A stretch of DNA of 37,371 nucleotides, taken from the IMG/VR virus record IMGVR_UViG_3300011187_000025, positions 1-37,371 of that record; one strand, written 5' to 3'. Within the stretch, counting starts at the first letter, position 1; each line of letters starts with the position of its first letter. Origin of the DNA: a virus. Below, one piece after another: positions 1 through 37,371 of the stretch. Made by a program: the position numbers and the translations under genes. Below the pieces are notes generated by a model. It ran no database searches. It was not told where the DNA came from and worked only from the letters and a program-made list of their open reading frames with translations.

Positions 1-1
1 A

Positions 2-148
2 TACGATGATGAGGGTAATAGAACATACACTGAATACTCCAGTGGTTTCAAAACAGGAACTAAAAAGGGAACTATTAAAGAACTTAGTATGAATGACATC
101 GCAAAATTGGTAGGTATTCCAGTGGAAAATCTAAAGATTATCAAATAG
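2..148 (+). CDS. C-terminal end of a YDDEGN-repeat protein (cut by window edge)
   Basis: The last 48 codons of a gene that begins before the window. The reading frame is open from base 2 and stops at TAG 146-148. It carries one tryptophan-less copy of the YDDEGN..TY..YSSG repeat and ends in GFKTGTK, then KELSMNDIAKLVGIPVENLK. The same architecture and almost the same tail are found in the next gene, so the two are tandem paralogues. The tail resembles a short helix-turn-helix-like segment (I..LA.L.GIP...L), but no function is known to me. The stop codon lies inside the promoter of the next gene. Confidence 0.8.
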   Translation, partial: YDDEGNRTYTEYSSGFKTGTKKGTIKELSMNDIAKLVGIPVENLKIIK

Positions 149-162
149 AATTAAGATATAAT
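144..162 (+). promoter_or_regulatory. 19-bp phage promoter, copy 1
   Basis: AATAGAATTAAGATATAAT, with TATAAT at 157-162 and the ATG at 169, 6 nt further on. There is no TTGACA-like box 16-18 bp upstream. The stop codon of the preceding gene (146-148) is part of the motif. First of eight copies. Confidence 0.8.
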
Positions 163-168
163 AGAACC

Positions 169-627
169 ATGTCCAACACCAAAACAATCACACAACAATT
201 AAACATTAAAAAGTTCCCATTCAGAATTAAAGATGATAATGGTAACATAACATACCAAGAAAACTCTAATGGGACTTGGTATCGTTATGAACGTGATGAT
301 AGGTGTAATACCACATACTACGAAGACTCTGATGGGGCTTGGTATCGTTATGAACGTGATGATGAGGGTAATAAAACATACTCTGAATACTCTAATGGGG
401 GTTGGTGTCGTTATGAATACGATGATGACGGTAATGAAACATACTCTGAAAACTCTGATGGTAATTGGTATCGTAATGAATACGATGATGAGGGTAATAA
501 AACATACCACGAAAACTCTTATGGTTTCAAAACAGGAACTAAAAGATCATCTACCAAGGAACTAACACTAGAAGACGTCGCTAAGTTAGCAGGTATTCCA
601 GTAAAAAATCTAAAGATTATCAAATAG
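169..627 (+). CDS. YDDEGN-repeat protein of unknown function
   Basis: A 152-residue protein built from about five 21-residue repeats (W-Y-R-Y-E-[RY]-D-D-x-G-N-x-T-Y-x-E-x-S-[DN]-G), visible in the DNA as 63-bp tandem repeats between about 220 and 530. The N-terminus (MSNTKTITQQLNIKKFPF) is non-repetitive. The last 35 residues (GFKTGTK..., LTLEDVAKLAGIPVKNLK) match the end of the truncated gene before it, so this is a local duplication. Such repeats occur in phage hypothetical proteins and loosely resemble YD or MORN-type repeats; I cannot assign a role. It has its own 19-bp promoter with the ATG 6 nt behind the -10 box and no Shine-Dalgarno sequence. Its TAG stop lies inside the next promoter. 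Confidence 0.85.
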   Translation: MSNTKTITQQLNIKKFPFRIKDDNGNITYQENSNGTWYRYERDDRCNTTYYEDSDGAWYRYERDDEGNKTYSEYSNGGWCRYEYDDDGNETYSENSDGNWYRNEYDDEGNKTYHENSYGFKTGTKRSSTKELTLEDVAKLAGIPVKNLKIIK

Positions 628-641
628 AATTAAGATATACT
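623..641 (+). promoter_or_regulatory. 19-bp phage promoter, copy 2
   Basis: AATAGAATTAAGATATACT with TATACT at 636-641; the ATG follows after 6 nt at 648. It overlaps the TAG stop (625-627) of the preceding gene. Confidence 0.75.
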
Positions 642-647
642 AGAGCC

Positions 648-815
648 ATGACCACATCACTACTAATCATCGCCACGACCTCTCTGGTTGGTGTCTATGC
701 CATCAACAGAGAAATGGGCAATGCTATCACAACGAGCATTGCAATCTCCCTCGGAGTTCAAGCCGCTGCGGTCGCCATCTACGTTGGAAGCGTCATCGTT
801 ATGGGATTGGCATAA
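648..815 (+). CDS. Small membrane protein
   Basis: A 55-residue protein starting MTTSLLIIATTSLVGVYAI. It contains two hydrophobic stretches (about residues 4-18 and 29-53) separated by a short polar segment (NREMGNA), so a two-pass inner-membrane peptide is likely. Function is unknown. The start is fixed by the promoter box ending 6 nt upstream. GC content looks higher than in the repeat genes before it, as also seen in the next few genes. Confidence 0.65.
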   Translation: MTTSLLIIATTSLVGVYAINREMGNAITTSIAISLGVQAAAVAIYVGSVIVMGLA

Positions 816-819
816 TCCA

Positions 820-838
820 AATAGAATTAAGATACAAT
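820..838 (+). promoter_or_regulatory. 19-bp phage promoter, copy 3
   Basis: AATAGAATTAAGATACAAT, with TACAAT at 833-838 and ATG at 845 after 6 nt. The block from 811 to 838 (cataatcc plus the motif) recurs exactly at 981-1008. Confidence 0.75.
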
Positions 839-844
839 AACACC

Positions 845-985
845 ATGACATTACTACTACCGAATCGCCCTCTCGCCAATCCAATCAAGCGAGTGACCAC
901 TATCCTACCAACCCGCGCTTCAAAGCGTAAGAAGTTTGTTACGTATAACACCCACACCCCCGTGATCACCTCACGCTGGGCATAA
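845..985 (+). CDS. Short basic protein, unknown
   Basis: A 46-residue protein (MTLLLPNRPLANPIKR...) rich in Arg, Lys, Thr and Pro, with no recognisable domain. It is supported mainly by its dedicated promoter, exact 6-nt spacing and a clean stop directly before the next promoter. It could be an early host-takeover peptide, as small promoter-proximal phage genes often are; that is inference. Confidence 0.5.
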   Translation: MTLLLPNRPLANPIKRVTTILPTRASKRKKFVTYNTHTPVITSRWA

Positions 986-989
986 TCCA

Positions 990-1008
990 AATAGAATTAA
1001 GATACAAT
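990..1008 (+). promoter_or_regulatory. 19-bp phage promoter, copy 4
   Basis: AATAGAATTAAGATACAAT with TACAAT at 1003-1008; the ATG at 1015 follows after 6 nt. Confidence 0.75.
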
Positions 1009-1014
1009 AACAAT

Positions 1015-1185
1015 ATGAACCACATCGAATTTATCATGGCAGTGGAAGACGGAAGCTTGAACACCGACCAGTTTATGGACAATGTCCAAGACTTCGTTGA
1101 TAGCGGAGTCTGGAAGAGCCTCCAAGGATCATGGCAACGCATGGTCATGGCATGGAGCGAATCGGGCTACTGCACCATTGACTAA
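1015..1185 (+). CDS. Small acidic protein, unknown
   Basis: A 56-residue protein (MNHIEFIMAVEDGSLNTDQF...). Its pattern (I.F..A.EDG.L....F.D..Q..VDSG.W..LQGSW.R) resembles a small helical protein often found in phages and plasmids that ends in a W-x-x-L-Q-G-x-[WY] box. That family has no firm function to my knowledge. The start is set by the promoter spacing. Confidence 0.65.
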   Translation: MNHIEFIMAVEDGSLNTDQFMDNVQDFVDSGVWKSLQGSWQRMVMAWSESGYCTID

Positions 1186-1204
1186 AATAGAATTAAGATA
1201 TAAT
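1186..1204 (+). promoter_or_regulatory. 19-bp phage promoter, copy 5
   Basis: AATAGAATTAAGATATAAT with TATAAT at 1199-1204, and ATG at 1211 after 6 nt. Confidence 0.75.
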
Positions 1205-1210
1205 AAAGAC

Positions 1211-1270
1211 ATGTCCAAGACCTCACTAGACTCCATCCAAATTAAAGGATCAAAGGTTAAAACATTATGA
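1211..1270 (+). CDS. 19-residue peptide, possible leader of the next gene
   Basis: MSKTSLDSIQIKGSKVKTL, placed 6 nt behind promoter copy 5. Its TGA overlaps the ATG of the following gene (ATGA at 1267-1270), so the two are probably translationally coupled. It may be a true micro-protein or just the translated leader needed to reach the second gene from a leaderless start. Confidence 0.45.
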   Translation: MSKTSLDSIQIKGSKVKTL

Positions 1271-1446
1271 CAGTAAATCAATCATCTCATGTATACAGGT
1301 ACGAAAACGGTGAAATCATTAGTCTCGATGGTGGTGCCATGGATTGCATCGACGAATATATCGAAGAAATGAATATGCTAATAGATCATATTCGTATGTT
1401 AGATAAGATCATCGCAGACGGCGTTTGTACTGGACCAACCGCCTGA
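1267..1446 (+). CDS. Small acidic protein, unknown
   Basis: A 59-residue protein (MTVNQSSHVYRYENGEIISL...) whose start overlaps the stop of the preceding 19-residue peptide by four bases. The middle (MDCIDEYIEEMNMLIDHIRMLDKIIADG) looks like an amphipathic or coiled helix. No family recognised. It has no promoter or Shine-Dalgarno of its own, so coupling to the upstream peptide is the likeliest route to translation. Confidence 0.55.
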   Translation: MTVNQSSHVYRYENGEIISLDGGAMDCIDEYIEEMNMLIDHIRMLDKIIADGVCTGPTA

Positions 1447-1452
1447 AACTAA

Positions 1453-1471
1453 AATAGAATTAAGATATACT
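1453..1471 (+). promoter_or_regulatory. 19-bp phage promoter, copy 6
   Basis: AATAGAATTAAGATATACT with TATACT at 1466-1471, and ATG at 1478 after 6 nt. Confidence 0.75.
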
Positions 1472-1477
1472 AGAGCC

Positions 1478-1777
1478 ATGTCCAACACCCACCCAATCGA
1501 GAATTGGCTCCGCGAAGACCGCTCCCTAACAGGAGTCAGGGAACAGGAGTTCAAGAAAGAGCATCAGGTCTACGACCGCGCCCCCTGCGACTGGTCTGAG
1601 GCTCAAGGCGCAACTCACACCCTTTACTGCGGTGAGGGGTGCGGCAAAGGAACCCGCCCCGCAAAGCTTCTCAAGACTGTCCTCTATGTGGGGACAGACG
1701 AGCAGGACGACAAGATCGTATGGGAGAAGTGGAGCATCAAGACTCTCTACCGCTGGGAGAACCCGAGACTAAAATAG
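1478..1777 (+). CDS. Hypothetical protein with paired cysteines
   Basis: A 99-residue protein (MSNTHPIENWLREDRSLTG...). One CxxxC pair (YCGEGCGKG) in the middle may bind a metal, but no standard zinc-finger spacing is present. The C-terminus (KWSIKTLYRWENPRLK) ends at a TAG that belongs to promoter copy 7. Codon use is GC-rich compared with the structural genes later in the window. Function unknown. Confidence 0.6.
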   Translation: MSNTHPIENWLREDRSLTGVREQEFKKEHQVYDRAPCDWSEAQGATHTLYCGEGCGKGTRPAKLLKTVLYVGTDEQDDKIVWEKWSIKTLYRWENPRLK

Positions 1778-1791
1778 AATTAAGATATAAT
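1773..1791 (+). promoter_or_regulatory. 19-bp phage promoter, copy 7
   Basis: AATAGAATTAAGATATAAT with TATAAT at 1786-1791. This is the exception in spacing: the ATG (1801) is 9 nt downstream, with atacacacc between. The TAG stop of the preceding gene (1775-1777) is within the motif. Confidence 0.75.
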
Positions 1792-1800
1792 ATACACACC

Positions 1801-2079
1801 ATGAGAAAAGTAGAACAACAAATCAAAAAAGCCTTCGACGAAGGATCCACCAAGACTGTTGCCAACACAAAGACCGATGGCCATTCAGTTTGGCTCCACG
1901 GTAACAAGATCATTGAACGCCGTGGCTCTGAAGTCTGGGCGACCCTAAGCGACTGGAACACCCCAACCACTCGCTCACGCCTCAACGGTATCATTGGAGC
2001 TGGGTATCACACCCGCAAAGGCCAAGCCCTCCGCAATGATCAACCGATCAACCAAGCCGATTGGCAACGCATCTCCTAA
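1801..2079 (+). CDS. Conserved small phage/plasmid-type protein
   Basis: A 92-residue protein (MRKVEQQIKKAFDEGSTKTV...). The pattern NT.T.G..VWLHGN.I..R......TL..W.T.TTRSRLNG.....VGYHTRKG resembles a small protein family seen in many phages and plasmids, with a substrate-like WLHGNKI strand and a TTRSRLNG turn. Its function is undescribed to my knowledge. It is followed by a strong terminator at 2089-2123, closing this transcript. Confidence 0.7.
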   Translation: MRKVEQQIKKAFDEGSTKTVANTKTDGHSVWLHGNKIIERRGSEVWATLSDWNTPTTRSRLNGIIGAGYHTRKGQALRNDQPINQADWQRIS

Positions 2080-2088
2080 CAACTAACA

Positions 2089-2123
2089 GCCCCTTGGTCT
2101 AACAGATCAAGGGGCTTTTTTTT
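2089..2123 (+). terminator. Rho-independent terminator, copy 1
   Basis: GCCCCTTGGTCT and AGATCAAGGGGC pair as a 12-bp stem (one G-U) around an AAC triloop (2089-2115), followed by eight Ts. The same hairpin recurs three times at 2369-2474. Confidence 0.92.
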
Positions 2124-2136
2124 GGTATATCCAAAT

Positions 2137-2155
2137 AATAGAATTAAGATATAAT
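2137..2155 (+). promoter_or_regulatory. 19-bp phage promoter, copy 8
   Basis: AATAGAATTAAGATATAAT with TATAAT at 2150-2155; ATG at 2162 after 6 nt (aacccc). No upstream gene overlaps this copy, so the motif is conserved as a signal and not just as a by-product of a stop codon. Confidence 0.8.
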
Positions 2156-2161
2156 AACCCC

Positions 2162-2356
2162 ATGACCATCGAACAAATACACGACAGCAACGTCAACGGA
2201 CAGTTGAAGCAACTCGCCACTCAGATTGAACAGTATGGTGCCTATGATTTCTTCCATGAGTATGGGGATTACGTTGTAAGCCTTGGCTTGGATGACGGAT
2301 GGGTAATCCACTGGTTTAAACGCGCCACCCTTGCCCACATCCGCAATAACAACTAA
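2162..2356 (+). CDS. Small hypothetical protein
   Basis: A 64-residue protein (MTIEQIHDSNVNGQLKQLAT...). The sequence (NGQLKQLATQIEQYGAYDFFHEYGDYV) resembles a family of short phage proteins of unknown function with an NGQ.KQ....Q...YG..DFF..Y core. It is expressed from its own promoter and terminated by the triple terminator that follows. Confidence 0.7.
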   Translation: MTIEQIHDSNVNGQLKQLATQIEQYGAYDFFHEYGDYVVSLGLDDGWVIHWFKRATLAHIRNNN

Positions 2357-2368
2357 CAGTTTCTAACA

Positions 2369-2474
2369 GCCCCTTGGTCTAACAGATCAAGGGGCTTTTT
2401 TTATGCCCCTTGGTCTAACAGATCAAGGGGCTTTTTTTATGCCCCTTGGTCTAACAGATCAAGGGGCTTTTTTT
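2369..2474 (+). terminator. Three tandem Rho-independent terminators
   Basis: Three exact copies of the 2089 hairpin start at 2369, 2405 and 2441, a period of 36 bp. Each is a 12-bp GCCCCTTG-type stem with an AAC loop and a run of seven Ts, followed by an 'at' linker. Together with copy 1 this makes four identical terminators within 390 bp. The array isolates the small-gene region from what follows. Confidence 0.93.
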
Positions 2475-2476
2475 AT

Positions 2477-2520
2477 GCCCCCCCGTTAGATCTAACCGTT
2501 AGGTCTAACTGTTAGGGGGG
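2477..2520. repeat. C-tract / GTTAG-CTAAC / G-tract inverted repeat
   Basis: A run of Cs (2478-2484) faces a run of Gs (2515-2521). Between them lie three related GTTAG/CTAAC elements, including the exact 12-bp palindrome GTTAGATCTAAC. This can fold as a cruciform. It joins directly onto the last terminator and the G-rich block. Confidence 0.6.
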
Positions 2521-2592
2521 GTGGGTGGGGTGGGTGGGGGGGGCTGTTAGAAATAGGGCTATATAGGGGGTGGGGGGTAGGGGGGGTGGTGG
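2515..2592 (+). other. Two G-quadruplex-prone G-tract blocks
   Basis: Block one (2515-2543) has five or more G runs of 3-8 separated by single Ts. Block two (2566-2592) has runs of five, six and seven Gs. Both fit a G-quadruplex motif on the + strand. There is no open reading frame here. The surrounding genome is AT-rich, so such tracts are exceptional. Confidence 0.7.
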
Positions 2593-2678
2593 CCATGGCG
2601 AAAAAAATATTAATTCCAAAAATTATTTTTTTCCCTATTTTTCGAATTTTTCCTATAGAATTTAAACGAGTGTTTTAG

Positions 2679-2717
2679 TCTATCACGACATTTATCGCGT
2701 CATCGTGTCGTGATAGA
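2679..2717. repeat. 12-bp inverted repeat (operator- or origin-like)
   Basis: TCTATCACGACA (2679-2690) and its exact complement TGTCGTGATAGA (2706-2717) flank a 15-nt spacer. No T-run follows, so it is not a terminator. It sits between an AT-rich tract (2600-2665) and the first TAAATA promoter. It could be a protein binding site or part of an origin. Confidence 0.7.
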
Positions 2718-2741
2718 ACATATCTTTGGCATTTATTATAC

Positions 2742-2747
2742 TAAATA
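2742..2747 (+). promoter_or_regulatory. Late-type TAAATA box
   Basis: CTAAATA with ATG (2753) 5 nt after the box, the spacing seen before many structural genes in this window. Confidence 0.5.
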
Positions 2748-2752
2748 TTAAC

Positions 2753-2958
2753 ATGAAAAAGATTTCGATAAGATGGGTGTATTATATGAGAACATTAATC
2801 GGATGATGAGACCAGAGGATATATATATCCAAATTGAAAGATTATTCAATGGCGAAGAACTATTACGATAGGTTAAAGGCCGATATCGAGCAGCATCCCA
2901 ATGGACTCCCGATGAGGGGAATAATAAATTTATCCTTCTTCCTGAAACTACCTTGTAA
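2753..2958 (+). pseudogene. Broken or recoded small late protein
   Basis: The ATG selected by the late box (2753) opens only 17 codons (MKKISIRWVYY...). A one-base backward shift at the A-run 2756-2760 (AAAAAG) gives MKKDFDKMGVLYENINRMM, which resembles the N-termini of other late proteins here (MDKDLQNMYE at 24313, MNKDLEMIYE at 32018). That frame then meets TAG at 2869-2871 and continues as a plausible 28-residue tail (VKGRYRAASQWTPDEGNN...) to TAA 2956-2958. So it has one frame slip and one in-frame amber. It may be a decayed gene, a recoded gene, or a sequence error. A different frame, 2849-2968 (MAKNYYDRLKADIEQHPNG...), is also open. Confidence 0.45.
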
Positions 2959-2973
2959 TATACGGTAGAAGGA

Positions 2974-2979
2974 TAAATA
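2974..2979 (+). promoter_or_regulatory. Late-type TAAATA box
   Basis: GGATAAATA immediately followed by ATG 2980, with a second in-frame ATG at 2986. The 5-7 nt spacing rule favours 2986. Confidence 0.55.
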
Positions 2980-2985
2980 ATGGAG

Positions 2986-4611
2986 ATGGACGATTTTCAT
3001 AAATATTTTTATAAACGACAGAGGCTTATAGAGGAAGGCGTTAAGCAGCGTGTCCAGAGATATATGCCAATGTTTAAAAAATTTCTATCGGATGATAATG
3101 AAATTTATGGGGGAAATATCACAAGAATCATCGAAAAGGCTGTAAGAGAACTAAAGAAAGATAATGTCGTGGTTTGGTTACTATATAGATTTCGTGAAGA
3201 TATAAAGGAAGCAAACATTGAAAACGTCTTACTTGAAAGAACATATATTAAATATAAGGAGCATATTAATAGCCTACAACATTATCTAAGTCTACCTATT
3301 CCTAAAATTCAGAATTTTAACTTTAATCATGAACTTTCTATTTATGAGGTTGCTGATATCTTTAGAGGTCTGGAAGATGAATGGAAAGCTGGAAGGGCGC
3401 AATGGATTGATATTACTGAAAATATAAGAGATGGTGATTTGAAGGAACTTATAAAGTTCCCAGATGGGTTTGTTTGGTTTGATTTGGGTGTAAATTTCTG
3501 TCGTATTGAGGGAGAGGCCATGGGACACTGTGGTAATTCAGCAGAATACGATTATTCAGATAGCGTTTTATCTCTTAGAAAAGTAGTAAAGGAGGGGGGT
3601 AGAATTATGTCTAGACCCTCCCTAACATTTATTTTAAATGATAATTCAACTCTTGGAGAAATGAAGGGTAGAGCAAATGAAAAACCGAATCCCAAGTATC
3701 ACCCATATATTATGAAGCTTCTTCTACTCAAGAATAGGGATGGTGGATATCTAATTAAACATATTGCTGGTGGGGGTTATGCACCAGAAGGAAATTTCGA
3801 TATTTTAGATTTAAGTGAGCGGGATAGACATACCTTATTCACACTTAGACCAGAACTGAAATCCTTTAAATATAGGTATGATGTTGGTGAAATCGGTATT
3901 GATGATATTGAAAACGCAGTGGCTAAAATATTTAAAACAGATGAAACGAATGTTAATGTAGAGGGGGCAACTATTAAAATCAATGAAGCATACCCAGATT
4001 TGGAAGCTCTAAATAATGATAACGATATGGATTGGCCCGAGAACTTAGCTAGGTATATCCCCCACCTTATAGGTGCCGAGTTTTGGGATTATTATGATGA
4101 TATGGAAATGGATAGTGAAGAAGTTAAGGAAAACTTTGAGGCTTATCTCAGCACAAACACAAAGGTCCGAGAGAGGATTCAAGAATTTGCAGATGATATA
4201 CGTGGCGAAAAAGTGGAATTGGATTGGAATGATACGGATTCCATATATGATCTAATTGATGATAAATACGGGCTGGGGGATGCCGTTAGGACTGCCATCA
4301 GTGGGGGGTATAATGCTGGTTCTGAGGCACAGATATATAAGAAGGTGAAGGAAACTATAAATGACAAACTATTGGCTCATACTGATGATGATAACATTCC
4401 GTTTAGATTCACTCTTGAGGATGATCTTTCCATATCAATGTGGACTGATTTCGATAATGCCTTTGATATAATAGACAACGAAATTGACCCAAGAGATGGA
4501 TTCTCCATGGATGAGAGCGGGGATATATCTTATCGTGAAGACTTCTATGATTTTTCTGTGGAAGCTGCAATAGAGCAATTCTTGGATTTGTTCTACTTAA
4601 CGCCACATTAA
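2986..4611 (+). CDS. Large PcfJ-like phage protein (MGHCGN motif)
   Basis: About 541 residues. The N-terminal 150 residues are helical and basic. Around residues 170-215 lies FDLGVNFCRIEGEAMGHCGN, then SVLSLRK, PSLTFIL, GEMKGRANEKPN and YHPYIMKLL. The order C..E...M.HC, SLR, G..KG..N resembles the PcfJ-like family found on plasmids and phages, whose function is unclear; this is a motif resemblance only. The C-terminal half is acidic (many Asp/Glu) and may mimic DNA or act as an interaction region. The first ATG is at 2980, but a transcript started by the adjacent TAAATA box would favour 2986. The gene converges with the minus-strand gene ending at 4615, with no terminator between them. Confidence 0.75.
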   Translation: MDDFHKYFYKRQRLIEEGVKQRVQRYMPMFKKFLSDDNEIYGGNITRIIEKAVRELKKDNVVVWLLYRFREDIKEANIENVLLERTYIKYKEHINSLQHYLSLPIPKIQNFNFNHELSIYEVADIFRGLEDEWKAGRAQWIDITENIRDGDLKELIKFPDGFVWFDLGVNFCRIEGEAMGHCGNSAEYDYSDSVLSLRKVVKEGGRIMSRPSLTFILNDNSTLGEMKGRANEKPNPKYHPYIMKLLLLKNRDGGYLIKHIAGGGYAPEGNFDILDLSERDRHTLFTLRPELKSFKYRYDVGEIGIDDIENAVAKIFKTDETNVNVEGATIKINEAYPDLEALNNDNDMDWPENLARYIPHLIGAEFWDYYDDMEMDSEEVKENFEAYLSTNTKVRERIQEFADDIRGEKVELDWNDTDSIYDLIDDKYGLGDAVRTAISGGYNAGSEAQIYKKVKETINDKLLAHTDDDNIPFRFTLEDDLSISMWTDFDNAFDIIDNEIDPRDGFSMDESGDISYREDFYDFSVEAAIEQFLDLFYLTPH

Positions 4612-4614
4612 TTG

Positions 4615-4932
4615 TTATTCGTAGAGTCCGAGTGTTTTGAGGAAGACTTCGGCGCGTTGGGCTGCGGTTGCAAACCACGCTCCTCCTTTCGAGTCGTCTC
4701 GTTGTATTATCTCAGATAGGAGTCTTCCGAATTGGATGCGTTGGTCTAGTGTAAGAGTGTCTTCAGCCTCGTGCATTGCATTGAGGTTAAGCAAATAATT
4801 GGGAACATAACAAAAACCAACCTCTTCTGGGTGATCCTTATGTTTACCCACCAAAGACCCATAAGAGTTGAGATGCAACTCTGTCCAACCTAAAGATGTT
4901 GCGATTGCTCTTCTTTGCGCTTCTTCCTTCAT
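4615..4932 (-). CDS. Phage ABA-sandwich domain protein
   Basis: A 105-residue protein with the features of the small phage ABA-sandwich family: an N-terminal LGWTELH strand, a central PNYLLNLNAMHEAEDTL block and a C-terminal AAQRAEVFLKTLGLYE. The family is common in phages and prophages, and its role is unknown. It is the last gene of a three-gene minus-strand unit (5215 to 4615). Its ATG overlaps the stop of the gene before it (TGA/ATG at 4929-4932), indicating coupling. Confidence 0.85.
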   Translation of the reverse strand: MKEEAQRRAIATSLGWTELHLNSYGSLVGKHKDHPEEVGFCYVPNYLLNLNAMHEAEDTLTLDQRIQFGRLLSEIIQRDDSKGGAWFATAAQRAEVFLKTLGLYE

Positions 4933-5156
4933 GATTTAGTAGGGTAGCCCTGATCACGGTTCACATAAGGGTTTGGACTCTTTGGTGGTGCCTCCATGAT
5001 ACAGACGAAGTGAGCGGTAGAACCACCACCAACACGCAAGGATTGGGTATTGATCATATAACCTTCCTCGATTAATTTAAACTCTTGGATCGACCCCCCA
5101 GTTTCTTGTAGCCAGTTAATGGCTTGATTTAGATTTTCTTCTGTTGATTCGTTCAT
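4929..5156 (-). CDS. Hypothetical protein
   Basis: A 75-residue protein (MNESTEENLNQAINWLQETG...). It resembles small phage proteins with the pattern A..WL...G.S...F...E. It overlaps the preceding 20-codon gene by ATGA (5153-5156) and the following gene by four bases, so the three form one coupled transcript from the promoter at 5222-5249. No function recognised. Confidence 0.65.
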   Translation of the reverse strand: MNESTEENLNQAINWLQETGGSIQEFKLIEEGYMINTQSLRVGGGSTAHFVCIMEAPPKSPNPYVNRDQGYPTKS

Positions 5157-5215
5157 TGTAGTTTGTAGTCGTTTTCTATAATTTCAGGCATCCAAGTTAG
5201 TTCATTTTCTAACAT
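5153..5215 (-). CDS. 20-residue leader-type gene found by promoter spacing
   Basis: MLENELTWMPEIIENDYKLQ, starting at 5215 exactly 6 nt behind a perfect TTGACA-16-TATGTT promoter. Its TGA overlaps the ATG of the next gene. It has the same arrangement as the 19-residue peptide at 1211. Either it is a micro-protein, or its role is to bring ribosomes from a leaderless start to the next gene. Confidence 0.55.
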   Translation of the reverse strand: MLENELTWMPEIIENDYKLQ

Positions 5216-5221
5216 AAGAGA

Positions 5222-5249
5222 AACATAGCACATCGTTGGCCTTTGTCAA
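5222..5249 (-). promoter_or_regulatory. TTGACA-N16-TATGTT promoter
   Basis: On the minus strand, TTGACA (5249-5244), 16 nt, then TATGTT (5227-5222), then 6 nt to ATG 5215. Confidence 0.8.
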
Positions 5250-5293
5250 TCGTTCACTATAACATATTCACCATAATATAGATGATCATATAA

Positions 5294-5440
5294 ACAGAAG
5301 CGGCTAATACAAATAAAGTGAAAACAACTAGGGTTGTTGCTGGGGATGTTAGTATTAAAGATGAAACTGCTGTCTATGAAATGTTTAAAAAGATGAATCA
5401 TTCTGATTTTGAAGCCCATAAGTCTTTAGCTTGGGGGTAG
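5294..5440 (+). pseudogene. Possible remnant of an IS200/IS605 TnpB C-terminus
   Basis: Open in frame from 5294 to TAG 5438-5440, with a possible GTG start at 5318 (40 codons). It ends FEAHKSLAWG, and its last codons form the 5' half of an IS605-type right-end hairpin followed by GTAGTTCAC. At 36690-36718 the parallel frame reads EKAHKSLACG and then stop. TnpB genes of this group typically end within the element's right end, where the guide RNA is also encoded. No transposase or RuvC-like domain is present, so at most this is a scar. It lies opposite the 3' end of the minus-strand gene 5398-5715. Confidence 0.35.
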
Positions 5441-5715
5441 TTCACCACTTCGGTTTGTTCTTTCTCGTATTCCTTGATCTTGTCCACGAGAAGATCGATT
5501 CTATCCTCTGCTGAGGGAATGTATGGAACCGCTCCGTCCTTTCCGTTGATCTCCCAATCAGCGAACCCCACATCTTTCATTTTACCTTCAATGTAACAAT
5601 CATAATTGGAAATCTCCTTACAAAGTTCAGTAATGATTGATTCATGCACCTTTATGACCTTTTTCAAATGTGGTGGCCAGAACATCAATAATTTGTATAG
5701 CGCATTTATTATCAT
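5398..5715 (-). CDS. Hypothetical protein whose tail is read from an IS-end sequence
   Basis: A 105-residue protein (MIINALYKLLMFWPPHLKKV...). The last 15 residues (VNYPQAKDLWASKSE) are encoded by the reverse complement of the IS605-like end, so the original C-terminus was probably replaced when that sequence arrived. The promoter is ideal: TTGACA-16-TATGTA-6-ATG. The body (RIDLLVDKIKEYEKEQ) looks helical. No family recognised. Confidence 0.65.
   Translation of the reverse strand: MIINALYKLLMFWPPHLKKVIKVHESIITELCKEISNYDCYIEGKMKDVGFADWEINGKDGAVPYIPSAEDRIDLLVDKIKEYEKEQTEVVNYPQAKDLWASKSE
5414..5445 (+). repeat. IS200/IS605-like right-end hairpin, copy 1 (diverged)
   Basis: GCCCATAAG-TCTTTAG-CTTGGGGG followed by TAGTTCAC. 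The hairpin has mismatches compared with the perfect copy at 36692-36723. The CCCACNAG...CTNGTGGG-TAGTTCAC layout is typical of right ends of TnpB-type insertion sequences. Confidence 0.6.
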
Positions 5716-5721
5716 GTGTAA

Positions 5722-5749
5722 TACATAACAGTTTTCCCCCGCTTGTCAA
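5722..5749 (-). promoter_or_regulatory. TTGACA-N16-TATGTA promoter
   Basis: Minus strand: TTGACA (5749-5744), 16 nt, TATGTA (5727-5722), 6 nt, ATG 5715. Confidence 0.82.
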
Positions 5750-5818
5750 GTTTCTCACTTGAGAAAACACCCCAATATAAGAAAATGATTGAAGATATGA
5801 TCCAAAAAACAAAGAAAC

Positions 5819-5846
5819 TTGACAAACGAAAACGATAACGTATAAA
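5819..5846 (+). promoter_or_regulatory. TTGACA-N16-TATAAA promoter
   Basis: TTGACA 5819-5824, 16 nt, TATAAA 5841-5846, then ggagca and ATG 5853. The 6-nt gap includes GGAG, but a transcript starting at the usual distance would not contain it. Confidence 0.82.
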
Positions 5847-5852
5847 GGAGCA

Positions 5853-6158
5853 ATGGAACAAGCAACAATACCAAAGCCACGTCCCTCAGATTACGGGGAG
5901 GAAGTAGTAAAGAATTCACGTATCAATAGTGAAATGGGTTCAATGGATGATCATATAGCTCATGTTAGCGAGTTGGTTATGTTATTGGAAAAATCACTCT
6001 ACGATATTCTATCACCAGATGAACCTCGTGATAGTTGTTGTGGTGATGAATTGAGAGCAGTATCATCTCCCCTCGTGGAAGATCTAAACCAAAAGAACGA
6101 TAAATTACGCAATATTATCGATCACCTCAAGGAGATAAATGATAGATTGGAAGTCTAA
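5853..6158 (+). CDS. Conserved phage protein, coiled coil
   Basis: A 101-residue protein starting MEQATIPKPRPSDYGEEVVK. The second half (SPLVEDLNQKNDKLRNIIDHLKEINDRLEV) is a predicted coiled coil. The pattern L...L..IL.P..P..........SPL...L......I......L..I..RLE is shared by a widespread family of small phage proteins of unknown role. It is the first gene of a long + strand unit that continues with overlapping genes to at least 8099. Confidence 0.75.
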   Translation: MEQATIPKPRPSDYGEEVVKNSRINSEMGSMDDHIAHVSELVMLLEKSLYDILSPDEPRDSCCGDELRAVSSPLVEDLNQKNDKLRNIIDHLKEINDRLEV

Positions 6159-6161
6159 TTT

Positions 6162-6332
6162 ATGAATATCGTAGCAGTAAATAGTATACTCACATGGTTG
6201 ACTGATGTTTACACTAACATCATTGAACACATGGTTAGTAGTGTTATAGTGGTGGTTACGATAATTGCGATCATTCTAACACTAAAACTCATTCTTATAA
6301 TTTTGGACTTCTTTATGTATGGCGGTCACTAG
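6162..6332 (+). CDS. Small membrane protein
   Basis: A 56-residue protein (MNIVAVNSILTWLTDVYTNI...). The stretch from about residue 28 to 50 (SSVIVVVTIIAIILTLKLILIILDFF) is a clear transmembrane helix. It overlaps the start of the phosphatase-like gene by 14 nt in another frame. It is too short to assign; a toxin-like or superinfection peptide is possible. Confidence 0.6.
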   Translation: MNIVAVNSILTWLTDVYTNIIEHMVSSVIVVVTIIAIILTLKLILIILDFFMYGGH

Positions 6333-6852
6333 AATATTTTTCGATCTCGATGAGACTCTGATCCACTCTGTGTTGGAAGATGAAGGTGGTGCAGAGTTTG
6401 ATGTATCGTTTGAAGATGGAACTGAGAAGTATTACGTCCATGTCCGAATCGGAATCAGGGATGTGATCGAATATGCTTGTTCAGTGGTCGGGGAGGATAA
6501 TGTATTTATCCTAACCATTGCAACCAAGGCTTACGCCACTATTATCAACGAAAGGGCTAATTTTGGCTTCAAACCAGAGAACATATTCTCCCACGAGGAT
6601 ATTGAATACCACACAATCAAAACAGCTTACGGTGATTCGCTCATTAATCCCCATATCTATGCTCATAAGGATAACCTCCTTATCGACAATCTCCCCCACT
6701 ATGATAACAAGAGGAAGATAGATTTCATCGGAATATCAAAGACTGTTAAGGATAACTACCTCGAAACGAAAGATTATTACGGTGTTGATACCGAAAGCGA
6801 TGCAATCTGTGATAAGATTAAGAAATTTATAGAAGAAAGAAATAATGCCTAA
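6319..6852 (+). CDS. HAD-superfamily phosphatase, FCP1/NIF-like
   Basis: A 177-residue protein. FFDLDETLIHS (residues 7-17) is the HAD motif I (DxDxT), with the following L-[IV]-H-S typical of the FCP1/SCP (NLI-interacting-factor) branch. FILTIATKAYAT around residues 63-74 fits motif II (the T/S region with ..T.....YA). LLIDNLPHYDNKR around 114-126 matches the acidic motif III/IV position, although the usual DD is reduced to D-N. It is complete for a single-domain HAD. In phages related proteins are nucleic-acid-end or nucleotide phosphatases; the substrate here is unknown. The ATG overlaps the preceding membrane-peptide gene. Confidence 0.82.
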   Translation: MAVTRIFFDLDETLIHSVLEDEGGAEFDVSFEDGTEKYYVHVRIGIRDVIEYACSVVGEDNVFILTIATKAYATIINERANFGFKPENIFSHEDIEYHTIKTAYGDSLINPHIYAHKDNLLIDNLPHYDNKRKIDFIGISKTVKDNYLETKDYYGVDTESDAICDKIKKFIEERNNA

Positions 6853-6970
6853 AGAAATCTCCCAAGAAGTGAAGTGGGTGGTAATCATTGCCATCTTATA
6901 TTTCACCATACCGATATGGTATCCGTTAATACTAGATATTTGGCATGGACTTTGTGGACTTCTATATTAA
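6845..6970 (+). CDS. Small membrane protein
   Basis: A 41-residue protein (MPKEISQEVKWVVIIAILYF...) with one transmembrane segment of about 20 residues. It overlaps the end of the phosphatase gene by 8 nt. No function recognised. Confidence 0.6.
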   Translation: MPKEISQEVKWVVIIAILYFTIPIWYPLILDIWHGLCGLLY

Positions 6971-6979
6971 TATATTTTT

Positions 6980-7285
6980 ATGAAAGCGTTTAAATTAATA
7001 AAGAAAATAAAGGATGGATCTCTGGGTTCGTTGTTCATCAATGCTAGAGCTAGACACCCCATTGGGGTGTGGATGGTAGCGGAGGCTCATGAGAAGAAGG
7101 GCTACGCTTATAGACCCGGTTGGCACGTCCTCCTCAAACAAGAAGCACCCCACCTCACCACCAAGAATAGAATCTGGTGTGAGGTAGAGGTAGAAGATTA
7201 CGAGGAATTCGAAAGACCAGAATCTCAGGGCGGTAAATGGATACTGGCTCAGAGAATGAAAATCATTAGAGAAATTGAATCATGA
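6980..7285 (+). CDS. Conserved phage protein of unknown function
   Basis: A 101-residue protein. It matches a family I recognise from many phages by SLFINARARHPIGVWMVAE, GYAYRPGWHVLLKQEAPHL, RIWCEVEVEDYEEFERPESQ and GGKWILAQRMKI. The pattern of conserved Trp, Cys and PGWH suggests a small beta-rich domain. The role is unknown. It overlaps the next gene by ATGA. Confidence 0.82.
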   Translation: MKAFKLIKKIKDGSLGSLFINARARHPIGVWMVAEAHEKKGYAYRPGWHVLLKQEAPHLTTKNRIWCEVEVEDYEEFERPESQGGKWILAQRMKIIREIES

Positions 7286-7437
7286 AAGACTACGAACTAG
7301 TATACGAAGAATTTTGGAAAGATGTCGTGGAGGATGACGATGGAAACATCGATATCGACCAAGTCAAAAAGGAACTATCCGATTTTCATACATTAATGAA
7401 AAAAGTCCCTCTCGTTTACGATCATGTGTGGTGGTAG
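7282..7437 (+). CDS. N-terminal part of a conserved phage protein, cut short by a frame break
   Basis: A 51-residue reading (MKDYELVYEEFWKDVVEDDD...). NIDIDQVKKELSDFHTLMKKVPLVYDHV matches a common phage family that normally continues V-T-G-G-x-x-S-K-P-x-T....ADDH. Here the zero frame gives WW and TAG (7435-7437), while the +1 frame from 7430 reads GGRCPKPMTSPHLVML. The zero frame resumes after the TAG as the next entry. So a single ancestral gene appears to be split by two compensating frame changes. Confidence 0.65.
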   Translation: MKDYELVYEEFWKDVVEDDDGNIDIDQVKKELSDFHTLMKKVPLVYDHVWW

Positions 7438-7548
7438 ATGCCCCAAACCAATGACATCACCACATCTGGTGATGCTTCACACGATGACCATGTGACAGAA
7501 CAAATCGATTTTTATATTGAGGACGCATTGGAACATGAAAAACAATAA
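7438..7548 (+). CDS. C-terminal part of the same split phage protein
   Basis: In frame with, and directly after, the TAG of the previous entry. It starts with ATG (MPQTNDITTSGDASHDDHVT...), 36 residues. DDHVTEQIDFYIEDALEHE fits the ADDH...E.I...IEDA.E.E end of the family above. It may be translated from its own ATG by TAG/ATG reinitiation, by amber readthrough, or not at all. Its TAA overlaps the next ATG at 7548. Confidence 0.5.
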   Translation: MPQTNDITTSGDASHDDHVTEQIDFYIEDALEHEKQ

Positions 7549-8099
7549 TGGTAAATATTAATGTGCATTATATCAAACTACTAATTTTCATTATTTCAAT
7601 ATCCACAGCTTTTGGGCAAACTTTTTATAGTCCCAATGGTGTAGGTAGTGTTGGTGAATCCAAGATATCGGGAAATACAACCACATCTGCCGATATTTTT
7701 GTATGGGATATTAATGCTAATTCCAATACAGCCAATTCTCAGTCATTTGATACGCACAAATCTGGTGGTAAACATAATTTAAACATTGGAGGATCGAACG
7801 ATGAAGTCTTCCGTGTGGTGTTTGGTGTGAATATAGATACGAGCGATGCCTTTTGGGACACTGATAGAACTTGGTCTAGTTTAATTACAACATCTTCATC
7901 AAACGCATATGTTCCATATCTAACTCAAGCTACGGTTAATACTTACACATATAACGGTTTCTATTCTCTAGTTGACACATCCAGTAGGGGTTCATTCAGT
8001 CTCTCTGATAATAGTTTGACTTGGTCTGCTGTCCCCGAACCCACCAATGCTCTCGTGGGGTTGGTTCTTTTGTGTGGCTTAATAAGAAGACGAAGATAA
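7548..8099 (+). CDS. Secreted PEP-CTERM protein
   Basis: A 183-residue protein. Residues 1-23 form a signal peptide (basic start, LLIFIISISTAFG, cleavage after AFG). The middle is Ser/Thr/Asn-rich and beta-like, with no known domain. The last 22 residues are AVPEPTNALVGLVLLCGL and RRRR: a textbook PEP-CTERM sorting tag recognised by host exosortase. Such tags are known from bacterial chromosomes, especially Verrucomicrobia, and are unexpected in a phage. The phage has no exosortase here, so processing would depend on the host. The start overlaps the preceding stop. There is a second PEP-CTERM gene at 9585. Confidence 0.85.
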   Translation: MVNINVHYIKLLIFIISISTAFGQTFYSPNGVGSVGESKISGNTTTSADIFVWDINANSNTANSQSFDTHKSGGKHNLNIGGSNDEVFRVVFGVNIDTSDAFWDTDRTWSSLITTSSSNAYVPYLTQATVNTYTYNGFYSLVDTSSRGSFSLSDNSLTWSAVPEPTNALVGLVLLCGLIRRRR

Positions 8100-8106
8100 T
8101 TCCCTC

Positions 8107-8134
8107 TTGACAAATCCCAATAATTTGGTAGACT
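8107..8134 (+). promoter_or_regulatory. TTGACA-N16-TAGACT promoter
   Basis: TTGACA 8107-8112, 16 nt, TAGACT 8129-8134; the ATG at 8150 is 15 nt downstream. This gives a short A-rich leader without a Shine-Dalgarno sequence. Confidence 0.7.
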
Positions 8135-8149
8135 AAAAGAAAATAAATT

Positions 8150-8410
8150 ATGCCATATATTAAACAAGAAGACAGAGAAGAACTAGATGTGGGATGTATC
8201 CCGAAAAATGCTGGTGAGCTTAATTACAAGATTCATTTACTCCTAGAAGAATATATTGATATGCACGGTAAAAACTACCAAATCTGTAACGATATTATGG
8301 GAGCACTTCAAGGGGTGCAACAAGAGTTTTATCGCCGCGAGGTAGCCCCATATGAGGATGAGAAGATCGCTGAGAATGGAGACATAACGTTTTACAAACA
8401 ATATGACTGA
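8150..8410 (+). CDS. Conserved phage/bacterial small protein (MPYIKQEDR family)
   Basis: An 86-residue protein. MPYIKQEDREELD, GELNYKIHLLLEEYID, Y.ICNDIMGALQGVQQEFYRR and VAPYEDEKIAENGD are the hallmarks of a widespread small helical family found in phages and bacteria. Its molecular role is not known to me. Compared with usual members the segment between the first block and GELNY is short. It overlaps the next ATG by 8 nt. Confidence 0.85.
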   Translation: MPYIKQEDREELDVGCIPKNAGELNYKIHLLLEEYIDMHGKNYQICNDIMGALQGVQQEFYRREVAPYEDEKIAENGDITFYKQYD

Positions 8411-8999
8411 AGAAGAAATGGAAGAGTTTGGAAAGAAAATTATGCAATTTGGAATTGCAGAGGAAAACATTCTCGATAAAACAAAAACCTATTTGATCGG
8501 TGCCATGGAGTATACCGATGGTCGTGGTTGGCGCGATGACGTAACACCCTTCCTTGAGGATATGGGGGTCACTGTATTCAACCCATACGAAAAGCCCTTC
8601 CTCAACGCTCCAGACGAAAACGAGGATACCCACGACAGGATGGGTAAGCTAATGGCTGGTGGTGAATACGATGAGGTAGCAAACCACTTCAAACAAGTCC
8701 GTGCATTTGATTTGAGTATGGTGGATAGATCCGACTTCATCGTTGGATATGTGAACCCAAAGATACCAACCTTTGGAACCATGGAAGAATTGACAACCGC
8801 AATAAAAATGAAGCGTCCCACGTTTCTGGTGGTTGAGGGTGGTAAACAATACACCCCCCTATGGATCATGGGTATGATGCCACATAAGTATATCTACAAC
8901 TCATTCGATGAAGTGAAAACGATGTTGACAAATATTGATACTGGTGTTAAATCTATTGATAGTGACCGTTGGAGATTATTCAAACCAGAACTAAGATAA
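8403..8999 (+). CDS. Nucleoside 2-deoxyribosyltransferase-like protein
   Basis: A 198-residue protein. TYLIGAMEYTDGRGWRDDVTPFLEDMGVTVFNPYEKPF (about residues 30-67) is the N-terminal Rossmann-like half with the nucleoside pocket. KQVRAFDLSMVDRSDFIVGYVNPKIPTFGTMEEL (about 98-131) gives the D..D and the G-T-x-x-E of this fold, where the Glu is the usual nucleophile. K-R-P-T-F-L-V-V follows. This is the phage branch of the nucleoside-deoxyribosyltransferase / SLOG-like superfamily. A role in nucleotide salvage or modified-base supply is plausible. It overlaps the 8150 gene. Confidence 0.8.
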   Translation: MTEEEMEEFGKKIMQFGIAEENILDKTKTYLIGAMEYTDGRGWRDDVTPFLEDMGVTVFNPYEKPFLNAPDENEDTHDRMGKLMAGGEYDEVANHFKQVRAFDLSMVDRSDFIVGYVNPKIPTFGTMEELTTAIKMKRPTFLVVEGGKQYTPLWIMGMMPHKYIYNSFDEVKTMLTNIDTGVKSIDSDRWRLFKPELR

Positions 9000-9005
9000 A
9001 AAATT

Positions 9006-9113
9006 ATGAAAACAAGAAAAAAACTATTAAGTCATTTTAAATGGATTCTAATCACTGCCGCCCTACTCGCATTGGTCGGATGTTGTGTTGATCCATATGC
9101 CTTCGCTCATTGA
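9006..9113 (+). CDS. Very small lipoprotein
   Basis: MKTRKKLLSHFKWILITAAL then LALVGCC and about ten residues: 35 in total. A basic start, a hydrophobic core and a lipobox (LVGC) indicate a lipoprotein with a mature part of only about 11 residues. It overlaps the next gene. Possible roles are membrane-linked superinfection exclusion, but there is no direct evidence. Confidence 0.55.
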   Translation: MKTRKKLLSHFKWILITAALLALVGCCVDPYAFAH

Positions 9114-9357
9114 TATAGAGATGAAGAAACACGTTGAATTATTGATGAGTATGTCCACGGATTTTCTATTGGACGGGTTAGATAAAAATACATATCTAAC
9201 CAATCTAGAGTTGATTGTTTCGGCCATGAAGCAGTTGGAAGAACCCAAGGAGACGGATTGTGACCACGATTGGGGGGATGTCCATTCCAGCTTTGGGGAT
9301 CCTAGTAGCCCTACTGGTAGGAGATGTTCCATCTGTAAAAAACAAGAATGGTATTGA
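9097..9357 (+). CDS. Small protein with a C-terminal metal-binding-type CxxC
   Basis: Starting at the ATG 9097 (MPSLIDIEMKKHVELL...) it has 86 residues; a start at 9121 (MKKHVELL) is also possible, and the frame is open back to 9085. The first part is helical. The end has CDHDWGDVHSSFGDP...TGRRCSICKKQEWY, which looks like half of a zinc ribbon. It overlaps the lipoprotein gene and ends 1 nt before the next ATG. Confidence 0.6.
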   Translation: MPSLIDIEMKKHVELLMSMSTDFLLDGLDKNTYLTNLELIVSAMKQLEEPKETDCDHDWGDVHSSFGDPSSPTGRRCSICKKQEWY

Positions 9358-9358
9358 T

Positions 9359-9553
9359 ATGGCGATAGCAGACCCGAGAATACACATGATCTGTGGTATA
9401 TGTGGATCCAACAAATACTTTGAGTATGAAATCGTTCCACGCGGGAACTGTAATTTTGATGGAGAGGAGTATACTGCGGTTGTTGTGGTGTGTAATAATT
9501 GCTCGTCTCTGACCAATTTAGACGAGATTGTTGAAGAAAAGGAAAAAACTTGA
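9359..9553 (+). CDS. Small zinc-ribbon phage protein
   Basis: A 64-residue protein starting MAIADPRIHMICGICGSNKYF. CxxC at CGIC and a second CxxC at CNNC (near residue 50) form a zinc ribbon, with VVCNNCSSLTNLDE like the [VI]xCxNCxTLxxL end of a known family of small phage/enterobacterial proteins. The frame is open further upstream (9260), but that part overlaps another gene; the start at 9359, 1 nt after the preceding stop, is preferred. The last codons overlap the promoter at 9550. Confidence 0.7.
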   Translation: MAIADPRIHMICGICGSNKYFEYEIVPRGNCNFDGEEYTAVVVVCNNCSSLTNLDEIVEEKEKT

Positions 9554-9577
9554 CAAACTCTATATATATTCTATAAA
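9550..9577 (+). promoter_or_regulatory. TTGACA-N16-TATAAA promoter
   Basis: TTGACA 9550-9555, 16 nt, TATAAA 9572-9577 (TATAAATA if extended, also a late-type box), then 7 nt to ATG 9585. Confidence 0.8.
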
Positions 9578-9584
9578 TATAGAT

Positions 9585-10328
9585 ATGTATAAATTACTAT
9601 CAACTACTCTATTTTTGGCATTTAGTAGTATCGTGTCCTTTGGTGCGGTTGTGTTTCTCGATGACTTTGAAGCAGGAACGAACATCTTTTCAAGTAATCA
9701 AACCACGGGAGGCTACACTAACACAAATGATGTGACAGCCGCACAGAGTGATCAAAACACTTCGGGTGGTTATAATCAAAACATTTGGATTAAGGCTTCC
9801 AATGGGTTTGGATCTAATCGTCAAGGATTGGTTGATGAGGCGCATGGTGACTTCACAGACCCAGTGGGTGAACAAGCTTACGCTTTTCGTTATACTAATT
9901 CGGGGTTCACTACTGTTGCTGGATTACTCGCCAACGCCACTATGGGTGACCAGTATACCATCACTTTCGATGTGGTGGTTGATGGACATAACGGTGGTAA
10001 TGTTTATAATACTGGATTGGTTACATTTGCTAGTGGTGGTTCACGCAATTCTATACGCGGTTTGGGTGATGGTGCTACTAAAATATTAGCATCTACTAGT
10101 GGAACTTATACGGGAACCACTTATCAAAGCGTCTCATTTTCTTACACAATCGGTGACAATGATGACTCGGCTGTAATTGGTCAAGATGTAGCACTCCGTT
10201 TCGATGGATCTACTAATGCAGCCATTATCGATAACGTTAAAGTAGATTATGTGGCTATCCCCGAACCATCCGTAACTTTACTTGGCGCACTTGGCGCATT
10301 ATTCTTACTCAAAAGAAAAAGATCATGA
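9585..10328 (+). CDS. Secreted PEP-CTERM protein with a carbohydrate-binding-like fold
   Basis: A 247-residue protein. Signal peptide: MYKLLSTTLFLAFSSIVSFG. The mature part begins AVVFLDDFEAGT, the way many Verrucomicrobial PEP-CTERM proteins with a jelly-roll or carbohydrate-binding-like domain begin, and continues with beta-rich sequence to NAAIIDNVKVDYVAIPEP. The tail IPEPSVTLLGALGALFLL plus KRKRS is a PEP-CTERM tag. It is larger than the one at 7548 but built the same way. Its stop overlaps the start of the next secreted protein (10325), so both belong to one transcript. This suggests a phage-delivered cell-surface or exopolymer function, by inference. Confidence 0.87.
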   Translation: MYKLLSTTLFLAFSSIVSFGAVVFLDDFEAGTNIFSSNQTTGGYTNTNDVTAAQSDQNTSGGYNQNIWIKASNGFGSNRQGLVDEAHGDFTDPVGEQAYAFRYTNSGFTTVAGLLANATMGDQYTITFDVVVDGHNGGNVYNTGLVTFASGGSRNSIRGLGDGATKILASTSGTYTGTTYQSVSFSYTIGDNDDSAVIGQDVALRFDGSTNAAIIDNVKVDYVAIPEPSVTLLGALGALFLLKRKRS

Positions 10329-11350
10329 GAACATTAAAATTACTAATCATAGCTGCTGTCTTAGCCTTTGCGCCTCAAGCTCAATCGGAAACCACATTCA
10401 CCAATTTCATTCGTCAGGTGCAATACCCCGCTGAGTTAGTCTACGACATGACCGTGCCACAAGTTGGAGAAGAACCCTCACCATTACCGATTGAAGATGG
10501 GGGCGCAAGATTTGAACTATGGACGGTAGCATCCAATGGCGAGACTATCACAAGTTATCTACTATCATCCAAGTTTGTAGGCACTTACATTCCAGTGGCT
10601 ACTCTGAACATCACCTCCGAGGATACGACTTCATCAAATCCACGAACCCGTGCTGATCGTCCTTTCTCCGTTACGTATGATGTTCAAGGTCTGCTTAATG
10701 GAATAGATGACCCTAAACCATCCAAGAGTGTAAACCTCTACTGGCACGTTCAATCCTATGGTGAAGACGGTAATGGGGAAAATATAGTTCCAGCCAATGC
10801 TACTCTGGTCGATAGCGCAACTATTTCAGAGAACGGTGCTGTCACTTTAAATTTTAATTTGACTTCAGTTCCAGCAACCGATATTTCAAAAGCACGAGGC
10901 GAGGAACGATTCACGATTTATTCGCTTGAGGATTTTCAAGCACCAGCGTCTGAAATTGTTGGTAACACGATACAAATTTGGCCTGTTGCCAATGGAACAA
11001 TAGCTGGAATTAATACGGGAGACTTGGTTCGATATCAAGTTCCCCAGTTGACATTAACACTTAACGATCTCTATCCATCATCGACCACATACGCTCAAGT
11101 ATATACAGGCGAAGCGATACTTGGCACGGTTGGGAAAATTATTCCCGGTTCAGCACTAGTAATCGATGAACCCTCACCTAGAGATCACACCCTCGTCGTA
11201 GATAATTATGCTCAATCACTGGGTGCAGACGGTGTATACACAATCGAATTGCTCACCAAAACTCCATTTGGTATTGATCGATTGGCATATGTTACATTCA
11301 ATCTAGATCGCACGATGAAGATCAATGGATCCTTTTCAACGATTGAGTGA
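10325..11350 (+). CDS. Secreted protein of Verrucomicrobial type, no sorting tag
   Basis: A 341-residue protein with signal peptide MRTLKLLIIAAVLAFAPQAQS. The mature sequence is beta-rich, with no transmembrane tail and no PEP motif. Blocks such as PLPIEDGGARFELWTV, SKFVGTYIPVATLNI, TRADRPFSVTYDVQGLL, ARGEERFTIYSLEDFQAP and IQIWPVANGTIAGI resemble secreted hypothetical proteins I associate with marine Verrucomicrobia. Its role is unknown. It is co-transcribed with the PEP-CTERM gene before it (4-nt overlap). Its stop codon TGA lies in the sequence GTGAACTACCCACAA (11347-11361), a fragment of the IS605-like end also seen at 36692. Confidence 0.75.
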   Translation: MRTLKLLIIAAVLAFAPQAQSETTFTNFIRQVQYPAELVYDMTVPQVGEEPSPLPIEDGGARFELWTVASNGETITSYLLSSKFVGTYIPVATLNITSEDTTSSNPRTRADRPFSVTYDVQGLLNGIDDPKPSKSVNLYWHVQSYGEDGNGENIVPANATLVDSATISENGAVTLNFNLTSVPATDISKARGEERFTIYSLEDFQAPASEIVGNTIQIWPVANGTIAGINTGDLVRYQVPQLTLTLNDLYPSSTTYAQVYTGEAILGTVGKIIPGSALVIDEPSPRDHTLVVDNYAQSLGADGVYTIELLTKTPFGIDRLAYVTFNLDRTMKINGSFSTIE

Positions 11351-11361
11351 ACTACCCACAA
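11347..11361 (-). repeat. IS200/IS605-like right-end fragment, copy 3
   Basis: On the minus strand TTGTGGGTAGTTCAC, identical over 15 bases to the end of the copy at 36692-36723 and, like it, followed by TCAA. The hairpin's other arm is missing. The stop codon of the + strand gene lies within it. Confidence 0.55.
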
Positions 11362-11389
11362 TATCGGAGTTCGGTTCGGTCTAATTGAT

Positions 11390-11417
11390 TTGACAAACTT
11401 CTAACTTGTAGTATATA
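11390..11417 (+). promoter_or_regulatory. TTGACA-N16-TATATA promoter for tRNA-Met
   Basis: TTGACA 11390-11395, 16 nt, TATATA 11412-11417, with the tRNA starting 9 nt further on. Confidence 0.8.
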
Positions 11418-11426
11418 TAGGTTAAT

Positions 11427-11502
11427 TGGAGGGTAGCTCAGTTGGTAGAGTATTGGGTTCATGCCCCAAAGGTCGTGAGTTCGAATCTCATCCCTCCTAC
11501 CA
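11427..11502 (+). tRNA. tRNA-Met(CAT), initiator-like
   Basis: Full cloverleaf with encoded CCA. Acceptor TGGAGGG / CCCTCCT has a T1-T72 mismatch. The D-arm is GCTC/GAGT. The anticodon stem TTGGG / CCCAA contains three consecutive G-C pairs next to the loop TTCATGC. The T-arm is GTGAG-TTCGAAT-CTCAT. An unpaired 1-72 position and the GGG/CCC anticodon stem are the two known identity features of bacterial initiator tRNA-fMet. That makes this a candidate phage-encoded initiator. Confidence 0.85.
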
Positions 11503-11508
11503 TTTTAT

Positions 11509-11514
11509 TAAATA
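11509..11514 (+). promoter_or_regulatory. Late-type TAAATA box
   Basis: TTAAATA just after the tRNA-Met CCA; GTG 11520 follows the box after 5 nt. Confidence 0.55.
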
Positions 11515-11519
11515 ATCTA

Positions 11520-11765
11520 GTGAATGCTAGATTGAAATTTTATATTATAATACTACCAACAATACTTATATGGTTCGTTGGTGGGTTTTATCTTATTCAA
11601 TATGAGATCAATCACTATAATGAAAAAACGGTTGAGGAACACCAAAAACGAGAAAAAGAATTCAGAAAGTATGTGGAGAAACACTACAAAAAACGGGGGG
11701 TGGGTAATAAAGTCAGCGACTATGAGATTGAGATAATTGAAGATAATATTGTATCCCCACTATAA
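11520..11765 (+). CDS. Small membrane-anchored protein
   Basis: An 81-residue protein starting with GTG (MNARLKFYIIILPTILIWFV...). One N-terminal transmembrane helix is followed by a charged helix (YNEKTVEEHQKREKEFRKYV...). The frame is open back into the tRNA (11442), but a start there would translate tRNA sequence; the GTG 5 nt after the TAAATA box is preferred. The type II topology (short inside, long tail outside) recalls small phage proteins such as spanins or exclusion proteins. No clear family. Confidence 0.6.
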   Translation: MNARLKFYIIILPTILIWFVGGFYLIQYEINHYNEKTVEEHQKREKEFRKYVEKHYKKRGVGNKVSDYEIEIIEDNIVSPL

Positions 11766-11771
11766 AATTAT

Positions 11772-11777
11772 TAAATA
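11772..11777 (+). promoter_or_regulatory. Late-type TAAATA box
   Basis: TTAAATA with ATG 11784 6 nt after the box. Confidence 0.6.
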
Positions 11778-11783
11778 TAATAT

Positions 11784-13214
11784 ATGGCAATTCATGCAAA
11801 TCTTAGTAACGATGCTTTAGTGGCTCTAAAGTCAAGGAAACGAAAAGAAACAATGACCTCGTTGGTGATATCGTTTTTATCTCTCTTGTTGGGGGGTATT
11901 CTTTTGAGTTTATTTTTAATTCCGAGAACGATAGTCGTGACCCCCACCTTTGTAACGTATATAGAAAAAACTGAAGAGCCAGAAAAGATCGAAGAAAAAC
12001 CCAAACCAACGATCCAGAAGAGACCAGCGAGACCATCATCTCATAGATCCAAGGTTATTACAACTACAGCACTTACGGAGGTTAGTGTTCCCGTTCCAGA
12101 TTTCGATGTGGATGTCCCATCAGTGGAATATGGTAACTCCATAGACTTCGGTAATGGTAGTGGGTTTACTCCAAATGGTAGTTTGTTCGACGGAATCCCG
12201 AGCGAGATGAAAAAGAGATGTTCTCCAGAGGATCGTAGAAGAAGACTACAAGAAGCTGGTGGATTACCTCAAAGCGAAAAGGCGGTTATGAAATCCTTGA
12301 GGTGGATTAAAAACACCCAAAACAAGGATGGTAGTTGGGGTGATAGATTTAAAGTATCCATGACTGGATTTTCCATCCTCGCATATCTTGGTCATTGCGA
12401 ACACCCAAATTCACCAGAGTTTGGAGAATCTGTAACTAGAGGTCTCACATATCTCATCAATGTGGGTATGAGGAATGATGGTAGATTGACAGAGTTAAAT
12501 GCTAATTCTACCCAATGGGTATATGAACATGGTATTGCCACATATGCATTGGCAGAGGCATATACATTTTGCAAACAACTAAAAATCGATATACCAAACC
12601 TAGAAGAATCCACCAAGAAAGGTGGAGACATCATCATAGATGGACAGTCATCTAGTGGTGGATGGGTTTATAGATATGGAACGAACGGTGCGGGGGATAA
12701 CTCTGTCGGATTCTGGCAAATCCAAGCATTGAAAGCCTGTAAACACACTGGGTTGTGGCACAAGACCAAATTCAGAAAAACTATCAGGGATGCTCTAGCG
12801 TATCTCGAAAAGGTTCAGGGTCAGAATGGGGCTATTGGTTATAGGAATGATCCTAAAAGAAGCCCAGAATTGACTGGTGGTGGTGTTCTAGCTTTCCAGT
12901 TCTGGGATAAAGGAGGGTCTAGAGAAGCTAGGGATGGTGTTGAATACATTAGAAAGAATGCAAAGTTTGAGTGGGGGGATGAATCATCCAATCTTTACTA
13001 TCACTACTATAACGCACAGGCAATGATTAATGCTGGGGGGGATGATTGGGAGTGGTATAATGATATGTTCCAGAAAAAACTTCTCGATGCCCAAGCCGAA
13101 GATGGATCTTGGAACCAAAGAATGAAACACGGTCCAGTCAATAAACATATGGCTACTTGTTTGGCTACTTTCATGTTGGAAGTATACTACAGATTCCTAC
13201 CCGGAACCAACTAA
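11784..13214 (+). CDS. Membrane-anchored squalene-cyclase/prenyltransferase-type toroid protein
   Basis: A 476-residue protein. A transmembrane helix at about residues 26-46 (SLVISFLSLLLGGILLSLFL) is followed by a Pro/Lys/Glu linker (EEPEKIEEKPKPTIQKRPAR), a low-complexity spacer, and then a toroid domain from about residue 150. Repeats typical of the family are visible: ALRWIKNTQNKDGSWG-type (SLRWIKNTQNKDGSWGDRF), IIDGQSSSGGWVYRYG, LEKVQGQNGAIGYRND and AQAEDGSWNQRM. The DxDD motif of true squalene cyclases is not seen, so catalysis is doubtful. The same architecture, with KRCSPEDRRRRL and VYEHGIATYALAEAY, occurs in chromosomal proteins of Verrucomicrobia and Planctomycetes. It is likely host-derived. 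The late-type promoter suggests a virion or surface role. Confidence 0.85.
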   Translation: MAIHANLSNDALVALKSRKRKETMTSLVISFLSLLLGGILLSLFLIPRTIVVTPTFVTYIEKTEEPEKIEEKPKPTIQKRPARPSSHRSKVITTTALTEVSVPVPDFDVDVPSVEYGNSIDFGNGSGFTPNGSLFDGIPSEMKKRCSPEDRRRRLQEAGGLPQSEKAVMKSLRWIKNTQNKDGSWGDRFKVSMTGFSILAYLGHCEHPNSPEFGESVTRGLTYLINVGMRNDGRLTELNANSTQWVYEHGIATYALAEAYTFCKQLKIDIPNLEESTKKGGDIIIDGQSSSGGWVYRYGTNGAGDNSVGFWQIQALKACKHTGLWHKTKFRKTIRDALAYLEKVQGQNGAIGYRNDPKRSPELTGGGVLAFQFWDKGGSREARDGVEYIRKNAKFEWGDESSNLYYHYYNAQAMINAGGDDWEWYNDMFQKKLLDAQAEDGSWNQRMKHGPVNKHMATCLATFMLEVYYRFLPGTN

Positions 13215-13225
13215 CAAACAATGGG

Positions 13226-13253
13226 TTGACAAAGCCAGAATCTGTGATTAAAT
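13226..13253 (+). promoter_or_regulatory. TTGACA-N16-TTAAAT promoter (overlapping TAAATA)
   Basis: TTGACA 13226-13231, 16 nt, TTAAAT 13248-13253, and TAAATA at 13249-13254. The ATG 13263 follows 8-9 nt after the boxes. Confidence 0.7.
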
Positions 13254-13262
13254 ACTAGGGTA

Positions 13263-13733
13263 ATGACAAAACAATAGGTATCCGATGCCGAAACATCGGA
13301 ACACAGGGCATTCCTTTCAGGTTTGCGAGTTAGAATTAAGGAACTAGCACAAGAAGCTAGATTTATTCGAATAGAGGAGAATCGAATAAAGACTAAACAA
13401 AAAATCAAACCCCCATATATAACGTGGGATTCTGAGAATAGAAGTTGGGATGATCACCAAGATGAGAAGTCCAAAGAGTTCTTCGGGTTGAAGGTTCATA
13501 GGAGACACCAAGTTCGTCCCGCTGCAAGAGCAGCACAACTAGCGTATGGCTTTTTACGTGATGTTCCTTACCGAAATATCGAAAAAACAACCAAAGATAT
13601 GTCAGAATGGGAGAAGATATACAGGTTTTATCCCATGGTCAAAGAGGTTAAACGTCTAGTCAAAAAGTTCGCACATAAAAAAGATGAAAGAAATTTTGAC
13701 GAAGAGGTTGACAAATGGTTAAACATGTGCTAA
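13263..13733 (+). CDS. Basic phage protein with an amber codon at position 5
   Basis: The promoter-selected ATG (13263) reads M-T-K-Q, then TAG (13275-13277), then continues in frame as VSDAETSEHRAFLSGLRVRI... for 151 further codons to TAA 13731-13733. If the amber is not read, a start at TTG 13323 gives 136 residues. A competing start at ATG 13285 (MPKHRNTGHSFQV) is in another frame and stops at 13347. The body (LAQEARFIRIEENR, VRPAARAAQLAYGFLRDVPY) matches a phage family of unknown function that I recognise only loosely. A CUA-anticodon tRNA lies 15 bp downstream, so readthrough regulation is an attractive idea; a base error would also explain it. Confidence 0.55.
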
Positions 13734-13748
13734 GTTTAAAAAATCAAA

Positions 13749-13823
13749 GCAACATTAGCTCAACGGTAGAGTAAGGGATTCTAAATCCAATGGTTATCGG
13801 TTCGAATCCGATATGTTGCGCCA
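13749..13823 (+). tRNA. Candidate amber-suppressor tRNA (anticodon CTA)
   Basis: Acceptor GCAACAT / ATGTTGC is perfect, with discriminator G and encoded CCA. The T-arm ATCGG-TTCGAAT-CCGAT is perfect, and the D-arm is GCTC/GAGT. The anticodon loop reads TTCTAAA, giving U33, anticodon CUA and A37. The lower anticodon stem is AGGGA against TCCAA with two mismatches at the outer end, which is unusual and tempers the call. CUA reads UAG, so this would be a suppressor. The charged amino acid cannot be told from the sequence. Confidence 0.7.
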
Positions 13824-13848
13824 ATTTCAAAAAACAAGACGAATCAAC

Positions 13849-13854
13849 TAAATA
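13849..13854 (+). promoter_or_regulatory. Late-type TAAATA box
   Basis: CTAAATA with ATG 13861 6 nt after the box. Confidence 0.55.
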
Positions 13855-13860
13855 ATACAA

Positions 13861-13932
13861 ATGAGCTTACAAGAGACATACAATCAGGAGAAACCCACAC
13901 CATACAATATGGTGGCGCGGATGATTGTGTAA
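13861..13932 (+). CDS. 23-residue peptide between promoter and terminator
   Basis: MSLQETYNQEKPTPYNMVAR plus three residues. It has its own late-type box with the standard spacing and is followed 34 nt later by a strong terminator. This makes a self-contained micro-gene or a small regulatory RNA of about 130 nt. No homologue recognised. Confidence 0.4.
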   Translation: MSLQETYNQEKPTPYNMVARMIV

Positions 13933-13966
13933 TGTAAACAAATTTAATATATTCAACCAATTCGCG

Positions 13967-13992
13967 CCCCATCTGAAAAGATGGGGTTTTTT
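13967..13992 (+). terminator. Rho-independent terminator
   Basis: CCCCATCT-GAAA-AGATGGGG (8-bp stem with a GNRA loop) followed by six Ts. Confidence 0.9.
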
Positions 13993-13993
13993 G

Positions 13994-14021
13994 TTGTCCG
14001 AGGGTTATACAGCCGTATGTA
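13994..14021 (+). promoter_or_regulatory. TTGTCC-N16-TATGTA promoter for the tRNA cluster
   Basis: TTGTCC 13994-13999, 16 nt, TATGTA 14016-14021, directly behind a terminator and 56 bp ahead of tRNA-Glu. The spacer 14022-14077 holds no gene. Confidence 0.55.
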
Positions 14022-14077
14022 TTAAAGTCCGATAGGGAGATTAGAATGAAACAAGTCTACTAAAATTTTCAACACAA

Positions 14078-14152
14078 GATCCCGTAGTGTAGCGGTTAGC
14101 ACTCCTCCCTTTCACGGAGGCATCGCCAGTTCGAATCTGGTCGGGATTACCA
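14078..14152 (+). tRNA. tRNA-Glu(TTC)
   Basis: Acceptor GATCCCG / CGGGATT (one G-U), anticodon stem CCTCC / GGAGG with loop CTTTCAC, T-arm CCAG-TTCGAAT-CTGG, encoded CCA. Confidence 0.92.
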
Positions 14153-14163
14153 TTTTTATTATC

Positions 14164-14239
14164 GCCTTCGTAGCTCAATTGGTAGAGCGTTTGCTTTGTA
14201 AGCAAGGGGTTGTCAGTTCGACTCTGACCGAAGGCTCCA
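14164..14239 (+). tRNA. tRNA-Thr(TGT)
   Basis: Acceptor GCCTTCG / CGAAGGC, anticodon stem TTTGC / GCAAG with loop TTTGTAA, T-arm GTCAG-TTCGACT-CTGAC, encoded CCA. Confidence 0.92.
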
Positions 14240-14249
14240 ATTTATTTCA

Positions 14250-14326
14250 CAGGTATTAACTCAGTTTGGTAGAGTGCCGCATTTGGATTGCGGAAGCCGT
14301 AGGTTCAAATCCTGCATACCTGACCA
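14250..14326 (+). tRNA. tRNA-Pro(TGG)
   Basis: Acceptor CAGGTAT / ATACCTG, anticodon stem CCGCA / TGCGG with loop TTTGGAT, T-arm GTAGG-TTCAAAT-CCTGC, encoded CCA. Confidence 0.92.
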
Positions 14327-14333
14327 TTTTAAA

Positions 14334-14421
14334 GTGTGGGCTGTAGAGACGGTGGACTGCGCTAGACTGTAAATCTAGATCCTTCGGGACGCTGGGGGTT
14401 CGAATCCCTCCCCACACACCA
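14334..14421 (+). tRNA. tRNA-Tyr(GTA)
   Basis: Acceptor GTGTGGG / CCCACAC, anticodon stem CTAGA / TCTAG with loop CTGTAAA, a long class II variable arm (TCCTTCGGGA), T-arm GGGGG-TTCGAAT-CCCTC, encoded CCA. Confidence 0.92.
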
Positions 14422-14428
14422 TTTTAAT

Positions 14429-14502
14429 TGGGGTGTAGTGTAATGGTAGCACTAGACACTTTGACTGTCTCAGTGGGGGTTCGAATCCCTCCACCCCTAC
14501 CA
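14429..14502 (+). tRNA. tRNA-Gln(TTG)
   Basis: Acceptor TGGGGTG / CACCCCT with an open T1-T72 pair, as tolerated in tRNA-Gln; anticodon stem AGACA / TGTCT with loop CTTTGAC; T-arm GGGGG-TTCGAAT-CCCTC; encoded CCA. Confidence 0.88.
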
Positions 14503-14504
14503 AC

Positions 14505-14532
14505 TTGACATTCCAAAATTTTATGCTATTTT
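14505..14532 (+). promoter_or_regulatory. TTGACA-N16-TATTTT promoter
   Basis: TTGACA 14505-14510, 16 nt, TATTTT 14527-14532; tRNA-Asn begins 8 nt later. Confidence 0.75.
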
Positions 14533-14540
14533 TTAGAAAA

Positions 14541-14615
14541 TGATCTGTAGCTCAATGGCAGAGCGGGTGACTGTTAATCACTAGGTTGTAGGTTCGACCC
14601 CTACCAGATCAGCCA
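14541..14615 (+). tRNA. tRNA-Asn(GTT)
   Basis: Acceptor TGATCTG / CAGATCA, anticodon stem GGTGA / TCACT with loop CTGTTAA, T-arm GTAGG-TTCGACC-CCTAC, encoded CCA. Confidence 0.92.
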
Positions 14616-14626
14616 ATTTCCAGATT

Positions 14627-15175
14627 ATGAATTACGATACTTTAACTATAAGTAAGGAAGATTTAAAGCTTTGTTTAAAATATACAAAGAACTGTCTCAT
14701 TGGGGGACGGAGCGACATTCCGAGGAGGAGAGCATTTGAGATCGATTTATTGATATCTAATTTCATTGGTCAAGTTGGAACCCTAGCTGGTTGTATATAT
14801 CTGTATGGTGAGGAGAAAGGGAGAGAAGAATACATAGCAGCCAGAGAACTAGCAGATGAAAACCCGTATGAGGGTGACGGTGGACAAGACATCAATGATA
14901 AGAACATCGATATTAAATGTTCTTATATGAGATCATCCGATGATCCAACGAGATATAACTTCCTGCTGAGACCCAGAGATGTCCATCCTGATTGGACGTA
15001 TCTACAAGCATTGGCTTTGAAACGAGAAGATGGACAGATGGATGTCCACATCATGGGATGGGTAACCACCGATGATTTGCCGAAGAAGGTCGAGAGAAGT
15101 GGCGTATTTAAAGGCGCATACAAAATACCGATGACGAAATTGAGAAAATTTCCGATAACAAGTTTAGATTTATAA
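14627..15175 (+). CDS. PD-(D/E)xK nuclease-like protein inside the tRNA array
   Basis: A 182-residue protein. GGQDINDKNIDIKCSYMRSS (about residues 85-104) has the order D88 ... D95-I-K97, the signature of PD-(D/E)xK nuclease folds. It is followed by NFLLRPRDVHPDWTYLQALAL and the C-terminal HIMGWVTTDDLPKKVERSGVFKGAYKIP, a pattern I link to small restriction-like phage proteins. A helical N-terminus precedes it. It lies between tRNA-Asn and tRNA-Lys (11 nt after one, touching the other), so all are probably on one transcript. Possible roles are DNA degradation, defence against rivals or mobility; none is proven. Confidence 0.65.
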   Translation: MNYDTLTISKEDLKLCLKYTKNCLIGGRSDIPRRRAFEIDLLISNFIGQVGTLAGCIYLYGEEKGREEYIAARELADENPYEGDGGQDINDKNIDIKCSYMRSSDDPTRYNFLLRPRDVHPDWTYLQALALKREDGQMDVHIMGWVTTDDLPKKVERSGVFKGAYKIPMTKLRKFPITSLDL

Positions 15176-15251
15176 GGGAGTATAGCTCAGTCGGTAGAGC
15201 AATTGGCTTTTAACCAATGGGTCGAAGGTTCGAACCCTTCTGCTCCCACCA
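15176..15251 (+). tRNA. tRNA-Lys(TTT)
   Basis: Acceptor GGGAGTA / TGCTCCC, anticodon stem ATTGG / CCAAT with loop CTTTTAA, T-arm GAAGG-TTCGAAC-CCTTC, encoded CCA. It begins at the base after the stop codon of the nuclease-like gene. Confidence 0.92.
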
Positions 15252-15274
15252 TTTTCATGTGTTGAAAATTTGAG

Positions 15275-15302
15275 TTGATATCCCATGAATCGATGTTAAT
15301 CT
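15275..15302 (+). promoter_or_regulatory. TTGATA-N16-TAATCT promoter
   Basis: TTGATA 15275-15280, 16 nt, TAATCT 15297-15302, then 6 nt to ATG 15309. Confidence 0.7.
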
Positions 15303-15308
15303 CCTTTT

Positions 15309-15806
15309 ATGGATTGGGACGAATATTTTATGAAGATGGTTTACTTGGTATCCAGTAAATCCAAAGATCAATCAACTAAGATTGGTGCAGTGACGGTTTC
15401 GGATAAACAGATCCTCTCCACTGGGTTTAACGGTATATGTCGTGGAGTGGTGGACGAGCCAGAAGACCGAAACGTAGCACCAACAAAGTATGTTTACTTC
15501 GAACATGCGGAACGTAACGCTTGTTATTCTGCTGCCAGAGAGGGAATCAAACTAAAAGGATCTACAATGTATACACAAGACATCCCATGCGCTGATTGTT
15601 GTAGGGGTGTAATCCAATCTGGAATCAAAAAAATCGTGATTCACGATCCGTGGTCCAAAATATGGAAAGATATCCAAGGTAACCAATGGGTCGAAAGTCA
15701 GAACCATTCAAAGCAAATGCTTGAAGAGTGTGGTATCGAGGTGATATCGATGCAACAGCAAGTAGGTATTGAGACTCTGATCAAAGGGGGGATATACGGA
15801 GTTTAA
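15309..15806 (+). CDS. Deoxycytidylate (dCMP) deaminase
   Basis: A 165-residue protein that converts dCMP to dUMP, feeding dTTP synthesis. The zinc-site motifs are intact: H-A-E-R-N-A near residue 71 (His ligand and catalytic Glu) and P-C-A-D-C-C near residue 98 (two Cys ligands). The N-terminus MDWDEYFMKMVYLVSSKSKD and the length are typical of the bacterial/T4 family. Together with the ribonucleotide reductase at 25283-28878 it indicates active phage nucleotide metabolism. Its promoter box ends 6 nt before the ATG. It overlaps the convergent minus-strand gene by 4 bp. Confidence 0.93.
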   Translation: MDWDEYFMKMVYLVSSKSKDQSTKIGAVTVSDKQILSTGFNGICRGVVDEPEDRNVAPTKYVYFEHAERNACYSAAREGIKLKGSTMYTQDIPCADCCRGVIQSGIKKIVIHDPWSKIWKDIQGNQWVESQNHSKQMLEECGIEVISMQQQVGIETLIKGGIYGV

Positions 15807-16918
15807 CTGACCCTCGATTTCGCATCGTCTATGTCACCACCCATTTTAGGTAGGGTATAGTGTTCCTTGCCGATTTCGTAACCACCATAAGGATCGATCC
15901 CCTGTTTTCTCACATTCTTTAAGAATTGGGTATACTTTGGATCGGAATTGGTGGCGTTGTTATATGTGGGCATTACTGCGACCCGTCCATCAACCATGTT
16001 GAATTGAATTTGATCGTGATCCATAAATACAGCCTTGGCTGCTGCCAATTGAACCCAATCGTCCCACAACCTCTGAGAGTAGGGAGAATTGGACACATCA
16101 CCAATCGCTTCGACGAAATCGATATAATCTCTTATTATCTTTTCCCCACCAGGTGTTAATTTATCAGATTCAGCTTCCTTGCCCTTGGAGAAGCCGGGTG
16201 ATTGTATCTGTTTCCCTACATTATTTGTTATCGATACTGGGAGACCGTAGATATCAGCATTGATATTGTCGATACAACCAAGCTTACCAGAAAGTAATTG
16301 AACCGAGAAAGCAGCCTTCACAGTAGACACACCGCTAATATTTTTAATCAGATATTTATATAGATTAAATTCATTTTCGATTAGACCCTTACCATAGATG
16401 TTGTCATATAGTTCATTTCTCTGATGCCAAATACCTTTAATGTATTTTGACGCTCCACGGTAGAACCATCTCTTAACTGGATGTTTCTCACCGTCCAGAC
16501 CGATGATATACTCAACTGGAATGTCCTTACCGTCTGTTTCCTTTACAAACGCCACATATACTGGGAATAAATTCCTAAAACTTGGCCATGATGTTCCTAT
16601 GGTTCCGACCACAAGACTCAGAACGAAAAATAAATTTTCAGGACTTTGACTAGCAAAATCATTAATTTTTGGATTATACATACAAAAAGACGAATCAGCA
16701 TCCATCAAATCGGATTGATTGATGATAATGGTGGATCCACCGTCTTTCGTAGATTTTCTTTTATTTGGAATAACAACATCAACACCCCCAACATTCGCTG
16801 TCGTATATTCGATACCTTTTTTATCAGCAACTTTTGGGTCGAATGCTTCCACAACAAATTTATATCTCCGTTGTTTATTCTCTTGTCGTTCCTCAAAAAA
16901 CTCCGTAAAATTTATCAT
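15803..16918 (-). CDS. Late protein with a capsid-targeting-like N-terminus
   Basis: A 371-residue protein. It begins MINFTEFFEERQENKQ, resembling the T4 capsid-targeting peptide (M-K-T-Y-Q-E-F-I-A-E). The central part has STVKAAFSVQLLSGKLGCIDNINADIYGLP, a block I have seen in hypothetical proteins of T4-like marine phages and which looks like a helix-hairpin-helix glycosylase-type turn. The rest is unrecognised. A TAAATA box lies 5 nt before the ATG, so late expression is expected. It could be a protein packaged in the head; that is inference from the N-terminus and promoter. Confidence 0.7.
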   Translation of the reverse strand: MINFTEFFEERQENKQRRYKFVVEAFDPKVADKKGIEYTTANVGGVDVVIPNKRKSTKDGGSTIIINQSDLMDADSSFCMYNPKINDFASQSPENLFFVLSLVVGTIGTSWPSFRNLFPVYVAFVKETDGKDIPVEYIIGLDGEKHPVKRWFYRGASKYIKGIWHQRNELYDNIYGKGLIENEFNLYKYLIKNISGVSTVKAAFSVQLLSGKLGCIDNINADIYGLPVSITNNVGKQIQSPGFSKGKEAESDKLTPGGEKIIRDYIDFVEAIGDVSNSPYSQRLWDDWVQLAAAKAVFMDHDQIQFNMVDGRVAVMPTYNNATNSDPKYTQFLKNVRKQGIDPYGGYEIGKEHYTLPKMGGDIDDAKSRVS

Positions 16919-16923
16919 GTTCT

Positions 16924-16929
16924 TATTTA
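16924..16929 (-). promoter_or_regulatory. Late-type TAAATA box
   Basis: CTAAATA on the minus strand, 5 nt before ATG 16918. It is divergent from the + strand box at 16946-16951. Confidence 0.65.
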
Positions 16930-16943
16930 GTTGGTTATGTGAC

Positions 16944-16951
16944 TATAAATA
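16944..16951 (+). promoter_or_regulatory. Late promoter TATAAATA
   Basis: An exact T4 late consensus, TATAAATA, with 5 nt to ATG 16957. Confidence 0.75.
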
Positions 16952-16956
16952 TTAAT

Positions 16957-17316
16957 ATGACCACGTCCATTACCGATAGTATTAAAAAATTCTGTGTCAA
17001 TTCATTTGCTGGTGCAGTGGGTGCTTTAATCACTTTACTGATCATCTCACAATGGCAGCAGATGGCTAAGAATTCGTCCGAAGCCAAGGAACACGTAATC
17101 ATATTGAGGGGAGAGATGGGGTAAAGAGAAAAGACAATAGATGCTCGAATGAACGTATTGGTTAATAATATGGCCAAGTTGCAATCACACCACCAAGAGG
17201 AGATGCAGAAATCACCATTGGTGATCCGTGACGATAAATTACAGAAATTTGAAGACAAAAGAGAGCAGATCCAACAACAAATGGACAAGGAAGTGTTCCG
17301 AGCCGAGCATAGATAA
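16957..17316 (+). pseudogene. Membrane-anchored coiled-coil protein interrupted by TAA
   Basis: The frame from ATG 16957 encodes MTTSITDSIKKFCVNSFAGA..., with a transmembrane helix (VGALITLLIISQW), and stops at TAA 17122-17124 after 55 codons. The same frame continues without a break for another 63 codons (REKTIDARMNVLVNNMAKLQ..., a coiled coil) to TAA 17314-17316. Anchor plus coiled coil looks like one original protein cut by a point change. An internal ATG at 17149 could produce the second half alone. A CUA suppressor tRNA cannot read UAA, so readthrough by that tRNA is excluded. Confidence 0.6.
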
Positions 17317-17329
17317 TAAAATTAAGAGT

Positions 17330-17335
17330 TAAATA
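17330..17335 (+). promoter_or_regulatory. Late-type TAAATA box
   Basis: TTAAATA with ATG 17341 5 nt after the box. Upstream (17317-17329) the sequence ATAAAATTAAGA weakly recalls the 19-bp motif. Confidence 0.6.
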
Positions 17336-17340
17336 CTATT

Positions 17341-17595
17341 ATGAATTCAAAAGATATAAAGAATCTCTCCGATCAATACTACTCAATCATAGAAGAATCG
17401 TCAGATCAGGTTGAAATGACGAAGGATGGGTATAAGATAGAATTCCACACGGAGTATCAACACGACAACACTATTGTGTATGTGTTCATCACCCCACCGA
17501 ATGAAGAGAAGCCACAAATGATTCAGGGCGACACTGAAGATGAAATCAATGCCGCAATCGATTACCATAGACAAAACGGAGAATTCCCAAACTAA
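17341..17595 (+). CDS. Small acidic hypothetical protein
   Basis: An 84-residue protein (MNSKDIKNLSDQYYSIIEES...) with an alpha/beta pattern (DGYKIEFHTEYQHDNTIVYVFITPPNE). No family recognised. It ends 1 nt before the start of the CCA-adding enzyme gene, so the two are co-expressed from the late box. Confidence 0.65.
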   Translation: MNSKDIKNLSDQYYSIIEESSDQVEMTKDGYKIEFHTEYQHDNTIVYVFITPPNEEKPQMIQGDTEDEINAAIDYHRQNGEFPN

Positions 17596-17596
17596 A

Positions 17597-19114
17597 ATGA
17601 AAAACTTCGATGGATCATATCTGCTTTTGATACAGGAGTATGTCGATGACTTCAATGAGAAGTGGTCGAATGCTGTAAATTCATCTGAAGAACTCCGCAC
17701 CGCGCTGGATTTGATGAAAAACATTAAATCCAAATTCAAAGGTGATATATACATCGTTGGTGGTGTTCCTCGTGACTTACTCATGGGTAACGAAGTCGAT
17801 GATGTCGATTTGGCTACGAACATCCCCTTGGATGATTTGGAGAAAGAATTCAAAATGAGAAACATCTCCAAGGACGATTCTCAACCAGTCTACACGATAT
17901 TGTGGGGAGAATATGCCTATGACTTGGCCAAATTCAGAACAGACTCTGGTGACATCGGTAGACAGAATAATGTTTCAGTGGAAACCGATTCCTTCGAAAA
18001 GGATACCGAAAGAAGAGATTTGACGATCAACTCTTTTGGATTGGATGCTGACGGTAAAATCGTGGATTACCAAGATGGTCTTGAAGATTTAAAAAATAAA
18101 TTGGTTCGTGCTGTTGGTGATGCCAAACAACGATTCATCGAAGATGCGACTCGTATTTTGAGAGTTTTCCGTTTTGCTGCAAAGATGGATTTCGAGATTG
18201 AAGATCAAACGAAACAAGCAGCGATAGAATTGAAGGATCTCCTTCAAGATTCAAGTGCGATATCTCAGGAAAGTATATCCAAAGAATTTTACAAAGCAGC
18301 CAAGACTGGACCCACTCTAGCGAACTTTCTCAAAAAGCTCCAAGAGACGGGGATACTACACGACATTCTACCAGAGTTCACATCGATGGAAGGATTCGAT
18401 CACGATCCAGAACATCACCCAGAAGGTGAATCACAAGTCCTTGGTCATATATATGAGACTCTTAGGGTCTCCCCTTACAAGGATCCAGTCATCAATCTGG
18501 CAATCCTATTCCACGACTTTGGTAAAGCGGTAACTCGTGGAACTAAAGATAATGGTCACAGTAACTATCATGGCCATGAAGGTGCTGGTGTTTCGATTGT
18601 CGAGGATATTTTCAGAAGAATGAAATTCGCTGAACTATCACAACAAGACAAGAAGCACATACTCACTGCCGTGGGTAGGCATATGCTTGTCCATAAATTG
18701 GATGAACTAACAATCAAAAAACTAACCAAGTTGGTTCAAGATCCTGCTTGGGAGGTTGTCAAAGCTGTTGGTTATGCTGATGAAGCTTCTCGTGGTGCTC
18801 CACTCTTTGATGGGGAGGAATTCGTTAGGAGGATTCAAGAAGCTGAACAAAAGGTAGCTAATATCGGTGGATCCAAGGATGATACTAGAAAAAGATTGAA
18901 GGGATACTTCGATGGTAATACTTTAATGGAATGGTTCCCTGTTCTTAAACAAGACAAATCTAAATTCAGGGATATTACCCAAGCATTGGAAGAATATGTT
19001 CTCGAACAGTTGAATAAAAATCAAGAACCAGACGAAGAAGAAATGAAAGCTATCGTTTCTGGTATCCTAAAGGATGATCAATTCAACGAGATGTATAAGT
19101 TCTATATGAGTTAA
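17597..19114 (+). CDS. tRNA nucleotidyltransferase (CCA-adding enzyme) / poly(A) polymerase family with HD domain
   Basis: A 505-residue protein. IYIVGGVPRDLLMGNEVDDVDLAT (about residues 51-74) holds the class II nucleotidyltransferase G-G and the catalytic DxD. ETDSFEKDTERRDLTINSF and GVGDAKQRFIEDATRILRVFRFAAK-type motifs (VRAVGDAKQRFIED, TRILRVFRFAAK) are the RRD and ERxRR-region equivalents. The C-terminal half has LAILFHDFGKAVTRG, an HD phosphohydrolase site. It repairs or adds tRNA 3' CCA; all nine phage tRNAs already encode CCA, so repair is more likely than maturation. The frame is open from 17540, but ATG 17597 avoids overlapping the previous gene and begins MKNFDGSYLLLIQEYVDD. Confidence 0.9.
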   Translation: MKNFDGSYLLLIQEYVDDFNEKWSNAVNSSEELRTALDLMKNIKSKFKGDIYIVGGVPRDLLMGNEVDDVDLATNIPLDDLEKEFKMRNISKDDSQPVYTILWGEYAYDLAKFRTDSGDIGRQNNVSVETDSFEKDTERRDLTINSFGLDADGKIVDYQDGLEDLKNKLVRAVGDAKQRFIEDATRILRVFRFAAKMDFEIEDQTKQAAIELKDLLQDSSAISQESISKEFYKAAKTGPTLANFLKKLQETGILHDILPEFTSMEGFDHDPEHHPEGESQVLGHIYETLRVSPYKDPVINLAILFHDFGKAVTRGTKDNGHSNYHGHEGAGVSIVEDIFRRMKFAELSQQDKKHILTAVGRHMLVHKLDELTIKKLTKLVQDPAWEVVKAVGYADEASRGAPLFDGEEFVRRIQEAEQKVANIGGSKDDTRKRLKGYFDGNTLMEWFPVLKQDKSKFRDITQALEEYVLEQLNKNQEPDEEEMKAIVSGILKDDQFNEMYKFYMS

Positions 19115-19938
19115 AGCTCGTGTTGCAGTGGCTCATCGGAAGTTATACGATGCTTCTTACCCTCATCATCCAGATATATGACTGGATCTACGACAAATAG
19201 ATTACCTTCATCATCCATGAGAACATTCTCATCGTGCATATCTTCAACACGTATACCCTTCTCCTTGTTGATATAGTCGTGCTTGGTTCCAGCTATCTTG
19301 GTATAGCCCATTTTATTCATCATCTTCTCCACCTCTACCTCTGAAGCTCCTTTACTGGATCTCACATGGGGTTGGGAGATGATGGGTTGTAGTTCACCGT
19401 CATTGATAACAAATCCCTCCAAAGCGTATGGTGCTTCTGGGAAGGTTGCATTGTGGAGAGCCAATCTATAAAAGAACTCTAGAAACGTTGTATGGTAAGA
19501 GAGATTGTTTCTCTTGAACCATCTCTGAGACTCTTCATCGAAATAAACGTTGTTCTCAGCTTCTCCCTTTTCTTCTTGATCCTTCCAATTACGATCAAAC
19601 TCATCGTTGTCCATTATTAGACCAACCTTTTCAGCCCAATGAGTCAACCATTTCTCTTCAACGGGTCTTACCCGTTTGGCCATTACATTTCTTCCAGATG
19701 CCTTTTTCTTGTATTCTCTTTCTGAAGTGTACTCTGGGATCGAATCGTCTCGTATTGATTCATGGCTTCTGTAAGCGACACTGGTGGCAATTTTGAGTTT
19801 TTTTCCACCACGACCAGTATATCCTTGTTTCGCTCCTGATGGTATTCTGTCAGGAGTGTATCTTTCTCTTTTTTCTCGTCCTTCATATATAATATTTAAA
19901 AAAGTGTTAAGATCTATTAAATCTCTTTGCGTGAACAT
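19111..19938 (-). CDS. Protein-kinase-like late protein
   Basis: A 275-residue protein. The C-terminal 110 residues carry VEDMHDENVLMDDEGNLFVVDPVIYLD, matching the catalytic (H-x-x-N-[VI]-L) and metal-binding (D-P) elements of the serine/threonine/tyrosine kinase domain known from phage polyvalent proteins. ALEGFVIN and QPHVRSSKGASEVEVEKMM correspond to the hinge and following helix of that family. The N-terminus is basic (REKRERYTPDRIPSGAKQGYTGRGGKKLK) and could bind nucleic acid or be cut by the prohead protease. The TAAATA box is 5 nt before the ATG, indicating late expression; it may be carried in the virion. Confidence 0.7.
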   Translation of the reverse strand: MFTQRDLIDLNTFLNIIYEGREKRERYTPDRIPSGAKQGYTGRGGKKLKIATSVAYRSHESIRDDSIPEYTSEREYKKKASGRNVMAKRVRPVEEKWLTHWAEKVGLIMDNDEFDRNWKDQEEKGEAENNVYFDEESQRWFKRNNLSYHTTFLEFFYRLALHNATFPEAPYALEGFVINDGELQPIISQPHVRSSKGASEVEVEKMMNKMGYTKIAGTKHDYINKEKGIRVEDMHDENVLMDDEGNLFVVDPVIYLDDEGKKHRITSDEPLQHEL

Positions 19939-19943
19939 AAGTT

Positions 19944-19949
19944 TATTTA
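19944..19949 (-). promoter_or_regulatory. Late-type TAAATA box
   Basis: TTAAATA on the minus strand, 5 nt before ATG 19938; it lies inside the 3' end of the 19947-20198 gene. Confidence 0.6.
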
Positions 19950-20198
19950 ATCATTTAAATTCTTTTCCTCGTGATCTTTATCGTATTTACGTATCAGACC
20001 CATGACGTAGTGTTCATCAATTTCATCAAGATTTAATCGTAGTTGTAAATGATTTATAAATTTGAAGCGATCATACGTCATCAAATCAGAATATTCTCTT
20101 TCGTAATATCCCTTGATACACTCCTCACGACGAGCCGCACGTTCCAATGTTTCGATCCACTCTTTTGAACATGATTTGAATGCACTTAATACTGACAT
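19947..20198 (-). CDS. Small helical hypothetical protein
   Basis: An 83-residue protein (MSVLSAFKSCSKEWIETLER...), charged and helical. No family recognised. It starts 4 nt after the end of the methyltransferase gene, in the same transcript. Its stop codon region doubles as the late box of the kinase-like gene. Confidence 0.6.
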   Translation of the reverse strand: MSVLSAFKSCSKEWIETLERAARREECIKGYYEREYSDLMTYDRFKFINHLQLRLNLDEIDEHYVMGLIRKYDKDHEEKNLND

Positions 20199-20202
20199 CG
20201 AA

Positions 20203-21174
20203 TTATTCGTTAATGTTTTTTTTGAAAATGATTATTGGCTCACAGAAAACACCCTCTTTGTCGGATTTGGAATTCATTCGTTTACCCATCCTGTAACCCA
20301 TAGTTCCTATATAAGCACAATTATCCAAATTTTGAACACAATATTCGATCATCGGATTACAAATTTTATTATATTCGTGGTTGGCATATACATCGGAAAT
20401 ATTGAAAATCATATAACCACCATCCTTTAAAACATCCCAACAGTTGTGGCAGGTCTTATATAGGAACCCATTCATCCACTCATCGAATTTCTTATATTGT
20501 CTGAATGATTGATCGTGTCCATTGTATTTCTCAACCTTGAAATATGGAGGAGATGTGAATGTTAGATCGAAATCTTTCTCGGTTGGGGAGTCTTCCTCAC
20601 AACCTTTGTGCTCTAGAACGAATTTCTTTGGATCCAATCCCAAGTCTCTTATTTGTTCAGTGTATCCAGCGAAGACTAAGGTGTTCACATCACGAGTGTA
20701 ATACATTTCCAGATCGTCCAATACCGCAGCACCCAATAGTCTATCACCCCACCCACCACAGGGATCATATATCTTCTTACCTTTGAAGAGGGTGTATATG
20801 GCCTTTGCTGCCGATGGTCTGAATTGTGATGCGATATATTTCCTGAGTGCTAGAGCAGTTGCAGGATTTTCGTCATAGAACTTACAATTCTCAACCGATT
20901 TTCTGATCTTCGGATTATACCAAGATCTGAGAGGAGATGGACTATTCAGAGAATCACACGCCATTCTGTAACCCCAATGGAAGTGGTTTGAATACTTGGA
21001 TCCGCTTTTATTAATATTGATATAGCGATCTATTTTTTTATCGACATCTGATCTACTATGCCAAACACCATCCATCACTAGACTCTTAATATCGATACCT
21101 TTTAAATCATTTAAAGATTTTTGTGCGTCTTCGTATGTGGGTCTCTCAATGGGGAATAGTATCTTATCGCTCAT
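20203..21174 (-). CDS. DNA methyltransferase (N6-adenine or N4-cytosine type)
   Basis: A 323-residue protein. KKIYDPCGGWGDRLLGAAVL (around residues 135-155) is the SAM-binding motif I (DPxxGxG), and DLTFTSPPYF (around 205-215) is catalytic motif IV (S/D-P-P-Y). GGYMIFNISDVYA follows as a later strand. The order (SAM site first, then SPPY) fits the gamma-like arrangement. It has no restriction partner nearby, so protection of phage DNA or gene regulation is likelier than restriction. The promoter is TTGACA-16-TATGGT ending 8 nt before the ATG. Confidence 0.88.
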   Translation of the reverse strand: MSDKILFPIERPTYEDAQKSLNDLKGIDIKSLVMDGVWHSRSDVDKKIDRYININKSGSKYSNHFHWGYRMACDSLNSPSPLRSWYNPKIRKSVENCKFYDENPATALALRKYIASQFRPSAAKAIYTLFKGKKIYDPCGGWGDRLLGAAVLDDLEMYYTRDVNTLVFAGYTEQIRDLGLDPKKFVLEHKGCEEDSPTEKDFDLTFTSPPYFKVEKYNGHDQSFRQYKKFDEWMNGFLYKTCHNCWDVLKDGGYMIFNISDVYANHEYNKICNPMIEYCVQNLDNCAYIGTMGYRMGKRMNSKSDKEGVFCEPIIIFKKNINE

Positions 21175-21182
21175 GTAACCCT

Positions 21183-21210
21183 ACCATAGACTACTCAATG
21201 TATTTGTCAA
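21183..21210 (-). promoter_or_regulatory. TTGACA-N16-TATGGT promoter
   Basis: Minus strand TTGACA (21210-21205), 16 nt, TATGGT (21188-21183), 8 nt, ATG 21174. It lies mostly within the end of the upstream gene. Confidence 0.75.
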
Positions 21211-21496
21211 CAACCATCGTAATGTAATCACCAAACCAACAAACGGCAGCCGAATAAAACCCCCACGACAGTATCTTAAAGAAGTCGAAACCATCCCACA
21301 CAACACCCCAAAACAAACCAACCCAAAACCCCAAGCACATGGAGCATTTAAACAAATCCTTGAAAAACTCTGGGATTTTACTTGAAAACTCAGAGTTTTT
21401 AATTAAAAAATCTCTGACAGGATTTAATATCTTCCCATACTTCAATATGAAGCATAGTCCCATCAAAGTAAAAGTCTGGAATATCAGTTCAGTCAT
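21191..21496 (-). CDS. Membrane protein with KCSMCLGFW motif
   Basis: A 101-residue protein with about three hydrophobic segments (LIFQTFTLMGLCFIL; CLGFWVGLFWGVVW; FYSAAVCWFGDYI). LFKCSMCLGFWVG matches a C-x-x-C-x-G-[FY]-W element seen in small DUF1360-type phage/bacterial membrane proteins. Function unknown. The start overlaps the stop of the 21690 gene by ATGA. Confidence 0.65.
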   Translation of the reverse strand: MTELIFQTFTLMGLCFILKYGKILNPVRDFLIKNSEFSSKIPEFFKDLFKCSMCLGFWVGLFWGVVWDGFDFFKILSWGFYSAAVCWFGDYITMVVDKYIE

Positions 21497-21690
21497 TCAA
21501 GGAGAAGTTGCTCATCACTGATGGCATTGACCCCGTCCGAAATGAGGAGTGCTTCCTCTTTTTTGATTATGATCTTGTTTCCATTATCATCAGTAACTTC
21601 AACCATACCATTATCCAATTCGGTAACAACGGGGCAACCCTTTCCTTTACAACAGAGACGAACGCTCTTATTATCAATTCTTTTTATCAT
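21493..21690 (-). CDS. Small hypothetical protein
   Basis: A 65-residue protein (MIKRIDNKSVRLCCKGKGCP...). SVRLCCKGKGCPVVTELDNGMVEVTDDNGNKIIIKKEEALLI is shared, as I recall, by small phage proteins in marine myoviruses. The CCKGKGC cluster might bind metal. Translationally coupled on both sides. Confidence 0.65.
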   Translation of the reverse strand: MIKRIDNKSVRLCCKGKGCPVVTELDNGMVEVTDDNGNKIIIKKEEALLISDGVNAISDEQLLLE

Positions 21691-22042
21691 ACGTATCCTT
21701 ATTTAAGTCATGCACATATACTGTCAAACCTTTTTTCTTAGCGATGTTGATCATATGCATCGTCCCCCTCGATCCCCCGTCCCATATTGCAACCAATGCT
21801 TCAGCATAATCTCCCATTTCAGTATTCCTAATATAACCAGCAGATTTTCCATGTTCGTCCCAATCGGCAGGAAAGTCTATGATTGGTATCTGTCTCTCAT
21901 ATGACCACCTCTCACCCATGGTATCAACACCTCTAGCTTTACCAGAAACGACTTCAGTGGGAACCCACCCACATATTTCCATGGCTTTTTCAACGTCTTG
22001 GAATCTAACCCCGTCCCTACTTCCAGCGATAATAGTTTTCAT
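21674..22042 (-). CDS. YspA/DUF2493-type SLOG-fold protein
   Basis: A 122-residue protein starting MKTIIAGSRDGVRFQDVEKAM. The glycine-rich IIAGSRD, then VVSGKARGVDTMGERWSYERQIPIIDFPADW, AGYIRNTEMGDYAEALVAIWDGGSRGT and MI..AKKKGL cover the whole family pattern. SLOG proteins bind nucleotide-derived ligands; the phage role is unknown. The frame opens at 22048, but the promoter (TTGACA-16-TAATGT-6) points to ATG 22042. Confidence 0.85.
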   Translation of the reverse strand: MKTIIAGSRDGVRFQDVEKAMEICGWVPTEVVSGKARGVDTMGERWSYERQIPIIDFPADWDEHGKSAGYIRNTEMGDYAEALVAIWDGGSRGTMHMINIAKKKGLTVYVHDLNKDTYDKKN

Positions 22043-22048
22043 ACTCAC

Positions 22049-22076
22049 ACATTATATCGACGAAAACCGATGTCAA
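22049..22076 (-). promoter_or_regulatory. TTGACA-N16-TAATGT promoter
   Basis: Minus strand TTGACA (22076-22071), 16 nt, TAATGT (22054-22049), 6 nt, ATG 22042. A TATAAT two bases earlier gives a 14-bp spacer and is less likely. Confidence 0.65.
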
Positions 22077-22091
22077 GTATCATTTTTAGAT

Positions 22092-22097
22092 TAAATA
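22092..22097 (+). promoter_or_regulatory. Late-type TAAATA box for the lysis genes
   Basis: TTAAATA with ATG 22103 5 nt after the box. Confidence 0.65.
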
Positions 22098-22102
22098 TAC
22101 TC

Positions 22103-22780
22103 ATGAAGAAGGAAATCATAACCTTTATATCTTGTTTGTTCTTGGTGTCTTGTGCTGGGAAGATTCCTGTCGCCATACCTATACCAGAACCGCCAAAATC
22201 TACCGAGAGTGTTAAACCAAATCTCCAGAATACGAGGGAGGATATCGATAATAGTATCAAAAATGCTGATAGAATCGGGAACAATGCCGATGATCAAGGA
22301 GAAATTATAATCGAAATAAGTGGTGATATCGATAAAATAATCAAAGAAATCGAGAAATTGAGGGTTAGAGCCGCTGAAAATGGTGATATTTACGAATACG
22401 AGATTCAAAGAGTGAAGGATGGTATGCTTCTCTTGAAGGTAAAGAACACCAAATTAAGTAAAGCCAACGATAAACTCAAGCTTGAGATCGAAAATCAGAA
22501 GAAAAACTTGGAAAGTGCTAAGAAAAATGCTGATGAATCGATGAAAAAATTAATATTAAAAGAAGATGAGGTTGTCCAATTAAGAGATTTAAACCAATTT
22601 TTGACCGATAATCTCGCTTTAAAGAACCATGAAGTGGGTGAATTGGTAAAAGAAAATAAAAAAATAGAGAAAAAGTTATCGACAGCTAGAGTATATAGAA
22701 ACTGGATTCTTGGGTTGGTTGGTGCTCTTGGGCTTTATTTTATTGCTGGATTCCTATTGAAAATTTACAAACCGTTATAA
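22103..22780 (+). CDS. Unimolecular spanin-like lipoprotein
   Basis: A 225-residue protein. Residues 1-17 (MKKEIITFISCLFLVSC) end in a lipobox, FLVSC. A long charged coiled coil follows (about residues 50-190; e.g. LKLEIENQKKNLESAKKNAD), and a C-terminal transmembrane helix (WILGLVGALGLYFIAGFLL) then KIYKPL. An outer-membrane lipid anchor plus an inner-membrane helix in one protein defines a u-spanin, which fuses the two membranes in the last step of lysis. It is about twice as long as the T1 gp11 example. Holin-like and endolysin genes follow directly. The frame is open further upstream (21998), but the lipobox signal and late box fix this start. Confidence 0.8.
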   Translation: MKKEIITFISCLFLVSCAGKIPVAIPIPEPPKSTESVKPNLQNTREDIDNSIKNADRIGNNADDQGEIIIEISGDIDKIIKEIEKLRVRAAENGDIYEYEIQRVKDGMLLLKVKNTKLSKANDKLKLEIENQKKNLESAKKNADESMKKLILKEDEVVQLRDLNQFLTDNLALKNHEVGELVKENKKIEKKLSTARVYRNWILGLVGALGLYFIAGFLLKIYKPL

Positions 22781-22783
22781 ATA
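22776..22783 (+). promoter_or_regulatory. Late promoter TATAAATA
   Basis: Exact TATAAATA, containing the TAA stop of the spanin gene, 7 nt before ATG 22791. Confidence 0.75.
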
Positions 22784-22790
22784 TACACCT

Positions 22791-23282
22791 ATGAGCACGA
22801 AAAGAAAAATTACAAAGAAAAAAACAACGAAGAAGATACAACCAAAGAAAAAAGAAAATTTATTTATGGAGGCAATTAAGCAACCATATTATTGGGCGAA
22901 AGCTTTGGTCACACCATTCTTCACTAGCACCAAAGGATTCCTATTCGGAAAAGACGGGGATAGTATTAAAAAGGATTGGTGGATCGCTGGTATCCTAGCT
23001 ATAGGATTCTTCGCTGTGATTAAGGGTGTCGTTTGGCTCTCCGAGAGCTTTGGACTTACGGAAGCATTCAACATGGTAGATTTCTATGTGGTGGCTGCTA
23101 AAGCTGCATTCGTATCTGCTTTGGCATGGTCTTTGATCAAATATGTATTCGCTGGAACTCTTGGTAAAGATTTCGGTGTAGTATTCGATAAAGGTTGGAA
23201 GAGTATGCCATCTGTTGAGAAGACCCGTTGGATCATCGGTGTATTCATTGCGATCTTTGTTGCATTAATATTCGCATTTTAA
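22791..23282 (+). CDS. Putative holin
   Basis: A 163-residue protein with a very basic N-terminus (MSTKRKITKKKTTKKIQPKK) and three hydrophobic segments (WWIAGILAIGFFAVIKGVVWL; VVAAKAAFVSALAWSLIKYV; IIGVFIAIFVALIFAF). Three-pass topology, the position between spanin and endolysin, and a late promoter make a holin the best guess. No sequence motif proves it. It could instead be a virion or unrelated membrane protein. Its stop codon adjoins the endolysin start. Confidence 0.6.
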   Translation: MSTKRKITKKKTTKKIQPKKKENLFMEAIKQPYYWAKALVTPFFTSTKGFLFGKDGDSIKKDWWIAGILAIGFFAVIKGVVWLSESFGLTEAFNMVDFYVVAAKAAFVSALAWSLIKYVFAGTLGKDFGVVFDKGWKSMPSVEKTRWIIGVFIAIFVALIFAF

Positions 23283-24005
23283 ATGAAAAAATTATTAGTA
23301 TTATTTTTCGGTATGTTCACCGCCAGTGCGGATGAAAATGTGGTGTCTGATGGATTGTCTTTACCTATATCAAAGGAGTCCATAGACACCATAATCCATT
23401 ATGAGGTTGGTGGTAGATCGTATTACAATTCAAGATTGACTAAACCCACCGTCCCAGCATGGAGAGACACCGCATCTGGTGTGACTGTGGGGTTTGGTTT
23501 TGACGTTGGTCATAACTCCAAATCCCAGATTGAAAAGGCGACCAAGGGGATATTGGAAGATAATGAAATCGAAGCCCTGAAAAAAGTCGCTGGAATGAAA
23601 GGTAGAGATGCTTATTACAACGGTCTACCACAAGTGAAATACATTGTGAATGTGACTTACGAGGAAGCTGAGGAGATCTTTAAGAAAGATAGTCTCCCAA
23701 GATTCACTAAATTGACAGCAAATGCCTTCAATCTAGATAAAGACAGATTACACCCACACTCCAACGGTGCTTTAACCTCTATAGTTTTCAATAGAGGATC
23801 ATCCATGTATAGTAGACGGGAAGGAATGCCTCGGAAAGAAATGCGATGGATACGACACAATATATCCATCGGCAAGGAGGAGAGAGTTCCTTCTGATATA
23901 CGTTCAATGAAGAGGCTGTGGTCTTATACCAAGCTGAGGGGTCTTCATCTGAGAAGAGACGCAGAGGCTGCGTTGTTCCAAAAAGGTCTCGACGAGCGAG
24001 ATTAA
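23283..24005 (+). CDS. Secreted endolysin, lysozyme-like
   Basis: A 240-residue protein. An N-terminal hydrophobic stretch (MKKLLVLFFGMFTASADE) is a signal peptide or signal-arrest-release segment. The catalytic part includes IIHYEVGGRSYYNS (Glu at the expected start of a lysozyme fold), GVTVGFGFDVGHNSKSQI (the G-x-G-x-D equivalent of the T4 lysozyme beta-hairpin), ALTSIVFNRGSSM and LHLRRDAEAALF. This places it in the lysozyme-like (GH24-related) group. It cleaves peptidoglycan. With spanin and holin immediately upstream it completes the lysis cassette. Confidence 0.82.
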   Translation: MKKLLVLFFGMFTASADENVVSDGLSLPISKESIDTIIHYEVGGRSYYNSRLTKPTVPAWRDTASGVTVGFGFDVGHNSKSQIEKATKGILEDNEIEALKKVAGMKGRDAYYNGLPQVKYIVNVTYEEAEEIFKKDSLPRFTKLTANAFNLDKDRLHPHSNGALTSIVFNRGSSMYSRREGMPRKEMRWIRHNISIGKEERVPSDIRSMKRLWSYTKLRGLHLRRDAEAALFQKGLDERD

Positions 24006-24313
24006 GCTCCCAGTTTGGCTCTTATTTTGCCAAGTGCCATCTTCACAGCATTATTGATGTGGGATTCTCCGTTGTATTCCGCTTCCACTTCATCGATTAT
24101 ACTTAAAATTTCGGACTCCTCTTCACCCTCATATACGTGTGACACTATATTGGCTGGAGCCATACCGATGGTCTGTTTTTTGTAAGACAAACCACTACCA
24201 GCATCTTGGGGTGATACCTGATTTGGAATCATCTTAACTGGTCTTTTACGCTCTCCTTGATAATATTCATTCAAGAGTTCGGTTTCATACATGTTTTGAA
24301 GATCTTTATCCAT
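24002..24313 (-). CDS. Small late protein (MDKDLQNMYE N-terminus)
   Basis: A 104-residue protein (103 if the end is trimmed) starting MDKDLQNMYETELLNEYYQG. The start resembles that of the protein at 32018 (MNKDLEMIYENMYKE). The C-terminal half (NIVSHVYEGEEESEILSIIDEVEAEYN...INNAVKMALGKIRAKLG) is helical. The frame is open to 24367, but the TAAATA box at 24321-24326, 7 nt upstream, supports ATG 24313. Possibly a minor head protein or protease substrate. It overlaps the endolysin end by 4 bp. Confidence 0.65.
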   Translation of the reverse strand: MDKDLQNMYETELLNEYYQGERKRPVKMIPNQVSPQDAGSGLSYKKQTIGMAPANIVSHVYEGEEESEILSIIDEVEAEYNGESHINNAVKMALGKIRAKLGA

Positions 24314-24320
24314 TATAATA

Positions 24321-24326
24321 TATTTA
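24321..24326 (-). promoter_or_regulatory. Late-type TAAATA box
   Basis: TTAAATA on the minus strand, 7 nt before ATG 24313. Confidence 0.6.
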
Positions 24327-24360
24327 ACTAATTGTGATGAATTTAAAACGATTATACCCT

Positions 24361-24388
24361 TTGACATTCCGATATCGGGTGTTAAATT
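24361..24388 (+). promoter_or_regulatory. TTGACA-N16-TAAATT promoter
   Basis: TTGACA 24361-24366, 16 nt, TAAATT 24383-24388; ATG 24400 is 11 nt downstream. Confidence 0.65.
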
Positions 24389-24399
24389 TTGTGAACAAT

Positions 24400-25047
24400 A
24401 TGAATACGAACTGGAGATACAGAAACGAGATGAACGAAGAGCAAAACGAAAACGAGGGAGAACAGCTACCGATTATCATACAATCAGCAAGTTCAGACCA
24501 AATTTACTCGGCGGGGATTAAGGTCAGTGGAAACAGAGTTTTTTACTATAGCGATATTGATGAATCGAACGTGGCAGAGCTTAATAAGGTGTTGTTCGAT
24601 ATGGATATAAAGGCTCAAGGGTTACGAAACATTATAGGTGATGAGTATAACCCCGTGGTCAATCTCCACATCAACACATACGGTGGTAGTATTTATGCCG
24701 CCTTTTCCACAGTAGATACAATCAAGAGGATGAAATCTGAAGTCCATACATATATCGATGGTAGTGTGGCATCTGCGGGAACTCTCATCAGTGCTGTCGG
24801 TGCTAAACGATATATGGGAGAACACGCCCATCTACTTATTCATCAGTTGAGTTCTGGTGTTTATGGTAAATTCTCCGAGTTGGAAGAAGAGTTTTTCAAT
24901 TGTGAAAACTTGATGAAAATGTTGAAGAGTTTTTACAAGAAGAATACTAAACTCCCAATGAAAAAACTCGATGAGTTATTGAAGAGGGACTTATGGTTAA
25001 ATGCTGATGAATGTAAACAATACGGTATCATCGACGAGATCCTTTGA
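24400..25047 (+). CDS. ClpP-type serine protease
   Basis: A 215-residue protein from ATG 24400 (MNTNWRYRNEMNEEQNENEG...). The frame extends back to GTG 24334, but the promoter lies inside that part. The ClpP fold is clear: VNLHINTYGGSIYAAFSTVDTI, then DGSVASAGT with nucleophile Ser125, HLLIHQLSSGVYGKFSEL with His148, and a C-terminal WLNADECKQYGIIDEIL like the usual AxEAxxYGLxDxI. An Asp equivalent is expected near residue 195. Phage ClpP-like proteins act in head maturation (with or in place of a prohead protease) or replace host ClpP; here gp21 exists as the head protease, so the second role or a host-control role is more likely. Confidence 0.88.
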   Translation: MNTNWRYRNEMNEEQNENEGEQLPIIIQSASSDQIYSAGIKVSGNRVFYYSDIDESNVAELNKVLFDMDIKAQGLRNIIGDEYNPVVNLHINTYGGSIYAAFSTVDTIKRMKSEVHTYIDGSVASAGTLISAVGAKRYMGEHAHLLIHQLSSGVYGKFSELEEEFFNCENLMKMLKSFYKKNTKLPMKKLDELLKRDLWLNADECKQYGIIDEIL

Positions 25048-25124
25048 TCCATATTTATACCAACAAACATATTTTTATGGTGGTGGAAATAAAAGAAATT
25101 CTGGGATAAATAATCGACAGAATT

Positions 25125-25208
25125 ATGAAAAAGAAATGCGATCCCCATCGGAGAGAGACTGGTTTTATTTATTGTGGTGGGCATTTTTTTTATAACATTT
25201 TAGCCTGA
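25125..25208 (+). CDS. Possible 27-residue peptide; otherwise intergenic 25048-25282
   Basis: The 235 bp between the ClpP-like and nrdB genes hold no convincing gene. The best candidate is ATG 25125 (MKKKCDPHRRETGFIYCGGHFF...), which follows a TAAATA (25107-25112) by 12 nt. Its end overlaps the palindrome at 25207-25228. Nothing else was seen apart from that palindrome. Confidence 0.25.
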   Translation: MKKKCDPHRRETGFIYCGGHFFYNILA

Positions 25209-25228
25209 TTATTTATCTATAAATAATC
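25207..25228. promoter_or_regulatory. 10-bp palindrome upstream of nrdB
   Basis: GATTATTTAT-CT-ATAAATAATC: perfect 10-bp arms with a 2-bp centre. It contains TATAAATA (25218-25225) on the + strand and TAAATA in both directions, so it could be an operator or a bidirectional late-type box. Confidence 0.55.
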
Positions 25229-25282
25229 TAACAAACGAAGGTCAACACATCGACCAGAGTTATATACCACCATCGAAAAATC

Positions 25283-26278
25283 ATGAGTAAAGAAATTTTA
25301 GAACAAAACATATTCACAGAACAAGTATCAAGAAAGCCAAACAAATACCCATGGACAGAACAATTCATCCAAGCAATGCATGATGGATTTTGGACAGATA
25401 AAGAATTCTCATTCAGATCTGATCTACACCAATTCAAAGTGGTCTTGGATGATCAACAAAGGGAAATTATCGTCAGAACCCTATCGGCCATTGGACAGAT
25501 CGAAGTGGCAGTAAAAACATTCTGGGCTAAACTAGGAGATAACCTACCCCACCCATCTCTACAGGATCTTGGATATGTTATGGCAAACGTAGAGGTTATC
25601 CATAATAATGCCTATGAGAGACTTCTCGATGTTTTGGATTTGAATGATGTGTTTGAAGAAAACATGAAACTTGAATGGATTCAGGGTCGTGTAAAATATC
25701 TTAAAAAGTATACACACCGATTTTATAAAGATTCCAAGAAGCAGTATCTATATGCTTTGATTCTTTTCACTCTTTTCGTTGAAAATGTATCCTTGTTCTC
25801 ACAATTCTATGTGATAAATTGGTTTGCAAGATACAAGAACGTTTTGAAAGATACCGATCAACAAGTCAAATACACCAGAAACGAAGAAAACATCCATGCT
25901 TTGGTGGGTATTAAGATCATTAATACCATCAGAGAAGAGATGCCTGAGCTTTTTGATGAAGAATTGATGGAAAAAATTAAAAGCGAGGCCGTATCAGCAT
26001 TCGAATCGGAATCTAAAATCGTGGACTGGATGATTAATGGTATCGATGAGGAAAACCTCTCAGCACCGATTCTCGAAGAATTTATCAAAAACAGAATCAA
26101 CGAATCCTTGGAACAAATCCATTTCCCGAAGGTGTTTGAAATCGATGAAGAATTGATCTCAAAAACCATGTGGTTTGAAGAAGAACTCCTTGGAAATAAC
26201 ATGACAGACTTTTTCCACTCAAGACCAGTGGAATACTCAAAGAAGAATCAATCCTTCGATGAAGAAGACCTTTTTTAA
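25283..26278 (+). CDS. nrdB: Ribonucleotide reductase class I, small (beta) subunit
   Basis: A 331-residue protein that supplies the radical for ribonucleotide reduction. Metal ligands are visible: Glu74 (AIGQIEVAVKTFW), Glu104 and His107 (NVEVIHNNAY), the Glu in LFVENVSLFSQF, and Glu/His in RNEENIHALVG. Tyr111 sits four residues after the His, the position of the E. coli radical Tyr122. The C-terminus ends in acidic-aromatic residues (SFDEEDLF), as needed to dock on NrdA. It is followed 11 nt later by nrdA. Upstream there is a palindrome but no clear TTGACA-type promoter. Confidence 0.94.
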   Translation: MSKEILEQNIFTEQVSRKPNKYPWTEQFIQAMHDGFWTDKEFSFRSDLHQFKVVLDDQQREIIVRTLSAIGQIEVAVKTFWAKLGDNLPHPSLQDLGYVMANVEVIHNNAYERLLDVLDLNDVFEENMKLEWIQGRVKYLKKYTHRFYKDSKKQYLYALILFTLFVENVSLFSQFYVINWFARYKNVLKDTDQQVKYTRNEENIHALVGIKIINTIREEMPELFDEELMEKIKSEAVSAFESESKIVDWMINGIDEENLSAPILEEFIKNRINESLEQIHFPKVFEIDEELISKTMWFEEELLGNNMTDFFHSRPVEYSKKNQSFDEEDLF

Positions 26279-26289
26279 TAAAAAATATA

Positions 26290-28878
26290 ATGAATAAAGA
26301 AAAATACTATTGGCTAAACGAGGATTCTAGGAAATTCCTAGAGAGAGGTTATCTATTGGAGGGGGAAATACCCGAAGATAGGATTAGGAATATCGCCGAT
26401 AAAGCCGAAGAATACTTGGGTATCGATGGCTATTCGGAGAAATTCTTGGATTATATGGGTAGGGGATTTTATTCTCTCTCCACCCCAATTTGGTGTAATT
26501 TCGGTAGAGAAAGAGGTTTACCCATTTCTTGTTTCGGTAGTTATATCGAAGACACTTTAGAATCCATCGTTGGAACCAAGTTGTCAGAAGTTTCCATCAT
26601 GACCAAAAATGCTGGTGGAACCAGTGCATATTTTGGCGAGATCCGTGGTCGAGGTGAACCAATTTCTGATAATGGTCACTCCAGTGGCTCCGTCCACTTC
26701 ATGGAGGCTTATAACACCATCATGAACATTGTATCACAGGGCAATGTCCGTAGAGGTAGCTTTGCTGCATATCTTCCGATTGACCACAAGGATATCGAAG
26801 AGTTTTTAAAAATCAGATCAGACGGTAACCCCATTCAGGATATTTCAATCGGTGTTTGCGTCAGCAATCAATGGATGGATGAAATGATTGGTGGTGATAA
26901 GAGTAAGCGCGGTATTTGGGCTAAAGTCATCAAGAAAAGATCAGAAACAGGCTATCCATACATTTTCTTCAGTGATAATGCCAATGATCAAGCCCCTCAA
27001 GTTTATAAAGATAAGGGATTGACGATTCATAATAGTAATCTATGCGTTACTGGTGATCAGAGAGTTCCATCCAATTATGGGTTAATGACAGCTAGAGAAT
27101 TATTTGAAATCGGTGGAGACTTAGATCTCTTCGATAATAATAAAATTGTTAAGTCATCCCCCATGAAATTAATTGAGAGAGATGCTGATGTCTATAAAAT
27201 TACATTGGAAAACGGGATGTCTCATACAATAACAGACTATCATAAAGTTTTAACCTCTACGAAAGATGAAAATACTGGAATTGAAAATCCGCTCACTAAG
27301 TCTTGTAAAGAATTAACTATCGGGGATAGGGTAGCCATCCAAACAAATAAAGGAATTTTTGGTATAGAATCTCATGAAGATGAAGCATTCTTGTTGGGGT
27401 TGTATCAATCAGATGACACACAACATAAAGATACTATAATGTTGGACGTTTGGGAAAATGATTTTGAAAAGGGATATATTCCTGATTGGATATGGTCATC
27501 TGATGAAAAGACTCAGTGGGAGTATGTTCGGGGGTTACTGGTAGCAGATGGAACTGTTCACATGTCAGAAAGTAGGGGCAACCCCATCCAGATAAGTTAT
27601 GCTGATATAAATAAAGAATTTCTACAGGAATTACAGATTCTGTTTACGAATTTAGGATTACAATCATCAATACGGGTGCTTAGGGAGGCTGGGGAATCCC
27701 CACTACCCGATGGGAAGGGTGGGAAGAAATTTTATAAAACTAAAAAATGTTGGAGATTGTTGATTGGTAATAAAAACGATGCTCTGCAAGTTGAAAAGAA
27801 TACTAAATTTTTAAGTAGAAAAAATATATCCCTAGAGGATAGGGTATATAGAGATAATACTAAAAAGTATTATAAAATTGAATCAATTAGTTACGTTGGT
27901 AAGGAGGATGTTTTCTGCTGTGGGGTAGATAGCAATGAACATCTATGGGTATGTAATGGTATTATAACTCATAATTGCAATGAAATCATGCTTTCCAATT
28001 CCGAAGAGGAATCATTTGTTTGTGATTTATCTTCCCTAAACTTGGAACGATGGGACGAGCTTGTGGAAACAGACGCTATACAAACGTTGGTTTACTTTTT
28101 GGATGCTGTGATGACAGAATTCATTAACAAAACCGAAGGTGTTAAGTTCATGGAAGCTCCTAGAAAGTTCGCAATCAATCAACGTGCTTTAGGTGTGGGT
28201 GTTCTCGGTTGGCATTCTCTGCTACAATCTAAAAACATTGCATGGGAATCCATGAGTGCTAAATCCCTTAACAGTGAAGTTTGGTCTACTATTAGAAAAA
28301 GGACAGACGCAGCAACTGAGGAATTGGCTGAACTCTTGGGTGAACCACCATTATTGGAAGGTTATGGTAGAAGAAACACCACGACCTTGGCGGTTGCTCC
28401 CACCACCTCCAGTTCATTTATATTGGGTCAGGTATCACCATCAATCGAACCATTGAATAGTAACTATTTCACGAAGGACTTGGCCAAGGGTAAATTTACC
28501 TACAAGAATCCTTATCTAGTAGAACTATTGACAGAGTTGGATAAAAACGATGTGATGACTTGGAAATCCATTTTATCACATGGTGGTAGTGTTCAACACC
28601 TCGATTTCTTGAGTCGAGAGCAAAAGGATGTCTTCAAAACGTTTGGTGAGATCTCTCAGAAGGAAATTGTCATTCAGGCATCACAAAGACAGAAATTTAT
28701 CGATCAGGGACAATCATTGAATCTAATGATTCCCCCAACAGCGAAACCGAAAGAAATTAACGAGTTGATGATATTTGCTTGGGAACAGGGTCTAAAAGGT
28801 CTATATTACCAAAGAAGCACCAACCCATCTCAAAGTTTGGCTAGATCTCTCCTTACGTGTGTGTCTTGTCAGGGTTGA
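26290..28878 (+). CDS. nrdA: Ribonucleotide reductase class I, large (alpha) subunit, with intein
   Basis: An 862-residue precursor: 551 residues of enzyme plus a 311-residue intein (residues 252-562). The enzyme starts near the ten-strand barrel and has no N-terminal ATP-cone, so dATP inhibition is probably absent. Catalytic residues: Cys81 (LPISCFGS; first redox Cys), the thiyl-radical Cys as the first residue after the intein (HNSNL...CNEI, with Asn and Glu in place), second redox Cys in EESFVCDLSSLNL, and the C-terminal shuttle pair in LLTCVSCQG. It is shorter than E. coli NrdA but complete for a phage enzyme. Splicing is needed for activity because the intein separates the catalytic loop. 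The end overlaps a convergent baseplate gene by 10 bp. Confidence 0.93.
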   Translation: MNKEKYYWLNEDSRKFLERGYLLEGEIPEDRIRNIADKAEEYLGIDGYSEKFLDYMGRGFYSLSTPIWCNFGRERGLPISCFGSYIEDTLESIVGTKLSEVSIMTKNAGGTSAYFGEIRGRGEPISDNGHSSGSVHFMEAYNTIMNIVSQGNVRRGSFAAYLPIDHKDIEEFLKIRSDGNPIQDISIGVCVSNQWMDEMIGGDKSKRGIWAKVIKKRSETGYPYIFFSDNANDQAPQVYKDKGLTIHNSNLCVTGDQRVPSNYGLMTARELFEIGGDLDLFDNNKIVKSSPMKLIERDADVYKITLENGMSHTITDYHKVLTSTKDENTGIENPLTKSCKELTIGDRVAIQTNKGIFGIESHEDEAFLLGLYQSDDTQHKDTIMLDVWENDFEKGYIPDWIWSSDEKTQWEYVRGLLVADGTVHMSESRGNPIQISYADINKEFLQELQILFTNLGLQSSIRVLREAGESPLPDGKGGKKFYKTKKCWRLLIGNKNDALQVEKNTKFLSRKNISLEDRVYRDNTKKYYKIESISYVGKEDVFCCGVDSNEHLWVCNGIITHNCNEIMLSNSEEESFVCDLSSLNLERWDELVETDAIQTLVYFLDAVMTEFINKTEGVKFMEAPRKFAINQRALGVGVLGWHSLLQSKNIAWESMSAKSLNSEVWSTIRKRTDAATEELAELLGEPPLLEGYGRRNTTTLAVAPTTSSSFILGQVSPSIEPLNSNYFTKDLAKGKFTYKNPYLVELLTELDKNDVMTWKSILSHGGSVQHLDFLSREQKDVFKTFGEISQKEIVIQASQRQKFIDQGQSLNLMIPPTAKPKEINELMIFAWEQGLKGLYYQRSTNPSQSLARSLLTCVSCQG
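27043..27975 (+). mobile_element. Intein with LAGLIDADG homing endonuclease inside nrdA
   Basis: Begins with Cys (CVTGDQRVPSNYG, splicing block A) and ends VCNGIITHN followed by extein Cys (block G: H-N|C). Block B is visible as ENGMSHTITDYHKVLT (T..H). Block F is VFCCGVDSNEHLWVCNG. Between them are two LAGLIDADG-like helices: FLLGLYQSDDTQ (near 27388) and YVRGLLVADGTV (near 27523). The first is degenerate at its end (DD for GD), so cleavage activity may be weakened. Base composition is more AT-rich than that of the flanking exteins, consistent with later arrival. Confidence 0.93.
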
Positions 28879-30494
28879 GGAACAAATCCCTGACCCAATT
28901 TCTTCTCATGTATCTGTGGAATTGCTTGTGCAATACCGCAATGTGTGTTGATACCATTCTTCTGAGCAAACTTCCTAACATCTAAATTCGATGTGCAGAG
29001 AGTTAAAGGAAGGTTATTGAAGTGATGGCTGTGTGGATACGTTACCATCAAGTTATGATCCGCGAGTGCGTATACGGGATAATAATCCCCACCAATTTCA
29101 CACTCACCTATGAATAATGTCCTGTCTCGGTCAGTTGCAAATTTACCAGCCACCACAGTATCTTCCGTTTGTTGAACTTCCAATGGTGCTGTGATGTGTT
29201 GCACGTAGGTTTCACCTTCAACAGCAAGACCACCACCAATAATCGCATTGGTTCTCACACCCAAAGCACACTCAACATAGACTTGTCTATTGGTTCTGAG
29301 AACGATAGATTTGAGAGATTGTATCTCCACACCACTTTCGGACGCGATATGGATACCGTGAGAGGCGTTCATGTTGATTTTTGCGAACCCCGTTTTAAGC
29401 GTCTCGCCTCCCAATTCGGTATGACCTGTGGTTTTGAGTGATATACCACCAGAGCCTACTACACGCTCATACGTGTTACCAACGATTTTTACGTCTTGGC
29501 CACATGGGAAGTTGGATGAATTGTCTACCTCTTCTACGTGTGGTGCGTAATCGTGGTTTTTAAAAACACCGGGATCACCCATCAAACACTCAAAGGGTTG
29601 ACTTCTTCCCTTTGGATCGATTCTCACGGACGGTAAATCATTGAAAGCTGCACCAATAGTTTCTATTTTATTTCTTTTTACGAATACATGCTCGTCTCCA
29701 CCATCACCCATCTTCAGTTCAGCATCAGTGAACGCCTTCTGCACATCTGGGTGTTGGAGTTGTCCAATTCCGTCTAGTTGAAATGTTGTGGCTGCTGTAT
29801 TACTTTCCCAGAGACCACCTTCGGTAGCAGCGGATACTTCAGCACCAAATTCCAACACACCTGGCGCTCTGGATCCAAACTCACCAGCGGCTTTATCAAC
29901 ATGTTCAACCTCAATCAACCAAGGTTTGGCTGCTTCCGTTTCTCCATGGTCTGGAACTGTTTGATATGACGCAACCTGATCAACACCCGATGTTCGATAT
30001 GCTGGTCTGTTTATGTATCCTCGCCATTTGTTTTGGACGGTAAAAACTGATTGTCCAACGACAGGGTTTGTATTTCGTTCTCCCAACTGTGGAATCACTC
30101 CACCGTTGGGATCTGAATAACCACCACGTAGAATTTTGAATTGTGAGTTGATGAGAGCGAAGGGTGTGAATAGTGCTTTCCACTCTTCGAATGCGTCTAT
30201 ATTAGATTTACCAGCAAATCCTTTGAGATTGTAGCTATCACCAGCGACCCTCTGGGTTTTGTGTTTGTTTATATACTCTGAGTAATTGTTGGCAACAGTT
30301 TTAAACTCATCATTCGTGACAAATGTCTGTTTATTATTTGAAGCCAATTCTGAATTGATCAAGTTATTGAGTTCAATATTACTACCAGATCTGTGGGACA
30401 TCTGGATTTTTTCTTGATCAGTGGTGTTGTCGATGGATAGAGATCCACCACGCTGATTAAAAATAAATTTATTTCTATATTTCTTTGTGGCCAT
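28869..30494 (-). CDS. Baseplate / central-spike structural protein
   Basis: A 541-residue protein (MATKKYRNKFIFNQRGGSLS...). It follows the gp5-type gene with a 1-nt gap. The N-terminal half has E..MSHRSGSNIELNNL, reminiscent of the region of VgrG/gp5 proteins preceding the beta-helix. The C-terminal half (GHTELGGETLKTGFAKINMNASHGIHIASESGVEIQSLKSIVLRT) is a repetitive beta pattern such as a spike beta-helix, then PHSHHFNNLPLTL. In marine T4-like phages a similar pair makes up the baseplate hub spike. The exact T4 counterpart is uncertain; it could be the spike part of gp5. Confidence 0.7.
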   Translation of the reverse strand: MATKKYRNKFIFNQRGGSLSIDNTTDQEKIQMSHRSGSNIELNNLINSELASNNKQTFVTNDEFKTVANNYSEYINKHKTQRVAGDSYNLKGFAGKSNIDAFEEWKALFTPFALINSQFKILRGGYSDPNGGVIPQLGERNTNPVVGQSVFTVQNKWRGYINRPAYRTSGVDQVASYQTVPDHGETEAAKPWLIEVEHVDKAAGEFGSRAPGVLEFGAEVSAATEGGLWESNTAATTFQLDGIGQLQHPDVQKAFTDAELKMGDGGDEHVFVKRNKIETIGAAFNDLPSVRIDPKGRSQPFECLMGDPGVFKNHDYAPHVEEVDNSSNFPCGQDVKIVGNTYERVVGSGGISLKTTGHTELGGETLKTGFAKINMNASHGIHIASESGVEIQSLKSIVLRTNRQVYVECALGVRTNAIIGGGLAVEGETYVQHITAPLEVQQTEDTVVAGKFATDRDRTLFIGECEIGGDYYPVYALADHNLMVTYPHSHHFNNLPLTLCTSNLDVRKFAQKNGINTHCGIAQAIPQIHEKKLGQGFVPQP

Positions 30495-30495
30495 A

Positions 30496-31245
30496 TTAAT
30501 TCTCGAAATCGGATGGATAAGTGTTTGAAATCAATTTTTCGTTGGTTGTGTTATTTACCAGAGTCAAACTTCTAAAGTCTTGCATAACTCCGAAGTAAAC
30601 GGGGAAATTCAAATCTCCTTGATAATGGAATACCCACACCTTGGCTCCAACCTCTGGTATACCTATAGCACCCTTGGTTTTGTTGGAGAACTTATCTGGT
30701 TTATATTGGAAGGCGTATGGATTACAATTTACGGAATAATTGTTTAGGGGAGCGAAGAAACCGTCTCCTATCGTTGTTGATTTATTCTCATATAGGAATG
30801 CTGGTGCGAAACTACCAGAAGCTGATGGTGGTGGTTCCGCTGATAATGCAGCGAGAGCAGGGATCCTATCATTATTTTTCTCAAATCCTTCACTATAGTT
30901 ACCATCTGTTATCACCGCCAACTCATCTTCAGAAGAATACCTAGCGTTGCCAGATTCACCCAATAAGGGGTAACAGGGTTCTGCCCAAGGGATAATGGCA
31001 CACATCTCCTCGAAAATCTTTGTATCTGACCAGTTGTCGGTATCGTTGTTGAGGCCGGGTATCTTTACATTTATTTCATCGAATTCATCGAACCATTCTT
31101 CAAAGGGTTGGTTTGATATCTCTGGTATATAAACCTTTACACGGTTGAGCCTCGATGGATCATTGTTTTTGACCACGATTCCCCTGTAAAAGGACTCATC
31201 TATCCTTCCAGCTTCTAACCCTGCTCCACTCCCACGTTTAAACAT
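30496..31245 (-). CDS. gp5-like baseplate hub protein (OB-fold part)
   Basis: A 249-residue protein. FYRGIVVKNNDPSRLNRVKVYIPEISNQPFEEW near the N-terminus is the OB-fold of T4 gp5 and its relatives (R-G-x-V..NxDP...RV+VYIPE). IPWAEPCYPLLGESG and the C-terminal PEVGAKVWVFHYQGDLNFPVYFGVM (P..GA.V.VFF..GD...PVYFG) complete that domain. No lysozyme insertion is seen, unlike T4. It would form the hub under the tail tube with the following gene as spike. The late-type box is 7 nt before the ATG. Confidence 0.83.
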   Translation of the reverse strand: MFKRGSGAGLEAGRIDESFYRGIVVKNNDPSRLNRVKVYIPEISNQPFEEWFDEFDEINVKIPGLNNDTDNWSDTKIFEEMCAIIPWAEPCYPLLGESGNARYSSEDELAVITDGNYSEGFEKNNDRIPALAALSAEPPPSASGSFAPAFLYENKSTTIGDGFFAPLNNYSVNCNPYAFQYKPDKFSNKTKGAIGIPEVGAKVWVFHYQGDLNFPVYFGVMQDFRSLTLVNNTTNEKLISNTYPSDFEN

Positions 31246-31252
31246 TCTATCT

Positions 31253-31258
31253 TATTTA
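31253..31258 (-). promoter_or_regulatory. Late-type TAAATA box
   Basis: TTAAATA on the minus strand, 7 nt before ATG 31245. Confidence 0.65.
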
Positions 31259-31291
31259 AGTGTCGAAATGGGTTAATCCACTGATTTATTA

Positions 31292-31327
31292 AAAAGAAAA
31301 GAGCGTAGTTTTCACTACGCTCTTTTT
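31292..31327. terminator. Bidirectional Rho-independent terminator
   Basis: GAGCGTAGT-TTTC-ACTACGCTC (9-bp stem, 31301-31322), flanked by an A-rich run on the left and TTTTTT on the right, so it can work in both directions. It separates the gp5-like gene from 31351-31719. Confidence 0.88.
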
Positions 31328-31350
31328 TCGCATCTCTATTTTACGAAAAA

Positions 31351-31719
31351 TTAACGATATCCATATAGATATAGTCTGCGGGTTTCAGCGTCCGAGAAGT
31401 CAGTAACTCCAGTTGCGGAGAGCAGACCAGCAGTAGTCGAGGATAGGAAGGTAAAGATTGTTCCCGATGAGACAGGCTCAGATTTCAATAGAATAAACTC
31501 GGAACCACTATAAGCACCGTCAATAGAAAATTGACTTCCTTGGACGTTGATTAAAGTGAGGGTTCCCGTTAAAAGGGGTTTCGCTGTAAATGAAATACCA
31601 ATATCATTAGTAGATAAGGAAATAACATTAACACCTTCCGCTGATAGGGTTTTGGTGAGGGATTCTGGTGGACCCAGTTTCTCAGCCGAAAGCAAAGTAG
31701 TAGTAAATGAATAACTCAT
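31351..31719 (-). CDS. Probable virion protein, unknown
   Basis: A 122-residue protein (MSYSFTTTLLSAEKLGPPES...), rich in Ser, Thr, Leu and Gly with a beta pattern, ending in RLYLYGYR. It is the only gene between its own late box (5 nt spacing) and a terminator, as expected for an abundant structural or decoration protein. The fold is unknown; head decoration or a small tail fibre part are possible. Confidence 0.6.
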   Translation of the reverse strand: MSYSFTTTLLSAEKLGPPESLTKTLSAEGVNVISLSTNDIGISFTAKPLLTGTLTLINVQGSQFSIDGAYSGSEFILLKSEPVSSGTIFTFLSSTTAGLLSATGVTDFSDAETRRLYLYGYR

Positions 31720-31724
31720 AGTAG

Positions 31725-31730
31725 TATTTA
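31725..31730 (-). promoter_or_regulatory. Late-type TAAATA box
   Basis: CTAAATA on the minus strand, 5 nt before ATG 31719. Confidence 0.65.
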
Positions 31731-31748
31731 GTCGTTTATATTAAAAAT

Positions 31749-32018
31749 TTAGGATATTCTTTTCAAAAACCTTCTAAGGTAATGAAAAGCTTTTTCTCCA
31801 CGGTGTATCAACTCTTGGGAATCATCCACGAGCGATTTAACCATCCACCCATTTTTAACGTCTTGAACGTCCACCAACCCATCTTTCATTGCCTGTTTCA
31901 TCAGTCTCATCACAACTTTCTTATCACCGTGTCCTTTAGCCTCTTCCAAGGTCTCTTCCTCCTCCTCCTCTGGCTCTTTATACATGTTCTCGTATATCAT
32001 TTCAAGATCTTTATTCAT
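31749..32018 (-). CDS. Small late protein (MNKDLEMIYE N-terminus)
   Basis: An 89-residue protein starting MNKDLEMIYENMYKEPEEEE, with a run of Glu and a C-terminal domain (HGDKKVVMRLMKQAMKDGLV...ELIHRGEKAFHYLRRFLKRI). The C-terminal part resembles a small alpha/beta domain common in phage proteins (I-H-R-G-x-K-A-F-H-x-[LV]-R-R-F-L). The N-terminus is like that at 24313. The frame is open to 32039, but the TAAATA box (32024-32029) is 5 nt before ATG 32018. Confidence 0.65.
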   Translation of the reverse strand: MNKDLEMIYENMYKEPEEEEEETLEEAKGHGDKKVVMRLMKQAMKDGLVDVQDVKNGWMVKSLVDDSQELIHRGEKAFHYLRRFLKRIS

Positions 32019-32023
32019 AGTAT

Positions 32024-32029
32024 TATTTA
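32024..32029 (-). promoter_or_regulatory. Late-type TAAATA box
   Basis: ATAAATA on the minus strand, 5 nt before ATG 32018, almost abutting the divergent TTGACA promoter at 32033. Confidence 0.65.
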
Positions 32030-32032
32030 TGG

Positions 32033-32060
32033 TTGACAAACCAAATATTATGTTTATTCT
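32033..32060 (+). promoter_or_regulatory. TTGACA-N16-TATTCT promoter
   Basis: TTGACA 32033-32038, 16 nt, TATTCT 32055-32060; ATG 32067 follows after 6 nt, while the alternative GTG 32061 would be at distance 0. Confidence 0.8.
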
Positions 32061-32066
32061 GTGGAT

Positions 32067-32555
32067 ATGGCAAAAGATCCAAAAATAAGTGTCCGTGATA
32101 TCGGTGATCTACACCAAGAAGAAGTAGATTTCTTATCTAAACTTTGTTACGATGCTGACTGGGGTTATATGGGAATGTATGTGGATTTATGTGAACGAGC
32201 TAGGAATGAGTGGAAAAAGACTGATTTTTTATGTGATGTGTGGAGATATGATAATGGTGTTGGAAACGTGAATTGTTGGGCTATTGCTCAAAATTTATTA
32301 TATAAACACGAGGATTATCTAGAATTATCGATATGGACACCGAGTGGAAAGAGGGGTAATGGATACGCACAAGAGCTAATGACTAGGATAGAATCCACGT
32401 ATAAGGAGTCTGGTCGGAAGGTTTCGATATGGCCTGATGAGAATAGCGTGAAATTGTTTGGGAAATTTCGAGAATATCCCTTCCACAGCTTTGATATGGG
32501 AACATACACGGAAACGGGAAAATATAAGAAATACAAACACGAAAAGGGGCTGTGA
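32067..32555 (+). CDS. GNAT-family acetyltransferase-like protein
   Basis: A 162-residue protein. WTPSGKRGNGYAQELMTRIES in the C-terminal half matches the acetyl-CoA loop of GNAT enzymes (R-x-x-G-x-[GA]) followed by its helix. SVRDIGDLHQEEVDFLSKLC and the strand LELSIWTP are also consistent. The substrate is unknown. It is the only + strand gene within the otherwise minus-strand structural region and has an early-type promoter, so it probably acts on a host or phage protein early in infection. The stop codon lies inside the terminator hairpin at 32544. Confidence 0.7.
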   Translation: MAKDPKISVRDIGDLHQEEVDFLSKLCYDADWGYMGMYVDLCERARNEWKKTDFLCDVWRYDNGVGNVNCWAIAQNLLYKHEDYLELSIWTPSGKRGNGYAQELMTRIESTYKESGRKVSIWPDENSVKLFGKFREYPFHSFDMGTYTETGKYKKYKHEKGL

Positions 32556-32570
32556 TAAACACAGCCCCTT
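32544..32570. terminator. Hairpin overlapping the acetyltransferase stop
   Basis: AAGGGGCTGTG-ATAAA-CACAGCCCCTT, an 11-bp perfect stem. It is followed by only two more Ts outside the stem, so termination may rely on the neighbouring hairpin as well. Confidence 0.7.
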
Positions 32571-32579
32571 AAAACGAGG

Positions 32580-32609
32580 AAAGCCAGAGTGCTTCGGCAC
32601 TCTGGCTTT
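32580..32609. terminator. Strong TTCG-loop hairpin between convergent genes
   Basis: AAAGCCAGAGTGC-TTCG-GCACTCTGGCTTT, a 13-bp stem with a UUCG tetraloop when read on the + strand. With the hairpin at 32544 it separates the + strand gene from the capsid gene on the minus strand. Confidence 0.8.
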
Positions 32610-32643
32610 CAGATTTGATTAGCTTGATCGGCTTGTCTTGTTC

Positions 32644-34107
32644 TTACAGGTAAGTTGAGACAGTGCCTGGCGTAAACGCAGTACCAAGACCTTTAACAAC
32701 GATTAGGTGGTAATAAAGATTAGCACCAAAGATATTATTAACGATACCATAACGAGTCATAAGTCCAACGCGAGGAGCGAAATCATTCGGTCCGATTGTG
32801 CGTTGCACCATGATTGGGATGTATGGGCAGTAGATAATACCTGTGTCGTAGTATTCAGAACCTTTATAACCAAGTAGAGCATACTCTACACCTTCGCCAC
32901 CGTTAGGTGTGTTGGAGTAATAGTTAGGGCTATACAGGGTAGTGTTCTGAACTTCAGTTCTAGTATCACGATAAACAGTCCAACGGCTACCAACAGTACC
33001 AACTTTAGCAATACCTACACCAGCAGTAGAAACGTTTCCGTTGACTTCAAAAACTTTGAAGTCGGGAAGCATCTCAAGTATGGAGCAAACACGAGGAGTG
33101 GCGATAACAAAGTTAGCAGCACCTCTACGGTTACGAGCAGCCATACGGCCAGATTCGATAAGTAAACGTTGATAGAAGGTAATATTCCGTTCAGCAGTCC
33201 AACGACCGTCTGCACTTACGGGACTCCATATGGAGAACCCAGCACCAGAACCAGCATTGAAGGCAGTTTGGATCATACGCATCACAACTTCGCGGTCGAT
33301 TTCGGCTTGGATCTCATACGACATTGCATTCGTAAGTTCACCATCGATATCGATGCCGTTCATGTTTTTGATGTCTTGCTCCAACTCAACAGCCCAGCGA
33401 GTGGCGAGGCGGCGAGTACCAGCTTCAACAGCAGTCTTTTCGAACTTCAACTCGATCTGAGGGATTTTACCTGTCAGTTCGTAGTTTGCAAGAAGTTCAG
33501 CAATACCTTTGTCTTGATCTGCAAAGTCCCAGTGTTCGGTGTTACCCGATAACCAAGAAGCAGAGGTTCCAGTAAAGCGAGTGTCCAGAAGTTGATAGCC
33601 GAGTTCGTCGTCGGGAAGACCAGCACCACCTGAGTAGTTGTCGGTTCCGTTACCACGAGAGGTGGAAGCGAAGGCTTTGCCGTCAACACCATCAGCACCA
33701 AGGGTATCACCTTGATAAGCATAACGGAGCGCGAAGGCTAGACCAACGGGACCACCCATTGGCTGCACACCAACGATTTCGTTGGAGATCAGTTCTGGAA
33801 AAGTACGTCTAATCATTGGAATCAGAATCTTAGGGAGACGAGCATCGCCTGTAGCGTATGCATCGGAAGCAACACCATTGTTACCAATGGAGCTTGTAGC
33901 ACCGAAAACACCGCCCGATGAGGCTGTGTTCGACTCTTCAAAGCACCATTTTTCTTGGTTTTCAAGAACCATGGCAGTTGCCTTATAGACATGCTCGTTT
34001 TGGATTTCAGGAATTGAATTACTATTGTAATCCAAAATCTTACGCCATTTATTAACGATTTTGTCGGTTCTTGTGCTATTGATGTCGATATCTGGAATTG
34101 TATTCAT
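32644..34107 (-). CDS. Major capsid protein, T4 gp23-like
   Basis: A 487-residue protein forming the head lattice. Recognisable T4-type blocks: KWRKILDY..., KILIPMIRRTFPELISNEIVGVQPMGGPVGLAFALRYAY (T4: L.R...P.LI.....VQPM.GP.G..FA.R..Y), ELEQDIKNMNGIDIDGELTNAMSYEIQAEIDREVVMRMI and FVIATPRVCSILEML. A cut by the prohead protease would be expected in the first 70 residues, probably after an Ile/Leu-x-Glu site; LENQEK or CFEES regions are candidates. It is transcribed with gp22 from upstream, since there is no TAAATA box in the 81-bp gap. GC content is higher than in its neighbours, as is usual for a highly expressed gene. Confidence 0.95.
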   Translation of the reverse strand: MNTIPDIDINSTRTDKIVNKWRKILDYNSNSIPEIQNEHVYKATAMVLENQEKWCFEESNTASSGGVFGATSSIGNNGVASDAYATGDARLPKILIPMIRRTFPELISNEIVGVQPMGGPVGLAFALRYAYQGDTLGADGVDGKAFASTSRGNGTDNYSGGAGLPDDELGYQLLDTRFTGTSASWLSGNTEHWDFADQDKGIAELLANYELTGKIPQIELKFEKTAVEAGTRRLATRWAVELEQDIKNMNGIDIDGELTNAMSYEIQAEIDREVVMRMIQTAFNAGSGAGFSIWSPVSADGRWTAERNITFYQRLLIESGRMAARNRRGAANFVIATPRVCSILEMLPDFKVFEVNGNVSTAGVGIAKVGTVGSRWTVYRDTRTEVQNTTLYSPNYYSNTPNGGEGVEYALLGYKGSEYYDTGIIYCPYIPIMVQRTIGPNDFAPRVGLMTRYGIVNNIFGANLYYHLIVVKGLGTAFTPGTVSTYL

Positions 34108-34188
34108 ATTAATTTTGACTTTCTATTCACATTGTTCAGGATCTAAAAAATTAGTCCTCATTGGTGCGGGGTGGAAACTGTTAAGTTC

Positions 34189-35061
34189 TTATCTAAATCT
34201 TACTTTTTGGAGTTCTGCGAGATAAGGATCTGATTTATCATCCTCAACTGCCTTCTTCTCTACGATAACTTCTTCTTTAACGTAGTCGGGTTTGTGTTTA
34301 CGAGTCTCAAGAGCTTCTTCCTTCAGTGTGTGGAATTGTTTCTTTTCTTGTTTGTCGTAAAGTCTTACAGTGTAATCAAAGTTTTCTTCGATGAAACTGA
34401 GTGATCTGTCACCAAGAGTCTTGGTGACGAATTTTTTCTTAGATGTAGGGAATCTAGAAGTTTTACCTTCCAAGTAGAGTCGGACATCATTCTGGTCTTT
34501 ATTCTCCTTGAGGACTCTGTTGAGTTTTTTGAGATCGGATACTTCCTTGCGGAGTCCATCAATCTCAGTCTTACCTTCAGAAATTGCAGACGAGACGGAT
34601 TCTTTCATAAGAACTGAGTCAACTGCCAACACGTTGCGGAGGTTTTCGAGAACGGCTTTAGCTGTTTTGTTTTGGACAGCAACTTTGAAATCTTCTGCGG
34701 GGATAGCTTCTGCGATGAACTCATCTATGAACACTCCAACAGATTCAACGATTTCTTTTTTGAAGCTTTTAATATCTTGATCTTGCTCTCTCTCATACTT
34801 CTTGATGATTTTGACGAGCTTTGCTGTTTTTTCTTTATCAGAATTCTCCAAAAGCTTTTTCATCTTTTTGGTTTTGTCTTTATCTAAAGAACCCACCAAG
34901 CCTTGTAATTTATTGGCATAGATTTCGTCTTGTTCTTGAAGAGCTACTTCGACTGCCAATTCCGTTTTGTTTTGGATGGCTTCTTCGATAGCGTCAAGAG
35001 TTTCGTCAGTGATGAAGTCTCTGACATCTTCGTTGAATAAATCTTTTAAATTGTTCTTCAT
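34189..35061 (-). CDS. Prohead core scaffold protein, T4 gp22-like
   Basis: A 290-residue, very charged and helical protein directly before the capsid gene, as in T4. LKDLFNEDVRDFITDETLDAIEEAIQNKTELAVEVALQEQDEIYANKL is the conserved gp22 beginning; Lys-rich coiled coil makes up the middle (TKKMKKLLENSDKEKTAKLV). The end ...DPYLAELQKVRFR is typical of these scaffolds. It assembles the core around which the capsid forms and is degraded by gp21. The TAAATA box is 5 nt before the ATG. Confidence 0.9.
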   Translation of the reverse strand: MKNNLKDLFNEDVRDFITDETLDAIEEAIQNKTELAVEVALQEQDEIYANKLQGLVGSLDKDKTKKMKKLLENSDKEKTAKLVKIIKKYEREQDQDIKSFKKEIVESVGVFIDEFIAEAIPAEDFKVAVQNKTAKAVLENLRNVLAVDSVLMKESVSSAISEGKTEIDGLRKEVSDLKKLNRVLKENKDQNDVRLYLEGKTSRFPTSKKKFVTKTLGDRSLSFIEENFDYTVRLYDKQEKKQFHTLKEEALETRKHKPDYVKEEVIVEKKAVEDDKSDPYLAELQKVRFR

Positions 35062-35066
35062 GTTAT

Positions 35067-35072
35067 TATTTA
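35067..35072 (-). promoter_or_regulatory. Late-type TAAATA box for the capsid operon
   Basis: CTAAATA on the minus strand, 5 nt before ATG 35061; it overlaps the stop of the 35070-35432 gene. Confidence 0.7.
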
Positions 35073-35432
35073 GAATAAAGGCTTATCAATTTCTTTATTA
35101 ATTCTCGTTTTTATCTTAGAATTGATTGTGTCCTTCAAATATTTATCCGCTTCCGCATGATTTTTTTGAATTATTGCTTCAATCATCTTAGAAATTTTGG
35201 TTTTTTCACTTTCAAAAATATTTTTTTGTTCTTTTCTATCATAAGAACCTTTACCTTTTTTCGTCTTATGTTTCTGTGTTGTGGGTGCGAAATGTTTACG
35301 CTCTTTCACTTTTGGAGCGTCCATTGTTATTTTCCCATCCTTTTTCATCTTTTTGGATGCTTTTTCCCCATCTTCATCCGCATCAGCAGACTTAACATTT
35401 TTGGGTTTTGATTGTTTCTTCATGACTGACAT
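35070..35432 (-). CDS. Small prohead core protein (gp67/gp68-like)
   Basis: A 120-residue, very Lys-rich protein between protease and scaffold, where T4-like phages encode small core proteins. The C-terminus ISKMIEAIIQKNHAEADKYLKDTINSKIKTRINKEIDKPLF follows the pattern [LI]-x-x-A-I-x-x-K-[DN]-x-x-x-A-[DN]-x-x-[FL]....K......I......LF, which I know from such head proteins. The basic first 70 residues may contact DNA or the core. The late box lies 5 nt before ATG 35432. Confidence 0.7.
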   Translation of the reverse strand: MSVMKKQSKPKNVKSADADEDGEKASKKMKKDGKITMDAPKVKERKHFAPTTQKHKTKKGKGSYDRKEQKNIFESEKTKISKMIEAIIQKNHAEADKYLKDTINSKIKTRINKEIDKPLF

Positions 35433-35437
35433 ATCTA

Positions 35438-35443
35438 TATTTA
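35438..35443 (-). promoter_or_regulatory. Late-type TAAATA box
   Basis: ATAAATA on the minus strand, 5 nt before ATG 35432, immediately after the gp21 gene end. Confidence 0.65.
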
Positions 35444-36109
35444 TTATATTCTATTAATAAATTTAATTACTTGCGCTCTCAAATAGTTATCAATTTCCTT
35501 TTTCGGAAGAGTTTTTATAGATTTTTCGAAATCTTCGTATATTTCTTCGAATCTCCCATTATCTTCAACAACAAAAGATTTGGATTCAAGAATCCCGTTT
35601 ACGAATGCCTTTGGATAAGATGGATCCGCAACAGCATCGATTGCCACTAGGTGCATATTTTGAACTAGATTGTAATCAGTATCTTCTTGAAGAGATCCCA
35701 AAGCTCTGGTTGACATACCAACCTTTACTCCATCATTGATCAATGATCTAAGGATTTGTCCACAAGGTGTTGATAGAACTTTTGATTTACCGTGGAACCC
35801 ATCATCCACTTCGTATAGTTCGGTAACTAAGTGACAGGCACGTTCTAAATTTACGTCTGGGCTGGTGGGGTGGTTTAATTCTCCCATAGCCCTACCAGGG
35901 GTGACCATTTCCTCCATGTATCGTTGAACCTCTTGTCTGGTGTCATCCAAGCCATACATTCTTTTATTTTTATTGACTTGGTTACAACCTATGAAAGGTC
36001 CTTTAACATAAAGTGCCGATTCACTGTTTCTATTACTTTGTTCCTCAACGATTTCGAAGTCATCAAGAACATCAGGATTTTCTGCGATCAATTTAAGCTT
36101 AGTTCTCAT
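35444..36109 (-). CDS. Prohead maturation protease, T4 gp21-like
   Basis: A 221-residue serine protease that degrades the core and trims capsid proteins. KGPFIGCNQVNKNKRMYGLD opens the domain; MGELNHP has His80, and GMSTRALGSL has the nucleophile Ser133. HLVAIDAVADPSYPKAFVNGILES follows, with the conserved D-x-V-x-x-P-S that completes the fold. This is the herpesvirus-protease-like fold of T4 gp21. Its TAAATA box (36128-36133) is 18 nt before the ATG, so this gene has a short leader. Confidence 0.93.
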   Translation of the reverse strand: MRTKLKLIAENPDVLDDFEIVEEQSNRNSESALYVKGPFIGCNQVNKNKRMYGLDDTRQEVQRYMEEMVTPGRAMGELNHPTSPDVNLERACHLVTELYEVDDGFHGKSKVLSTPCGQILRSLINDGVKVGMSTRALGSLQEDTDYNLVQNMHLVAIDAVADPSYPKAFVNGILESKSFVVEDNGRFEEIYEDFEKSIKTLPKKEIDNYLRAQVIKFINRI

Positions 36110-36127
36110 ATATTGTCTTTGTTATAG

Positions 36128-36133
36128 TATTTA
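36128..36133 (-). promoter_or_regulatory. Late-type TAAATA box
   Basis: CTAAATA on the minus strand, 18 nt before ATG 36109; the TAA of the endonuclease remnant (36133-36131) forms part of it. Confidence 0.6.
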
Positions 36134-36222
36134 GTGGATTTGTTTATATTTCCAGTGATATCCACCAGAAGTTTCATAATCACCCCTACACGCTCTGGAT
36201 ATATCAGGAATTAAGTTCCTTT
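36131..36222 (-). pseudogene. Vestigial C-terminus of a homing endonuclease (IENR1-type)
   Basis: In the frame shifted by one from the gp4 end, the minus strand reads QKRNLIPDISRACRGDYETS then GGYHWKYKQIH and TAA (36133-36131). D-I-S-R-A-C-x-G-x-x-x-[TS]-x-G-G-Y-x-W-x-[YF] is the DNA-binding IENR1/NUMOD motif found at the ends of phage HNH and GIY-YIG homing endonucleases. No catalytic part remains; the frame is closed upstream at the gp4 end. Confidence 0.7.
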
Positions 36223-36659
36223 TCTGTTATAATAATAAACTCCATACCCGCTCTTTTGGCATATTTCTTAGCACTTTCCCATTTATCGCAGTTGTTTTTG
36301 TATTGAATCTTTTCATATAGAAGGTTGGATTTCTTCTTTCTTTTACTCTCCTTTGGGACTTGTGTCTGTTTGAATGGTTTTATTTCCACCAGATATCGTT
36401 TGATATCATTCCCCTCTTTGATCATCACGAAGTTATCGATATAATACAACCTATTCTTTTTCTTGAGAGTATCGTAATATGGGATCTTAACATTTTCCGA
36501 TCCCCATTTGATAACATTGGGATTATTATCACAAAACCGAAAGAACTTTAATTCCATACCAGACCTAAAAATAGCCTCGGTTCCAAGAAATTTATCCTGA
36601 TTTATAGGGACATATTTCCCTTGTTTAAATCTTTTATCTCTTTTTAAGGGTAATGTCAC
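36204..36659 (-). CDS. Head completion nuclease, T4 gp4 (gp50)-like
   Basis: A 151-residue protein starting with GTG. GKYVPINQDKFLGTEAIFRSGMELKFFRFCDNNPNVIKWGSENVKIPYYDTLKKKNRLYYIDNFV...YLVEIKPFKQT follows the T4 gp4 pattern: Y-R-S-x-[WM]-E, then W-x-S-E-x-[IV]-x-I-P-Y, then D-[FN]-x, then E-I-K-P. These are the E...D...ExK elements of a TnsA/PD-(D/E)xK nuclease fold. In T4 the protein finishes the head after packaging. It is placed upstream of gp21 instead of with tail genes. The late box lies 8 nt before the start. Confidence 0.88.
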   Translation of the reverse strand: MTLPLKRDKRFKQGKYVPINQDKFLGTEAIFRSGMELKFFRFCDNNPNVIKWGSENVKIPYYDTLKKKNRLYYIDNFVMIKEGNDIKRYLVEIKPFKQTQVPKESKRKKKSNLLYEKIQYKNNCDKWESAKKYAKRAGMEFIIITEKELNS

Positions 36660-36667
36660 TACCCCAT

Positions 36668-36673
36668 TATTTA
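36668..36673 (-). promoter_or_regulatory. Late-type TAAATA box
   Basis: GTAAATA on the minus strand, 8 nt before GTG 36659. Confidence 0.55.
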
Positions 36674-36691
36674 CCCATCGTTGTTGAGAAA

Positions 36692-36723
36692 GCCCACAAG
36701 TCTTTAGCTTGTGGGTAGTTCAC
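36692..36723 (+). repeat. IS200/IS605-like right-end hairpin, copy 2 (perfect)
   Basis: CCCACAAG-TCTTTAG-CTTGTGGG, a perfect 8-bp hairpin, then TAGTTCAC. On the minus strand it abuts the stop codon of the gene 36720-37337. No transposase or TnpB gene is next to it. Confidence 0.65.
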
Positions 36724-37337
36724 TCAACATTCGTCTGTGTGGTAGATTTAATCACATCAAAACTTTTAGTATTCAAAGCTGGGAGTGTCGATGTGAGATA
36801 ATCAATTTCCATACTTTGGAATCCACCACTCTCGATATATGATATTAGTTCGATTAGAGATGGGTTCTTTTTGAGGAGAAATGATAAACCAGAATAGTCG
36901 AAGGCTACAAAATTTTTCGATACAATATCCCCCACGGGATAAAGGAAAGGTTTTAATTCGACCCTGATAGTATCGGACGTTGGACCATCACTAAACTTAA
37001 CTAATTTATTCACCAAACTAGAAATTTCTTGCATTGATTTGGGAGCAGCTACTCTAGCATATTTCACAATGTTAGCGGCTTGGGAGGGTGTTGCTTTTAT
37101 TGCTGCGGCTACAATTTTATATACCCCGAGTGTATCGGCTCTAGTGTCTCTAATGGCTTTATATACAATATATCCTGCCTTACTTTTATTTGCTTCGACA
37201 TCTTTTTCAACCTTCTTTATGACAGACTCCCCAACCCCTTTGGTGAAAGGTGTATTGTTTTCTAAATTTTGGGAAAATGAAGGGGTTGCTATGAAAATAG
37301 CAAAAGCTATAATTGGGAATATAAACAAGTTTTTCAT
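36720..37337 (-). CDS. Secreted hypothetical protein
   Basis: A 205-residue protein with a signal peptide (MKNLFIFPIIAFAIFIATPS, cleavage near FSQ). The mature part is mainly helical (KKVEKDVEANKSKAGYIVYKAIRDTRADTLGVYKIVAAAIKATPSQAANIVKYA...); no domain recognised. Helix-rich segments with IV..A...AP.....I..LV resemble repeated four-helix units in secreted Verrucomicrobial proteins, but this is a weak impression. Two TAAATA boxes lie 14 and 23 nt upstream. The stop codon is supplied by the IS605-like end, and the codons before it (GTT GAG TGA) parallel ATT GAG TGA at 11350. Confidence 0.65.
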   Translation of the reverse strand: MKNLFIFPIIAFAIFIATPSFSQNLENNTPFTKGVGESVIKKVEKDVEANKSKAGYIVYKAIRDTRADTLGVYKIVAAAIKATPSQAANIVKYARVAAPKSMQEISSLVNKLVKFSDGPTSDTIRVELKPFLYPVGDIVSKNFVAFDYSGLSFLLKKNPSLIELISYIESGGFQSMEIDYLTSTLPALNTKSFDVIKSTTQTNVE

Positions 37338-37371
37338 AATATTATCTCTTATATTTAGTATATTTAGAATA

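Follow-up and report, generated by a model that had tools for sequence, protein, structure and literature searches.

Why would a phage carry proteins tagged for a bacterial sorting system? In the PEP-CTERM/exosortase (EpsH) system of Gram-negative bacteria, the sorted proteins combine a signal sequence, a PEP motif, a hydrophobic helix and a basic end (PMC1569441). Two proteins encoded in a 37,371-nucleotide stretch of viral DNA (the window), P0001 and P0002, have the same features. A sequence-only reading of the window had proposed that the phage makes clients for the exosortase pathway. We think so too, and put the probability that P0001 and P0002 are phage-encoded clients of a host exosortase at about 85%. 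The case rests on a contig that appears not to be chimeric, on the recurrence of such genes in three related large phages and on the absence of exosortases from the phages.

The cassette and its phage setting

Its genes mark the window as part of a T4-like phage genome. It encodes the major capsid protein gp23 and a gp21-type prohead protease (Table 1), and its gene order is common to the records G001–G008. The phage is a large one and probably infects Verrucomicrobiota. TAG is the stop codon of one of the window's 37 genes; amber recoding was considered and rejected, as no read-through gene was found. What we call the cassette comprises the genes for P0002, P0001, P0003 and the protein at 11784–13214. 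It lies near phage tRNA genes, in a variable region with turnover of gene content.

Table 1. Features of the window, numbered from its first nucleotide
Feature	Position	Strand	Remarks
Phage gene upstream of cassette	2980..4611	+	39% identity to G008
NIF-type phosphatase gene	6319..6852	+	Common to G001, G008 and G009; phage DNA directly upstream of cassette
P0002, secreted PEP-CTERM protein, 183 aa	7548..8099	+	Homology with the final ~150 aa of larger PEP-CTERM proteins of the host
PEP-CTERM tag of P0002	8028..8096	+	VPEPTNALVGLVLLCGLIRRRR
DUF6899 gene between P0002 and P0001 genes	8150..8410	+	PF21840, E 1.6e-25
Nucleoside 2-deoxyribosyltransferase-like gene between P0002 and P0001 genes	8403..8999	+	
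P0001, secreted PEP-CTERM protein, 247 aa	9585..10328	+	Domain homologies in Verrucomicrobiota
PEP-CTERM tag of P0001	10254..10322	+	IPEPSVTLLGALGALFLLKRKR
P0003, secreted all-beta protein, 341 aa	10325..11350	+	Start overlaps P0001 stop; no PEP tag
Membrane-anchored proline-rich protein, squalene-cyclase-like repeats	11784..13214	+	57% identity to host protein
Phage gene downstream of cassette	13323..13733	+	48% identity to G008
Endolysin-type gene	23283..24005		
Major capsid protein gp23	32644..34107	-	PF07068, E 1.6e-81; puts window among T4-like phages
gp21-type prohead protease	35444..36109	-	PF03420, E 7.4e-27

The obvious worry is a chimeric contig in which host DNA at ~7.5–13.2 kb was joined to a phage fragment; the sequence-only reading had named a chimera at 7548–11350 as grounds for refuting it. 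All four proteins do have clear bacterial homologues. Yet the P0002 and P0001 genes are flanked, and separated from each other, by phage-type genes, and PEP-CTERM genes turn up in independent phage records. Composition points the same way. The cassette has a GC content of 0.38–0.44 (GC3 0.29–0.37), matching the phage core, whereas its host homologues stand at about 0.60 (GC3 0.70–0.80), and its codon usage correlates with the phage core at r 0.979 versus 0.307 with the host homologues. On both measures the cassette resembles the phage and not the GC-rich host genes, which makes a chimera very unlikely; gene order, too, is of phage type.

Where did these genes come from? Homologues of all four proteins occur in one Verrucomicrobiota genus, the one containing Haloferula sp. 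BvORR071. P0001 is up to 56% identical to its host homologues, P0002 has homologues in 11 of the genus's 18 genomes, and P0003 and the 11784–13214 protein have them in all 18 (identities up to 53% and 57%, respectively). With cellular homologues for every part and a setting of phage DNA, the cassette reads as a set of host-derived accessory (moron-type) genes. By the same homology the host is likely to be a member of the Verrucomicrobiota. No CRISPR spacer against the phage was found; two 37-base matches in genomes of the family both lie outside repeat arrays.

The machinery appears to be the host's. A search of 25 related phage records, the 200–230-kb relatives included, turned up no exosortase, and each of three Verrucomicrobiota genomes tested has 2–5, a division between phage-borne clients and host-borne enzyme that the sequence-only reading had supposed. 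The window is a 37-kb fragment, and an exosortase elsewhere in the same phage is possible. Because it carries tagged proteins without the enzyme that handles the tag, the phage appears to use host sorting machinery to alter the surface of the infected cell.

Tags, profiles and protein kin

Both open reading frames are where the sequence-only reading had placed them, and the complete tags it described are there. The N-termini of P0001 and P0002 bear a hydrophobic, signal-type segment (by a hydropathy test only, with no trained predictor). At the other end each has a PEP motif followed by a hydrophobic helix and a basic end: P0002 finishes in ...SAVPEPTNALVGLVLLCGLIRRRR and P0001 in ...VAIPEPSVTLLGALGALFLLKRKRS. 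A strict tag detector was run on the window together with 2.45 Mb of T4-like relatives and 0.71 Mb of unrelated viral contigs, ~7,500 distinct ORFs in all. It returned eight tags, every one of the form [VI]PEP[ST], and none in the unrelated contigs; nine control motifs gave no match in the same ORFs.

Would established profiles recognise the tags? Here the outcome is mixed. The generic models fall short of their cut-offs: for PF07589 (cut-off 20.7 bits) the two score 15.8 and 10.5 as single proteins, and P0001 reaches 20.2 in a six-frame search; for TIGR02595 P0001 scores 12.9 against 16. The curated cut-off of such profiles is an annotation threshold and not a defining trait in Verrucomicrobiota; the Verrucomicrobium spinosum set is not found by PF07589 (Haft et al. 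2006, PMC1569441). A Verrucomicrobiota profile, made from 21 tails at loci chosen independently of the window, does recognise them. P0001 ranked first among the 15,647 ORFs searched (E 0.001, or 7e-5 on C-termini alone), and P0002, though weaker (E 0.12–0.21), stood above all non-PEP ORFs. Only PEP-CTERM proteins rose above noise.

Homology adds to this picture. The match of P0002 to host PEP-CTERM proteins extends to its final residue, and the domain of P0001 has kin in Verrucomicrobiota both as single-domain PEP-CTERM proteins and as domains of large secreted esterase-type enzymes. The predicted fold of P0001 was set aside (pLDDT 44). One copy of a late-promoter motif lies upstream of its gene; counts of the motif are too small to assign a timing from it. 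P0001 has no direct relative in the viral contigs and phage records searched, and may thus have been captured recently or in its own lineage only; P0002 has none in the fetched phage loci, the only place its relatives were sought. The 26-residue tag gave no tblastn match in phages, a search in which low-complexity filtering may conceal some. Over all viral contigs, a degenerate nucleotide version of the tag gave 74 matches, none genuine, and was discarded; that pattern is strict, and absence is not implied.

P0003 and the related phages

P0003 retains 73 of 77 host-invariant residues, and its substitutions fall mainly at third codon positions, a pattern of constraint. Pilin-type genes accompany its host homologues in a conserved cluster that has no name in NCBIfam. 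The viral contigs and phage records searched hold no direct relative of P0003; another phage lineage does have relatives of it, downstream of a different secreted gene. The predicted fold is all beta (pLDDT 68.5), and what Foldseek and VIA matched it to were Ig-like sandwiches of a generic kind. One of these is Vibrio cholerae RbmA (residues 221–328, Z 7.5, 3.0 A over 95 residues); the fold is too common for a function to be drawn from it.

PEP-CTERM proteins are also encoded by three related phages of 202–230 kb (G009, G033 and G070). In G033, twice, and in G070 a pilin-type gene directly follows the PEP gene, an arrangement seen at none of 47 host PEP genes. The G070 gene scores above the cut-offs of both PF07963 and TIGR02532 for a prepilin-type N-terminus; of the G033 genes one passes TIGR02532 only and the other neither. 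The window has no such partner. The G033 operon also holds a secreted alpha-amylase-family protein, and no PEP-pilin-amylase operon was found among the host loci examined around amylase genes.

What the proteins may do for the phage

How might the phage gain? Close to its tRNA genes, in a stretch of variable content, the phage keeps genes of host origin whose products are destined for export: two with PEP-CTERM tags, one Ig-like beta sandwich and one membrane-anchored. These proteins would be made during infection and exported through host Sec; host exosortase would then cut and sort P0001 and P0002 at the tag, which would leave them either on the outside of the infected cell or within its exopolymer matrix. 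There, at roughly even odds, the cassette proteins would replace, coat or compete with related host surface proteins and so alter surface or matrix. Further phages might thereby be blocked, released virions kept off debris or the matrix loosened for release, the last considered because the G033 PEP operon adds an amylase-type enzyme. In one account of Zoogloea, floc formation needs PEP-CTERM proteins (PMC9012009). A bolder proposal, tentative and short of an even chance, is that a clade of large T4-like Verrucomicrobiota phages carries a dedicated surface-remodelling module of PEP-CTERM and pilin-type or pilin-cluster proteins, which would hijack both host exosortase and prepilin processing to give the infected cell a surface specified by the phage.

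The genes might instead be passengers, acquired from the host by chance, unselected and functionless in the phage. Their place in a region of high turnover and the want of viral relatives for P0001 and P0002, within the searches given above, would suit that. We consider it improbable, since all four genes are intact despite third positions that differ from the host by ~73–76% (three genes compared) and a phage-like composition, the invariant residues of P0003 are largely kept, and such genes recur in three related phages and, for P0003, in another lineage. Less probable by far is that the C-terminal helices serve lysis or virion anchoring, the PEP motif being incidental. Some small exported proteins that end in a hydrophobic helix can take part in lysis. 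Here, however, the window has a separate endolysin-type gene, the tags match the consensus of the host, and domain and tag alike are homologous to host PEP-CTERM proteins.

Two further ideas are refinements of host-sorted clients and compatible with them. In one, the proteins bind polysaccharide or help degrade it, easing virion passage or improving host feeding rather than blocking phages. The P0001 domain is found in large host enzymes that carry an esterase domain (PF03629), match CBM_4_9 weakly and are encoded next to a sulfatase gene, and G033 combines PEP genes with an amylase-family protein in a single operon. Against this, no enzyme can be recognised in the cassette of the window, sugar binding is assigned only weakly and through a homologue (E 0.008), and the structure model of P0001 is of poor quality; we rate the idea possible, somewhat under even. 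In the other, P0003 and the pilin-type partners in the relatives would disturb a pilus-like receptor structure of the host, excluding superinfecting phages by masking or dominant-negative replacement. Host relatives of P0003 do cluster with pilin-type genes, and the PEP-pilin adjacency is peculiar to the phages in the comparison above, yet those counts are small, no receptor is known and the host cluster is unnamed in NCBIfam. We think this one unlikely.

Prophages of Gram-positive bacteria encode LPXTG surface proteins for which the host gives the sorting transpeptidase. The likeness is plain, a substrate from the phage and an enzyme from the host; the enzyme, envelope and tag differ, and the window phage is T4-like with no sign of lysogeny in the window. 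T5 Llp and phi80 Cor are superinfection-exclusion surface lipoproteins with known receptors. They too are envelope proteins made by a phage, and they may influence adsorption later on, whereas ours are putatively exosortase-sorted and have no known receptor.

That no phage system of this kind had been described holds for the open-access literature searched, with one exception. Thirteen virus-acquired TIGR03118-family proteins with a putative exosortase domain were counted, without analysis, in Yellowstone virus contigs (PMC11003980). Like P0001 and P0002 they are virus-borne with the putative domain at the C-terminus; unlike them they belong to a different family and are listed as acquired genes, without analysis of clade, host or context. 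The likely host group, the host derivation of P0003 and of the 11784–13214 protein, and the PEP-plus-pilin pairing in relatives are new beyond the sequence-only reading. If our reading is right, phage takeover of host protein sorting extends to the Gram-negative exosortase pathway, whose biological role is poorly understood; uncultivated T4-like phages are tied to a likely host phylum; and natural clients on mobile DNA offer a means to probe the role of the pathway on the cell surface and within the biofilm matrix. P0001 and P0002 have their homologues among the chromosomally encoded PEP-CTERM proteins of Verrucomicrobiota that possess exosortases. Chromosomal PEP-CTERM genes mostly form single-gene operons (PMC1569441), whereas those of the window lie on a phage apparently without exosortase and overlap, or sit close to, their neighbours.

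Tags of a Verrucomicrobiota type

The sequence-only reading had this phage making two secreted proteins with complete PEP-CTERM tags, and both reading frames, with their signal-like starts and their tags, were confirmed (see table). With generic PEP-CTERM profiles, P0001 and P0002 score under the cut-off, and a failure of such profiles to recognise the tags was what the sequence-only reading had named as refuting it; the generic Pfam profile PF07589 does not find the Verrucomicrobium spinosum set either (Haft et al., PMC1569441). When 55 Verrucomicrobiota tails were made into a profile, it recovered both (P0001, E 9.5e-6; P0002, E 0.0027), and no ORF scored other than phage PEP-CTERM proteins. 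Part of its training set had been gathered by searches with P0001 and P0002, so we reran the analysis with 21 tails of independently chosen loci. P0001 again headed all 15,647 ORFs (E 0.001, or 7e-5 with only the C-termini searched); P0002 was weaker (E 0.12-0.21) yet outscored all non-PEP ORFs. A separate tag detector, run with controls, found eight tags, all of them in the window or in T4-like phages related to it; 0.71 Mb of unrelated viral contigs gave no tag, and nine control motifs gave no match.

Phage PEP-CTERM proteins and associated genes (L098, L088 and L302 are loci in phage records)
Feature	Position	Strand	Length	Description
P0002	7548-8099	+	183 aa	signal-like start; end of [VI]PEP, hydrophobic helix, basic end
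P0001	9585-10328	+	247 aa	signal-like start; end of [VI]PEP, hydrophobic helix, basic end
G033 two-tag ORF	L098:8295-9863 (G033:208295-209863)	-	522 aa	two PEP-CTERM proteins head to tail
Pilin-type genes (G033, two; G070, one)	L098:7082-7642; L088:12880-13614; L302:1581-2249			directly 3' of PEP-CTERM genes
G033 alpha-amylase-family protein	L098:3915-7073		1,052 aa	secreted; ~50% identical to Verrucomicrobiota proteins

A cassette with bacterial homologues in phage DNA

The window, an IMG/VR virus record of 37,371 bases, encodes the gp23 capsid protein (E 1.6e-81) and gp21 protease, and from ~15.8 kb to its end it has the gene content of the related phages G001-G008 (capsid identity 75-87%). 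Its first 15 kb are variable and carry nine tRNA genes. That the contig is chimeric with host DNA is very unlikely: genes with phage kin flank the cassette on both sides (2980-4611, 6319-6852 and 13323-13733), and the two PEP genes are themselves separated by a DUF6899 gene and a nucleoside-deoxyribosyltransferase-like gene. Cassette GC is 0.38-0.44 and GC3 0.29-0.37 (host homologues, ~0.60 and 0.70-0.80), and codon usage correlates at 0.979 with the phage core versus 0.307 with a host sample. The cassette is not simply host DNA joined in from the sequenced GC-rich relatives; a low-GC host in the same family may have been the source of the cassette.

Those relatives are Verrucomicrobiota. P0001 has matches in 14 of 388 Verrucomicrobiota genomes, the best (56% identity across the domain) in G413, from the genus that contains Haloferula sp. 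BvORR071 (G092). G413 has a full-length 268-aa homologue with a PEA variant tag; a wider search of 260 genomes from its family located the domain in nine, and one of those copies is a VPEP-tagged frame of 258 aa. All 18 genomes of the genus have homologues of the untagged P0003 (<=53% identity) and of the membrane-anchored product of 11784-13214 (<=57%), and 11 of the 18 have P0002 homologues, with alignment running to the last residue. In hosts, the P0003 gene belongs to a conserved cluster that also encodes two further secreted proteins and includes pilin-type genes. Phage and host codons for P0001, P0003 and 11784-13214 differ at ~73-76% of third positions and ~26-44% of first and second; this concentration of changes, with the retention by P0003 of 73 of 77 host-invariant residues, indicates that these three proteins are maintained. 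A 39% GC phage contig (L498, G682:C260), whose phage-type nrdA/nrdB share 65% DNA identity with the window's, was binned, possibly wrongly, with G682, a genome of G413's family with 55 PEP-CTERM matches.

Elsewhere in the window, the nrdA gene (26290-28878) is ~300 codons longer than most relatives', with an intein-like insertion. A tRNA gene at 13749-13823 has the amber anticodon CTA; TAG terminates only 1 of 37 window genes, and no read-through gene for it was found there. A protein of short tandem repeats (NGxWYRYERDDxGNxTYxE; 169-627) has a partial relative in G003, and another secreted-type protein, function unassigned (36720-37337), adjoins the head genes at the window edge.

Host exosortase and a possible surface role

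Searching 25 phage records turned up no exosortase; three Verrucomicrobiota genomes searched in parallel have two to five each. The genes, their tags and setting, their recurrence, their host homology and this lack of exosortase are observed. Beyond that, we infer that the cassette proteins would be synthesised in infected cells, exported via Sec and displayed at the surface or in the matrix, with P0001 and P0002 handled at their tags by host exosortase. P0003 is predicted to be all-beta with Ig-like domains, a fold fitting an extracellular role and pointing to no particular function. In Zoogloea, floc formation requires PEP-CTERM proteins (PMC9012009), which makes a matrix effect plausible. 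We put at about 0.5 the probability that the selected effect is a surface or matrix change, be it exclusion, matrix loosening or foraging.

Phage-supplied sorted surface proteins are already known among Gram-positive LPXTG proteins, which our case would resemble, so the general idea is not new. The claim that no phage PEP-CTERM system has been described stands within the open-access library searched but is tempered by one paper, which counts 13 proteins of family TIGR03118 that viruses have acquired and that carry a putative exosortase domain (PMC11003980).

PEP-CTERM genes in other phages

Searching viral genomes for tags, as the sequence-only reading proposed, turned up more such proteins. 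Among 50 records with related capsid genes, PF07589 gave five matches in G033 (230 kb) and one in G009 (202 kb); among 41 further records it gave one, in G070 (217 kb). Most phage records are fragments, so absence elsewhere carries little weight. A G033 operon runs from three PEP-CTERM ORFs, the two-tag ORF among them, through a pilin-type gene to the alpha-amylase-family protein, whose nearest cellular relatives are in Verrucomicrobiota and allied phyla; in the two-tag ORF a second signal-like segment follows the internal tag. At a second G033 locus a PEP gene is again joined by a pilin-type gene, as also in G070, whose PEP-CTERM protein has passenger-type repeats; the G009 gene (159 aa) stands alone. 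A pilin-type gene followed none of the 47 PEP genes in the host loci examined, a non-random sample. A P0003 relative (32%) lies 3' of another secreted gene in two records of a different phage lineage, in which gp23 is undetectable. In the large phage G492, two adjoining exported-type genes (L483:9866-12881) resemble, by eye, the DUF1501/DUF1549 pair of Verrucomicrobiota and Planctomycetota.
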